DNA from: Bacillota bacterium
GTDB taxonomy: Bacteria; Bacillota; UBA4882; UBA10575
Length of the DNA stretch: 35,271 bases
Direction: 5' to 3'
NCBI GenBank assembly: GCA_012727535.1
Contig: JAAYGU010000058.1
Location: forward strand, 1-35,271
Shown: one piece after another, positions 1 through 35,271 of the stretch
Layout: each line of letters opens with the position of its first letter
How positions within the stretch are numbered: the first letter of the stretch is position 1
Translations under genes and position numbers: made by a program
Notes under the pieces: model-generated
What the model was told of the DNA's origin: nothing
Seen by the model: the letters and a program-made list of their open reading frames with translations, nothing else
Databases searched by the model: none

Positions 1-200
1 AACTCTCCTGCCCCGAAGCTATTCTGTTTTGGGAAGCGCCCTTGAAAAGTCAACAGGTGAGCCTCATTAAACGCTTCGGGCCCAACGTCAATCTCGGCAA
101 TATTGCGCCGGAAGATGCGTTGACCCTTGAAGCCTTGCGGTGTGGACTGTATAGCGATACTTTAGAATTTTGCCTGGAACATACGGCCGACTATAACTAA
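1..200 (+). CDS. comA: Phosphosulfolactate synthase (ComA/YitD family), 3' end only
   Basis: Only the last 65 codons are present; the frame enters at base 3 and stops with TAA at 198-200. The visible tail contains EAPLKSQQV and GPNVNLGNI followed by LEALRCGLYSDTL, a close match to the C-terminal strand and helix region I know from phosphosulfolactate synthases. The enzyme adds sulfite to phosphoenolpyruvate, the first step to sulfolactate (a spore component in Bacillus) or coenzyme M in methanogens. It is a TIM-barrel protein acting in the cytosol. The 5' part lies outside the window, so start, promoter and operon partners cannot be judged. No sulfolactate or coenzyme M gene follows within the window. 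The assignment rests on family recall of these C-terminal motifs. Confidence 0.75.
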   Translation, partial: LSCPEAILFWEAPLKSQQVSLIKRFGPNVNLGNIAPEDALTLEALRCGLYSDTLEFCLEHTADYN

Positions 201-250
201 TACCGAAGCGAAGGGGAGGTGGGAGGGGGAGAAAACACTGTTCTTATCTC

Positions 251-279
251 TTATAATAATCCGTGAAAACAGGTATAAT
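251..279 (+). promoter_or_regulatory. Candidate promoter for the yjbQ leader
   Basis: A perfect -10 hexamer TATAAT (274-279) lies 17 bases after a weak -35 match TTATAA (251-256). It would start a transcript near 286 that includes the structured leader before yjbQ. A separate TTGACA at 370-375 has no good -10 at the right distance and lies inside a predicted hairpin. Confidence 0.35.
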
Positions 280-285
280 GGTAAT

Positions 286-403
286 TAACTACCAAACGAC
301 AACTGGGGTGTAGTGTAAGGGGCTCGGTTGGGGCCGACCATTTGCGGTGAGGGAGGCCGGGCAATCAGCTTGACACTGATGCTCCTATAAATAGATTACA
401 TAG
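286..403 (+). other. G-rich, hairpin-forming leader upstream of yjbQ
   Basis: About 120 bases with no credible coding frame lie between the candidate promoter and the yjbQ ribosome site. GGTTGG (327-332) can pair with CCGACC (335-340) in a tight hairpin. GCAATCAG and CTGATGC (361-382) pair around the loop CTTGACA with one bulged A, flanked by GGAG and CTCC that extend the stem. I do not recognise a known riboswitch: the TPP, SAM, cobalamin, FMN and T-box core motifs are absent. Confidence 0.3.
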
Positions 404-418
404 AAAGGGATGAAGAAG

Positions 419-838
419 ATGAAATCATACCGTAAAGAGTTGGTCTTTAACACAAAGAACCGGATGGAGTTTATTAACATTACGGATCAGGTGGAGGAAG
501 CGTTAGCGGAAAGCGGGATTAAAGAGGGTCTTTGCCTAGTCAATGCGATGCACATTACGGCCAGTGTCTTTATTAATGACCACGAAAGCGGTTTGTGGCA
601 GGACTACTACCGCTGGTTGGAGCAACTAGCCCCCCATGAGCCGATCTCTCAATATGCGCACAACCGAACTGGGGAAGACAACGGCGATGCCCATCTCAAA
701 AGACAAGTGATGGGACGGGAAGTGGTGGTTGCCGTCACCGATGGCCGCTTGGATTTTGGTCCGTGGGAACAGATTTTTTATGGGGAGTTCGATGGTCGGC
801 GGCCGAAACGAGTCTTAGTTAAGATCATCGGTGAATAG
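419..838 (+). CDS. yjbQ: YjbQ family protein (UPF0047)
   Basis: The protein has 139 residues and covers the whole single-domain YjbQ/UPF0047 fold, the usual length for the family. The signature segments [10 protein letters not shown] (about residues 45-54) and [10 protein letters not shown] carry the conserved histidines and acids; [16 protein letters not shown] near the C-terminus is also typical. Some members show weak thiamine-phosphate synthase activity when overproduced, but the true role is unsettled. I chose ATG 419 because AGAAAGGG (402-409) lies about 10 bases before it, whereas the earlier ATG at 410 touches that ribosome site. The gene looks monocistronic, with its own leader upstream and a strong inverted repeat directly after the stop codon. 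Confidence 0.9.
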
Positions 839-839
839 A

Positions 840-864
840 AGGCCGGGCCGGTCAGGCCCGGCCT
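840..864 (+). terminator. GC-rich inverted repeat after yjbQ (factor-independent terminator or stabiliser)
   Basis: A perfect 10-bp stem, AGGCCGGGCC (840-849) with GGCCCGGCCT (855-864), has the loop GGTCA. It begins just after the yjbQ stop codon. There is no T-run behind it, so termination efficiency is uncertain; it may instead protect the mRNA 3' end. Confidence 0.55.
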
Positions 865-953
865 AAACTGTGCCACGGGTTAAGTCAGTCTCCCCAAAAC
901 CGGGGGCGCGCCCATCAAGCTCCTGGTGATCGGGTGGCAAAGATATTCTGTGC

Positions 954-1319
954 TTAAAGATCTACTTTAAAATGATTTACCATGTTGCGCAGGCGTTCGG
1001 CTTCTTCATTGAGCAATTGACAAGAGGAAGATAGCTCCTGGACCATTGCCGCATTTTCCTGAGTAACCTGATTTAGTTGCCCGTCTCTCTGTCGCGCCAA
1101 CATTTGATTAAAACCGAGTGCCAGATGGCCGATCTCATCTTTCCTCGAGACCGGGAGCTCAGCTGTGAGGTCGCCCTGCGCAGCCTGGCGGAACGAGGCT
1201 AACAGATGGGGGATTGGTTTAAGGATAAAACCGGTGAACATTAGGGCAACTAAAAAAGATGGCAACGTTACTTTAAATATCGGCGTTAGGGGAATAAAGC
1301 TTGATAGATTACGCTGCTT
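954..1319 (-). pseudogene. Methyl-accepting chemotaxis receptor remnant (HAMP joined to the C-terminal tail)
   Basis: The open frame runs on the minus strand from a stop codon near 1320 to TAA at 954-956, with no good start; TTG at 1263-1265 is the first start-like codon. It encodes a hydrophobic segment (FLVALMFTGFIL), a HAMP domain (KPIPHLLASFRQAAQGDLTA to IGHLALGFNQML), and then directly the extreme C-terminal helix of a chemoreceptor (QVTQENAAMVQELSSSC...LRNMVNHFKV). The extracellular sensor, the first membrane helix and nearly the whole cytoplasmic signalling hairpin, including the CheA/CheW-binding tip, are absent. An in-frame internal deletion inside HAMP-proximal sequence explains this best. 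It cannot work as a receptor. No other chemotaxis gene is in the window. Confidence 0.75.
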
Positions 1320-1415
1320 TTAAGGTAATGGTAATAAACCGGCGGGGCCGCTTCTGCCAGAAAATAGTATTTTTATGTTAGCCGGTCAGTTGATGTTTTG
1401 TGGTTGATGAAAAAC

Positions 1416-1440
1416 AAAAAACCGTCTGACGACGGTTTTT
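1416..1440 (-). terminator. Intrinsic terminator of the M23 peptidase gene
   Basis: The stem ACCGTC/GACGGT (1421-1426 with 1431-1436, loop TGAC) is flanked by an A-run on the left and a T-run on the right. On the minus strand this reads as a hairpin followed by more than five U, about 45 bases past the peptidase stop. It is symmetrical and could also work on the plus strand. Confidence 0.75.
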
Positions 1441-1482
1441 ACGTTAACATTTACTATTTTGGCAAGGGTTTAGGGCGATGGT

Positions 1483-2634
1483 TTAAATATAATTCAGCGG
1501 GTTTTTGGTCTGACCGTTCTTGATCACTTCAAAGTGGAGATGCGGGCCGGTGCTATTGCCGGTCGAACCGACCGCGCCGATGCGCTCTCCGGTTTTGACC
1601 CGTTGTCCGACTTTGACGTAGATCTTAGAGAGATGGGCATATCTGGTCCGTAACCCGTTGCCATGGTCAACCAGAATCGAGAGGCCGTAACCCCCGTTCC
1701 AGCCGGCTTGGATTATTTTTCCGTCGGTGTAGACATAGACCGGGGTGCCGGTGTTGGCGGCGATGTCAAGCCCGTCATGGAACTTACGGCGACCGGTGAT
1801 CGGATGAATCCGCCAACCGTAATGGCTGGAGATCCGCTTACCCTGGACCACTCCGTAGTTCACCCGGCCACCGCGCGAGACCGTTGTCTTGGTCCCGACT
1901 CGAACCAGTGCATTAACTGGTTCTTTGATCACGTTTTCGTTCATGACGACTAAAGAATTTTGAAACCCATTGAGCAGGGTAATGTCATACAAGACTTCTT
2001 TTTCCCCTTCAACCCCCTCGCGGATGATATACTTCTGGCTTGTATAAAGGGTGTTGTCTTTCCGCGTCTCAACTTTAAAGGGGACCGGTTCGATAATCAT
2101 GTTTTCGAATTGAATCATCACATCTAAAACCGGGTTTAAGGGTCTGAGCAACAAGATGTCCCCGGGGTATATTTTATCCGGGTTAACATCGGGATTTAAG
2201 ATTTGTAAATCGGCGACACTCATCTTATGCGCACGGGCCAGGTTCCAAAAATTATCACCGCTTTTGATCTCGATTTCCAACGCTTCTTCTTCGATGGCGT
2301 AAATCCGCTCCCGTGCCGTGTCTAAGGAGTCGAGCTCTTCCGGTTTAACCTCTACATTCACTAACTCGACCGCTTGGACAAAAGAGATCTTTTTGATCCG
2401 GGCATTCTGGTCAACGTTTTTTAGGTAACTCTTCTGGTATTCGCTTAACATATTTTCCAGTGCATCGCGATCGGTGTCGGCAATCGTAAACCAGACTTCA
2501 CCATCGACGACAAACTGATAAGCTTTAACTTTTTTTAAGGCATCGGCTAAGCTGATTAAACCGGGGATAATGGCAAAAACAAGGAGGAGAGTGATGAGCA
2601 GCGCTATTACCCTTTTTTTAGTCACTAATGTCAC
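1483..2634 (-). CDS. Membrane-anchored LysM-G5-M23 cell-wall endopeptidase
   Basis: The 383-residue protein has an N-terminal membrane segment (about 8-30), a LysM module (about 121-166; IKSGDNFWNLARAHKMS, INP-type turn, PGDILLL), a G5-like beta domain (about 168-250) and a C-terminal M23/LytM peptidase (about 265-383). The zinc site is complete: H286 and D290 in FHDGLD and H367 in HLHFE, with H334 and H365 as active-site histidines. It should cut peptidoglycan stem-peptide bridges outside the membrane, in growth, division or spore-wall remodelling. The start given is GTG 2634 (minus), but AAGGTG on the minus strand is better spaced for the second GTG nine bases further in. It is transcribed alone, ending at the hairpin near 1421-1436. 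Substrate bond and timing are unknown. Confidence 0.9.
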   Translation of the reverse strand: MTLVTKKRVIALLITLLLVFAIIPGLISLADALKKVKAYQFVVDGEVWFTIADTDRDALENMLSEYQKSYLKNVDQNARIKKISFVQAVELVNVEVKPEELDSLDTARERIYAIEEEALEIEIKSGDNFWNLARAHKMSVADLQILNPDVNPDKIYPGDILLLRPLNPVLDVMIQFENMIIEPVPFKVETRKDNTLYTSQKYIIREGVEGEKEVLYDITLLNGFQNSLVVMNENVIKEPVNALVRVGTKTTVSRGGRVNYGVVQGKRISSHYGWRIHPITGRRKFHDGLDIAANTGTPVYVYTDGKIIQAGWNGGYGLSILVDHGNGLRTRYAHLSKIYVKVGQRVKTGERIGAVGSTGNSTGPHLHFEVIKNGQTKNPLNYI

Positions 2635-3079
2635 ACACCTTCTGTTGTGATGAGCAGCTTCACCTTATTTTTAAATAATAAGCAAAAGGAATCGCTGATT
2701 ACTGAAGAACGTGGTCAACTTAGGAGAGTTGATACTGCAGATCTTAAAAGATTAAGCAATTCTTTAGATCATATGAAAAGAGAATAGACATTAGTAATTT
2801 TAACACAAAAGTACACGTTTTTTTCTGGGAAAATATTGCTTCTTTCAGTTTGGCGGTGGCCGTATAAACAACCGGCATCGGCTCCGGGGCGGTAGCATGG
2901 CACTGGGTGAGCGGTGAATTATAAGGCCTGGGGTTTATTACCGCCTTAGAGATCGTAACTTTCTGTTATAATAAACGTTATGAAGAAGGAAAGGTTGCAG
3001 GTCAAAGCGTTTTTTAGCGGAAAAAAGTAAGTTTGTAGCTACAGCGAAACGGGCGTTGCTGGCTGAAAGGAGGAGCAGA
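2635..3079. other. Intergenic region between divergent genes, no supported gene
   Basis: This 445-bp spacer is clearly richer in A+T than its neighbours in the first 180 bases. It must hold the promoter of the minus-strand peptidase gene (TTGACC on the minus strand at 2718-2713 is a possible -35 without a good -10) and that of the plus-strand gene at 3080. A 45-codon frame at 2650-2787 has no ribosome site and is not called. No repeat or RNA family was recognised. Confidence 0.5.
2945..2972 (+). promoter_or_regulatory. Candidate promoter for the gene at 3080
   Basis: TATAAT at 2967-2972 is a perfect -10; the best -35 is the poor CTTAGA at 2945-2950 with a 16-base spacer. It predicts a start near 2979 and a leader of about 100 bases. 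Confidence 0.4.
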
Positions 3080-3970
3080 ATGCAACGAACTTTGAAGATA
3101 ACTGGAATCGTCATCGGCTTATTGGCGCTTTTCGTTCCGCTCAGTCTCTCACTCTCCAACTATCAGCAGAAAGTGAAGGAGCAGACCATCCGCGACGGGT
3201 TGACCGCCCTCCTGGCGCAAGAAGCGGTGACCGCTGCGGAGGTAAGTAAATATCTCGATGCGCATTTAGGTGAGGTTTCGGCGGAGACAGCCGCTGACAT
3301 GGTTCGCGCCTTTGAACAGGTGCAACAGAAAACTTTGCCGGACTGGCAGGAACTTTATGCTGAACCTGAGTTGCAGGAGCGGATCCGTTCTTTTTATCAC
3401 CCCAGTTGGACGCGGGAGGAGATGGCGCGCCTTGCGGATGAGAAAACACGTATGGTTTTATTATCAACCTTAGACCAGGGCTTTAAAGTGGAGACGGCTG
3501 AGGGTTCTTTCTTTCCGATCATCGACTATACCTTTTATGCGCGCTACCAATCTGCCGTCACACCGGACCTCTCATCCTATCTTGACCTGATGACGGTGGA
3601 GTCTGAAGCGCTCCCGGTTAAGGATGCGGCTTTGCTGATTGGCTGGGAGGAGCTTGTCGAGAGGGCTTTACGGCAGGAAGAGTTTTTGGCGGAGTATCCC
3701 TCTTCCCCACAGATTGAGCCAGTGCGCCGGTTATTAGAGCGTTACCGGTACTTTGCGCTTTTTGGATGCGACAATACGCCGTTATTCAGTTACCGGACCA
3801 GACAGATGAGGCCAGAAGCCCGAGAGGCTTATCTGAACCGGCAGTGGGATCCGCAAAAGGGGGATTTCTCGGCGCTGATGAAAGAGTACCTGACCGTGTT
3901 GGCGGCGAATGATTATCGTTTAACCGCTGAGGTAGAGGCCTTTAGGAGAAAGGCGGTCGGTTTTGAGTAA
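3080..3970 (+). CDS. Membrane-anchored protein of unknown function
   Basis: The 296-residue product begins with a basic residue and a hydrophobic stretch (about residues 6-26, ITGIVIGLLALFVPLSLSL) that looks like an uncleaved signal anchor. The rest is predicted to be mostly helical and extracytoplasmic, with no metal or nucleotide motif. Conserved-looking segments are FFPIIDYTFYARY, VKDAALLIGWEELVERAL and GCDNTPLFSY; I associate this pattern with uncharacterised Bacillota proteins but cannot name a function. The ATG at 3080 is chosen because AAAGGAGGA (3067-3075) sits about five bases before it; a TTG at 3056 in the same frame lacks such a site. A strong terminator (4027-4068) follows, so the gene is probably transcribed alone. 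Confidence 0.8.
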   Translation: MQRTLKITGIVIGLLALFVPLSLSLSNYQQKVKEQTIRDGLTALLAQEAVTAAEVSKYLDAHLGEVSAETAADMVRAFEQVQQKTLPDWQELYAEPELQERIRSFYHPSWTREEMARLADEKTRMVLLSTLDQGFKVETAEGSFFPIIDYTFYARYQSAVTPDLSSYLDLMTVESEALPVKDAALLIGWEELVERALRQEEFLAEYPSSPQIEPVRRLLERYRYFALFGCDNTPLFSYRTRQMRPEAREAYLNRQWDPQKGDFSALMKEYLTVLAANDYRLTAEVEAFRRKAVGFE

Positions 3971-4026
3971 CAGTTTTGAGGCCGCAAGGACTGTAGATTG
4001 CGGAAATTGATTGCGAAAAGAGTCTG

Positions 4027-4068
4027 ATCCCGTTTCTTGGCCAAAGCAGCCGAGAAACGGGATTTTTT
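4027..4068 (+). terminator. Intrinsic terminator after the gene at 3080
   Basis: ATCCCGTTTCTTGG (4027-4040) pairs with CCGAGAAACGGGAT (4050-4063) over 14 bp with one G-U pair, followed by six T. This is one of the clearest terminators in the window. Confidence 0.9.
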
Positions 4069-4470
4069 CTGCCCAATATTATAAGCTTGGGTCTGAGCGA
4101 CCGCAGGATTTTGGGGGGACGGGTGGCATAAAAGGAAGAGGTAGGGAAAAAATCTATGGCCAGCGGATAAAGCGGCTTCGGATTACTCATAATGAGGAGG
4201 AAGCTTAGCTGCCAACAATCTGGCAAGGATGCTCCCCGGCGTACTGGGGTAAAAGCGCCGGCTCATGAGATTGGGTAGGCGTTATAATCTCGCCTCGCTT
4301 AGAATACTTAGCCAAGAAAATCAAGTCAGCGGTGGACACCATTCTGCTCGGTTAAGTAAAGACTTGCCAAGGCTGTTATTCACTACTGTTGACGAGCGGT
4401 GAGTGACGAGAACGGGTGGCAAACTAGAGCAACGAGTAGTATTTTCCAAGCAGAAAAGGAGAAAAGAGTA
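4069..4470 (+). other. Long spacer upstream of the radical SAM gene, structured but unassigned
   Basis: About 400 bases lie between the terminator and the radical SAM start with no convincing gene. Several local pairings are visible: CCCAA/TTGGG near 4072-4091, GGTC/GACC near 4090-4102, and a nested set around 4235-4263 where CCCC can pair with GGGG and GGCG with CGCC. TATAAT occurs at 4283-4288 but without a -35. ACGGGTGGCA occurs twice (4119-4128 and 4412-4421). None of this matches a riboswitch class I can name, and the T-box core GGTGGNACCGCG is not complete. Confidence 0.4.
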
Positions 4471-6003
4471 ATGAAGATTTTGCTGGTTTATCCGCAGTTT
4501 CCGGAGACCTTTTGGAACTTTAAACATGCTTTAAAATTCATCGGGAAAAAAGCAGGGAATCCCCCGCTGGGTTTGCTGACCGTGGCGGGATTTCTCCCCC
4601 GCCACTGGGAGCTGAAGCTGGTTGATGAGAATGTCACGCCTTTAACAGAGACCGACATTAAATGGGCTGATTATGTAATGATCAGCGCCATGGCGGTCCA
4701 GAAAGACGCCGTGCGGACCATCATTGAACGCTGTAAAAGACACGAGAAAAAGCTGATTGCCGGAGGACCCCTCTTTACCGTGGACGCAGAGGAGTTTCCG
4801 GAGATCGATCATCTGGTGCTCGATGAGGCGGAGATTACCCTCCCCCGTTTCCTGGCCGACCTGGAACAAGGGACTCCCCAACATCTTTACACCGCCGGCC
4901 CCGCGGAATGGGCAGACCTAAGCCAGACACCCATTCCACGGTGGGATCTCCTGGAATTTAAAGACTATAACGCGCTGGCGATCCAGTACTCGCGGGGCTG
5001 CCCTTTTGACTGTGAATTTTGCGATATTACGATGCTTTACGGGCAACGTCCGCGCACGAAAAGCAAAGAACAAGTCGTGGCTGAATTGGAGGCCTTATAC
5101 CAACAGGGCTGGCGCGGCGGGGTCTTTGTGGTTGATGATAATTTTATCGGAAATAAAGCACAGTTAAAGGATGAGATCTTGCCGGCGATGGCCGATTGGC
5201 AGCGGCGGCATGATTATCCCTTCTCCTTTAATACTCAGGCTTCGATTAACCTAGCGGATGATGACGAATTACTGGACGCCATGGTCCGGGTTGGGTTTGA
5301 ATCAGTCTTCATTGGCATTGAAACCCCGCATGAGGAGAGCTTAACCGAATGTAGCAAGGTGCAGAATAAGAACCGGGATTTGGTGGCTGCGGTGAAGAAG
5401 ATCCAACGTCACGGGTTGCAAGTCCAAGGCGGTTTTATTGTGGGCTTTGCTCATGATCCGCCGACCATCTTTGACCGGCAGATTGAGTTCATCCAACAGA
5501 GCGGGATCGTAACCGCGATGGTTGGGTTGTTGAATGTGCTCAAAGGGACCAAACTGTACCACCGGTTGGAGAAAGAAGGGCGCGTTTTGGAGGAAAGCAG
5601 GGGAAAAAACACCGAACGACGGATTAATTATCTACCCAAGATGCCCTGGGAGGTTTTGCTGAATGGTTACGAAAAGGTGATGACGACGATCTATGCTCCG
5701 GAATATTTTTACCGCAGGGTAAGAGAGTTTTTACGCGAGTTTAACCCTCCGCCGAGCAAGAAACTTCATCCCCGGCTCTACCATGTCACTGCCTTTTTTA
5801 AGGCCCTCTTTCTAATTGGCCTCTGTGGAAAGGAAAGGTCGTATTTCTGGCGCCTGGTCGGGTGGTCGCTGCTGAAGAAGCCCCGGGTTTTCCCGTGGGC
5901 GATTGCCTGTAGTATTTATGGCTTTCACTTCCGTAAAGTCTTCCTGGAAGGCACGGAGAGCGCGCCAGTGCCCTTGACCGCTCCGGACACCTCACCGGTG
6001 TAA
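4471..6003 (+). CDS. B12-binding radical SAM protein with DUF4070-type C-terminus
   Basis: The 510-residue protein has an N-terminal cobalamin-binding Rossmann-like domain (about 1-150, MKILLVYPQFP, with GGPLF near 98-102), a radical SAM barrel carrying the iron-sulfur motif C177-x3-C181-x2-C184 (RGCPFDCEFCDI), and a C-terminal extension rich in aromatic and basic residues of the DUF4070 kind (about 370-500). Such enzymes use S-adenosylmethionine and often methylcobalamin to methylate or rearrange unreactive carbons; relatives include the hopanoid methylases HpnP and HpnR, but I cannot assign the substrate. ATG 4471 follows AAAAGGAGAAAAG (4455-4467). An upstream in-frame start at 4399 would add 24 residues unlike the family. 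It stands alone between a long spacer and a terminator. Confidence 0.85.
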   Translation: MKILLVYPQFPETFWNFKHALKFIGKKAGNPPLGLLTVAGFLPRHWELKLVDENVTPLTETDIKWADYVMISAMAVQKDAVRTIIERCKRHEKKLIAGGPLFTVDAEEFPEIDHLVLDEAEITLPRFLADLEQGTPQHLYTAGPAEWADLSQTPIPRWDLLEFKDYNALAIQYSRGCPFDCEFCDITMLYGQRPRTKSKEQVVAELEALYQQGWRGGVFVVDDNFIGNKAQLKDEILPAMADWQRRHDYPFSFNTQASINLADDDELLDAMVRVGFESVFIGIETPHEESLTECSKVQNKNRDLVAAVKKIQRHGLQVQGGFIVGFAHDPPTIFDRQIEFIQQSGIVTAMVGLLNVLKGTKLYHRLEKEGRVLEESRGKNTERRINYLPKMPWEVLLNGYEKVMTTIYAPEYFYRRVREFLREFNPPPSKKLHPRLYHVTAFFKALFLIGLCGKERSYFWRLVGWSLLKKPRVFPWAIACSIYGFHFRKVFLEGTESAPVPLTAPDTSPV

Positions 6004-6063
6004 AAACGGCGGCCGCTTCGATCATGGTCGGAAAGAGCGCCTGGTTGAAACAGAGTTTATGGG

Positions 6064-6094
6064 AAACCGCCTGATCCTCAGGCGGTTTAATTTT
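6064..6094 (+). terminator. Intrinsic terminator after the radical SAM gene
   Basis: AAACCGCCTGA (6064-6074) pairs perfectly with TCAGGCGGTTT (6078-6088) over 11 bp, followed by AATTTT. Confidence 0.85.
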
Positions 6095-6245
6095 GCCGTC
6101 TTTGAAGATAAAGTGGCTGCTTGGCACCGGGGATGAGGAAATGATCAGGGAGGGTTAAGAGAGAGGAAACTGGAGGAAAATAGCGAATAGGTACAATGAA
6201 TTGAGGCTCGTACCGGAAAGCGGAGCCGGTTGAGGGAGAAAGTAA

Positions 6246-6833
6246 ATGAGTAGATGTTCCTGGTGTCTCGGTGATGAGCTGTATATGAAATATCATGATC
6301 AGGAATGGGGGGTTCCGGTTTTTGACGACCGGAAACATTTCGAGTTTTTAGTCCTCGAGGCGGCGCAGGCCGGATTAAGTTGGTTAACTATCCTTAAAAA
6401 GAGGGAAAACTACCGGGAGGCCTATGCCGACTTTGCGCCGGAGGTCGTCGCGGGCTTCTCCGAGCGAGAGATTGATGTTTTATTGAAAAATCAGGGAATC
6501 ATTAGAAACGAGCGGAAGATCCGCGCCTCTATCCATAATGCGCGGTGCTTTCTGGAAGTGCAGGCGGAGTTTGGCAGTTTCAGTGATTATCTGTGGCGGT
6601 TTGTTGATCACCGTCCGGTTGTAAATAACTGGCAAAGCGAGAAAGAGATCCCGGCCCAGACCGCATTGTCGGTTGCAATTGCTCAGGATTTAAAAAAACG
6701 CGGTTTTCAGTTTGTGGGGCCGATTATTATATACGCTCATTTACAGGCGACTGGCTTGGTGAATGACCATATCAGCGCTTGTTTTCGCCATCGACAAATC
6801 CGGGATTTAAACTTATCGCAAATACAAAGATGA
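6246..6833 (+). CDS. tag: DNA-3-methyladenine glycosylase I
   Basis: The 195-residue protein matches Tag over its full length. The zinc-clamp ligands fall at C4, H17, H175 and C179, the same numbers as in Escherichia coli Tag, and the base-pocket residues E38 (VLEAAQAG) and W46 (LSWLTIL) are also at the expected places. It removes 3-methyladenine from alkylated DNA, starting base excision repair. The ATG follows GAGGGAGAAAG. Its stop codon is 13 bases before the predicted ATC start of prs, so the two, with cinA and the next gene, look like one transcript. A -10-like TACAAT at 6192-6197 lacks a clear -35. Confidence 0.95.
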   Translation: MSRCSWCLGDELYMKYHDQEWGVPVFDDRKHFEFLVLEAAQAGLSWLTILKKRENYREAYADFAPEVVAGFSEREIDVLLKNQGIIRNERKIRASIHNARCFLEVQAEFGSFSDYLWRFVDHRPVVNNWQSEKEIPAQTALSVAIAQDLKKRGFQFVGPIIIYAHLQATGLVNDHISACFRHRQIRDLNLSQIQR

Positions 6834-6846
6834 GGGGGAGAAGGAG

Positions 6847-7833
6847 ATCGATACCGGGGAGATAAAAATTTTTGCCGGCAGTTCGGGACGGGCGTTTGCT
6901 GAAGAAATGAGTAATTACTTGGGCATTAAACTGGGGGAGGCTGACACGATTGTTTTCACTGAGGGCAACATTTTTGTCCGGGTTGGTGAGACGGTCCGGG
7001 ACAAAGATGTCTATCTCGTGCAGCCGATTGGCCTCTACCCCAACAAGGAGTTTGTCGAAATCCTCTTTTGGATGGATGCTTTCAAACGGGCGAGTGCTAA
7101 CTCGGTGACGGCGATTATTCCTTATTTTGGCTATGCCAAAGGGGATAAGAAGGATGAACCCCGGGTTTCCATCCGGGCTCGGGTCTGTGCGGAATGTATT
7201 GAGCTGGCGGGCGCTGACCGGATCGTAACGATGGACTTGCATAGTCCGCAGATCCAAGGTTTTTTCAAAAAACCGGTCGATCATCTTTATGCCCTACCAG
7301 TGTTGTGTGAATACATTAAGAGTTTAGGGCTTGAAAATTTGATTGTGGTATCTCCGGATGCCGGTTTTACTAAGCAAGCCCGGAAATTTGCCTCTTATCT
7401 TGGCGTACCGGTGGCGATTGGGGATAAAACCAGAACAGGCCATGACGAACAGGCAGAGGTTCTGGAGATTTTGGGGGATGTGAACGGCCGGAACGTCCTG
7501 GTTGTCGATGATTTTAGCATTACTGGGGGAACCTTGACTACACTGGCCGAGGAGCTGAAAAGGCGCGGTGCGGGCCGGATCTTGGTCACTTTATCCCATA
7601 TTTTATTAAACGAGCAAGCCTTGGCCAAAATTGCAGAGAGCCCGATTGAAATGGTGATCGGCACGGACACGGTTTATAACCCTTACATCAAGGGGGCAAA
7701 TAAGATCAAGATTGTTTCGGTTGCTCCATTGTTTGCCGAGGCGATTGACCGTATTCATAAACGGGAATCGGTCAGCCCGTTGTTCTCTGCGGTGCCCAAG
7801 AAAGTAGTGGACTATAACGGAGTATTAAAATAA
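6847..7833 (+). CDS. prs: Ribose-phosphate pyrophosphokinase, probable ATC start
   Basis: PRPP synthetase makes 5-phosphoribosyl diphosphate from ribose 5-phosphate and ATP for nucleotide, His and Trp synthesis. The 328-residue reading has both phosphoribosyltransferase-like halves: YFGYAKGDKKDEPR and MDLHSPQIQGFF in the first, DKTRTG (flexible-loop area) and the PRPP loop VVDDFSITGGTL in the second. The usual loop is DDxIDTAGT; here the second half reads SITGGT, closer to archaeal versions. The only ATG (6907) would cut off the first strand, GEIKIFAGSS, which the family needs. The frame is open from 6811 and contains no ATG, GTG or TTG before 6907; GGGGGAG (6834-6840) sits six bases before ATC 6847. 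I therefore place the start there. An indel in the G-run is the alternative. Confidence 0.85.
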   Translation: MDTGEIKIFAGSSGRAFAEEMSNYLGIKLGEADTIVFTEGNIFVRVGETVRDKDVYLVQPIGLYPNKEFVEILFWMDAFKRASANSVTAIIPYFGYAKGDKKDEPRVSIRARVCAECIELAGADRIVTMDLHSPQIQGFFKKPVDHLYALPVLCEYIKSLGLENLIVVSPDAGFTKQARKFASYLGVPVAIGDKTRTGHDEQAEVLEILGDVNGRNVLVVDDFSITGGTLTTLAEELKRRGAGRILVTLSHILLNEQALAKIAESPIEMVIGTDTVYNPYIKGANKIKIVSVAPLFAEAIDRIHKRESVSPLFSAVPKKVVDYNGVLK

Positions 7834-7858
7834 TTTTTGACAAAAAGAAGGTTGAACG

Positions 7859-9118
7859 ATGCGTGCGGAAATCATTTCAGTCGGCACTGAGTTATTACTG
7901 GGACAGATTGTTGATACAAATGCGGTTTTTCTCTCGCGGGAGCTGGCCAACTTAGGGATTGATCTGTATCACCGGACCACAGTCGGGGATAACCCGGAGC
8001 GCTTGCGGCAGGCGCTCGAGGCGGCTTTGGGCCGGGCGGAGTTAGTCATTACCAGCGGGGGCTTGGGCCCGACCGCCGATGACCTGACCAAAGAGATAGT
8101 AGCAGAGGCGCTTGGCTTAGATCTGATTTTGGACCGGCCTTCCTTGGAGCGGATGGAAGCCTACTTTCGGCAGCTGGGCCGGAGAATGACGGAGAACAAT
8201 TATAAACAGGCACTCATTCCGGTGGGCGGCAAGGCGCTGCCGAATCCGCACGGGACGGCACCGGGGGTAGCCGTGCGGTGGAAGGAACGGTTAGTAATCT
8301 GTCTGCCTGGTCCACCGCACGAACTAGAACCAATGTTCCGTACTTATGTCCTCCCGATGCTGCAACAAGAAAAAAGCGGGGTGATCTTCTCCCGAGTGCT
8401 GAAGATCAGTGGACGGGGGGAGAGTGCGGTGGCTGAGGAACTCGCGGATCTACTGGCCGCGCAGAGTAATCCGACGGTTGCGCCCCTGGCTTCCCCGGGT
8501 GAAGTGAAGCTACGCTTGACCGCGCGGGCCGACTCCACCGCGGCGGCAGAAAAACTCATTGCCGGACTGGAGGCCCAGATTCGCGAGCGGTTGGGGTCTT
8601 CCATTTTCGGGGTTGATGACGAGACGATGGAAGAGGTGGTGGTCAGGCTGTTGGCCAACCGCGGGGAGACGCTAGCCGTGGCTGAATCTTGCACCGGCGG
8701 GTTACTAGCTGGACGGTTGACGGAGGTTCCCGGGGCTTCAGCTGTCTTCGAACGCGGCGTGGTTACATACAGTAACCGGTCCAAGGTAGAGCTCTTGGGT
8801 ATCCCGGAGGAAGTGCTCACTGCCTGCGGTGCGGTCAGTCCGGAGGTTGCCCGGCTCATGGCCGCCGGCGTCAAGGAAAAAGCCGGTACCGATTGGGGCA
8901 TCGGTATTACCGGGATTGCCGGCCCTGGCGGGGGAACGGTCGAAAAGCCGGTTGGCCTGGTTTATGTTGGGTTGGAAGGGCCGGAGATCAGTTTGGTTAA
9001 AAAACTGCACTTTCCGGGAACCCGCTCGGCGGTGCGAAGGCGGACGGTCCAGACCGCTCTGGATCTGCTCCGGTTGGAACTGCTTACGAAGCAAAGTTTA
9101 AGTGGGAGGCAGAAGTGA
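7859..9118 (+). CDS. cinA: CinA: nicotinamide-nucleotide/ADP-ribose pyrophosphatase-amidase protein
   Basis: The 419-residue protein is a complete two-domain CinA. The N-terminal MoCF/COG1058 domain (about 1-170) has SVGTELLLGQ and SGGLGPTADD (66-75). The C-terminal PncC-type deamidase domain (about 260-415) has ESCTGG (276-281), YSNRSK and GITGIAGPGGG. The family hydrolyses nicotinamide mononucleotide to nicotinate mononucleotide in pyridine-nucleotide recycling and may split ADP-ribose; some lineages link it to competence. ATG 7859 has AGAAGGTTG upstream. The gene follows prs by 25 bases and its TGA overlaps the start of the next gene, so translation is probably coupled. Confidence 0.95.
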   Translation: MRAEIISVGTELLLGQIVDTNAVFLSRELANLGIDLYHRTTVGDNPERLRQALEAALGRAELVITSGGLGPTADDLTKEIVAEALGLDLILDRPSLERMEAYFRQLGRRMTENNYKQALIPVGGKALPNPHGTAPGVAVRWKERLVICLPGPPHELEPMFRTYVLPMLQQEKSGVIFSRVLKISGRGESAVAEELADLLAAQSNPTVAPLASPGEVKLRLTARADSTAAAEKLIAGLEAQIRERLGSSIFGVDDETMEEVVVRLLANRGETLAVAESCTGGLLAGRLTEVPGASAVFERGVVTYSNRSKVELLGIPEEVLTACGAVSPEVARLMAAGVKEKAGTDWGIGITGIAGPGGGTVEKPVGLVYVGLEGPEISLVKKLHFPGTRSAVRRRTVQTALDLLRLELLTKQSLSGRQK

Positions 9119-11121
9119 TGGCGGCAGAAGAACGAGTAGTTTTAGCAAAAGAGGATTTCCAGGATTTCAAAATCGGTGCTTTTCCGTATGATCCCGAACA
9201 TTCGGCGATGGGCGAATACCATTATTATCCTCCCTCCGGTTATACGGGGAATTGGTATTGTCCGATCACCGATCACGGGTGGCGCGGACCGATGTGGCTG
9301 ATCACCAACGCCGGTGAGCGCCGGGTGATGGAAGCGACCAAACTCCGCCGGAATGATCTGTTTGACCGTAATGTCTTGGTGACCGGGGAGGACGACTGGT
9401 CTGATTATACAGTGGAAGTGGAGATGCGGGTCCTTGATACCTCCTTATCCGGTGAACTCGGCTTCCGCTACCAAAACAGCCGTTGTTATTATGCGCTTTG
9501 TTTGGAGGCGGGCCAGGTCAAATTTTTGCGGCGTAACCATGCGGAAACGGTAGAATTATTCGCCCAGCCCTATGATTATAACTGTGACCGCTTTGAAGAG
9601 CTCAAAGTGGAGTGCCGGGGTGAAGAGTTTCATTGTTATCTCAATGAGCGGTTGGTCTGTACGGTCCGTGATGCGACCTTTCGCCGGGGAAAGGTGGCGC
9701 TGGCCGCCGAGACCGCGGTGCAGTTTGCCAACCTTTTGGTTTATACGGATGCCGCAACTGTCCGGCAGACCCAGGCCGAGCGGCAGCGGCAGAAGGAGCA
9801 ATTAACGCTGCTGCGGCAGGAGTACCCGCAACCGCAGTTGTGGAAGCGGATTGACCTCCGGGATTTTGGTGCCGGACGCAGTGTAAGGTTTGGGGATCTG
9901 ACCGGGAATGGGCAGTGTGATCTGGTGATTGCCCAATGTCAGAAACGGATTTATAAGGATGCTTATGCTAATATCAGTTGTTTAACCGCGCTGGATCTGG
10001 ATGGAAACATCCTATGGCAGCTCGGGGAGCCTAACCCGGAGCATGCCTATATCACTGCGGACCTGCCTTTCCAGATTGCCGATGTTGACCTGGACGGCGC
10101 CAATGAAGTGATCGTGGCGAAAGATTTTCAGTTGATGATTCTTGATGGTCGGACCGGCCGGGTGAAAAAGAGTATCCCCACACCCCTGGCCAATGATCCC
10201 GACGAGTCTTTGCATACTGTGCCCTACGGCCGCTATGCTTTTGACCGGGTGAATGTCGACTGTATCCGGATCTGTAACTTCAGTGGCCGGTCCCAACCGA
10301 CGGACATTCTGATTAAAGATCGTTATTCGCGGTTATGGGCCTACGATCATGAGCTTAATCTTTTATGGAAGTACCAGGGAGGCATTACCGGACATTTTCC
10401 GTTTACGAAGGATCTGAATGGTGACGGGCGAGAGGAGATGTTTGTCGGTTATAACCTAGTGGATGCCGATGGCAGAACCATCTGGAAGTTGCCGGTGAAG
10501 ACCGATCATACGGATGAGATCATCATCGGGCGCTTTGATCCGGAGCGTGACGAGGAGCTGATTGCCATCGTGGCCGGGCATGAAGGTTTTATCATGGCTG
10601 ATCTATCCGGACAGATCCTGGTCAAGCAGGAGATCGGGCATGCGCAAAGGATCAGCGCAGCCAATTACCGTCCCGATTTACCCGGTTTGGAACTGGCGGT
10701 AACGACATTCTGGGGTAACCAGGGGATTATTCTCCTCTTTGATTGTCACGGCCGGTTGCTTCACTCGTGGGAGCCGGGAACGAACGGTAATATGATTACC
10801 CCGGTGAACTGGAGTGGGGACGGTCGGGAGTTGATGCTGCTCAACGGCCATCCCGAATACGGCGGTCTGGTTGACGGTTGGGGGCGGCCGGTGGTACTCT
10901 TCCCTGATGACGGGCACCCGGTCCGCTGTGCGGAAGCGATCGACCTGACCGGGGACTGCCGGGAGGAGATCGTGCTCTGGGATGAACATGAAATGTGGAT
11001 CTATACGCAAGACCGGAAGTTTACCGGCGAACGGATTTACTCCCCGGAGAAATATCCAGCTTATAATGGCTCGAACTACCGGGGGGAATACTCCTGGCCG
11101 GGTTGGAAGAGCAAGCGCTAG
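9118..11121 (+). CDS. Leaderless rhamnogalacturonan-lyase-like FG-GAP propeller protein
   Basis: The 667-residue product has no signal peptide or membrane segment. Residues about 5-215 look like a laminin-G/DUF1080-type beta sandwich (DWSDYTVEVEMRVLD, GELGFRYQNSRCYYALCL). From about 245 to the end there are propeller blades with Asp-rich calcium loops: DLTGNGQCDLV, DVDLDGANEVIV, DLNGDGREEMFVG and DLTGDCREEIVLW. The end, YSPEKYPAYNGSNYRGEYSWPGW, resembles the C-terminus of family-11 rhamnogalacturonan lyases. It may act on, or only bind, pectic oligosaccharides in the cytosol. ATG 9118 overlaps the cinA stop; GTG 9115 is an alternative, both served by GGGAGG (9103-9108). Function is inferred from fold resemblance only, and a non-enzymatic role is possible. 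Confidence 0.6.
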   Translation: MAAEERVVLAKEDFQDFKIGAFPYDPEHSAMGEYHYYPPSGYTGNWYCPITDHGWRGPMWLITNAGERRVMEATKLRRNDLFDRNVLVTGEDDWSDYTVEVEMRVLDTSLSGELGFRYQNSRCYYALCLEAGQVKFLRRNHAETVELFAQPYDYNCDRFEELKVECRGEEFHCYLNERLVCTVRDATFRRGKVALAAETAVQFANLLVYTDAATVRQTQAERQRQKEQLTLLRQEYPQPQLWKRIDLRDFGAGRSVRFGDLTGNGQCDLVIAQCQKRIYKDAYANISCLTALDLDGNILWQLGEPNPEHAYITADLPFQIADVDLDGANEVIVAKDFQLMILDGRTGRVKKSIPTPLANDPDESLHTVPYGRYAFDRVNVDCIRICNFSGRSQPTDILIKDRYSRLWAYDHELNLLWKYQGGITGHFPFTKDLNGDGREEMFVGYNLVDADGRTIWKLPVKTDHTDEIIIGRFDPERDEELIAIVAGHEGFIMADLSGQILVKQEIGHAQRISAANYRPDLPGLELAVTTFWGNQGIILLFDCHGRLLHSWEPGTNGNMITPVNWSGDGRELMLLNGHPEYGGLVDGWGRPVVLFPDDGHPVRCAEAIDLTGDCREEIVLWDEHEMWIYTQDRKFTGERIYSPEKYPAYNGSNYRGEYSWPGWKSKR

Positions 11122-11213
11122 GCGACCGGGCGAACGCAGATTGGGCCTAGTGCGGGGGAAAAAGTCTGCTGTTTTCCTTTATAAGGAGCGAACAGCGCAA
11201 AGAAAGACCAGAG

Positions 11214-11251
11214 CCTCCGGTCATTTGGATGGGGCGACCGGAGGTTTTTTT
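11214..11251 (+). terminator. Intrinsic terminator ending the tag-prs-cinA transcript
   Basis: CCTCCGGTC (11214-11222) pairs perfectly with GACCGGAGG (11236-11244) and is followed by seven T (11245-11251). Confidence 0.9.
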
Positions 11252-11287
11252 ACTTATAAGGCCTATAGCACAATCAAGAAAAAAGAA

Positions 11288-11316
11288 TTGTCAAAAACGG
11301 TCTGATCGTTTATGAT
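11288..11316 (+). promoter_or_regulatory. Vegetative-type promoter of the CofE-like gene
   Basis: TTGTCA (11288-11293), a 17-base spacer, and TATGAT (11311-11316) give a near-consensus sigma-A promoter with a predicted start near 11323, about 65 bases before the TTG start codon. Confidence 0.8.
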
Positions 11317-11387
11317 ATACAAGGTACGCATCGGTTATTAATGATGTTGAACTGTAGGGCGGTAAGATGGAAAGGGAGTGAAGGGGA

Positions 11388-12575
11388 TTGAGGTTGATTG
11401 GGACCCAGGTTCGTGGGATTCGCGCGCCGATTATCAAAGAAGGGGATGATCTGGTCAGTTTTGTGGTTGATGCGGTGCTCCAAGCAGCAGCCCAGGAAGG
11501 CTTTTCGCTCCGGGACCGGGATGTGATAGGGATTACGGAATCCTTGGTGGCCCGGGCGCAGGGCAATTATGTCACCCTTGAAGTGGTGAGCAAGGAGTTA
11601 AATCAGAAGTTTGGCCATGAGGAACTGGGTGTTGTCTTCCCGATGCTGAGCAGGAACCGTTTTGCTCCGATTCTGAAGGCGATCGCGCGGAGTTTTTCCC
11701 GCGTCTACTTATTACTGAGTTATCCGGCGGATGAGGTGGGAAATCCCCTGATGGATCTGGAGCGGATGGAGGAAGCGGGGATTAACCCTTACTCCGATCT
11801 GTTGACGGAGGAAGATTACCGGAGAATTTTCGGTGCCGAGGTACGGCATCCCTTTACCGGGCTGGATTACGTTAATTATTATAAAGGTTTTGCGGTCAAT
11901 GATAATTTAACATTTTTATTTTCCAACAATCCCCGGGATATTTTAGGCTTTACCAAAAACGTATTGACGGCCAATGTCCATGCTCGCCAGCGGACCAAGC
12001 GGATTTTGCAGGAAGCCGGTGCCGAGCGGGTTTATGGTTTGGATCAGTTTTGTACGGAAGCGAGTGCGGGCTGTGGTTATAACGCTGAATATGGCTTACT
12101 CGGTTCGAACCTGGCCGGCGAAGAAAAGCTGAAGTTATTTCCACGGGACGGCCAGTTTTATGTGGAAGCAATCCAGCAGAAGTTGAAAGCTGAGACTGGT
12201 AAAGATGTCGAGGTGTTAATTTACGGAGACGGCGCTTTCCGTGATCCGGTCAGTAAAATATGGGAGTTGGCGGATCCGGTGGTGGCACCGGCGTTTACCG
12301 CCGGATTAGCGGGGACCCCCAATGAAATAAAGATTAAATACCTGGCTGATCGGCTGATTGAAGCAGAGGGAGATGCTGCGCTCGAAGCAGAGGTACGGTC
12401 AGTTGTTGCTGAGAAAAAGAGGGGAGCAATCGAGGACGAGCAATGCCTTGGGACTACTCCCCGGCGGCTCACTGATTTGCTGGGCAGTCTTTCTGATCTA
12501 ACCAGCGGGAGCGGGGATAAGGGAACACCAATTGTTTTAATCCAAGGGTACTTTGATGATTATGCTACGGAATAA
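11388..12575 (+). CDS. Coenzyme F420-0:L-glutamate ligase-like protein (CofE family)
   Basis: The 395-residue protein belongs by its N-terminal half (VRGIRAPIIKEGDDL, RDRDVIGITESLVARAQGN) to the CofE/FbiB ligase family, which adds glutamate to F420-0 using GTP in methanogens and actinobacteria. It is longer than archaeal CofE (about 250 residues) and has a long unassigned middle (about 95-300) with Cys-containing FCTEASAGCGYNAEYG. Similar long versions occur in bacteria that seem to lack F420, so the substrate is unknown. The TTG start follows AAGGGGA closely and AAAGGGAG a little further up. It has its own promoter and is followed after 77 bases by asd. No other F420 gene is in the window. 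Confidence 0.75.
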   Translation: MRLIGTQVRGIRAPIIKEGDDLVSFVVDAVLQAAAQEGFSLRDRDVIGITESLVARAQGNYVTLEVVSKELNQKFGHEELGVVFPMLSRNRFAPILKAIARSFSRVYLLLSYPADEVGNPLMDLERMEEAGINPYSDLLTEEDYRRIFGAEVRHPFTGLDYVNYYKGFAVNDNLTFLFSNNPRDILGFTKNVLTANVHARQRTKRILQEAGAERVYGLDQFCTEASAGCGYNAEYGLLGSNLAGEEKLKLFPRDGQFYVEAIQQKLKAETGKDVEVLIYGDGAFRDPVSKIWELADPVVAPAFTAGLAGTPNEIKIKYLADRLIEAEGDAALEAEVRSVVAEKKRGAIEDEQCLGTTPRRLTDLLGSLSDLTSGSGDKGTPIVLIQGYFDDYATE

Positions 12576-12652
12576 AATAAAAGCAGAACCGCGGTGCGAA
12601 TTTTTCCGTTTGGTTTTGTCTTTATATTAATAAGGATAAATGGGGGATTGAC

Positions 12653-13732
12653 ATGATTAAGGTGGCAATTGTAGGGGCAACCGGGATCGTTGGCCAGCAG
12701 GCGATCGTTAGTCTACACAATCATCCCTGGTTTGCCGTCACCAAACTGGCGGCTTCCGAACGTTCCGCCGGAAAGACTTATGCCCAGGCGCTACAGGGTG
12801 CGGACGGGGCTTCCCGCTGGTGGTGCCCGGAGGAATTACCGGCTGAGATTGGGCAAATGATGGTGGAGAATGCGGCAGAGTTTGATCCGGAGTCTGTTGA
12901 TCTGATCTTCTCCACCGTGGATACGAATATTGCTAAAGAATTGGAGCCCAAGTGGGCTAAAACGACGCCGGTGATCAGTACCGCTTCGGCTTTCCGGTAC
13001 GAAGCGGATACTCCGATCCTGGTGGGCGGGGTCAATATGGAGCATACATCGCTCCTGGCGGTGCAGCAACGCAACCGGGGGTGGAAAGGGTTTATCGCCC
13101 CTAAATCTAACTGTACGATCTCCGGTTTAGTCGTTTCTTTGAAACCGATCTTAACACACTTTGGGGTCAAACGGGTGGTCATGACCTCGCTCCAGGCGAT
13201 GTCCGGTGCCGGACGTACTCCCGGTCTCTCGGCCATGGATATGATGGAGAATGTCATTCCTTATATTCCGGGGGAGGAACCAAAGGTGGAAAGCGAACCC
13301 CTCAAGATTTTGGGGACGCTGACCGGAGAAGGGATTAAAGACGCTGCTTTCGGCATTACTGCTACTTGTACCCGGGTGCCGGTCCTCGATGGCCACCTGG
13401 TGGCGGCGTTTGTGGAGACGGAGAAGGCGTGTACACCGGAAGAGGTTAAAGCCGCGATGCTTGATTTTGGTCGGGATTTTTGCCAGTTGGGTCTGCCCAG
13501 TTCGCCTGATCGTCTGATCAAAGTCACTGACGATCCTTTCCGGCCGCAGCCGCGGATGGACCGGGATTGCGGCGGAGGAATGACGGTGACGGTTGGGCGG
13601 ATCCGGAAAGATCCGATCCTGCCCAATGGGGTCAAATATGTTTGCTTGGCGCATAATACGAAACTGGGGGCGGCGAAAGGGGCCGTCCAAACGGCAGAGT
13701 ATTTAGTCAAACACTATTTGCAGTGGCTCTAA
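12653..13732 (+). CDS. asd: Aspartate-semialdehyde dehydrogenase, archaeal/fungal type
   Basis: The enzyme reduces aspartyl phosphate to aspartate semialdehyde with NADPH, the branch point for Lys, diaminopimelate, Met and Thr. The 359-residue protein has the N-terminal Rossmann motif GATGIVGQQ (8-16), the nucleophile C154 in PKSNCTISG, and the substrate and base residues R251 and H258 in TRVPVLDGH. The SNCTISGL and MSGAGRTPG segments place it in the archaeal/fungal branch rather than the usual bacterial one. ATG 12653 follows AAGGATAAATGGGGG. The next feature downstream is the thrS T-box with its own promoter, so asd is probably the end of the unit that starts at 11323. The product pathway leads to threonine, the amino acid of the next operon. 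Confidence 0.93.
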   Translation: MIKVAIVGATGIVGQQAIVSLHNHPWFAVTKLAASERSAGKTYAQALQGADGASRWWCPEELPAEIGQMMVENAAEFDPESVDLIFSTVDTNIAKELEPKWAKTTPVISTASAFRYEADTPILVGGVNMEHTSLLAVQQRNRGWKGFIAPKSNCTISGLVVSLKPILTHFGVKRVVMTSLQAMSGAGRTPGLSAMDMMENVIPYIPGEEPKVESEPLKILGTLTGEGIKDAAFGITATCTRVPVLDGHLVAAFVETEKACTPEEVKAAMLDFGRDFCQLGLPSSPDRLIKVTDDPFRPQPRMDRDCGGGMTVTVGRIRKDPILPNGVKYVCLAHNTKLGAAKGAVQTAEYLVKHYLQWL

Positions 13733-13786
13733 AATTATGTGCGCCCCGCCGGGTGTGGACAGCGCAAAAACTTAGCTCGAATAGTC

Positions 13787-13815
13787 TTGACCCCTACGAC
13801 GAAGTGGGATATAAT
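13787..13815 (+). promoter_or_regulatory. Strong sigma-A-type promoter of the T-box operon
   Basis: TTGACC (13787-13792), 17 bases, then perfect TATAAT (13810-13815). The predicted start is near 13822, just before the T-box leader. Confidence 0.85.
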
Positions 13816-13821
13816 GTTTAT

Positions 13822-14108
13822 TAATTTACCAAGTGGCCGGAGACAGAAAGCAAGTTTCTGTTCCGGGGAGTAGAAGAGAATGAAAGTGGCGATGAAGAGT
13901 GAGTAACCGGTAGAAGTTAGTCGCAGAGAGAAAGGCCGTTGGCTGGAAGCCTTTCCTAAGTTTGCCGGTGAAGACCGACTCGGAGCAGATGGTGAATTCA
14001 AGCCAAACGGTTGACACCGTTATCTGTCATGAAGCCGGGTCCTAGACCAACAAGGGTGGAACCGCGGGCCAATTTACCCGTCCCTTACCAGGGACGGGTT
14101 TGTTTTTT
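13822..14108 (+). promoter_or_regulatory. T-box leader controlling the Nudix gene and thrS
   Basis: The roughly 285-base leader has the T-box layout: GATGAAGAGTGAGTA and CGCAGAGAG in stem I, the distal-loop hairpin GGCTGGAAGCC, the specifier region GGTGAAGACCGACTCGGAGC, the T-box core AGGGTGGAACCGCGGG (14053-14068) and a terminator. In the family, uncharged tRNA pairs with the specifier codon and with the T-box bulge, favours the antiterminator and lets transcription pass. ACC (14974 is not in this leader; the codon is at 13974-13976) would read threonine, fitting thrS downstream; GAC (13973-13975) would read aspartate if the register were shifted by one. I favour ACC. Confidence 0.93.
14076..14108 (+). 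terminator. Regulated terminator of the T-box
   Basis: ACCCGTCCC (14076-14084) pairs with GGGACGGGT (14091-14099) around TTACCA and is followed by TTGTTTTTT. The left arm lies eight bases after the T-box core, as expected for mutually exclusive antiterminator and terminator folds. Confidence 0.93.
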
Positions 14109-14136
14109 GAGAGTAGGGGACAGGAGGTGAGCAAAG

Positions 14137-14565
14137 ATCGGGCCAGAAGTTGAAGTATGTGCTGGAGGAGTCGTCTTTGTTGACGGTAAGATAGTGGTGC
14201 TCCGGAGGAAAAATGGGGTTTGGTTAATGCCGAAAGGCCATGTCGATCCGGGTGAAACCCTGGAAGAGGCGGCCTGCCGCGAGGTTTGGGAGGAAACTGG
14301 TCTGCGGGCGGAAATCGGGGCGCCTTTGGGGGAAACCAGGTATTCTTTCACTGAAAATGATACTGTTCACCGGAAGAGGGTGCACTGGTTTTATATGAAG
14401 GCGATCGGCGGGAAGCTGCAGCCGGAGGAGGAGATGTTTACGGAGATCAAACTCCTGACCGAAGAGGAATTAACCACTTTAACTTTTGAGAAAGACCGGA
14501 AACTGGCTAAAGCAGCCTTTGCTCTGTACCGAGAGGAGCGGGGCCGGGGTCCGGTGCCCGGTTGA
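14137..14565 (+). CDS. Nudix hydrolase, probable ATC start
   Basis: The Nudix box is complete: GHVDPGETLEEAACREVWEE followed by TG fits G-x5-E-x7-REUXEEXGU. Such enzymes cut nucleoside diphosphates linked to another group (ADP-ribose, oxidised nucleotides, dinucleoside polyphosphates); the exact substrate is not visible. With the ATC at 14137 the product is 142 residues and begins IGPEVEVCAGGVVFVDGKIVVLRR, which supplies the first strands of the Nudix fold. The frame has a TGA at 14128-14130 and no ATG, GTG or TTG until GTG 14194, which would remove those strands. AGGAGGTGA (14122-14130) lies exactly six bases before the ATC. It is the first gene after the T-box and shares control with thrS 83 bases downstream. 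Confidence 0.85.
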   Translation: MGPEVEVCAGGVVFVDGKIVVLRRKNGVWLMPKGHVDPGETLEEAACREVWEETGLRAEIGAPLGETRYSFTENDTVHRKRVHWFYMKAIGGKLQPEEEMFTEIKLLTEEELTTLTFEKDRKLAKAAFALYREERGRGPVPG

Positions 14566-14578
14566 GTCTTTCAGCGTA

Positions 14579-14601
14579 CCAAGGTTAAGAATCTACCTTG
14601 G
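14579..14601 (+). other. Small intercistronic hairpin between the Nudix gene and thrS
   Basis: CCAAGGT (14579-14585) can pair with ACCTTGG (14595-14601) around a 9-base loop. The following AATCATCTTT is a poor T-run. It may partly reduce read-through or protect mRNA; it is not a convincing terminator. Confidence 0.35.
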
Positions 14602-14648
14602 AATCATCTTTAAAAAGTGAGTAAACCAGGCGAGAAGGAGGAAGAAGT

Positions 14649-16559
14649 ATGATCAGGCTTAAGCTGCCGAATGGGGTAGAAGAACAAGCCGCTGGAGGCA
14701 TCTCTGGCAAAGAGCTGGTGGCCGGATTAGAGCCGGCTTTAAAAAAGGAGGTAATCTGCCTAAAGGTCGATGGTAACCTAACGGATCTGTCAGCGACACT
14801 GCCCGCCAGGTCCGAAGTGGAGTTGGTCTTACGGTCCGCGCCGGAGGCCTTAGAAGTTTTACGGCATTCGGCCGCGCATATTATGGCGCAGGCGGTAAAG
14901 AGGATCTTTAAAGATGTTAAGCTGGCGATTGGGCCGGCGATTGAGCACGGTTTTTATTACGATTTCGAACTGCCCCGACCGCTGACGCCGGAGGATTTGG
15001 CTGCGATTGAAGCCGAGATGAAGAAGATCGTGAAGGAAGATCTGCCGTTTCAGCGTCGGGTACTCTCGCAGGAGGAGGCCTTAGCCCTCTTGGAGGAGCA
15101 GGGGGAAAAGTTTAAAGTTGAGTTAGTGTCGGAGCTGGACGACCAGGAGATCAGTTTTTATCAGCAGGGAGAGTTCATTGACCTCTGCCGGGGACCGCAT
15201 CTTCCTTCGACCAGATATCTAAAGGTCTTTAAGTTGACCAGTATCGCCGGGGCTTACTGGCGCGGCGATTCCTCGCGCGAGATGTTGCAGCGGATTTACG
15301 GAACGGCGTTTTTCCAGAAGGAGGAGCTAGAAAATTACTTTAAGTTCTTGGAAGAGGCCGCCAAGCGGGACCATCGTAAGCTGGGACGGGAATTGGATTT
15401 ATTCTCAACCAGTGAACAGATTGGCGCTGGGTTGATCCTTTGGCACCCCAAAGGGGGGCGGATCCGCCAGGTGATCGAGGACTTCTGGCGTGAAGAGCAC
15501 CGGAAGAATGGTTACGATCTCGTCTATACGCCTCATCTGGGACGGGGATTGCTCTGGGAGACCAGCGGCCATTTAGACTTTTATCGCGAAAACATGTATT
15601 CCGGGATGGAGATTGATCAGCAGGAATACCTCATTAAACCGATGAACTGCCCCTTCCATATTGAAATTTATAAGAGCCGGAGCCGTTCATACCGGGAGTT
15701 GCCGTTCCGCTGGGCTGAGTTGGGTACGGTCTATCGCTACGAACGCAGTGGTGTCCTGCACGGGCTTTTACGGGTCCGAGGCTTTACGCAGGATGATGCC
15801 CATATTTTTTGCCGCCCCGATCAGATGCCGGCGGAGATCGACCGGGTACTCGAGTTTTGCCTAAAGATTTTGAGAGCGTTCGGATTTACCGATTTTAAAC
15901 TATATTTGGCCACCCGGCCGGAGAAATCGGTCGGTTCGGAAGAAAGATGGGAAGCAGCTACCGCTGCTCTAAGGGCGGCGATCGAAAAGGCCGGCTTGCC
16001 TTTTGCCGTGGATGAAGGGGGCGGCGCTTTTTACGGACCAAAGATCGACTTGAAGATTAAAGATGCTTTGGGGCGGGAATGGCAGTGTTCAACCATCCAG
16101 TTTGATTTTAATGAGCCGGAGCGCTTCGGCCTGACCTACAAAGGAGCAGACAGCCAGGACCATCAGCCTTATATGATCCACCGGGCTCTTCTGGGTTCAC
16201 TAGAGCGTTTCTTTGGTATCCTGGTGGAACACTATGAAGGTGCTTTTCCCTTATGGCTTGCTCCGGTGCAAGCGCTGGTCATTCCAGTCTTGCCAGCGAA
16301 TTTGGAGTATGCCGAGGCGGTCTGTCACTGGTTACAAGCCAACGGCATCCGGGCAGAAGTCGACGGCCGGAACGAAAAGATCGGCTACCGGATCCGCGAA
16401 GCACAGTTGCAGAAGGTCCCCTATATGTTGGTGGTTGGGGAACAAGAAGCCAGCGAGGGTAAGGTTGCGGTACGGACCAGAAAAGAAGGAGATCTGGGCG
16501 TTTGGGAGCGGGAGGCTTTGCTCCAGCGGATGCAGGAAGAGATTGCCCAGAAAAGTTAA
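14649..16559 (+). CDS. thrS: Threonyl-tRNA synthetase
   Basis: The 636-residue protein has the TGS domain (about 1-62), the editing domain with H73 and H77 (RHSAAHIMA) and C180 and H184 (DLCRGPH), the class II catalytic core and the anticodon-binding domain (about 540-636). The catalytic zinc ligands are C334 (PMNCPFH), H385 (DDAHIF) and H511 (MIHRALLGS), and R363 lies in motif 2 (VYRYERSG); these numbers equal those of the Escherichia coli enzyme. It charges tRNA-Thr and clears mischarged serine. ATG 14649 follows AGAAGGAGGAAGAAG. It is the main target of the T-box upstream, with the Nudix gene cotranscribed. Confidence 0.98.
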   Translation: MIRLKLPNGVEEQAAGGISGKELVAGLEPALKKEVICLKVDGNLTDLSATLPARSEVELVLRSAPEALEVLRHSAAHIMAQAVKRIFKDVKLAIGPAIEHGFYYDFELPRPLTPEDLAAIEAEMKKIVKEDLPFQRRVLSQEEALALLEEQGEKFKVELVSELDDQEISFYQQGEFIDLCRGPHLPSTRYLKVFKLTSIAGAYWRGDSSREMLQRIYGTAFFQKEELENYFKFLEEAAKRDHRKLGRELDLFSTSEQIGAGLILWHPKGGRIRQVIEDFWREEHRKNGYDLVYTPHLGRGLLWETSGHLDFYRENMYSGMEIDQQEYLIKPMNCPFHIEIYKSRSRSYRELPFRWAELGTVYRYERSGVLHGLLRVRGFTQDDAHIFCRPDQMPAEIDRVLEFCLKILRAFGFTDFKLYLATRPEKSVGSEERWEAATAALRAAIEKAGLPFAVDEGGGAFYGPKIDLKIKDALGREWQCSTIQFDFNEPERFGLTYKGADSQDHQPYMIHRALLGSLERFFGILVEHYEGAFPLWLAPVQALVIPVLPANLEYAEAVCHWLQANGIRAEVDGRNEKIGYRIREAQLQKVPYMLVVGEQEASEGKVAVRTRKEGDLGVWEREALLQRMQEEIAQKS

Positions 16560-16637
16560 GTTACTAAATTTCAGGCGGCCGTACCCGTACTACGAAGCCC
16601 ACACCATAGTAAGGAATAAATAAATAAGGGTGATGGT

Positions 16638-17255
16638 GTGATGAAGTTTGTCCTACGAAATTCGATTCTTCGCTTAACCAGTTGTTTGGAGATTCTGATT
16701 TCGATCCTCCTCTTCGCTGGGGTGGGGATTGCCTCCTTTGGTCTATTGAAAAGCTTACTTGGCCTCACGGGTAACTTTGGTGATTCCAATTACTTTAGTA
16801 ATTTTTTAAGTTATGCGATGGTCCTGATCATCGCGATTGAATTAATTAAGATGGTGGCCAGCGAGTCGCTGGGCAGCGCGATTGATGTCTTATTGTTTGC
16901 GATTGCCCGGAAATTGATAATCAGCGAAGAAAATCCGCTCGGTTTTCTCATTGGGGTGCTGGCCATCGGTTGCTTGTTTATCATCCGCAAGTATCTCTTG
17001 GCCACGCACTTCAGTACCGGTACCGGGGTGTTGCTCAATGCGTCCCTCTCGCCGGCGGAGGCGAGTGAAATTATCGGTCGTCAGTTGCCAGAGGTAGCCC
17101 AAACGCTCGGGGGATTAGTCACCTATATTGCCCAGCAGGAGAAGAGAAGTCTGCGCGAGGGGGAGATTTACGAACTGGACGGCTGTAAACTGAGGATCAA
17201 CCGGATGCAGAATGGGATCATTGAGAGTCTGGAGTATCTATCGAGTGACAAATAA
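16638..17255 (+). CDS. Three- or four-helix membrane protein with PsiE-like and CorC/HlyC-type domains
   Basis: The 205-residue protein has hydrophobic helices at about 12-38 (EILISILLFAGVGIASFGLL), 57-76 (FLSYAMVLIIAIELIKMV), 80-93 (weaker, IDVLLFAIARKL) and 101-121 (LGFLIGVLAIGCLFIIRKYL), resembling PsiE (phosphate-starvation-inducible protein E). The C-terminal 65 residues, LGGLVTYIAQQEKRSLREGE through INRMQNGIIESLEYL, resemble the CorC_HlyC transporter-associated domain that ends Mg/Co efflux proteins. The combination suggests a small regulatory or transport-associated membrane protein, with the C-terminal domain in the cytosol. GTG 16638 and ATG 16641 are both possible after AAGGGTG. It lies about 80 bases behind thrS, and the stop codon is inside its terminator stem. 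No function can be assigned. Confidence 0.7.
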   Translation: MMKFVLRNSILRLTSCLEILISILLFAGVGIASFGLLKSLLGLTGNFGDSNYFSNFLSYAMVLIIAIELIKMVASESLGSAIDVLLFAIARKLIISEENPLGFLIGVLAIGCLFIIRKYLLATHFSTGTGVLLNASLSPAEASEIIGRQLPEVAQTLGGLVTYIAQQEKRSLREGEIYELDGCKLRINRMQNGIIESLEYLSSDK

Positions 17256-17284
17256 AAGCAGGGATCTTCCCTGCTTTTATTTTT
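17250..17284 (+). terminator. Intrinsic terminator overlapping the preceding stop codon
   Basis: A 15-bp perfect stem, AAATAAAAGCAGGGA (17250-17264) with TCCCTGCTTTTATTT (17268-17282), loop TCT, ends in T. The TAA stop of the membrane protein gene (17253-17255) lies within the left arm. Confidence 0.92.
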
Positions 17285-17305
17285 ACGTGCGGCGCTTAGC
17301 TTCCC

Positions 17306-17334
17306 TTGGCTGCACTTTTTTTAAATTGTATAAT
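17306..17334 (+). promoter_or_regulatory. Promoter of the pectate lyase gene
   Basis: TTGGCT (17306-17311), a 17-base spacer and TATAAT (17329-17334) give a good sigma-A match; a second TATAAT follows at 17337-17342. The predicted start is near 17341, about 80 bases before the gene. Confidence 0.7.
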
Positions 17335-17420
17335 TGTATAATAAAATGAAACAGAAAATACCATCTGGGCCGGAGGACGGCGGAACTGGTGAGAGAAAGG
17401 AGAAAGAGGGAGGAGACAGC

Positions 17421-19070
17421 ATGAAACTTGACGAGCGGCGGCGTGATGAGGAACGGCTGCGGGCCGTAGTGGAGTTTGCCCATAATGTGCTCACCCAGGG
17501 GCGGGATCGTTACCGAGCGAAACCGACTCCCCTGCTGGCCGATGGGCTAAAGGTTGATACTGGAGAGCATATCACCTGGAGAGTAGCGGGAGGCAGGGAG
17601 ATTATCCTCTCCAATCTGGCCAGTCAACAAGTTTTGTTACGGGTGCTGACCGGATTGAGCAACCTCACGGGGGAGATCGGGTTTAAAGCGGCGGGGGAAG
17701 CGGTTCTACGTTATCATTTTGCTCATCTAACGGACAGTAGTGGTTTGTTGCAATGGGGCGGTCACCGGGTAATTGACCTGAAAACCTTGAGGGTCGACGG
17801 GCCGGAGAATAAGGGGTTGGTGCATGAGTTAAAAAACCATTTTCCCTTTTATGATCTGATGTTTGCGGTCAACCCGGCAGCTACGCGTAGGTTAATTGGT
17901 GCGATCTGGAATGCCCACCTCCATGACTGGGCGAATCTGGAGCTCAGCCGGCACGGCCGGTATGGGTTGTCGCCTGGCCTACTCTGGGAGCATCCTTTTC
18001 ATGATCCGCCGCCGTTTAGGGAGACCCGCGGTCTTTCTTTTCTCCCGACCGGTAATGATCTGATCTATGCGGCTGGTCGCCTTTATAAGCATACGGGCTA
18101 TCTCCCTGCCCTGGTCTGGGCCAAGAGGCTGGCCTGGATGTTTGTTAAAGCACGACACCCTCAAACCCGGCTTGGGGTCTATCAATACACGCAGGCTCTA
18201 AAGCAGGAAGAGGCGGAGATCGCCCCGGAGGATCCGCGTTTTAGCCTCTCCTGTTATGGGGACCGGGCAAAACGCCAGTTGGGTCCAGAATTGGGCCCCG
18301 ACGCGCTGGAAGGAAATATGCTGCTGCCCAGGAAAGCCCGGTCGATTTATGTGATTAATACCCTGATGGAGCTGGAACTGGCTGAAGAGCTGGGGGCAGA
18401 AGCCAGGGAGTTCGTGGCGTGGGTGCATGAAGGAATGTTAGCTTATGCCAAGTATGCCTACCTTCCGGAGACCAATCAGTTGAAACCAATGTTGGCGAAT
18501 GGTACGGATCTATCCGGTTATAAGTTACCGCGCAGCGGGTACTACGGCCGCGCGGGAACGGTCCTGCAGCGTTCTCCGGCCGGGGGGGATTTTTTACATG
18601 CTTACGCGCGTACTTATCGTTTGACCGGCGATCCCGATCTCTGGACGGTCGTACGCCAGATCGGGCAGGGGCTTGGCCTAGGCGACTTGGGTTTTCGTCC
18701 CGGCGATAAGGTACAGCTTGCTCTGGAAACCAGAGAGGCGGATTATCGGATCCTCTTTGCTTTGTTGGAGATTTACCGGACAATACCCCACCGGGCTTAC
18801 CTGGCTTTAGCCCGGAGAGTGGGGGATAATATCCTGCGGAGTAAATTCCGCCACGGCTACTTTTTGCGGCAGCCTGATTGTCTTTATGCCGAGTTTAACG
18901 CCGTCGAACCGTTGGCCTTGTTAGCCCTGGAAGCAACGATCCGGGGAACCCCTGAACTGGTACCCGGGTATTTGGCGGCTGGTTATCTCACCGGTGATTA
19001 CGAAGAGCTGGACGGGACCGTCCATGGCCTCTATGGGGGAGAATTATACGAGCGCAGCCGGATGTCATAG
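17421..19070 (+). CDS. Cytoplasmic family-2 (PL2) pectate lyase
   Basis: The 549-residue protein has no signal peptide and looks like an alpha/alpha toroid. In the PL2 structure I recall (Yersinia YePL2A) metal ligands are H109, E130 and H172 and the base is R171. Here H115 (WGGHRVI), E136 (VHELKNH), R177 and H178 (LSRHGRY) have the same spacing, 21, 41 and 1 residues. PL2 enzymes are intracellular, transition-metal-dependent exolyases that split oligogalacturonates by beta-elimination after import (PelW type). ATG 17421 follows GGGAGGAG (17408-17415); an earlier start at 17334 would overlap the promoter. The gene has its own promoter and no pectin transporter beside it. Family identity is inferred from this spacing plus general resemblance, not from a database search. 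Confidence 0.75.
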   Translation: MKLDERRRDEERLRAVVEFAHNVLTQGRDRYRAKPTPLLADGLKVDTGEHITWRVAGGREIILSNLASQQVLLRVLTGLSNLTGEIGFKAAGEAVLRYHFAHLTDSSGLLQWGGHRVIDLKTLRVDGPENKGLVHELKNHFPFYDLMFAVNPAATRRLIGAIWNAHLHDWANLELSRHGRYGLSPGLLWEHPFHDPPPFRETRGLSFLPTGNDLIYAAGRLYKHTGYLPALVWAKRLAWMFVKARHPQTRLGVYQYTQALKQEEAEIAPEDPRFSLSCYGDRAKRQLGPELGPDALEGNMLLPRKARSIYVINTLMELELAEELGAEAREFVAWVHEGMLAYAKYAYLPETNQLKPMLANGTDLSGYKLPRSGYYGRAGTVLQRSPAGGDFLHAYARTYRLTGDPDLWTVVRQIGQGLGLGDLGFRPGDKVQLALETREADYRILFALLEIYRTIPHRAYLALARRVGDNILRSKFRHGYFLRQPDCLYAEFNAVEPLALLALEATIRGTPELVPGYLAAGYLTGDYEELDGTVHGLYGGELYERSRMS

Positions 19071-19163
19071 TTTACCTTAAATATTCTTTTCCCAGCTAGA
19101 AGGAGCTCTTAACTCAGTAGTCGAATATGTACTTATCTGGACTTTTAGCGGAGGGAAAATTTG

Positions 19164-20672
19164 ATGTTCAATTCTAAGCTTTTTGTCTCCATTTTCTTGC
19201 TACTTTTCACCTTAATACCGACCACTCCCGCCGCAGAGGCTGAGCAGGCGACCAAGTTCAAACTTACATACGAGCAGTTGTTTCCCGACCGAATTATGCT
19301 TCCGGTTGAGGGAGAACAACTTACTGAACCGGCGATTCCCCGGCGGGGCTCGACCCCGGTCCCTGATTATTCATTGGAGCAAAGGGTGGTCCCAGTGCCA
19401 ATGCCGCCGGAGATTAGAGGCGTCTACGCCACTGGATGGGCTGCCGGCTCGGCTACGCTGTTAAATCGAATCCTTCAGTTTGCCCGGGAAACTGAGATCA
19501 ATAGTTTGGTCGTGGATATTAAGGATGATACCGGCCGGGTCAGTTACCGGTCCGGGATTCCCATGGTGAATGCGCTGGAAGCTTGGGAAGCCAAGATTGA
19601 AAACCCACACCGATTGTTACAGACTCTCCGCCGAGCTCAGATTTATCCGATCGCCCGGCTGGTTGTGTTTAAGGATCCCTTACTCGCCGAGCGCCGTCCA
19701 GATCTGGCCTTGAAACAAAAAAACGGCGAAATCTGGCGGGACTATAAAGGCTTGGCCTGGGTGGATCCGCATAGTCGGGAAGTATGGGAATATAACATTA
19801 AAATTGCAAAAGAGGCAGTTAGACTGGGTTTTCCCGAAATACAATTTGATTATGTCCGTTTTGCCAGTGACGGCGATTTAAGGAATTGTATCTATCCGTT
19901 TGCTGATGGCAACAGTAAGGAGGATGTTATTAAGGAATTTCTCTTATATGCGCGGAGAGAACTCGAACCCTTGGGGGTAGTGGTCTCGGCGGATATTTTT
20001 GGACTGGCTTGTTCGGCGGCTGATGATCTTTTTATCGGTCAAAAGTTAGAAAAAATCGCCGAAGCGGTGCCGGTGATCTCGCCCATGGTCTACCCCTCCC
20101 ATTATGCAAAGGGATGTTACGGGTTGCGGAATCCTGATTGCTCCCCTTATGAAACGGTTTTAAAAAGCCTGAAAGATGCGGCGGGTAGATTGGAAGGGTA
20201 CCCTGTTCAACTGCGCCCCTGGTTACAGGATTTTTCTTTGGAAAGCACCTATGGTCAATGGGAGATTCAAGCCCAGATCCAAGCGGTCCGTGACGCCGGG
20301 CTCAAAGATTGGCTCTTTTGGAATCCGAGTTGCCGTTATCAAGTGAGCAAATACCTGCCCCTTCCGCCCACCATCGACCCTACCGACCCGGATTTGGGGC
20401 CAGCCGAAGAGGAACCCACCCCAGTCCTTGATCCGGCTGAACAGCAGCCGGTTGTAGGGCCGGACGAGCCGACTCATGAAGGTACAGTACTGGAACAAAC
20501 TGCAGAAATGACCACTGCCGACCCGGGGGAGGAGCAGGAGGCGTCTGGTGCGGCTACCGCCAGGGGAGAGCAGTCGCCTACCCCGGAGGATGAGGGGCTG
20601 GAGGGTCTACCGCCCGAGGCGGAGATCGCTTTACAAAGTGCTCTGCCCGGCGAGCCGGTCGAGGGTAACTAG
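19164..20672 (+). CDS. Secreted putative glycoside hydrolase, DUF4015 family
   Basis: The 502-residue protein starts with a signal peptide (about 1-26, LFVSIFLLLFTLIPTTPAAEA). A TIM-barrel-like domain (about 85-400) shows the DUF4015 signatures RGVYATGWAAGS, SLVVDIKDDTGRVSY, IQFDYVRFASDG, SADIFGLACS and ISPMVYPSHY; acids in these strands are the likely catalytic residues. The tail from about 400 is low complexity, rich in Pro, Glu, Thr and Ala, without a wall-sorting motif. Members are predicted to hydrolyse a cell-surface or extracellular glycan; none has a substrate I can state. ATG 19164 is eight bases after GGAGGG; TTG 19161 is an alternative. It follows the pectate lyase by 93 bases and may be cotranscribed with it. 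Confidence 0.85.
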   Translation: MFNSKLFVSIFLLLFTLIPTTPAAEAEQATKFKLTYEQLFPDRIMLPVEGEQLTEPAIPRRGSTPVPDYSLEQRVVPVPMPPEIRGVYATGWAAGSATLLNRILQFARETEINSLVVDIKDDTGRVSYRSGIPMVNALEAWEAKIENPHRLLQTLRRAQIYPIARLVVFKDPLLAERRPDLALKQKNGEIWRDYKGLAWVDPHSREVWEYNIKIAKEAVRLGFPEIQFDYVRFASDGDLRNCIYPFADGNSKEDVIKEFLLYARRELEPLGVVVSADIFGLACSAADDLFIGQKLEKIAEAVPVISPMVYPSHYAKGCYGLRNPDCSPYETVLKSLKDAAGRLEGYPVQLRPWLQDFSLESTYGQWEIQAQIQAVRDAGLKDWLFWNPSCRYQVSKYLPLPPTIDPTDPDLGPAEEEPTPVLDPAEQQPVVGPDEPTHEGTVLEQTAEMTTADPGEEQEASGAATARGEQSPTPEDEGLEGLPPEAEIALQSALPGEPVEGN

Positions 20673-20880
20673 GGGTGACAATTATAATCATGGAAAAGAT
20701 GTTTCGATGAGCACCGTTCGTTGATGGGGAGTGGTGTTCATATTTTTTATTATTAATTCATATTATACCTTATAATTATTATCATGTGATCGGTCACAAC
20801 CGGGCGGTATTGAGCGCGGCAAAATAGATGTAAAGTATTTTGTATACAGCTATGATGGAAATATATTTGTGCACTTTAGA

Positions 20881-20909
20881 TTGACAATTCTTAGGGATTT
20901 TGATATTAT
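20881..20909 (+). promoter_or_regulatory. Promoter of the liv operon
   Basis: Perfect -35 TTGACA (20881-20886), a 17-base spacer and TATTAT (20904-20909), predicting a start near 20916 just ahead of the leader hairpin. Confidence 0.85.
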
Positions 20910-20925
20910 TTTTCATAACTTAAAG

Positions 20926-20965
20926 AGGCGAGAAATTATTGGCTGTACTGTCCATAATCTCGCCT
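20926..20965 (+). other. Leader hairpin in the liv 5' untranslated region
   Basis: AGGCGAG (20926-20932) pairs with CTCGCCT (20959-20965), and ATTATTGG (20935-20942) with CCATAAT (20952-20958), giving about 14 bp with small bulges and a 9-base loop. It starts about 10 bases into the predicted transcript. No T-run follows, so it may stabilise the mRNA or act as part of a control element rather than terminate. Confidence 0.5.
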
Positions 20966-21001
20966 GTATATTTATAAACTCAAACGCAAGGAGGTATGGA
21001 A

Positions 21002-22150
21002 ATGAATAAAAGACTGCTGGTCATCATTGGGGTTATTCTCATTCTTCTCTTAGTCTTAGTGGCAGTCTTTACTGGTCGCCGGGAGAGCGACACGATTAAG
21101 ATCGGAACAATCATGTCCATGAGCGGGGTTGTTTCTCACTATGGCATTCAAACCCGTGATGCTATTCAAATGGCGATTGATGAAATTAATGCCGAAGGTG
21201 GCGTCCTGGGCAAAAAGGTGGAATTGCTCGCCGAGGATGATGAGAAAAATCCGGAGAAGACGATGAATGCCCTGATTAAACTGGCGACTAAGGATAAAGT
21301 GCCGGCGATTATTGGGGCCTTAACCAGCGATTGTACTCTGGCGATTACGAAAGAAGCCCAGCAACGTAATGTTTTATTACTTACTCCGACCTCGACCAAT
21401 GATGCGGTGACTGATGCCGGGGATTTAATCTTTAGATCGTGCTTCAAGGATTCTTTCCAGGGAAGTATCGTTGCACGCTTTTCGATCGAGACTTTAGGTG
21501 CACAAAAAGCGGCGATTCTCTATGATATGAACAATGATTACTCGGTGGGACTGACCAAGGCTTTCCAGGAGACTTTTGAATCCTTAGGCGGTCAACTAGT
21601 CGCGATTGAATCATACGCCGGTGGGGACAAGGATTTCAATGCCCAGATTACGAAGATTAAAGCCGCTGACCCTGACGTTCTTTTTATCCCCGATTACTAT
21701 AGTACGATTTCGTTGGTGATTAAGCAGGTTCGGAATCAAGGTTTGGATGTTACCATGCTTGGCGCCGATGGTTGGGATGAACTGACCGGTCAGGCTGGGG
21801 ATGAGGCCATTGGCTCGTACTACAGTAACCACTATAGCCCGGATGCGGATGATCCTGATGTGCAGGAGTTTGTGCGTAAATACCGTGAGCGCTTTAACGT
21901 GACCCCGAACGCCCTGGCGGTGTTGGGTTACGATGCCACCTATATTCTGCTGGAAGCCATGGAACGGGCTGGGACAACCGATCCGCAAAAAGTTAAAGTG
22001 GCGCTGATGGAGACCGATCGCAAATTTGTTACCGGTCATATTAAGTTTGATGAACAACGTAATCCGGTGAAATCGGTGACGATGTTAAGGATTGTTAAAG
22101 GTGAAGACGGAAAACTGGCCACTGAATATGTTGGGTTGGTTAATCCCTAA
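21002..22150 (+). CDS. livK: Branched-chain amino-acid ABC transporter substrate-binding protein
   Basis: The 382-residue protein is a type I periplasmic-binding fold of the LivK/LivJ family: IKIGTIMSMSGVVSHYGIQT near the start, AIDEINAEGGVLGKKVELLAEDDEKNP-like segments split over residues 55-85, and TPTSTNDAVT as part of the ligand site. It captures the amino acid outside the membrane and delivers it to LivHM. The N-terminus has one hydrophobic helix (about 4-24) followed by FTGRRESD and no cysteine, so the usual lipobox is missing and the protein seems held by an uncleaved anchor. ATG 21002 is seven bases after AAGGAGG; ATG 20996 is too close. A strong hairpin separates it from livH, a common device for higher livK expression. 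The exact ligand is not determined. Confidence 0.93.
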   Translation: MNKRLLVIIGVILILLLVLVAVFTGRRESDTIKIGTIMSMSGVVSHYGIQTRDAIQMAIDEINAEGGVLGKKVELLAEDDEKNPEKTMNALIKLATKDKVPAIIGALTSDCTLAITKEAQQRNVLLLTPTSTNDAVTDAGDLIFRSCFKDSFQGSIVARFSIETLGAQKAAILYDMNNDYSVGLTKAFQETFESLGGQLVAIESYAGGDKDFNAQITKIKAADPDVLFIPDYYSTISLVIKQVRNQGLDVTMLGADGWDELTGQAGDEAIGSYYSNHYSPDADDPDVQEFVRKYRERFNVTPNALAVLGYDATYILLEAMERAGTTDPQKVKVALMETDRKFVTGHIKFDEQRNPVKSVTMLRIVKGEDGKLATEYVGLVNP

Positions 22151-22177
22151 CAAAACTCAGGATGAAGTTTAAAGAAT

Positions 22178-22213
22178 ATAAGTAATGGGAGAAGTTATTC
22201 TCCCATTACTTAT
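22178..22213 (+). terminator. Intercistronic attenuating hairpin between livK and livH
   Basis: A perfect 16-bp stem, ATAAGTAATGGGAGAA (22178-22193) with TTCTCCCATTACTTAT (22198-22213), closes on the loop GTTA. The following TATTTAATTT is a weak T-tract, which fits partial termination and mRNA protection of livK. Confidence 0.8.
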
Positions 22214-22259
22214 TATTTAATTTGCCGCTTTTTGATTTAATGTAAGGAGGTGGGGTTTG

Positions 22260-23159
22260 ATGGGGGTTTTTCAACAGATTTTACAACAGATGATTAACGG
22301 ACTGTCTTTAGGAAGTATCTATGCTTTACTGGCGCTGGGTTATACCATGGTTTACGGGATTGTTAAATTGATTAATTTTGCGCACGGCGATATTCTAATG
22401 ATTGGGGCTTTTATCGGCTATTTCGTTTTAACCAAGATTGGCGTAACCCCCGGGACTCTGATCATTGCTTTTTTAATTTCCATGCCACTTTGCGCACTAC
22501 TCGGGGTCTCAATGGAAAAGATTTGTTATAAACCACTGCGCAATGCGCCGCGGATTAATGCGTTGATCACGGCGATTGGCCTCTCTTTCTTTTTGGAGAA
22601 TGGCGCGCGGGTTTTACCGGCGATTGGCCCCAACCCTCGTGTCTTTCCCACATTACCCCCGGTTACTCATCATTTACTTGGGGTCGGGCTCAGTAGGGTA
22701 CAAATTATTATCTTCGCGGTGGCGGTCGGGTTGATGCTCATCCTGAATTATATAATTAATTTTACCAAGATTGGTAAAGCGATGCGGGCGGTCTCTTATG
22801 ACAAGGGAGCCTCCTATTTAATGGGGATCAATGTCGACCGGGTAATTTCCTTTACTTTTGCCTTGGGCTCAGCGTTGGCAGCGGCGGCGGGTATTCTGTT
22901 TGCTAGTGCTTATCCGCAGGTGGAACCCTATATGGGTATTATGCCAGGTTTAAAAGCGTTTATTGCCGCCGTGCTTGGTGGGATTGGCAGTATTCCTGGG
23001 GCAATGCTTGGTGGTTTTATTCTGGGTGTCGCCGAGACTTTAGCGAAGGGTTTTCTTTCTTCCCAGATGGCTGATGCGATTGCTTTCGGCTTATTAATCA
23101 TTATTCTTGTGGTAAAACCAGCGGGAATACTTGGAAAATCGATCGACGAGAAAGTGTAG
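22260..23159 (+). CDS. livH: Branched-chain amino-acid ABC transporter permease LivH
   Basis: The 299-residue protein is hydrophobic with about eight membrane helices. It has the LivH signatures NGLSLGSIYALLALGYTMVY and INFAHGDILMIGAF near the N-terminus, and a C-terminal VLGGIGSIPGAMLGGFILG that contacts the ATPases. It forms the membrane channel with LivM. ATG 22260 follows AAGGAGGTGGGG by about four bases; TTG 22257 is less likely. It is ten bases ahead of livM. Confidence 0.95.
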   Translation: MGVFQQILQQMINGLSLGSIYALLALGYTMVYGIVKLINFAHGDILMIGAFIGYFVLTKIGVTPGTLIIAFLISMPLCALLGVSMEKICYKPLRNAPRINALITAIGLSFFLENGARVLPAIGPNPRVFPTLPPVTHHLLGVGLSRVQIIIFAVAVGLMLILNYIINFTKIGKAMRAVSYDKGASYLMGINVDRVISFTFALGSALAAAAGILFASAYPQVEPYMGIMPGLKAFIAAVLGGIGSIPGAMLGGFILGVAETLAKGFLSSQMADAIAFGLLIIILVVKPAGILGKSIDEKV

Positions 23160-23169
23160 GTGACGTTAA

Positions 23170-24189
23170 TTGCAGAGCGAACGGCAAAAAAAGACGATTA
23201 CTTCAATTATCCTGCTGGTCCTGGGCTTTGTCTTCCTGAATGCACTGGTGGCCATGCGGATCATTGATGAGTATACAACTCAGGTTTTAACGATTGGCGC
23301 GATTAATGTGGTTGTAGCGTTAGGTTTGAACCTGATCTCCGGTTTTACCGGACAGTTAGCTTTAGGTCACGCTGGATTTATGGCGGTGGGTGCTTATACA
23401 ACTGCTGCGCTAGTCATGAAGCTGGGTGTGCCAATTTTTCCGGCGATCTTTGGCGGTGGGTTGATCTCCGCGCTCTTTGGCTTGTTGATTGGCTTGCCCA
23501 CCCTGAGGCTGCGCGGTGATTACCTGGCGATTGTTACATTGGGGTTTGGGGAGATCATTCGGGTCATTATGATCAATCTTACTGAGATTACCGGTGGTCC
23601 TGCGGGATTAAAGGGGATTCCTCCTTTCACCACTAACTTTTACTGGCGTCCGGTAGTCTCCTTTGCCATCGCTTATTTATTCCTGGTTTTAGTGATCACC
23701 CTGATTAGTAACTTGTTAAAATCCTCTCCCGGCCGCGCGATTGTTTCCATCCGGGAGGATGAGATCGCGGCCAATGCGATGGGAATTAATGTTTTTTATT
23801 ATAAGATGTTCGCTTTTACCCTGTCGGCCTTCATTGCCGGCCTGGGCGGTGGGCTTTATGCGCCGTTTTTCGGTTATTTGAGTCCCAATATGTTTAACTT
23901 CCAAAAGTCGGTGGAGTTCCTGATTATCGTGGTCCTGGGCGGGATGGGTAATCTCACCGGTACCGTGTTGGCCGGTTTTGGCTTAACTTATCTGCAGGAA
24001 TTTTTACGTTTCCTCCAAGACTACCGGTTGGTGATTTACCCTCTGATTTTAATCGTGTTGATGCTTTTCCAACCTTCCGGGTTGATGGGCCTCTTTGGAA
24101 ATCGGGAATTCTCCCTGGCGGGACTGGCTGAGCAGGTTAATCAACTACTTTTCCGGAAAGATCCGGCAGAAAAGGCTGGTGAAAAGTGA
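23170..24189 (+). CDS. livM: Branched-chain amino-acid ABC transporter permease LivM
   Basis: The 339-residue protein has about nine to ten membrane helices, with GLNLISGFTGQLALGHAGFMAVGAY split across the first half, GLPTLRLRGDYLAIVTLGFGEIIR-type sequence in the middle, and VVLGGMGNLTGTVLAG before the last helices, all typical of LivM. The start is TTG 23170, seven bases after AGGTGA (23157-23162); no ATG fits the N-terminus. Its TGA overlaps the ATG of livG, so translation is coupled. Confidence 0.95.
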   Translation: MQSERQKKTITSIILLVLGFVFLNALVAMRIIDEYTTQVLTIGAINVVVALGLNLISGFTGQLALGHAGFMAVGAYTTAALVMKLGVPIFPAIFGGGLISALFGLLIGLPTLRLRGDYLAIVTLGFGEIIRVIMINLTEITGGPAGLKGIPPFTTNFYWRPVVSFAIAYLFLVLVITLISNLLKSSPGRAIVSIREDEIAANAMGINVFYYKMFAFTLSAFIAGLGGGLYAPFFGYLSPNMFNFQKSVEFLIIVVLGGMGNLTGTVLAGFGLTYLQEFLRFLQDYRLVIYPLILIVLMLFQPSGLMGLFGNREFSLAGLAEQVNQLLFRKDPAEKAGEK

Positions 24190-24983
24190 TGACGACTCTT
24201 TTGCAAGCAGAAAACCTCTCCATCCAGTTTGGCGGCCTCATGGCGGTCTCCAGTTTTAATATGGAACTAAAAGAAGGAGAACTGGTCGGTCTGATTGGAC
24301 CGAACGGGGCCGGGAAAACAACCACCTTTAATATGCTGACCGGGATCCATAAACCGACCAGCGGCCGGATTATAGTGAGGAGTCGAAACGGCGGACCACG
24401 GAATATCGAAAAACTCCAGCCTTACCAGATTACCAGTCTGGGAGTGGCTAGAACTTTCCAGAATATCAGGCTTTTCAAGGACCTTACCGTCTTGGATAAT
24501 GTACGGATTGCCAATCATTTCAATGCTCAATATAAGTCGATCCATGCCCTCCTAAGGCTTCCGGTTTTTTACCAAGAGGAAAAGCGGATTTACGAATATA
24601 ATATGGAGCTTTTAAAGCTTTTTAAGCTCGAGCATAAAAGCGATGAACTGGCAAAGAACCTTCCTTATGGTGAACAGAGAAAACTTGAGATCGTGCGGGC
24701 GCTGGCGACGAAGCCTCATACCCTGCTCCTGGATGAACCGGCGGCCGGGATGAATCCCCAGGAAACCAAAGAGTTAATGGAGCTCATCAAGTCGATTAAA
24801 GAGCAGTTTAACTTGACGATTCTTTTAATTGAGCATGATATGAATCTGGTAATGGGGATTTGCGAACGGATTATCGTCCTCGATTATGGCCGCGTCATCG
24901 CGCAGGGCAAGCCGGCGGAGGTTACCCGCGATCCCATGGTGATCAAAGCCTATCTTGGGAAGGAGATGGAGAATGATGCTTAA
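24189..24983 (+). CDS. livG: Branched-chain amino-acid ABC transporter ATPase LivG
   Basis: The 264-residue ATPase has Walker A GPNGAGKTT (about 38-46), the LivG-typical Q-loop region GVARTFQNIRLFKDLTVLDN, Walker B LLLDEPAAGMNP and the switch His in LLIEHDMNLVM. The signature region reads LPYGEQRKLEI, the usual LivG variant of the LSGGQ motif. It pairs with LivF to power uptake. ATG 24189 overlaps the livM stop by one base; GTG 24186 is also possible. Its last 11 bases overlap livF. Confidence 0.95.
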   Translation: MTTLLQAENLSIQFGGLMAVSSFNMELKEGELVGLIGPNGAGKTTTFNMLTGIHKPTSGRIIVRSRNGGPRNIEKLQPYQITSLGVARTFQNIRLFKDLTVLDNVRIANHFNAQYKSIHALLRLPVFYQEEKRIYEYNMELLKLFKLEHKSDELAKNLPYGEQRKLEIVRALATKPHTLLLDEPAAGMNPQETKELMELIKSIKEQFNLTILLIEHDMNLVMGICERIIVLDYGRVIAQGKPAEVTRDPMVIKAYLGKEMENDA

Positions 24984-25680
24984 GGTTGAGAAGCTGGATG
25001 TCTATTACGGTAACATTCGGGCCCTGAAAGAAGTCAGTTTTGAGGTGAACGAAGGGGAGATTGTTACTTTAATTGGGGCCAACGGGGCAGGTAAGACCAC
25101 AACCTTGCATGCCATCTCCGGATTAGTCCCGATTAGCGCTGGAACAGTGGAGTTTTGTGGGACGGATTTACAGACTCTTTCCCCACATAAAATCGTCCAG
25201 TTAGGTCTGGGCCATGTACCCGAGGGGAGGCGGATCTTCGCCAATCTGACCGTGATGGAGAATTTGGAGATGGGTGCCTATATGCGAAAAGACCACGCCC
25301 AGCTGAAAAAGGATTACGAACAGATCTTTACCCGTTTCCCCCGCCTGAAAGAAAGAGCAAAACAGATCGCCGGGACCTTGAGCGGCGGCGAACAGCAGAT
25401 GCTGGCGATTGCCCGTTCTTTGATGTCTAAACCGAAGTTGATCTTGATGGATGAACCTTCGATGGGACTCGCGCCTTTATTGGTGAAAGAGATCTTTGCG
25501 ATCATTGAGGAGATCAAGGCCGCTGGTACCACAATCTTACTGGTGGAACAGAATGCCCACTTAGCTCTGTCGATTGCCGATCGGGCTTATGTTTTGGAGA
25601 CCGGTCGGGTGGTCTTGCAGGGAGAAGCAAAAGAACTGGCGAATAGTGAAGAAGTACGCAAGGCCTATTTGGGTGGCTAA
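24973..25680 (+). CDS. livF: Branched-chain amino-acid ABC transporter ATPase LivF
   Basis: The 235-residue ATPase has Walker A GANGAGKTT, the LivF-typical GHVPEGRRIFANLTVMENLEMG region, signature LSGGEQQMLAIARSLM, Walker B LILMDEPSMGLAP and switch LLVEQNAHLAL. ATG 24973 lies seven bases after AAGGAG (24960-24965) inside the end of livG; a second ATG follows at 24976. The overlap indicates coupled translation and equal amounts of the two ATPases. Confidence 0.96.
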   Translation: MMLKVEKLDVYYGNIRALKEVSFEVNEGEIVTLIGANGAGKTTTLHAISGLVPISAGTVEFCGTDLQTLSPHKIVQLGLGHVPEGRRIFANLTVMENLEMGAYMRKDHAQLKKDYEQIFTRFPRLKERAKQIAGTLSGGEQQMLAIARSLMSKPKLILMDEPSMGLAPLLVKEIFAIIEEIKAAGTTILLVEQNAHLALSIADRAYVLETGRVVLQGEAKELANSEEVRKAYLGG

Positions 25681-25705
25681 AAATAAACGAATGGAGGGTT
25701 AAAGC

Positions 25706-26335
25706 ATGTATGTTCGTAGCCGGATGACCAGTGATCCGTTTACGGTTTCACCGGAAACGACGATCGCTGAAGCCTTGGAGTTGATGCGGGTTAAGAAGAT
25801 TAATCGCGTGCCGGTGGTGAAAGAGGGGAAACTTGTCGGCATCATTACCGAACGGAGACTGATGGAAGTCTCACCATCCTCCGCTACCTCGCTCAGTATT
25901 TTTGAGCTTAATTATCTGCTCGCGAAGACCAAAGTTAAAGAGGTAATGACGAAGAATGTAGTAACCGTCTCTCCTGATGATCTGTTGGAAACAGCCGCCT
26001 TAAAGATGAGGGATAATCAGATCGGTGGGCTTCCGGTGGTGGAAGGTTCGAAGGTAGTGGGGATTATTACCGAATCGAATATTTTTGATGCTTTTATCGA
26101 GATCATGGGCTTCCGGGAGCAGGGCAGCCGGATCTCAATCCTGGTGCAAGAGGACCGGCCTGGCGTCTTGGCCGAGCTGGCCGGGGGCATTGCCGATTTT
26201 GATATTAATATTACCCATTTAGCGATTTACCATGGGGAGATTGTGCTCCGTGTCGATACCCGAGAGCCGGACAATCTGCTTGAGGCGTTGCGGGATAAGG
26301 GGTTCAAGATCACCTCGGTACATATTACTGATTAA
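25706..26335 (+). CDS. CBS-CBS-ACT sensor protein (AcuB-like), last gene of the liv operon
   Basis: The 209-residue protein has two CBS domains (about 1-58, MYVRSRMTSDPFTVSPETTI; and about 76-133, VKEVMTKNVVTVSPDD to VVGIITESNIFDAF) and a C-terminal ACT domain (about 142-208, ISILVQEDRPGVLAELAGGI). CBS pairs usually bind adenine nucleotides and ACT domains bind amino acids, so the protein could sense both energy state and an amino acid. It follows livF by 25 bases with GGAGGG (25691-25697) ahead of the ATG and precedes the operon terminator. Relatives are named AcuB after the Bacillus acetoin operon, but no acetoin gene is here. A role in controlling branched-chain amino-acid uptake is an inference from position. 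Confidence 0.85.
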   Translation: MYVRSRMTSDPFTVSPETTIAEALELMRVKKINRVPVVKEGKLVGIITERRLMEVSPSSATSLSIFELNYLLAKTKVKEVMTKNVVTVSPDDLLETAALKMRDNQIGGLPVVEGSKVVGIITESNIFDAFIEIMGFREQGSRISILVQEDRPGVLAELAGGIADFDINITHLAIYHGEIVLRVDTREPDNLLEALRDKGFKITSVHITD

Positions 26336-26637
26336 AAAGAGCGACTTAAGAGGCTGTCATTCATTTTGAGTGACAAGCGGCGAGTATCGATCGACGAGAG
26401 GTATTTTCTAAGAGGGTTTAAAGTACGAGACTGCCCAAGCAAGGCAGTCTCGTACTTTTTTTCGCGCTACTTAGAAAGTAACGTCTCGATCTTCGTTAAT
26501 CTTATGCGTAGTTCTCCCTTTATTCTTGCGCCCAGTCTCTGTAACTTGTTAATGCCATTTTCCAGAGCCGGCACACTGGGGAGGGGTCTACTAAAAGGAA
26601 TTGTGCTTATAAGGTTGCTACTTTAAACCAGTGAACC
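26336..26637. other. Spacer between convergent liv and degV units
   Basis: The spacer holds the liv terminator at 26421-26462 and otherwise no supported gene. On the minus strand a frame ending at about 26474 encodes a helical stretch (LQRLGARIKGELRIRLTKIE) without a start or ribosome site; it could be a decayed gene end, but I cannot identify it. Confidence 0.4.
26421..26462 (+). terminator. Terminator of the liv operon
   Basis: AAGTACGAGACTGCC (26421-26435) pairs perfectly with GGCAGTCTCGTACTT (26443-26457), followed by T to 26462. A 15-bp stem with loop CAAGCAA. An A-run is absent on the left, so it mainly serves the plus strand, though it could also slow minus-strand read-through from degV. 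Confidence 0.95.
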
Positions 26638-27480
26638 TTAGGCAAACTGAACGGCGGCTCCGACGGTCCCTGGACCAGTGTGGACGCCAATCACCGGACC
26701 AACCTGGGTAAAGGTGTTGACCTTAAGGTTAAAGGTGTTTTCTAAAGCAGCTTTAAGTTTGAGACCGGCTTGTTCAGCCGCCCCGTGGGCAACGATGATC
26801 TTGGAGGGTTTTCTTCCTTGCGCAAGCTCTTGAATGGCGTGGACGATCCCCTGGAGTGCCCGGTCTTGGCTCCGCGCAATCCCTTGGGGTACATAGATAC
26901 CTTCCTCGTTGACCCGGACGATTGGCTTTATTTTAAGCAGAGAACCTACTAAACCGGAGACTTTGCCGATGCGGCCTCCCTTATGTAGGTATTCCAAGGT
27001 GTTTAAAGTAAATAAAGTTTCGATCTTCTTCCTGGCGGTGGCGAGCTTCTCTAAAATATGCGGGATGGGCCATCCTTCTCTAATTAGTCGGGCTGCTTCC
27101 ATGACCATTAAACCAGCGCCAAGGCTGATTGTCTTGGAGTCAACAAGGTGGATCTTTTTCTGTAGTTTTTCTTTGGCAAGATAGGCGGAGTTTAAGGTTC
27201 CGCTTAGACCGGAGGAAAGGTGAATAGAGAGGATTTCATCGTACTCCGGTAACAACCGTTGGTAAAAACGGATAAACTCGTCGGGAGATGGCTGCGAAGT
27301 TTGGGGCAGAACGGTGGAATTAGCCAACCGCGTGTAAAATTGCTCGGGGGTAATTTCTCCGTCCATAAACTCTTCATCGGTAAAGCGCAACTTTAAGGGG
27401 ATGACGTGAACATTCAGTTCTTTCTGCATTTCTTTGGTTAAATCCGCTGTACTATCGGTTACTAAAGCGATCTTGCTCAT
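26638..27480 (-). CDS. DegV family fatty-acid-binding protein
   Basis: The 280-residue protein matches DegV over its full length: IALVTDSTADLTKE at the N-terminus, TSQPSPDEF, ILSIHLSSGLSGTLNSA (with the lipid-carboxylate-binding Ser region), VDSKTISLGAGLMV, and GPVIGVHTGPGTVG near the C-terminus. DegV/FakB proteins hold a fatty acid for phosphorylation by the kinase FakA before transfer to phospholipid; no fakA is in the window. The ATG (27478-27480, minus) has GGAGGGA about five bases ahead. It is transcribed alone or by read-through from hcp; the leader between them can form a closed structure. Confidence 0.93.
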   Translation of the reverse strand: MSKIALVTDSTADLTKEMQKELNVHVIPLKLRFTDEEFMDGEITPEQFYTRLANSTVLPQTSQPSPDEFIRFYQRLLPEYDEILSIHLSSGLSGTLNSAYLAKEKLQKKIHLVDSKTISLGAGLMVMEAARLIREGWPIPHILEKLATARKKIETLFTLNTLEYLHKGGRIGKVSGLVGSLLKIKPIVRVNEEGIYVPQGIARSQDRALQGIVHAIQELAQGRKPSKIIVAHGAAEQAGLKLKAALENTFNLKVNTFTQVGPVIGVHTGPGTVGAAVQFA

Positions 27481-27499
27481 TAGCTCCCTCCATTGATGA

Positions 27500-27648
27500 G
27501 CGCAGGATAGATGCTCTTCCTTGTTGTAGTTTTACCCTGTGCCGAAAAGATTTACTGGTTAGACGGGGAAAGAGCGAAAAGATTATATGAAAAAACAGTT
27601 AATTTTGGCGACGACGGAAAAAGGAGATGCTCCCGTGATCCTGTGCGC
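27500..27648 (-). other. Possible structured leader of degV
   Basis: The minus-strand leader of degV can be closed by a long-range stem: GCGCACAGGAT (27648-27638) with ATCCTGCGC (27508-27500), 9 bp with a two-base bulge, ending about 20 bases before the degV start. Inside it, GGAG/CTCC and ACGG/CCGT nest near 27615-27635. TATAAT also occurs on the minus strand inside the region, without a good -35, so the 5' end of the transcript is unclear. No known riboswitch core is recognised. Confidence 0.3.
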
Positions 27649-27652
27649 AAAG

Positions 27653-27689
27653 AAAAAGCCCAAGGCAGTCCAGTGGAAGCCTTGAGCTT
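27653..27689 (-). terminator. Intrinsic terminator of the ferredoxin-hcp operon
   Basis: On the minus strand AAGCTCAAGGC (27689-27679) pairs with GCCTTGGGCTT (27666-27656), 11 bp with one G-U pair, and is followed by U residues (plus-strand A-run 27653-27657). It lies about 25 bases past the hcp stop. Confidence 0.8.
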
Positions 27690-27714
27690 AAGGATGGGAG
27701 GGTAAAGTGTTCGC

Positions 27715-29274
27715 TTAACCCAGGATCGCTTTTAGATCTTCGTCCGGGGTGCTGATCAGTTTAATGTTAAACTTGTCGACGAGGACCTTGAGGACATTCT
27801 CCGAGAAAAAGGCCGGAGGCGTTGGTCCCAGATAAATGTTTTTAATTCCTAAGGAGAGCAGCGTGAGGAGAATACAGACCGCTTTCTGCTCGTACCAAGA
27901 GAGAACGAGGGTGAGCGGCAGGTCGTTGACGCCGCATGCGAAAGCCTCCGCCAAGGCCAGGGCTACTTGGATGGCTGAATAGGCATCATTACACTGGCCC
28001 ATATCCATCAGCCGGGGAAGTCCTCCGATCGACCCGAGGTCAAGATCATTGAAGCGGTATTTGCCGCAGGCCAGGGTCAAAATGATGGTATCTTCCGGAG
28101 TTTTCTTCACAAATTCGGTGTAGTAGTTCCGGCCAACCCGGGCTCCGTCGCAGCCACCGACGAGGAAGAAGTGTTTAATGGCACCAATTTTAACTGCGGC
28201 GATGACTTGGTCGGCGACTCCTAGTACAGTATTGTGAGCGAAACCGGTAGTCAGCACGCTGCCGCCGTTAATTCCGGTCAGGTTCTGATCTTCATCCCAA
28301 CCGCCGAGTTCAAGGGCTTTATTGATCAGAGGGGTAAAATCCTTCTGCCCATTTTTGTCCGGGATGTGAACCAGCCCCGGATAACCGACGACTGAGGTGG
28401 TGAAGACCCGGTCAGCGTATGATGGTTTCGGCGGCATCAGACAGTTGGTGGTGAAAAGGATCGCTCCCGGGATGCCGTCTAACTCTTTTTGCTGGTTTTG
28501 CCAGGCGGTACCGAAGTTCCCCTTGAGGTGGGCATATATTATCAGTTCCGGGTAAGCGTGGGCCGGCAGCATTTCGCCGTGCGTATAGATATTGATCACG
28601 CGGCCTTCTGTCTGCTCCAGAAGTTGTTTTAAGTCATGAAAGTCATGGCCGGAGACGATGATGAAGGGTCCTTTTTCAATCACCGTGGTTACTTTGGTCG
28701 GGATGGGATGACCAAAGGTCGAGGTATTAGCCTCATCAAGTAAAGCCATACATTTGAGGTTGATCTGCCCGAACTCCATGAGGAGATCCAACCATTCCTC
28801 TACGGTATGCTCGGCACCGAGTGCACGTAGGCCTTTGTAGAACCAAGCCATGACTTCCTCGTCTTTCTTGCCGAGGACATAGGCATGCCAGGCGTAGGCT
28901 GCCATCCCACGTAACCCTAAAAGCAAGGTGGAACGGAGGGAGACGATGTCGGGAGCGCCGTTCCAAAGGGTGACGCCATCCAGGTCGTCAGCCCCTCCCA
29001 AACGGTCTTTTTCTTGCCGAACCAAGGCCGTAAGCTCCTCGATGCGGGCAGCGTCAAAATTGACATTTGTAATCGTGGCAAATAAACCCTGCATGATTAG
29101 TTCGTCCGCTTGTGGGGTAGTCTGACTTCCTGCGGCGCGGACCAACCCAACGAGTGCGCCGATCAGTTCGTCTTGCCCATTGGCGACATCGGGTTTCTTG
29201 CCGCAGCCTCCGGTGATGGTACACACTTTTCCGCCAGCGGTTTGTTCACATTGGAAACAGAACATGTTTTTCAT
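27715..29274 (-). CDS. hcp: Hybrid cluster protein (hydroxylamine reductase)
   Basis: Hcp carries an iron-sulfur cubane and a hybrid Fe-S-O cluster and reduces NO (or hydroxylamine) in anaerobes under nitrosative stress. The 519-residue protein shows the N-terminal cluster motif C6-x2-C9-x8-C18-x5-C24 (FCFQCEQTAGGKVCTITGG) and the hybrid-cluster segments GHDFHDL, THGEMLPAHAYPEL, NCLMPP, GCDGAR, ACGKYRFN and QCNDAYSA. It is slightly shorter than the usual 540-550 residues. The ATG follows GAGGAGG on the minus strand. It lies 40 bases behind the ferredoxin gene, and both are driven from the promoter under the palindrome at 30190-30205. Confidence 0.97.
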   Translation of the reverse strand: MKNMFCFQCEQTAGGKVCTITGGCGKKPDVANGQDELIGALVGLVRAAGSQTTPQADELIMQGLFATITNVNFDAARIEELTALVRQEKDRLGGADDLDGVTLWNGAPDIVSLRSTLLLGLRGMAAYAWHAYVLGKKDEEVMAWFYKGLRALGAEHTVEEWLDLLMEFGQINLKCMALLDEANTSTFGHPIPTKVTTVIEKGPFIIVSGHDFHDLKQLLEQTEGRVINIYTHGEMLPAHAYPELIIYAHLKGNFGTAWQNQQKELDGIPGAILFTTNCLMPPKPSYADRVFTTSVVGYPGLVHIPDKNGQKDFTPLINKALELGGWDEDQNLTGINGGSVLTTGFAHNTVLGVADQVIAAVKIGAIKHFFLVGGCDGARVGRNYYTEFVKKTPEDTIILTLACGKYRFNDLDLGSIGGLPRLMDMGQCNDAYSAIQVALALAEAFACGVNDLPLTLVLSWYEQKAVCILLTLLSLGIKNIYLGPTPPAFFSENVLKVLVDKFNIKLISTPDEDLKAILG

Positions 29275-29314
29275 TTATTAGACCTCCTCTTTTATTTAGA
29301 TGATTTCTTTTGGT

Positions 29315-30034
29315 TTACGAATCGACAATGGTACCGTCAGTGGCAATCGTCACCACCTGCCAGGGAATCATTTTTCCACTATTGACCAGTGCGGTCTGGA
29401 CGGCGTGGACGATCCCTCCACAACAGGGTACTTCCATGCGGATTACGGTGATGCTCTTCAAATTATTGTTGGCGATGATCGCGGTCAACTTTTCTGCATA
29501 ATCTACATTGTCGAGTTTGGGGCAACCGATCAAGGTGATACGATTTCTCATAAACTCCTTATGCATGTTGGCATAAGTATAAGCCGTACAGTCAGCTGCG
29601 ATCAGCAGGTGGGCGTCGTTAAAATAAGGAGCATTAACCGGCACCAGTTTTAGTTGGCAGGGCCACTGTCGGAGTTGGGAGGCCACCGGTTCCGCTGGCG
29701 TGGATGGAGCGGACGTGGCCGCTGTTGAAGGCCGGATGGTTTTTACCTGTTGACCGGGGCAACCGCAGGCTAAAGGTGGGGGACTGGCGGCCGCTTTACG
29801 TGCCAGGTGCCGTTTGACCGCTTCCTCATCGAAGGGAGCTGCCTCCCGTTCTTCAATGGTAATCGCTCCGGTCGGACACTCAGGCAAACAATCACCTAAC
29901 CCGTCACAGTAGGATTCAGAGACCAGCTTGGCTTTGCCGTCGACTAGTTGCAGGGCGCCTTCATGACAGGCGTCGATACAGAGACCGCATCCGTTGCACT
30001 TTTCTTCGTCAATCACGATAATATTTCGTTTCAT
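29315..30034 (-). CDS. Hcp-associated [4Fe-4S] ferredoxin protein
   Basis: The 239-residue protein begins with a ferredoxin domain (about 1-60): CNGCGLCIDAC holds four cysteines and CDGLGDCLPECP three more in the variant spacing often seen beside hcp. A Pro/Ala-rich linker (about 90-120) leads to a second domain (about 125-239) with further conserved-looking cysteines in ADCTAY, IGCPKLD and VPCCGG, which could hold another cluster or be redox-active. It probably passes electrons to Hcp. ATG 30034 (minus) follows GGAGGATCTCC; an earlier start at 30064 lacks this spacing. It is the first gene of the two-gene unit. Confidence 0.85.
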   Translation of the reverse strand: MKRNIIVIDEEKCNGCGLCIDACHEGALQLVDGKAKLVSESYCDGLGDCLPECPTGAITIEEREAAPFDEEAVKRHLARKAAASPPPLACGCPGQQVKTIRPSTAATSAPSTPAEPVASQLRQWPCQLKLVPVNAPYFNDAHLLIAADCTAYTYANMHKEFMRNRITLIGCPKLDNVDYAEKLTAIIANNNLKSITVIRMEVPCCGGIVHAVQTALVNSGKMIPWQVVTIATDGTIVDS

Positions 30035-30146
30035 TGGAGATCCTCCTTTATCATTAATTCTCATATTTATCTCCCAGTTCCGCCGGGGCTGATGCTTTGT
30101 TCTGCGGGATGCCTCCCGGGCCTTACTCCCTTAACCAAGAATTAGA

Positions 30147-30175
30147 TTGTGTTTTCAATGGTATTGTAATAAAAT
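30147..30175 (+). promoter_or_regulatory. Promoter of the Crp/Fnr regulator gene
   Basis: TTGTGT (30147-30152), a 17-base spacer and TAAAAT (30170-30175) predict a start near 30182, placing the palindrome at about +9 to +24. Confidence 0.5.
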
Positions 30176-30191
30176 AGGGGCAAAAAAGCGG
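30163..30191 (-). promoter_or_regulatory. Promoter of the ferredoxin-hcp operon
   Basis: On the minus strand TACAAT (30168-30163) is a good -10; the -35 position (about 30191-30186) falls at the edge of the palindrome and has no consensus, as expected for an activator-dependent promoter. The predicted start is 30156. Confidence 0.65.
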
Positions 30192-30205
30192 TAACCTAGG
30201 TTACC
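30190..30205. promoter_or_regulatory. HcpR-type operator, perfect 16-bp palindrome
   Basis: GGTAACCTAGGTTACC contains GTAAC-N4-GTTAC, the motif reported by comparative genomics for HcpR regulators of Clostridia and Thermotogales. It lies between the ferredoxin-hcp operon and the Crp/Fnr gene. Its centre is 41.5 bases upstream of the predicted minus-strand start, the classical class II activator position. Confidence 0.85.
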
Positions 30206-30218
30206 AAAAGGAGATGGT

Positions 30219-30914
30219 TTGGTGTATTCCAGATGGAGCCGGCCGTTATCGCGGTGTTGGTTGTTTACCGGTGTGGACGCCGCTGATCTAAATGTCATGT
30301 TGCAGTGCCTGAATCCGGCGCTGAAGGAGTATAAAAAAGAGGAATGTGTGACGGTCGCCGGGGAAGAGTTCAGCGGGGTGGGGGTGGTCTTGGCTGGGAC
30401 GGTGCTGGTGACGAAGGAGAATGCTGCCGGCCGGCGGGTCGTGCTGTCCGTTTTGGGGGAAGGGGATCTGTTTGGGGAGATGGTAGCCTTCTCCCAAGTG
30501 CAGAACTGGCCGGCCACCGTAATTGCGCAGCAGGCTTGCACCGTTATGTTTATACCGCCGGAAAAGATCATCGGTAACTGCCGGCAACAATGTGTCGGGC
30601 ACCGGTTGTTAATCCATAATATGCTCAGGATAGTGTCGGATAAGGCTCTGCGGCTGAATAAACAAGTAGCGTATCTGGCGATGAAAAGCATCCGGGGAAA
30701 GGTCGCCACCTTTTTACTTGAAGAATACAAAAGAGCCGGGACGGCCACTTTTATGTTGCCCTTAAAACGCCATGAAATGGCCGATTTCTTAAATGTTGCC
30801 CGTCCTTCGCTCTCCCGGGAACTGGGCAGAATGAAAGCGGAAGGTTTAATCGATTACCATCGTGCCACCGTTAAGATCTTAAATCTGGAGAAGTTAAAGC
30901 AAATGGTGGAGTAG
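30219..30914 (+). CDS. hcpR: Crp/Fnr family regulator, HcpR-like
   Basis: The 231-residue protein has a cyclic-nucleotide-binding-like sensor domain (about 15-130; VVLSVLGEGDLFGEM), a dimerisation helix (about 130-160) and a Crp-type winged helix (about 165-225) with the recognition region RHEMADFLNVARPSLSRELG. The N-terminal cysteine cluster of Fnr is absent, so it is not an Fnr oxygen sensor; HcpR homologues respond to NO, possibly by heme. TTG 30219 follows AAAAGGAG (30206-30212) by six bases; GTG 30222 is also possible, and the out-of-frame ATG at 30214 is not used. It is divergent from hcp and shares the palindromic operator, which supports the HcpR assignment. Confidence 0.88.
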   Translation: MVYSRWSRPLSRCWLFTGVDAADLNVMLQCLNPALKEYKKEECVTVAGEEFSGVGVVLAGTVLVTKENAAGRRVVLSVLGEGDLFGEMVAFSQVQNWPATVIAQQACTVMFIPPEKIIGNCRQQCVGHRLLIHNMLRIVSDKALRLNKQVAYLAMKSIRGKVATFLLEEYKRAGTATFMLPLKRHEMADFLNVARPSLSRELGRMKAEGLIDYHRATVKILNLEKLKQMVE

Positions 30915-31109
30915 GAATGGCTTGGATAATAAAAAACACTCCTGGCAGAATTAAATTAATGGCAAGAGATCCGCAGATTAAGGGATGGAGTTTTCGGCTA
31001 TAATCGGAAAAATACCCATGTTTTATAATAAATTCAATATAATGGCAGGAAAAAATAGAAAATTAGAGAATAAAAAGAAATGCCAAAATTATACAAAGGG
31101 GTAATTGTT

Positions 31110-32360
31110 ATGTCAAAAAAGTTGAGAACATTAATCCTTTTATTCCTGCTAATTACAACGGCAGCTTTTCTGACGACCGGCTGTGGTAAGAAAGAAAAGC
31201 CGAAGGGCTATACCATCTCCGGGGTTGTTACTAACTCCGCCAACAACCTGGGTATTAAAAACGTCAAGCTGGCAGTCGGTGAGAAAGTGGTAACCACCGA
31301 TGTGCATGGTAAGTGGTCCGTTAGCGGCTTGACTGGCCCAGTAACGGTCGGGGTCATCACTGACAATCTTGGCTGGACCTTTGACCGTACTAGCGTGGAG
31401 GTTTCGGGTGCAGCCAGCGATCTTGACTTTACCGTAACTTTTGACGGCATTGAGGAAACGATCAAGCGAGTGAGTCTCGACGGTGCGGCGACGATTGTTG
31501 TTCCACCCGGGACATACAATTTATCCGGTGCAATAAATATCGTTTCTCGGGATATTCATCTAAAAAGCACCGATCCCGATGATCCCGCCGTCGTTGCTGC
31601 TACGATCATCAAAGATCATGGTATTTATATCTACCGAACCCCAAACCGTTCCATCGTTGAAGGGCTGACAATCAGTGACGAAAAAAGTTCCGGGATTTCG
31701 GTCAGCGACCGAGGAGTAGCAACCATTCGTAAAAATGTGATCGAAGGCTGTGGTATGCATGGGATCTCAATCACATCGACTATCCCCGATCAAATTGAAA
31801 TTATTGATAACATTATCCGTAATAATAGCGTGACCGAAACATTCGGCTGAGGAATTAATGTGAGCGTCAGTTCGCCGACACCGTTGGTGATTGCCGGAAA
31901 CACCATATCCGGGAACAAACAGGGGTTATACATTTTATATTCACCGGATCCAGAATCAGCTTCAGATAAAATAGAAGTAACATTAAATAATAACAGCATC
32001 ACCGCCAATCAGCAACAACTTTCTGGTGGTGGGATTTGTTTCCACAATTGTGAAGTTACCATGGACGGTGACAGGATCAACAACAATACAGCGGATGATT
32101 ACGGTGGTGGACTATGCGCTTACGCTTCAACCATCACGATGCGCAACTGTACTTTTGAAGGTAATAAGGCTAAATATGGGGGCGCGCTCGCCCTACGTAA
32201 TGGGTCCTCCGCTGAAATCAAAAACACATTATTTAGTAGTAATACAGCTTCCGATAGTGGCCCTGTCGCCCATTACAGCTCCAATAGTAGTTTGGAACTT
32301 GACGCAACGGTTACCTATGGCGGGGGTAATAGTTCAAGCGATATTTATCAAGGTTATTAG
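31110..32360 (+). pseudogene. Beta-helix lipoprotein gene interrupted by one in-frame TGA
   Basis: The first 246 codons give a lipoprotein: signal peptide with lipobox LTTGC (Cys 25), a carboxypeptidase-regulatory-like beta domain (about 33-110; YTISGVVTN, VTTDVHGKWSVSGL) and the first turns of a right-handed parallel beta helix (GTYNLSGAIN, GISVSDRGVATIRKN). TGA at 31848-31850 stops it. The same frame then continues for 169 codons of further helix rungs (GINVSVS, GGGICFHN, GGALALRNGS) to TAG 32358-32360. The junction reads FG-stop-GINV, where family rungs usually show GGG, so GGA to TGA is the simplest change. ATG 31110 follows AAAGGGG (31095-31101). Such lipoproteins bind or process glycans or decorate the surface. 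A sequencing error or read-through is possible. Confidence 0.75.
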
Positions 32361-32375
32361 AGCTATGAATAGGAC

Positions 32376-32413
32376 AAAAGCAGACACCCGGCAAGACCCG
32401 GGTGTCTGCTTTT
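32376..32413 (+). terminator. Terminator after the beta-helix lipoprotein gene
   Basis: AAAAGCAGACACCCG (32376-32390) pairs perfectly with CGGGTGTCTGCTTTT (32399-32413), loop GCAAGACC. Only four T follow, but they belong to the stem, so efficiency is uncertain. Confidence 0.8.
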
Positions 32414-32437
32414 GGGTGGTGCGCCAACAAAAAAATC

Positions 32438-32466
32438 TTGACTTTCGGTGGCTGACGGCCTATACT
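32438..32466 (+). promoter_or_regulatory. Promoter of the ylxM-ffh operon
   Basis: TTGACT (32438-32443), a 17-base spacer and TATACT (32461-32466): near consensus, predicted start about 32473, some 40 bases before ylxM. Confidence 0.85.
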
Positions 32467-32513
32467 TATCTAGTGTAAAGTAAAGAACCTTGTCAGCAAG
32501 GAGGCTCCTCAAG

Positions 32514-32930
32514 ATGGAGCATCTAGTACGGATGGGTTTACTCTTCGATTTTTACGGGGAACTGTTAACGCCCAAACAACAGAAGGTTTTTAGCTTATAT
32601 TATTTACAGAACCTTTCTTTAGGTGAGATTGCCGAAGAAGAAGCAACCTCCCGCCAGGCAGTGCATGATCTGCTCCAACGGACGGAAAAACTATTGGAAA
32701 AATGGGAAGGTAAATTACACCTGCTGGACCAGTATCAGCAGCATAAGCGGGCCTTCGGGGAAGTGGACCGGGCTTTGAAATCTCTAGAGAAGCAGCTTCC
32801 GTCTGCGACCGAAATGGAAACGGCTTTTTGTCGTCTGAAAAAAAGTGTTGCCCGGTTGGCAGCAGAGCTTGATCTTAAGCCTGAGGGAGAGGATGCAAGT
32901 CCCTTGGGAAACGAGGATGCTTTAGGGTAA
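32514..32930 (+). CDS. ylxM: YlxM, sigma-like helix-turn-helix partner of the signal recognition particle
   Basis: The 138-residue protein is of the YlxM/UPF0122 family: MGLLFDFYGELLTPKQQKVF and YYLQNLSLGEIAEE followed by SRQAVHDLLQRTE form a sigma-70-region-4-like helix-turn-helix (about 1-75), then a helical tail (about 75-138). The gene precedes ffh in most Bacillota and the product is reported to modulate SRP. ATG 32514 follows AAGGAGG (32498-32504) by about nine bases; an upstream TTG/ATG-like start at 32490 would overlap that site. It is 21 bases ahead of ffh. Confidence 0.93.
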   Translation: MEHLVRMGLLFDFYGELLTPKQQKVFSLYYLQNLSLGEIAEEEATSRQAVHDLLQRTEKLLEKWEGKLHLLDQYQQHKRAFGEVDRALKSLEKQLPSATEMETAFCRLKKSVARLAAELDLKPEGEDASPLGNEDALG

Positions 32931-32951
32931 GAAGGGAAGCGAGGCGCAATT

Positions 32952-34274
32952 ATGCTTTCAAGTTTGTCAGGAAAACTTCAAGAGACCTTACGCCGTTTAC
33001 GGAGTAAAGGTAAACTTAGTGAAAAAGATGTCGAGGAAGCTCTCCGCCAGGTAAAATTGGCGTTGCTGGAAGCGGATGTTAATTTCCGGGTGGTTAAAAA
33101 TTTTTCCACTCGGGTTAAAGAAAGAGCGGTCGGCCAGGAGGTTCTCAGCAGCCTTACTCCGGGACAGATGGTGGTGAAGATTGTCCACCAGGAGCTCACC
33201 AAGCTGATGGGAGAGAAGGCGGAGAAGTTAACGGTTGGGGACCAGGCGCCTTATGTCTACCTGTTGGTCGGTCTACAGGGGGCTGGTAAAACAACGACCG
33301 CCGGCAAACTGGGGGGCCTGTTGAAGAAACAGGGGCGTCGCCCGCTGCTCGCGGCGGCTGATGTCTATCGTCCCGCTGCGGCGAAACAACTGCAAGTCTT
33401 GGGTGAACAGCTTGAGCTTCCAGTTTGCACCGGAACGGAAGCGGATCCGGTGGCGATTGCCCGGCAAGCAGTGGTCCGGGCGCAACAAAGCCAACGCGAT
33501 GTCGTTTTAATTGATACCGCCGGTCGGCTGCATATTGATGAGGAATTAATGGCTGAACTGGCTGCGATCAAGGAGGCTGTTGCCCCGGTGGAGATCTTAC
33601 TGGTCGTCGATGCAATGACCGGTCAGGATGCCGTCACCGTGGCGCAGGGTTTCAATGAGAAACTGGGACTGACGGGTTTAATCTTAACCAAGTTAGATAG
33701 TGATACCAGGGGCGGGGCTGCGCTTTCGATCCGGGAAGTGACCGGCTGCCCGATTAAGCTGGTTGGCGTGGGTGAAAAACTGGATGAACTGGAGGTCTTC
33801 CATCCAGACCGTTTGGCTTCACGGATTTTGGGGATGGGTGATGTCTTAACATTAATTGAAAAGGCGGAAGCCTCCCTCCAGGCCGAGCAGGCGAAAGACC
33901 TGATGCAAAAGCTCCAGAAAGACCAGTTTACTTTGGATGATTTTCTGGAGCAGATCCGTCAGGTGCAAAAGATGGGCCCTCTGGATCAGCTCTTCTCCAT
34001 GCTGCCGGGGATGAAGACCAAACACCTTCAGGGGCTGCAGTTTGATGAGAAGAGTCTCAAGCATTTGACCGCGATTATCCAATCGATGACCCCGGAGGAA
34101 CGGAAGAACCCGCAGATTATAAATGCCAGCCGTCGTAAGCGAATTGCCCGCGGCTCCGGCCGCCCGATTCAAGAGGTTAATCGCCTGCTCAATCAGTTTG
34201 AACAGAGTAAAAAAATGATGAAGCAACTGGGGAAGCTCGGCAGAGGCGGTCTGCCCAGATTACCGTTTATGTAG
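32952..34274 (+). CDS. ffh: Signal recognition particle GTPase Ffh
   Basis: The 440-residue protein is complete SRP54: N domain (about 1-90, LRQVKLALLEADVNFRVV), G domain with P-loop GLQGAGKT (107-114), DTAGR (188-192) and TKLD (236-239), and the methionine-rich M domain (about 297-440) with SRRKRIARGSG binding 4.5S RNA. It directs nascent membrane and secreted proteins to the translocon with FtsY. No ffs RNA or ftsY is in the window. ATG 32952 follows GGGAAGCGAGG. It is followed after 62 bases by rpsP. Confidence 0.98.
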   Translation: MLSSLSGKLQETLRRLRSKGKLSEKDVEEALRQVKLALLEADVNFRVVKNFSTRVKERAVGQEVLSSLTPGQMVVKIVHQELTKLMGEKAEKLTVGDQAPYVYLLVGLQGAGKTTTAGKLGGLLKKQGRRPLLAAADVYRPAAAKQLQVLGEQLELPVCTGTEADPVAIARQAVVRAQQSQRDVVLIDTAGRLHIDEELMAELAAIKEAVAPVEILLVVDAMTGQDAVTVAQGFNEKLGLTGLILTKLDSDTRGGAALSIREVTGCPIKLVGVGEKLDELEVFHPDRLASRILGMGDVLTLIEKAEASLQAEQAKDLMQKLQKDQFTLDDFLEQIRQVQKMGPLDQLFSMLPGMKTKHLQGLQFDEKSLKHLTAIIQSMTPEERKNPQIINASRRKRIARGSGRPIQEVNRLLNQFEQSKKMMKQLGKLGRGGLPRLPFM

Positions 34275-34336
34275 GTTTTGACGATCTGAAACTTAATCAA
34301 TAGACGAGCGATACTACAAGGAGGAGGTGAAAAGTA

Positions 34337-34600
34337 ATGGTCCGTATCCGACTGACCCGTATGGGAGCGAAAAAACGCCCCTTTTATCGGTTTGTCGTAG
34401 CTGATTCAAGATCCCCACGTGATGGGAGATTTATTGAGATTTTGGGTCATTATAACCCAATTACCAACCCCATGGAATTAGTGGTGGATAAGGAAAAGGC
34501 TCTGTATTGGTTGGGCCAAGGCGCACAACCATCGGAAACGGTAAAACGCTTATTTAAAAAAGCCGGTGTTTTGCCGGGAGAAGAGGCGGTTGGCGAATGA
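34337..34600 (+). CDS. rpsP: 30S ribosomal protein S16
   Basis: The 87-residue protein has the S16 start [20 protein letters not shown] and [20 protein letters not shown], and the usual length. It helps early 30S assembly. ATG 34337 follows AAGGAGGAGGTG (34319-34330). It is in its standard place between ffh and khpA. Confidence 0.98.
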
Positions 34601-34616
34601 AAGGATGTGAAATTCC

Positions 34617-34844
34617 TTGAAAGAATTGGTGGAGTTGCTTGCCAAGTCTCTTGTCGCTCATCCGGATGATGTCTATGTTCGTAAGGAAGAATCAGCCGAC
34701 TCCATTCTCTTAGAAATAACTGTGAACAAAGAAGATCTTGGACAGATTATTGGGAAAAGAGGACGGGTAATAAAGGCAATTCGCACCTTAGTGTGGGCTT
34801 GCGCCCCGGCGGACAAGAGAGTCTTGGTGGAGCTGGCCGAATGA
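34617..34844 (+). CDS. khpA: KhpA, KH-domain RNA-binding protein
   Basis: The 75-residue protein is one KH domain with the RNA-binding loop GKRG in IIGKRGRVIKAIR. Family members (YlqC) pair with KhpB and bind many RNAs in Gram-positive bacteria. The start is TTG 34617 after AAAGGATGTG; no in-frame ATG fits. It lies 16 bases behind rpsP, and its TGA overlaps the ATG of rimM. Confidence 0.95.
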   Translation: MKELVELLAKSLVAHPDDVYVRKEESADSILLEITVNKEDLGQIIGKRGRVIKAIRTLVWACAPADKRVLVELAE

Positions 34845-35271
34845 AAGCCGGACGGCGTGCCGATCCGTGGCAGAATCCGCCCCCGGGGTTAATTGCCGTC
34901 GGTGAGGTGCTGACGACTCAGGGTAATAAAGGGGAGGTCAAAGTATCTCCTTTGACTGATACCCTGGAGCGTTGGCTGGAGTTGACTAGGGTATTCAGGG
35001 TCAGCGGTACCTGCACCAACGAACTCTGGATCGAAAATATCCGTTTCATGCGCGGGCTGGGGATTGTGAAGTTTCGAGGGGGTGACAGCATTTCTGCCGC
35101 TGAAGAGCTGCGCGACGAATTTCTCTGGCGACCGGAGGAAGAAAGACCGCACTTACCAGAGGGCCGCTTTTATCTTGATGAGGTGATCGGGGTAAAAGTT
35201 TATGGCCCCAACGACTGTTTTCTTGGTACGATTGCGGAAGTTCTACAGTCCGGGGCGAATGATGTCTATAT
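34841..35271 (+). CDS. rimM: Ribosome maturation factor RimM, 5' part (runs off the window)
   Basis: About 143 codons are visible before the window ends. The RimM domain begins at residue 17 (LIAVGEVLTTQGNKGEVKV) and the PRC-barrel domain at about residue 106 (FYLDEVIGVKVY). RimM binds S19 and helps 30S maturation. ATG 34841 overlaps the khpA stop (ATGA). The N-terminal 16 residues are an extension rich in Arg and Pro. trmD and rplS would be expected next, outside the window. Confidence 0.94.
   Translation, partial: MKAGRRADPWQNPPPGLIAVGEVLTTQGNKGEVKVSPLTDTLERWLELTRVFRVSGTCTNELWIENIRFMRGLGIVKFRGGDSISAAEELRDEFLWRPEEERPHLPEGRFYLDEVIGVKVYGPNDCFLGTIAEVLQSGANDVY

Follow-up and report, generated by a model that had tools for sequence, protein, structure and literature searches.

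Within the window, the 35,271-nt stretch of DNA from an uncultured Bacillota bacterium analyzed here, a gene for a class I-like PRPP synthetase, which we refer to as prs2 (6847–7833), lies between tag, which encodes DNA-3-methyladenine glycosylase I (6246–6833; Pfam PF03352, 270 bits), and cinA (7859–9118; NF001813, 548 bits), with all features of the locus on the forward strand. The predicted 328-residue product of prs2 matches NF002320 (340.3 bits, cut-off 297) and TIGR01251 (319.3 bits, cut-off 113) over its full length. The TGA stop codon of tag (6831–6833) ends 13 nt before an ATC codon at 6847–6849, the inferred start of prs2, and is overlapped by an ATG at 6830–6832 (ATGA) that is out of frame with prs2. 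Between stop and ATC lies the Shine-Dalgarno (SD) sequence GGGGGAG (6834–6840, with its GGAG core at 6837–6840). In the prs2 frame, a TAA at 6808–6810 is followed by an open reading frame from 6811 to 7833, which reads ACT TAT CGC AAA TAC AAA GAT GAG GGG GAG AAG GAG ATC up to the ATC and GAT ACC GGG GAG ATA AAA ATT TTT GCC GGC after it. The first in-frame ATG, GTG or TTG is the ATG at 6907–6909, which encodes residue 21 when the ATC-equivalent codon is counted as residue 1. The initial annotation had described this frame, open from 6811 and free of canonical starts ahead of 6907, as well as the GGGGGAG sequence six bases before the ATC, and the codon listing confirmed both.

To place prs2 among known enzymes, we compared it with class I PRPP synthetases (PDB 1dkr, 5t3o, 7pn0). 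The protein is homologous over its full length and keeps the Lys and Arg of the flexible loop, with K194 and R196 invariant in an alignment with the canonical copy described below. The Pfam PF13793 match begins at model position 1, which corresponds to codon 6862. The prs2 clade differs from these enzymes in carrying DDFSITGGTL at the PRPP loop and in being only about 41% identical to the canonical copy. That canonical prs gene lies on another contig of the same genome (G000:C67:1046–1978; 41% identity to prs2), so prs2 is a second, paralogous prs rather than the sole one of its genome. Of the six genera in the 16 genomes of the family that we examined, three carry prs2-type genes. Both kinds of prs are present in genera g1 and g6, and each of the three genomes of genus g3 (G003, G008 and G010; 94–97% complete) has a prs2-type gene as its sole Prs match. 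This pattern suggests that a prs2-type gene can serve as a PRPP synthetase, and members of the divergent clade may take the place of canonical Prs in these three genomes.

We then compared the window's genome (G000, a draft of 150 contigs) with that of a sister species (G001, a separate metagenome assembly), these being the two species compared within the genus. The G001 copy of prs2 (JAKOVI010000052.1) is 94% identical to that of the window in protein and 87% in DNA, and its start region reads AAA TAA AAG GAT GAG GGG GAG AAG AAG ATC GAT ACC GGG GAG ATT AAA ATT. It has the same run of five G, the same SD sequence and the same ATC, and again no canonical start before the internal ATG; its in-frame TAA closes the prs2 frame 21 nt upstream of the ATC. 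Differences between the two genes fall 14, 10 and 101 times on first, second and third codon positions (101 of 125 on the third), and dN/dS (NG86) is 0.030/0.676, or ∼0.045. For the 20 codons ahead of ATG 6907 the corresponding counts are 1, 0 and 7 (P ∼ 0.003 against no codon structure). These substitution patterns indicate strong purifying selection on prs2 that extends to the 20 codons preceding ATG 6907, evolutionary evidence that the protein is translated from upstream of its first canonical start. Special constraint on the 33-nt start region itself was not significant in this pair, as 5.5% of windows were equally conserved.

Alignment with orthologs placed the ATC in a wider context. All 82 other orthologs have ATG, GTG or TTG at residues −2 to 2, and only this genus lacks one; the 79 distinct start regions comprise 54 ATG, 19 TTG and 6 GTG, with starts chosen by SD sequence and by our own judgement. 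The commonest start position is the ATC-equivalent codon or the codon before it. Met occupies residue 21 in 68 of the 84 orthologs examined, among them those that have a start of their own upstream. The initial annotation had proposed aligning orthologous starts to see whether ATC is conserved: it is kept in the sister species, but the other 82 orthologs are canonical. The nearest ortholog, in G006, shares the gene order tag-prs2-cinA with the window and G001 and reads AAGGAGGAGAAG ATG ATC, with its ATG exactly one codon earlier than the ATC. In this genus the corresponding sequence is GAG GGG GAG AAG (AAG or GAG) ATC; hence the position of the G006 ATG is occupied by GAG in the window (6844–6846) and by AAG, one base from ATG, in G001. 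The non-canonical start is thus found in both species of the genus and not in the other genera (ATG in G006, TTG in g3). Because the SD core lies 3 nt further downstream in this genus than in G006, AUC gets the spacing that ATG has in G006. The varying position 6844 beside an unvarying ATC likewise fits AUC as the start. Predicted anti-SD duplex energies were −12.4 kcal/mol for the prs2 ATC, −12.7 for the G006 ATG start, −9.2 for tag and −7.6 for cinA, as opposed to −1.1 for ATG 6830 and −4.0 for ATG 6907. The earlier observation that ATG 6830 overlaps the tag stop without a ribosome site of its own is consistent with these values and with its position one frame off prs2.

Each of the other ways to read this locus has to account for the same features. 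One more G in the G-run would give MRGEKEIDTGEIKIF and make ATG 6830 the real start, a sequencing or assembly error that the initial annotation had considered. This is geometrically possible, and the draft contains other suspicious single-base stops, such as a TAA at codon 4 of rpsD. However, the independently assembled G001, from another species, has an identical GATGAGGGGGAGAAG with five G, so that the same indel error would be needed twice; moreover, ATG 6830 has no SD sequence, and the good one located further downstream is suitably spaced for ATC. We consider a missing G very unlikely. A start at ATG 6907, which had also been raised and would yield a 308-residue protein, has in its favor that this is the only canonical in-frame start. 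It would nevertheless sacrifice the first β strand and the first 15 positions of PF13793 and use a weak SD sequence at a codon that is an internal Met in orthologs with an upstream start. The almost exclusively third-position divergence of the preceding codons contradicts it as well, which makes this start exceedingly improbable. Even less credible, to the point of being nearly negligible, is that a prs2 without a start is a decaying pseudogene. While a canonical prs is present in the same genome, the loss of the start is common to both species and yet the differences remain concentrated on third positions at a low dN/dS, with the reading frame intact and the catalytic K194 and R196 kept.

Other near-cognate codons lie in frame between the upstream stop and the domain, namely AAG 6841, AUA/AUU 6862 and, in G001, AAG 6844. 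Yet AAG 6841 touches the SD sequence, codon 6844 is GAG in the window, and codon 6862 varies between AUA and AUU and is directly abutted by the only conserved SD-like sequence before it, GGGGAG. Only the ATC is identical in both species at an SD spacing of 5–6 nt, leaving the use of another near-cognate codon a small chance. Lastly, programmed frameshifting could in principle connect the frames, either by restart at ATG 6830 followed by a −1 slip or RNA polymerase slippage on the G5 run, or by a +1 shift at the tag stop that would give a Tag-Prs fusion. Both species keep the ATGA overlap and the G5 run. Chance alone, however, would produce an ATGA at roughly one in four TGA stops, and five G are short for slippage. 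Neither a slippery heptamer nor a stop-context shift site is visible at the locus. In addition, the frame of ATG 6830 ends after 11 codons in the window (MRGRRRSIPGR*) and runs on in G001, so its length is not conserved. The odds of a frameshift thus appear very slim.

With these readings weighed, prs2 is very probably a functional second PRPP synthetase translated from AUC 6847 with GGGGGAG as its SD sequence, and the initiation at ATC proposed in the initial annotation is well supported by the same ATC and SD sequence, again without a canonical start, in G001. Against AUC, this codon belongs to the weak starts of E. coli, the ATC could in principle be kept as an amino acid position, and the comparison within the genus covers two species. 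In the mechanism that we propose, the ordinary initiator fMet-tRNA would read AUC 6847 by third-base mispairing, with GGGGGAG at normal spacing permitting initiation there. The search for initiator-type tRNA patterns gave only one match that folds as a tRNA, a tRNA-Met whose anticodon is the normal CAT. We also considered a variant initiator tRNA, and no form with a GAT anticodon was found; a second pattern match was not a tRNA. An ancestral ATG one codon earlier, as kept in G006, would have changed to AAG or GAG and the neighboring AUC would have taken over, making GAG 6844–6846 the probable lost canonical start. Initiation at AUC would be weak, probably at most ∼10% of that at AUG. IF3 is expected to discriminate against AUC and to make prs2 initiation IF3-sensitive; such control is plausible, and infC itself has AUU or AUA here. 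Ribosomes ending tag 13 nt upstream possibly help. As a result, an auxiliary enzyme would be made in small amounts in addition to canonical Prs. The earlier suggestion that AUC keeps PRPP synthesis low is tenable for this auxiliary enzyme but not for the total supply, which AUC alone cannot set because of the canonical prs on another contig.

The putative AUC start can be compared with several known systems. Translation of infC from AUU in E. coli and AUA in S. aureus likewise uses an AUH near-cognate start behind a strong SD sequence, but infC is translation's own autoregulated gene, whereas prs2 encodes a metabolic enzyme, uses AUC and is non-canonical in one genus only. The S. aureus genes cvfC1, ccpN and citZ are also Bacillota genes with a non-AUG AUH start and an extended SD sequence (PMC13009471). 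They differ from prs2 in the start codon and in having the extended AGGAGGUG rather than the G-rich GGGGGAG. Reporters for conserved AUU and AUA starts in S. aureus gave ∼10% of the AUG level, with ccpN reaching up to 30% in rich medium (PMC13009471). E. coli pcnB, with an AUU start (Binns and Masters 2002, as cited in PMC13009471), is similarly an enzyme gene on the chromosome that is held back by its inefficient start codon, although it uses AUU, belongs to another organism and is not a second copy of an enzyme. For E. coli, AUU is quoted at ∼0.3% of AUG (64-codon data of Hecht 2017, as cited in PMC10666635). Initiation at non-canonical codons is inhibited when the IF3 level rises (PMC2268962). 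Reinitiation in E. coli at a distance of 13 nt is reduced, not abolished (PMC10666635), and since the tag stop lies at this distance, coupling may add to prs2 expression. We read prs2 as a likely new case in an established class, in which a strong SD sequence rescues a weak AUH start. No bacterial prs starting at AUC turned up in our literature searches. To our knowledge, natural AUC starts in bacteria are rarely documented.

A second AUC-start candidate in the window is a Nudix hydrolase gene (14137–14565, forward strand; PF00293, 80 bits) with its start at ATC 14137–14139. Its start region reads AGGAGGTGA GCA AAG ATC GGG CCA GAA, where AGGAGGTGA (14122–14130, forward strand) is an extended SD sequence that contains an in-frame TGA (14128–14130). 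The first canonical start, GTG 14194, is located inside the domain, 19 codons into the protein, and the same holds in G001. The first 19 codons differ between the two species at three sites, all third-position. In other genera, AUA AUA, ACG AUC, AUC AUC or AUG occupies the place of the start, and the sole other nearby in-frame canonical codon is sometimes a GTG inside the SD sequence. In the window and in G001 alike, AUC appears to be the start of the Nudix gene. A T-box leader (RF00230, 96.8 bits, 13883–14088 of the window) precedes both the Nudix gene and a gene at 14649 for a class II tRNA synthetase, which is probably thrS.

Turning to the remainder of the genome, we considered AUC starts throughout the lineage and set the idea aside, as few strong genes have coding sequence ahead of their first canonical start (538 genes predicted on ∼686 kb). 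Among 69 genes compared with their G001 orthologs, convincing coding ahead of the first canonical start in both species was seen only for prs2 and for the Nudix gene. The infC gene starts behind AGGAGG with ATT in G000, ATA in G001 and ATT in G006 and G021, in keeping with infC of other bacteria. A tentative and rather doubtful proposal is that this Bacillota family repeatedly employs AUH starts, AUC among them, to control genes besides infC, at least prs2 and the T-box-linked Nudix gene using AUC in both species of the genus; changes in IF3 level would then retune a small set of genes together. Two loci of G000 were recorded in this context. At L147 (G000:C12; ∼11974, minus strand), a GNAT acetyltransferase frame has AAGGAG followed by ATT ATA, with 16 codons lacking a canonical start, and is possibly a further AUH start. 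At L181 (G000:C47; 10759), the N-terminal domain of a tyrosine recombinase precedes the first canonical start by ∼15 codons, and CTG behind GAGAGGTGATC is a possible start.

Because conserved genes of G000 contain in-frame stops, readings from this single genome need a second one, which is available for both prs2 and the Nudix gene. For instance, codon 4 of rpsD (L158, G000:C24; ∼18513–18515, minus strand) is TAA (MAR*TGSV), whereas it is TAT in G001 and other relatives; an assembly error or a mixture of strains is the likely cause. A single in-frame TAG interrupts conserved-looking genes at L156 (∼10895), L165 (∼11274) and L194 (∼1971), which by eye encode a serine acetyltransferase, a radical SAM protein and a dipicolinate synthase subunit, respectively. 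These TAGs may be draft errors, pseudogenes or readthrough sites. TAG is a common stop in G000, ending 66 of 384 genes.

Gene finders limited to ATG, GTG and TTG would misplace such starts downstream, here giving a truncated 308-residue protein. A pair of species with a putative AUC start beside a relative that keeps ATG would also offer a clean case of how genes survive the loss of their start codon. Lastly, if prs2 expression is IF3-sensitive, an accessory PRPP synthetase would be tied to the levels of initiation factors.

Follow-up and report, generated by a model that had tools for sequence, protein, structure and literature searches.

A Nudix hydrolase gene that very probably starts at AUC, ahead of thrS in a T-box operon of a Bacillota bacterium

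The Nudix gene ahead of thrS in the window analysed here (the whole stretch of 35,271 nucleotides, contig C17 of a 2.23 Mb draft genome (MAG), coded G000) raises the question of where its translation begins. From the upstream stop to the start of the conserved protein, its frame contains no ATG, GTG or TTG, and the same holds in G001, a second, separately assembled species of the same genus whose Nudix protein is 88% identical.

Start site of the Nudix gene

The features at the start site are the following.
14122-14130, plus strand: extended Shine-Dalgarno (SD) sequence AGGAGGTGA, duplex of -17.3 kcal/mol, kept in G001
14128-14130, plus strand: TGA in frame with nudix, ending the open frame ahead of its start, inside AGGAGGTGA, also in G001
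14137-14139, plus strand: ATC, very probably the nudix start codon; other genera of the family have ATG (G002, G012, G004) or GTG (G007, G014) in this column

At this site AGGAGG (14122-14127) is followed by the in-frame TGA, the six bases GCAAAG and ATC, after which the codons read GGG CCA GAA GTT GAA GTA TGT GCT GGA GGA GTC GTC TTT, and the first in-frame ATG, GTG or TTG is GTG 14194, within the conserved Nudix fold. The earlier note had described a stop within the ribosome site, ATC 14137 six bases on and GTG 14194 as the next start, and the sequence confirms this description. NCBI table 11 itself permits an ATC start, and its full list of start codons yields an ORF of 142 aa that begins at ATC (14137-14565). 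The SD duplex is the fifth strongest among 664 sampled genes, and the genome holds a single exact match to the pattern AGGAGGTGA-N6-ATC. Unusual structure around the nudix start was looked for by folding the leader, and none was found (z near 0).

A gene caller would choose GTG 14194, the first canonical start, and G001 carries a GTG at nearly the same place; if translation began at GTG 14194, the conserved upstream stretch would have to be untranslated or a decayed remnant. However, conservation of the peptide encoded upstream extends to relatives with as little as 57% identity, and this peptide forms the first strand in the structures of Ndx1, its closest solved relative, with which the residues lost under a start at GTG 14194 align. 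The alignment with Ndx1 and Ap4A hydrolase thus upholds the claim of the earlier note that this start would delete the conserved first Nudix strands. The SD at GTG 14194 is weak as well (-3.2 kcal/mol), and we regard it as very unlikely that the gene starts there.

A sequencing or assembly error could in principle have converted an ATG or GTG into ATC, or an indel could hide an upstream start, and G000 is a draft genome with probable base errors in rpsD and dpaB. In rpsD (L131, minus strand near 18515) the reading is ATG GCT AGA TAA; the sister species G001 has TAT in place of this fourth-codon stop, which is probably a base error. When dpaB (dipicolinate synthase B-like, L167:1974, plus strand) is compared with its orthologue, an in-frame TAG interrupts it, and this probably reflects an error or marks a pseudogene. 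At the nudix start, in contrast, G001 has an identical AGGAGGTGA, TGA and ATC with a spacer of equal length, and since the same stop, ribosome site and ATC recur in a second species, the ATC does not stem from a read error. G000 and G001 thus share a near-cognate codon at SD spacing, and the first six codons are unchanged between two genes that otherwise show 34 synonymous and 16 nonsynonymous codon differences. The ATC of prs, described below, is likewise shared with G001, and the ATT of lysC and the CTG of xerC recur in at least six genomes. The error explanation is therefore largely refuted by G001, and we give it hardly any credence.

The codon that precedes the ATC is AAG in G000 and AGG in G001, a difference that argues both against that codon as the start and against frameshifting on AAA-G. 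Such frameshifting would begin at a GTG at 14127, within the SD, from which the reading GTG AGC AAA G ATC would let the lysine tRNA slip from AAA to AAG, and this GTG is in frame in seven family members. However, the slip would in G001 have to proceed from AAG to AGG, which the lysine tRNA cannot read; the GTG overlaps the SD core; and the GTG is also present, out of frame, in G007 and G014, both of which have a normal GTG start downstream. A start at GTG 14127 with +1 frameshifting into the Nudix frame is hence extremely improbable. Readthrough of the TGA at 14128-14130 was also considered and rejected, as the frame upstream of it is T-box RNA.

In four more genomes the SD is followed by ACG ATC (G015, G009), ATC ATC (G011) or ATA ATA (G006), and the starts of these homologs are ambiguous because an in-frame GTG lies three codons upstream, inside the SD. 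Comparison of the aligned sequences nevertheless makes ATC 14137 very probably the start of the Nudix gene.

The nudix-thrS operon and its hydrolase

The gene belongs to a transcription unit with the following features.
13883-14088, plus strand: T-box leader RNA, probably threonine-specific (Rfam RF00230, 96.8 bits against a gathering score of 93)
14137-14565, plus strand: Nudix hydrolase CDS, 142 aa, Ndx1/Ap4A-hydrolase-like (Pfam NUDIX, 1.6e-22; solved relatives)
14649-16559, plus strand: thrS, for threonyl-tRNA synthetase, beginning at ATG, the second gene behind the T-box (TIGR00418, 742.6 bits)

The RF00230 match, with its T-box bulge, lies ahead of the operon, and T-boxes are above threshold also in 7 of 20 relatives; an ACC at the expected specifier place suggests that the T-box is probably threonine-specific. 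The order nudix-thrS is retained in all 20 class-level loci checked, and a gap of 83 nt separates the two genes in the window. Between them lies a perfect 7-bp inverted repeat (CCAAGGT/ACCTTGG, window 14577-14601), the sequence of which is not kept in G001.

The best solved relatives of the Nudix protein are Thermus Ndx1 (1vc8, 3.9e-24) and Aquifex Ap4A hydrolase (3i7u, 1.5e-20), and the Nudix box GX5EX7REUXEEXGU is present as GHVDPGETLEEAACREVWEETGL, as in proteins of the Ndx1/Ap4A hydrolase type. Both the Nudix box and the first strand align with these two enzymes; the present putative hydrolase gene differs from theirs in being coupled to thrS and a T-box. Aminoacyl-tRNA synthetases make Ap4A, and a hydrolase adjoining thrS therefore makes sense. 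The Nudix product is likely a diadenosine-polyphosphate hydrolase, judged by its resemblance to these enzymes.

Other non-canonical starts in the genome

The earlier note had mentioned another ATC gene within 8 kb, which is most likely prs.
6847-7833, plus strand: prs, ribose-phosphate pyrophosphokinase, with ATC at 6847-6849, also ATC in G001

The first canonical start of prs, ATG 6907, lies inside the domain, so that standard starts would truncate prs as well as nudix, just as the earlier note had maintained. The prs column contains ATC in G000 and G001 and TTG in G021, G008, G010 and G003, and prs very probably starts at ATC 6847 on the strength of this alignment. The two genes had been said to share one pattern, and they do share an ATC without a usable canonical start; the strong SD and six-base spacer, on the other hand, do not extend to prs, in which AAGGAG directly abuts the ATC and the usable SD, GAGGGGGAG, is only average (rank 307 of 664). 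The genome has two prs genes (window 6811-7833 and G000:C67:1046-1978) that are 41% identical; the type with the ATC start is less widespread and is found in only some relatives. A short out-of-frame ATG...TAA frame overlaps the prs start (window 6830-6865), with an ATG at the same place in G001.

From these two genes the earlier note had proposed that AUC may be a regular start codon of the organism, a proposal that a lack of ATC excess at SD-spaced positions genome-wide would speak against. We sampled about 0.97 Mb of the genome, obtained 664 coding frames closed at the 5' end, and counted in-frame codons at spacings of 6-9 from SD matches of at least 7 bases. Among the 253 SD-spaced codons were 81 ATG, 25 GTG, 21 TTG and 7 ATC, and in this 0.97 Mb no clear excess of ATC over codon usage was seen (7 of 126 non-canonical positions, p = 0.09); shorter SD matches of 6 bases gave 21 of 450 non-canonical positions (p = 0.04). 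Only three of the 664 sampled genes were found to need ATC. Regular use of AUC is thus unsupported, the scan having largely given the result that speaks against it, and a tendency specific to AUC is not borne out either, since lysC uses ATT, xerC CTG and infC ATT or ATA.

The SD-spaced codon count alone could not separate rare starts from background, and a comparison of orthologs was added; conserved SD codons overwhelmed its first filter, and another took its place. When sequence ahead of the first canonical start was scanned for coding score, mostly split or frameshifted genes came up; in a 202-codon frame at L186:15988 (plus strand), coding character extends over 37 codons ahead of the first canonical start. 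A search for SD-supported frames without a canonical start, followed by homology, gave three further genes.
L167:2417, plus strand: lysC, aspartate kinase, ATT start, with ATT found in six or more of the family's genomes
L154:10759, plus strand: xerC, tyrosine recombinase, CTG start, with CTG in six genomes
L173:9349, plus strand: ABC-transporter ATPase, ATC start, two codons after an in-frame TGA

The lysC ATT is found in G000, G001, G006, G005, G009 and G007, in a column that is occupied precisely by ATG, GTG or TTG in more distant relatives. A TTG without SD spacing follows three codons downstream in most family members, but G007 lacks any canonical start for 38 codons. The xerC CTG is present in G000, G006, G007, G009, G002 and G004, with canonical starts absent for 23-37 codons; in G000, G009 and G002 a TGA lies in frame immediately ahead of it. 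The ABC ATPase has ATC in G000 and ATG in the same column of G007, G009 and G002, and its first canonical start comes 64 codons later. In infC, as known in other bacteria, ATT or ATA is used throughout the family, here as AGGAGGTGG, six bases and ATT. Since SD strength is only average in prs, lysC and the ABC gene, a strong SD is no rule for the set.

Among G000-G002 ortholog pairs with closed ends, 4 of 183 G000 genes need a non-canonical start, about 2% (95% interval 0.6-5.5%); the four are nudix, xerC, the ABC gene and lysC, and nudix itself had prompted the search. If ordinary codons occupied these columns, the chance that five of five would be ATC, ATT, ATA or CTG is about 6e-6 by codon usage, a rough figure as the genes were found by scanning. 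Judged by these alignments, conserved non-canonical starts seem unusually numerous in the lineage, the rate being drawn from this lineage only. That CTG and ATT persist in xerC and lysC despite the wide divergence of both genes between genera suggests that the start codon is under selection.

An alternative that accepts the ATC start and disputes only its regulation is a lineage-wide relaxation of start selection through an altered IF3 or initiator tRNA, in which ATC would be tolerated drift rather than a regulatory device. The rate in the ortholog pairs and the mixture of codons (ATC, ATT, CTG) would fit such a relaxation, as would the ACG, ATA and ATC beside the SD in nudix homologs, although these have the alternative in-frame GTG. 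Against it, inspection of infC and the initiator tRNA gave no evidence of altered machinery, the initiator tRNA being standard and IF3 appearing intact and conserved along its length; ATG, GTG and TTG dominate the SD-spaced codons; and the retention of lysC-ATT and xerC-CTG across deep divergence resembles selection more than drift. We consider relaxed start selection unlikely, though still to be taken seriously.

Gene callers ignore AUC, AUU and CUG starts, and such starts have thus hardly been counted; the N-termini of these proteins in databases are probably wrong, as standard annotation would clip them. Comparison of the SD-spaced column between relatives detects non-canonical starts, and one lineage with several of them, two conserved across genera, offers a natural set for probing their purpose.

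Proposed function of the AUC start and known systems

Taking the evidence as a whole, we think it highly likely that nudix (14137-14565) is translated from AUC 14137 by means of its strong SD, as the first gene of a T-box-controlled nudix-thrS operon in which the weak start would hold the hydrolase below ThrRS and expose it to IF3. The unusually strong AGGAGGTGA would position the initiator tRNA at AUC 14137, where a mismatch at the third codon base would be tolerated. By analogy with known weak starts, the AUC would probably keep the hydrolase well below the ThrRS made from the same mRNA, and it may expose the Nudix gene to IF3, as is the case for infC. A low-efficiency or regulated nudix start, which the earlier note had raised, is hence plausible. 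Considerably more speculative, and in our opinion doubtful, is the idea that nudix-thrS, prs, lysC, xerC, the ABC transporter and infC, perhaps 1-3% of the genome, make up in this uncultured Bacillota family an IF3-responsive translational regulon on AUC, AUU and CUG starts that would tie nucleotide, aspartate-family and tRNA-charging metabolism to initiation capacity.

To our knowledge, starts at AUC, AUU or CUG have been recognised in no more than a handful of bacterial genes. The infC gene starts at ATT in E. coli and at ATC in Streptomyces (PMC5472188), and the IF3-autoregulated infC genes (AUU, AUC or AUA) resemble nudix in having an extended SD, a short spacer and an AUH codon, as does the infC of this lineage. 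In contrast to infC, which controls its own product, the gene described here encodes a Nudix hydrolase in a T-box operon, with a possible link to IF3. In Streptomyces sigR, a GTC start repressed by IF3 sets the ratio to the antisigma factor (PMC5472188); there too a non-canonical start lies on the upstream gene of a pair, in which a yield below that of the downstream gene matters, but the codon is GUC rather than AUC, and sigR was proved by mutagenesis whereas the nudix case is comparative.

In S. aureus, AUU and AUA starts with an extended SD yield about 10% as much as AUG in poor medium, rising for ccpN to as much as 30% in rich medium (PMC13009471), while published measurements put CUG below 1% of AUG (PMC11497404). 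The S. aureus genes ccpN (AUA) and cvfC1 (AUU) share with nudix a conserved non-canonical start and an extended SD in a Gram-positive bacterium (PMC13009471), but they were shown by Ribo-Ret and reporters, while the nudix start is supported by sequence comparison. Such genes seem to be more numerous in the present lineage than in S. aureus, and they extend to metabolic genes (lysC, prs) and to a CTG start. In conclusion, the ATC start of nudix is, by this comparison, very probably real and joins the known kind represented by infC, sigR and ccpN.

Follow-up and report, generated by a model that had tools for sequence, protein, structure and literature searches.

The window, by which we mean the entire 35,271-nucleotide stretch of DNA analysed, carries a frdX-hcp operon on the reverse strand and, divergent from it on the forward strand, the regulator gene hcpR, with a palindromic sequence located between them (Table 1). 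A single PF03063 match in the genome identifies hcp as the sole copy of this gene. The most likely start codon of hcpR is the GTG at 30222 and not the TTG at 30219, as the GTG is preceded by an AAGGAG ribosome-binding site, while the nearest relative (L007) has the same GTG and a CCG at the position of the window's TTG. A search against Rfam returned no RNA family at the hcpR/frdX locus, the sole match in the window being a T-box leader at 13883-14088 of the forward strand. A promoter identical to the consensus at 12 of 12 positions (TTGACA-17-TATAAT; 31116-31088, reverse strand) is located at the start of the next gene and is aimed at the 3′ end of hcpR.

Table 1. Genes and predicted regulatory features of the frdX-hcp/hcpR locus in the window.
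Feature	Position	Strand	Remarks
hcp, hybrid cluster protein/hydroxylamine reductase	27715..29274	-	NCBIfam TIGR01703 and NF003658 above cut-off
frdX, ferredoxin-like protein of 239 aa, promoter-proximal gene of the frdX-hcp operon	29315..30034	-	Pfam Fer4 domains
hcpR promoter -35, TTGTGT (predicted)	30147..30152	+	17-nt spacer to TAAAAT
frdX-hcp promoter -10, TACAAT (predicted)	30168-30163	-	+1 predicted at 30156, placing the operator centre at -41.5
hcpR promoter -10, TAAAAT (predicted)	30170..30175	+	+1 predicted at 30182, placing the operator centre at +16.5
Predicted HcpR2 operator, GGTAACCTAGGTTACC, perfect 16-bp palindrome	30190..30205		core GTAAC-N4-GTTAC at 30191-30204
hcpR ribosome-binding site, AAGGAG	30208..30213	+	2 nt past the operator; from sequence
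hcpR, Crp/Fnr regulator, 230 aa, GTG start	30222..30914	+	Pfam cNMP_binding and HTH_Crp_2; alignment of 30

The hcpR product contains both domains of the Crp/Fnr fold (PF00027 and PF13545, above cut-off), its predicted structure has a mean pLDDT of 90.6, and a sequence search of solved structures assigned it to the Crp family and to nothing finer. The N-terminal cysteines are found only at positions 12 and 29, and as such the Fnr-type N-terminal motif is absent. Four residues, C29, C120, C124 and H127, are invariant in 30/30 regulators, do not follow the Fnr pattern and may possibly form a metal or haem site. The recognition helix reads R-P-S-L-S-R (RPSLSRE), which places a proline at position 181 in E. 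coli CRP numbering, according to our own reading of the helix; R194 and P195 are invariant among the 30 regulators aligned. Rodionov et al. tied an Arg180/Pro181 pattern to the HcpR2 motif GTAACnnnnGTTAC in the accessible text of their 2005 study (PMC1274295), in agreement with the first-pass assignment of the palindrome to an HcpR motif. This motif is located upstream of hcp at 30191-30204, and the regulator gene lies beside the divergent frdX-hcp operon. Judged by these sequence features, the window regulator appears to be of the HcpR2 type.

The first-pass annotation had described a perfect 16-bp palindrome, centred at -41.5 relative to a minus-strand -10 box and lying at about +9 to +24 relative to a plus-strand one, between overlapping divergent promoters. 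The palindrome is borne out by the sequence at 30190-30205, and both distances hold when counted from the starts predicted by placing +1 the customary 7 nt downstream of the -10, i.e. 30156 on the reverse and 30182 on the forward strand: with its centre at 30197.5, the 16-mer covers +9 to +24 of the predicted hcpR transcript. The two -10 boxes, TACAAT and TAAAAT, point away from each other and are separated by a single base, the predicted starts being 26 bp apart. The frdX-hcp promoter lacks a -35 element, the hexamer CCGCTT at 30191-30186 fitting 1 of 6 consensus positions. Allowing up to three mismatches, GGTAACCTAGGTTACC has a single match in the window (0.05 expected), and the search for further copies which the annotation had proposed found the exact GTAAC-N4-GTTAC motif once in the 2,232,569-base genome. 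Copies with at most one mismatch are not enriched genome-wide (40, exact site included, versus 85 for the reversed control pattern), and a wider regulon is therefore not claimed.

Conservation of this arrangement was analysed among relatives of the regulator, which were found at an E-value of 1e-15 in 55 of the 101 genomes searched. The 110 loci fetched comprised 30 from the genome search and 80 named loci, the best 80 of 513 confirmed in a bacterial genome collection, which were retrieved with a peptide pattern that accepted no residue other than Leu or Met at position 197. Removal of 20 duplicates left 90 distinct loci, and 13 without a site were excluded from the geometry counts, leaving 77; for L009 and L019, which carry two palindromes, the copy adjoining hcpR was counted. 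The site-finding matrix was hand-made after the first 30 loci had been inspected. In this set, which includes the best 80 of 513, a site is found within 250 bp of the regulator gene in 77 of the 90 distinct loci and not found at this distance in 13, and divergent frdX or hcp genes accompany the regulator in 67/90. Among the 13 siteless loci, L021 alone has a divergent frdX, 1.6 kb away. The 23 loci without a divergent frdX or hcp include four with hcp on the same strand only and 19 with neither gene in the sequence stretch, some of these stretches being short. The layout is present, among others, in Clostridium ljungdahlii (L107), Heliobacterium mobile (L094), Pelotomaculum terephthalicicum (L062), Lutispora thermophila (L077) and Desulfosporosinus fructosivorans (L106).

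Relative to the operator, reverse-strand TA...T boxes peak at -41.5 and forward-strand ones at +16.5, each in 62 of the 77 loci (again including the best 80 of 513), against a mean of ~4% over all offsets. Because both boxes recur at fixed offsets in this way, the -41.5/+16.5 geometry is, on these counts, not coincidental. A site near -41.5 from the predicted start, in 62/77 loci, and a poor or absent -35 are both features of class II Crp/Fnr promoters, and the conserved position supports the proposal that a single site activates the ferredoxin-hcp operon. Both -10 boxes occupy the window register in 57 loci, are both shifted by one base in nine and are not both present in 11, from which it appears that the two boxes tend to move together. 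The TTG of the hcpR -35 element is at the exact window position in 47/77 loci, with a spacer of 16-20 in 67/77. Column conservation, computed for 30 loci, is concentrated in this TTG, both -10 boxes and the operator, the spacers being mostly weakly conserved. Within the operator, bases 1, 2 and 5 of each half are invariant in 77/77 loci, while pairing fails at the fourth pair of the palindrome in 11 loci and at the inner two pairs in 21 and 36.

We suggest, with a probability of roughly three in four (about 0.77), that one operator serves two back-to-back promoters, through class II activation of frdX-hcp and a block of hcpR. Both promoters are of the housekeeping type and, given the abutting -10 boxes, polymerases of the two directions would be expected to exclude each other, so that RNA polymerase would use one promoter at a time. 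The hcpR promoter, with its -35 element, would maintain a basal supply of the regulator, and the frdX-hcp promoter, without one, would depend on it. Nitrosative stress would presumably bring the regulator into its DNA-binding state, the signal presumably being NO or nitrite as in relatives (accessible parts of PMC12750200, PMC12915319 and PMC13370916). A regulator dimer on the palindrome may then activate frdX-hcp from -41.5 in the class II manner and, in covering +9 to +24, block hcpR, resulting in negative feedback. We infer binding, start sites, signal and direction of regulation from sequence. The shut-off of hcpR may likewise occur through operator blockage, RNA polymerase competition or both, modes which loci with a single shared site do not separate.

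Loci at which the two functions have become separated were studied in 17 genomes, namely the window's family and one order-mate, with 26 promoter copies. In these, frdX was searched for in all 17 genomes and the motif in 16, all but the window's own, and the copy classes were set after the data had been seen. All 17 hcpR copies, which were identified from the gene and not from the motif, carry the exact motif. For the hcp target-only copies in G003, G008 and G010 the exact motif served as the search query, and operator retention there does not count as a result. Both -10 boxes are intact in all 11 shared copies, of which two face a P-type ATPase gene in place of frdX and one, from G008, is counted in this class even though its contig stops short of the partner gene, too early to tell. 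The nine target-only copies, of which six lie at frdX and three at hcp, retain the reverse -10 in 9/9, with a forward TANAAT in 0/9 and the TTG in 1/9; two of them (TAAACT and TAAATT) still have TA...T in the forward box. Conversely, the six regulator-only copies have the forward TANAAT and the TTG in 6/6 and a reverse TA...T in 1/6, the exception being G009, where the reverse -10 is intact though the divergent gene is absent. The p-values for these contrasts (Fisher: 9e-5, 3e-7 and 6e-6) are uncorrected for relatedness. At the frdX relative of G016 (L139), the exact motif was not found.

The ten outer bases of the operator are identical in all six regulator-only copies, with flanks at 48-63% pairwise identity. 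In four of these genomes hcpR is located behind a co-directional gene for an 806-aa penicillin-binding protein (end-cut in G015), which leaves the operator there with no divergent gene to activate. That the operator is kept in 6/6 while the reverse -10 is broken in five suggests that it serves hcpR itself. This dissection provides the strongest evidence for control of hcpR by the operator and lends support to autoregulation, the weakest step of the first-pass proposal; we would furthermore argue from the regulator-only copies that operator blockage is at least part of the hcpR shut-off. In a tree of the relatives of the window protein only, G002 and G009, with intact reverse boxes, fall between G012 and four others with broken ones. 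Read by eye, this tree suggests that loss of the reverse box probably happened two or more times. The decays stem from a single family, in perhaps two or three events. G011 and G012 carry both copies within a single intergenic region, spaced 80 and 216 bp apart, which is the arrangement expected after a duplication. Remnants of hcpR starts were sought next to the target-only copies, and similarity over 26-38 nt (blastn E 8e-3 to 3e-8) turned up in G013 and the second G002 copy alone, the others giving none; the interpretation of target-only copies as hcpR relics is as such a lead only. The second G002 palindrome, which was left out of the dissection counts, belongs to locus L159 (G002:C14, position 2265); an hcpR-like start adjoins it, and a gene encoding a hemerythrin domain follows the palindrome after 426 nt. 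In two genomes of one genus (L170 in G010 and L171 in G003), hcpR is divergent from the P-type ATPase gene with both -10 boxes intact, and hcp is located elsewhere with a palindrome of its own.

It is alternatively conceivable that the regulator only activates frdX-hcp and that hcpR falls solely through polymerase exclusion, the operator itself blocking nothing. In a semi-synthetic E. coli bidirectional promoter, CRP at -40.5 activates transcription in one direction and blocks it in the other; with a CRP site at -60.5 the block is lost along with the activation, which points to polymerase competition, and bound regulator is no barrier to transit (accessible part of PMC12825309). The one-base distance between the -10 boxes of the window is compatible with this. 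However, such competition would hardly be possible in the regulator-only copies, with their conserved operators and mostly broken reverse -10 boxes, and the operator overlaps the start region of hcpR, making this explanation an unlikely one. Repression of both promoters by the intact regulator, with release through NO damage, would fit a Desulfovibrio desulfuricans protein also named HcpR2, modelled as a repressor relieved by NO (accessible part of PMC5701242), and the invariant C29, C120, C124 and H127 (30/30) could hold a metal centre. In 62/77 loci of the set that includes the best 80 of 513, however, the site replaces the frdX-hcp -35 element at the position from which class II activators act, and in the available text of three reports loss of hcpR lowers hcp and frdX expression in Clostridioides difficile (PMC12915319) and abolishes hcp transcription in Bacteroides thetaiotaomicron (PMC13370916), while HcpR activates hcp in Porphyromonas gingivalis (PMC12750200). 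We regard dual repression as distinctly improbable.

A further possibility is that the palindrome works at the RNA level, forming a hairpin in the leader of hcpR that serves as an attenuator or as a partner of the regulator, and not as a DNA operator. Folding of the leader does give a hairpin of 6 bp (-6.5 kcal/mol; z -2.3) and, according to the accessible text of PMC13370916, an RNA antisense to the hcp promoter of B. thetaiotaomicron, with a hairpin over the HcpR site, aids hcp induction. We give this reading very little weight, as target-only copies without a forward promoter should make no such RNA themselves, yet the operator is kept there, and its letters are fixed beyond pairing, with positions invariant in 77/77 loci and inner pairs often broken. 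By analogy with the proposal for the Bacteroides RNA, SnoA, the conserved unit might be an orientation switch in which its own RNA plays a part: the hcpR leader RNA, with the operator as a hairpin, might help the regulator in trans at hcp promoters, which would also explain operator retention in the transcribed leader of separated hcpR copies; the chance of this is slim. A terminator scan listed the palindrome as terminator-like on the minus strand, but the letters, the spacing and the dissection pattern are all conserved, and both this terminator reading and the view of the palindrome as a chance or leftover sequence, with no role at either promoter, are rejected as having next to no likelihood.

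The reading of one operator acting at two promoters builds on a known regulatory relationship, as HcpR2 control of hcp has been known since 2005. The locus shares with the HcpR2 regulon of Rodionov et al. the GTAACnnnnGTTAC motif, the Pro181 signature, the hcp/frdX target and the adjacent regulator gene; that study, as far as its accessible text goes, describes motif and regulon without the promoter geometry or HcpR2 autoregulation presented here, and autoregulation is mentioned once in its main text, for NorR2 (PMC1274295). Promoter mapping, autoregulation or autorepression, and an overlapping two-promoter design for HcpR2 were not found in the literature searched, which covered few subscription papers; the same search found no duplicated, split bacterial bidirectional promoter. 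As in E. coli PsoxS/soxR and the CRP-fitted PacrA/acrR, one site would activate one direction with the opposite RNA turned off, and SoxR represses its own gene through such a bidirectional promoter, activation in E. coli repressing the opposite RNA mostly via competition (accessible part of PMC12825309). The E. coli promoters of this kind share one -10 and have starts mostly 18, 10 or 23 bp apart, whereas the window has separate -10 boxes and a predicted distance of 26 bp; furthermore, the CRP case is semi-synthetic while the window locus is natural (PMC12825309, accessible part). The single pseudo-symmetric -10 that defines the bidirectional promoters of Warman and Grainger is absent; the locus appears to work like a bidirectional promoter but is not classed as one. 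Transcription opposite hcp, across the hcp promoter and HcpR site, also occurs at the SnoA locus of B. thetaiotaomicron, where the opposite transcript is a small RNA encoded downstream of hcpR, whereas here it would be the hcpR mRNA (available text of PMC13370916). Similarly, the product of the Crp-family gene crp represses crp itself in E. coli by way of a site that lies downstream of the start, but there one activating and one repressing site take the place of the single site considered here (available text of PMC3050693).

Little work has been done on how overlapping divergent promoters are controlled, and the CRP example is an artificial construct (accessible part of PMC12825309). The frdX-hcp/hcpR locus looks like a natural, widely kept one-operator version of such promoters, its layout being retained across dozens of related bacteria and in some split into two one-way versions. 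These split copies make the question of whether one site performs two functions directly testable, through comparison of shared, hcp-only and hcpR-only copies, and HcpR2 gains a concrete prediction, namely negative feedback on its own gene.

Residue 197 of HcpR (window 30810-30812), the third position after Arg194, is Leu or Met across the 77 loci. Sites without a GTAAC half are associated with Met197 in 13/13 cases and with Leu197 in 0/64, in a set for which the sampling pattern admitted only Leu or Met, and this is the only alignment column with full separation of site types. On the tree the residue changes six times, and three independent, well-supported pairs are all concordant, too few for significance (sign test p 0.25). 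Along with 180 and 181, residue 197 may be a third position that sets specificity. Outside the window, the same genome encodes a Crp/Fnr paralogue (G000:C13, locus L172, 534-1925), which is 30% identical over the matched part. The divergent gene next to it encodes 4Fe-4S domains, and GGTGTTACCAAGGTAACACC is located between the two, centred at -41.5 from the TATAAT of the target and at +13.5 from the paralogue's own TATAAT. By these predicted positions the paralogue follows the same plan, the target distance being identical and the self distance different.
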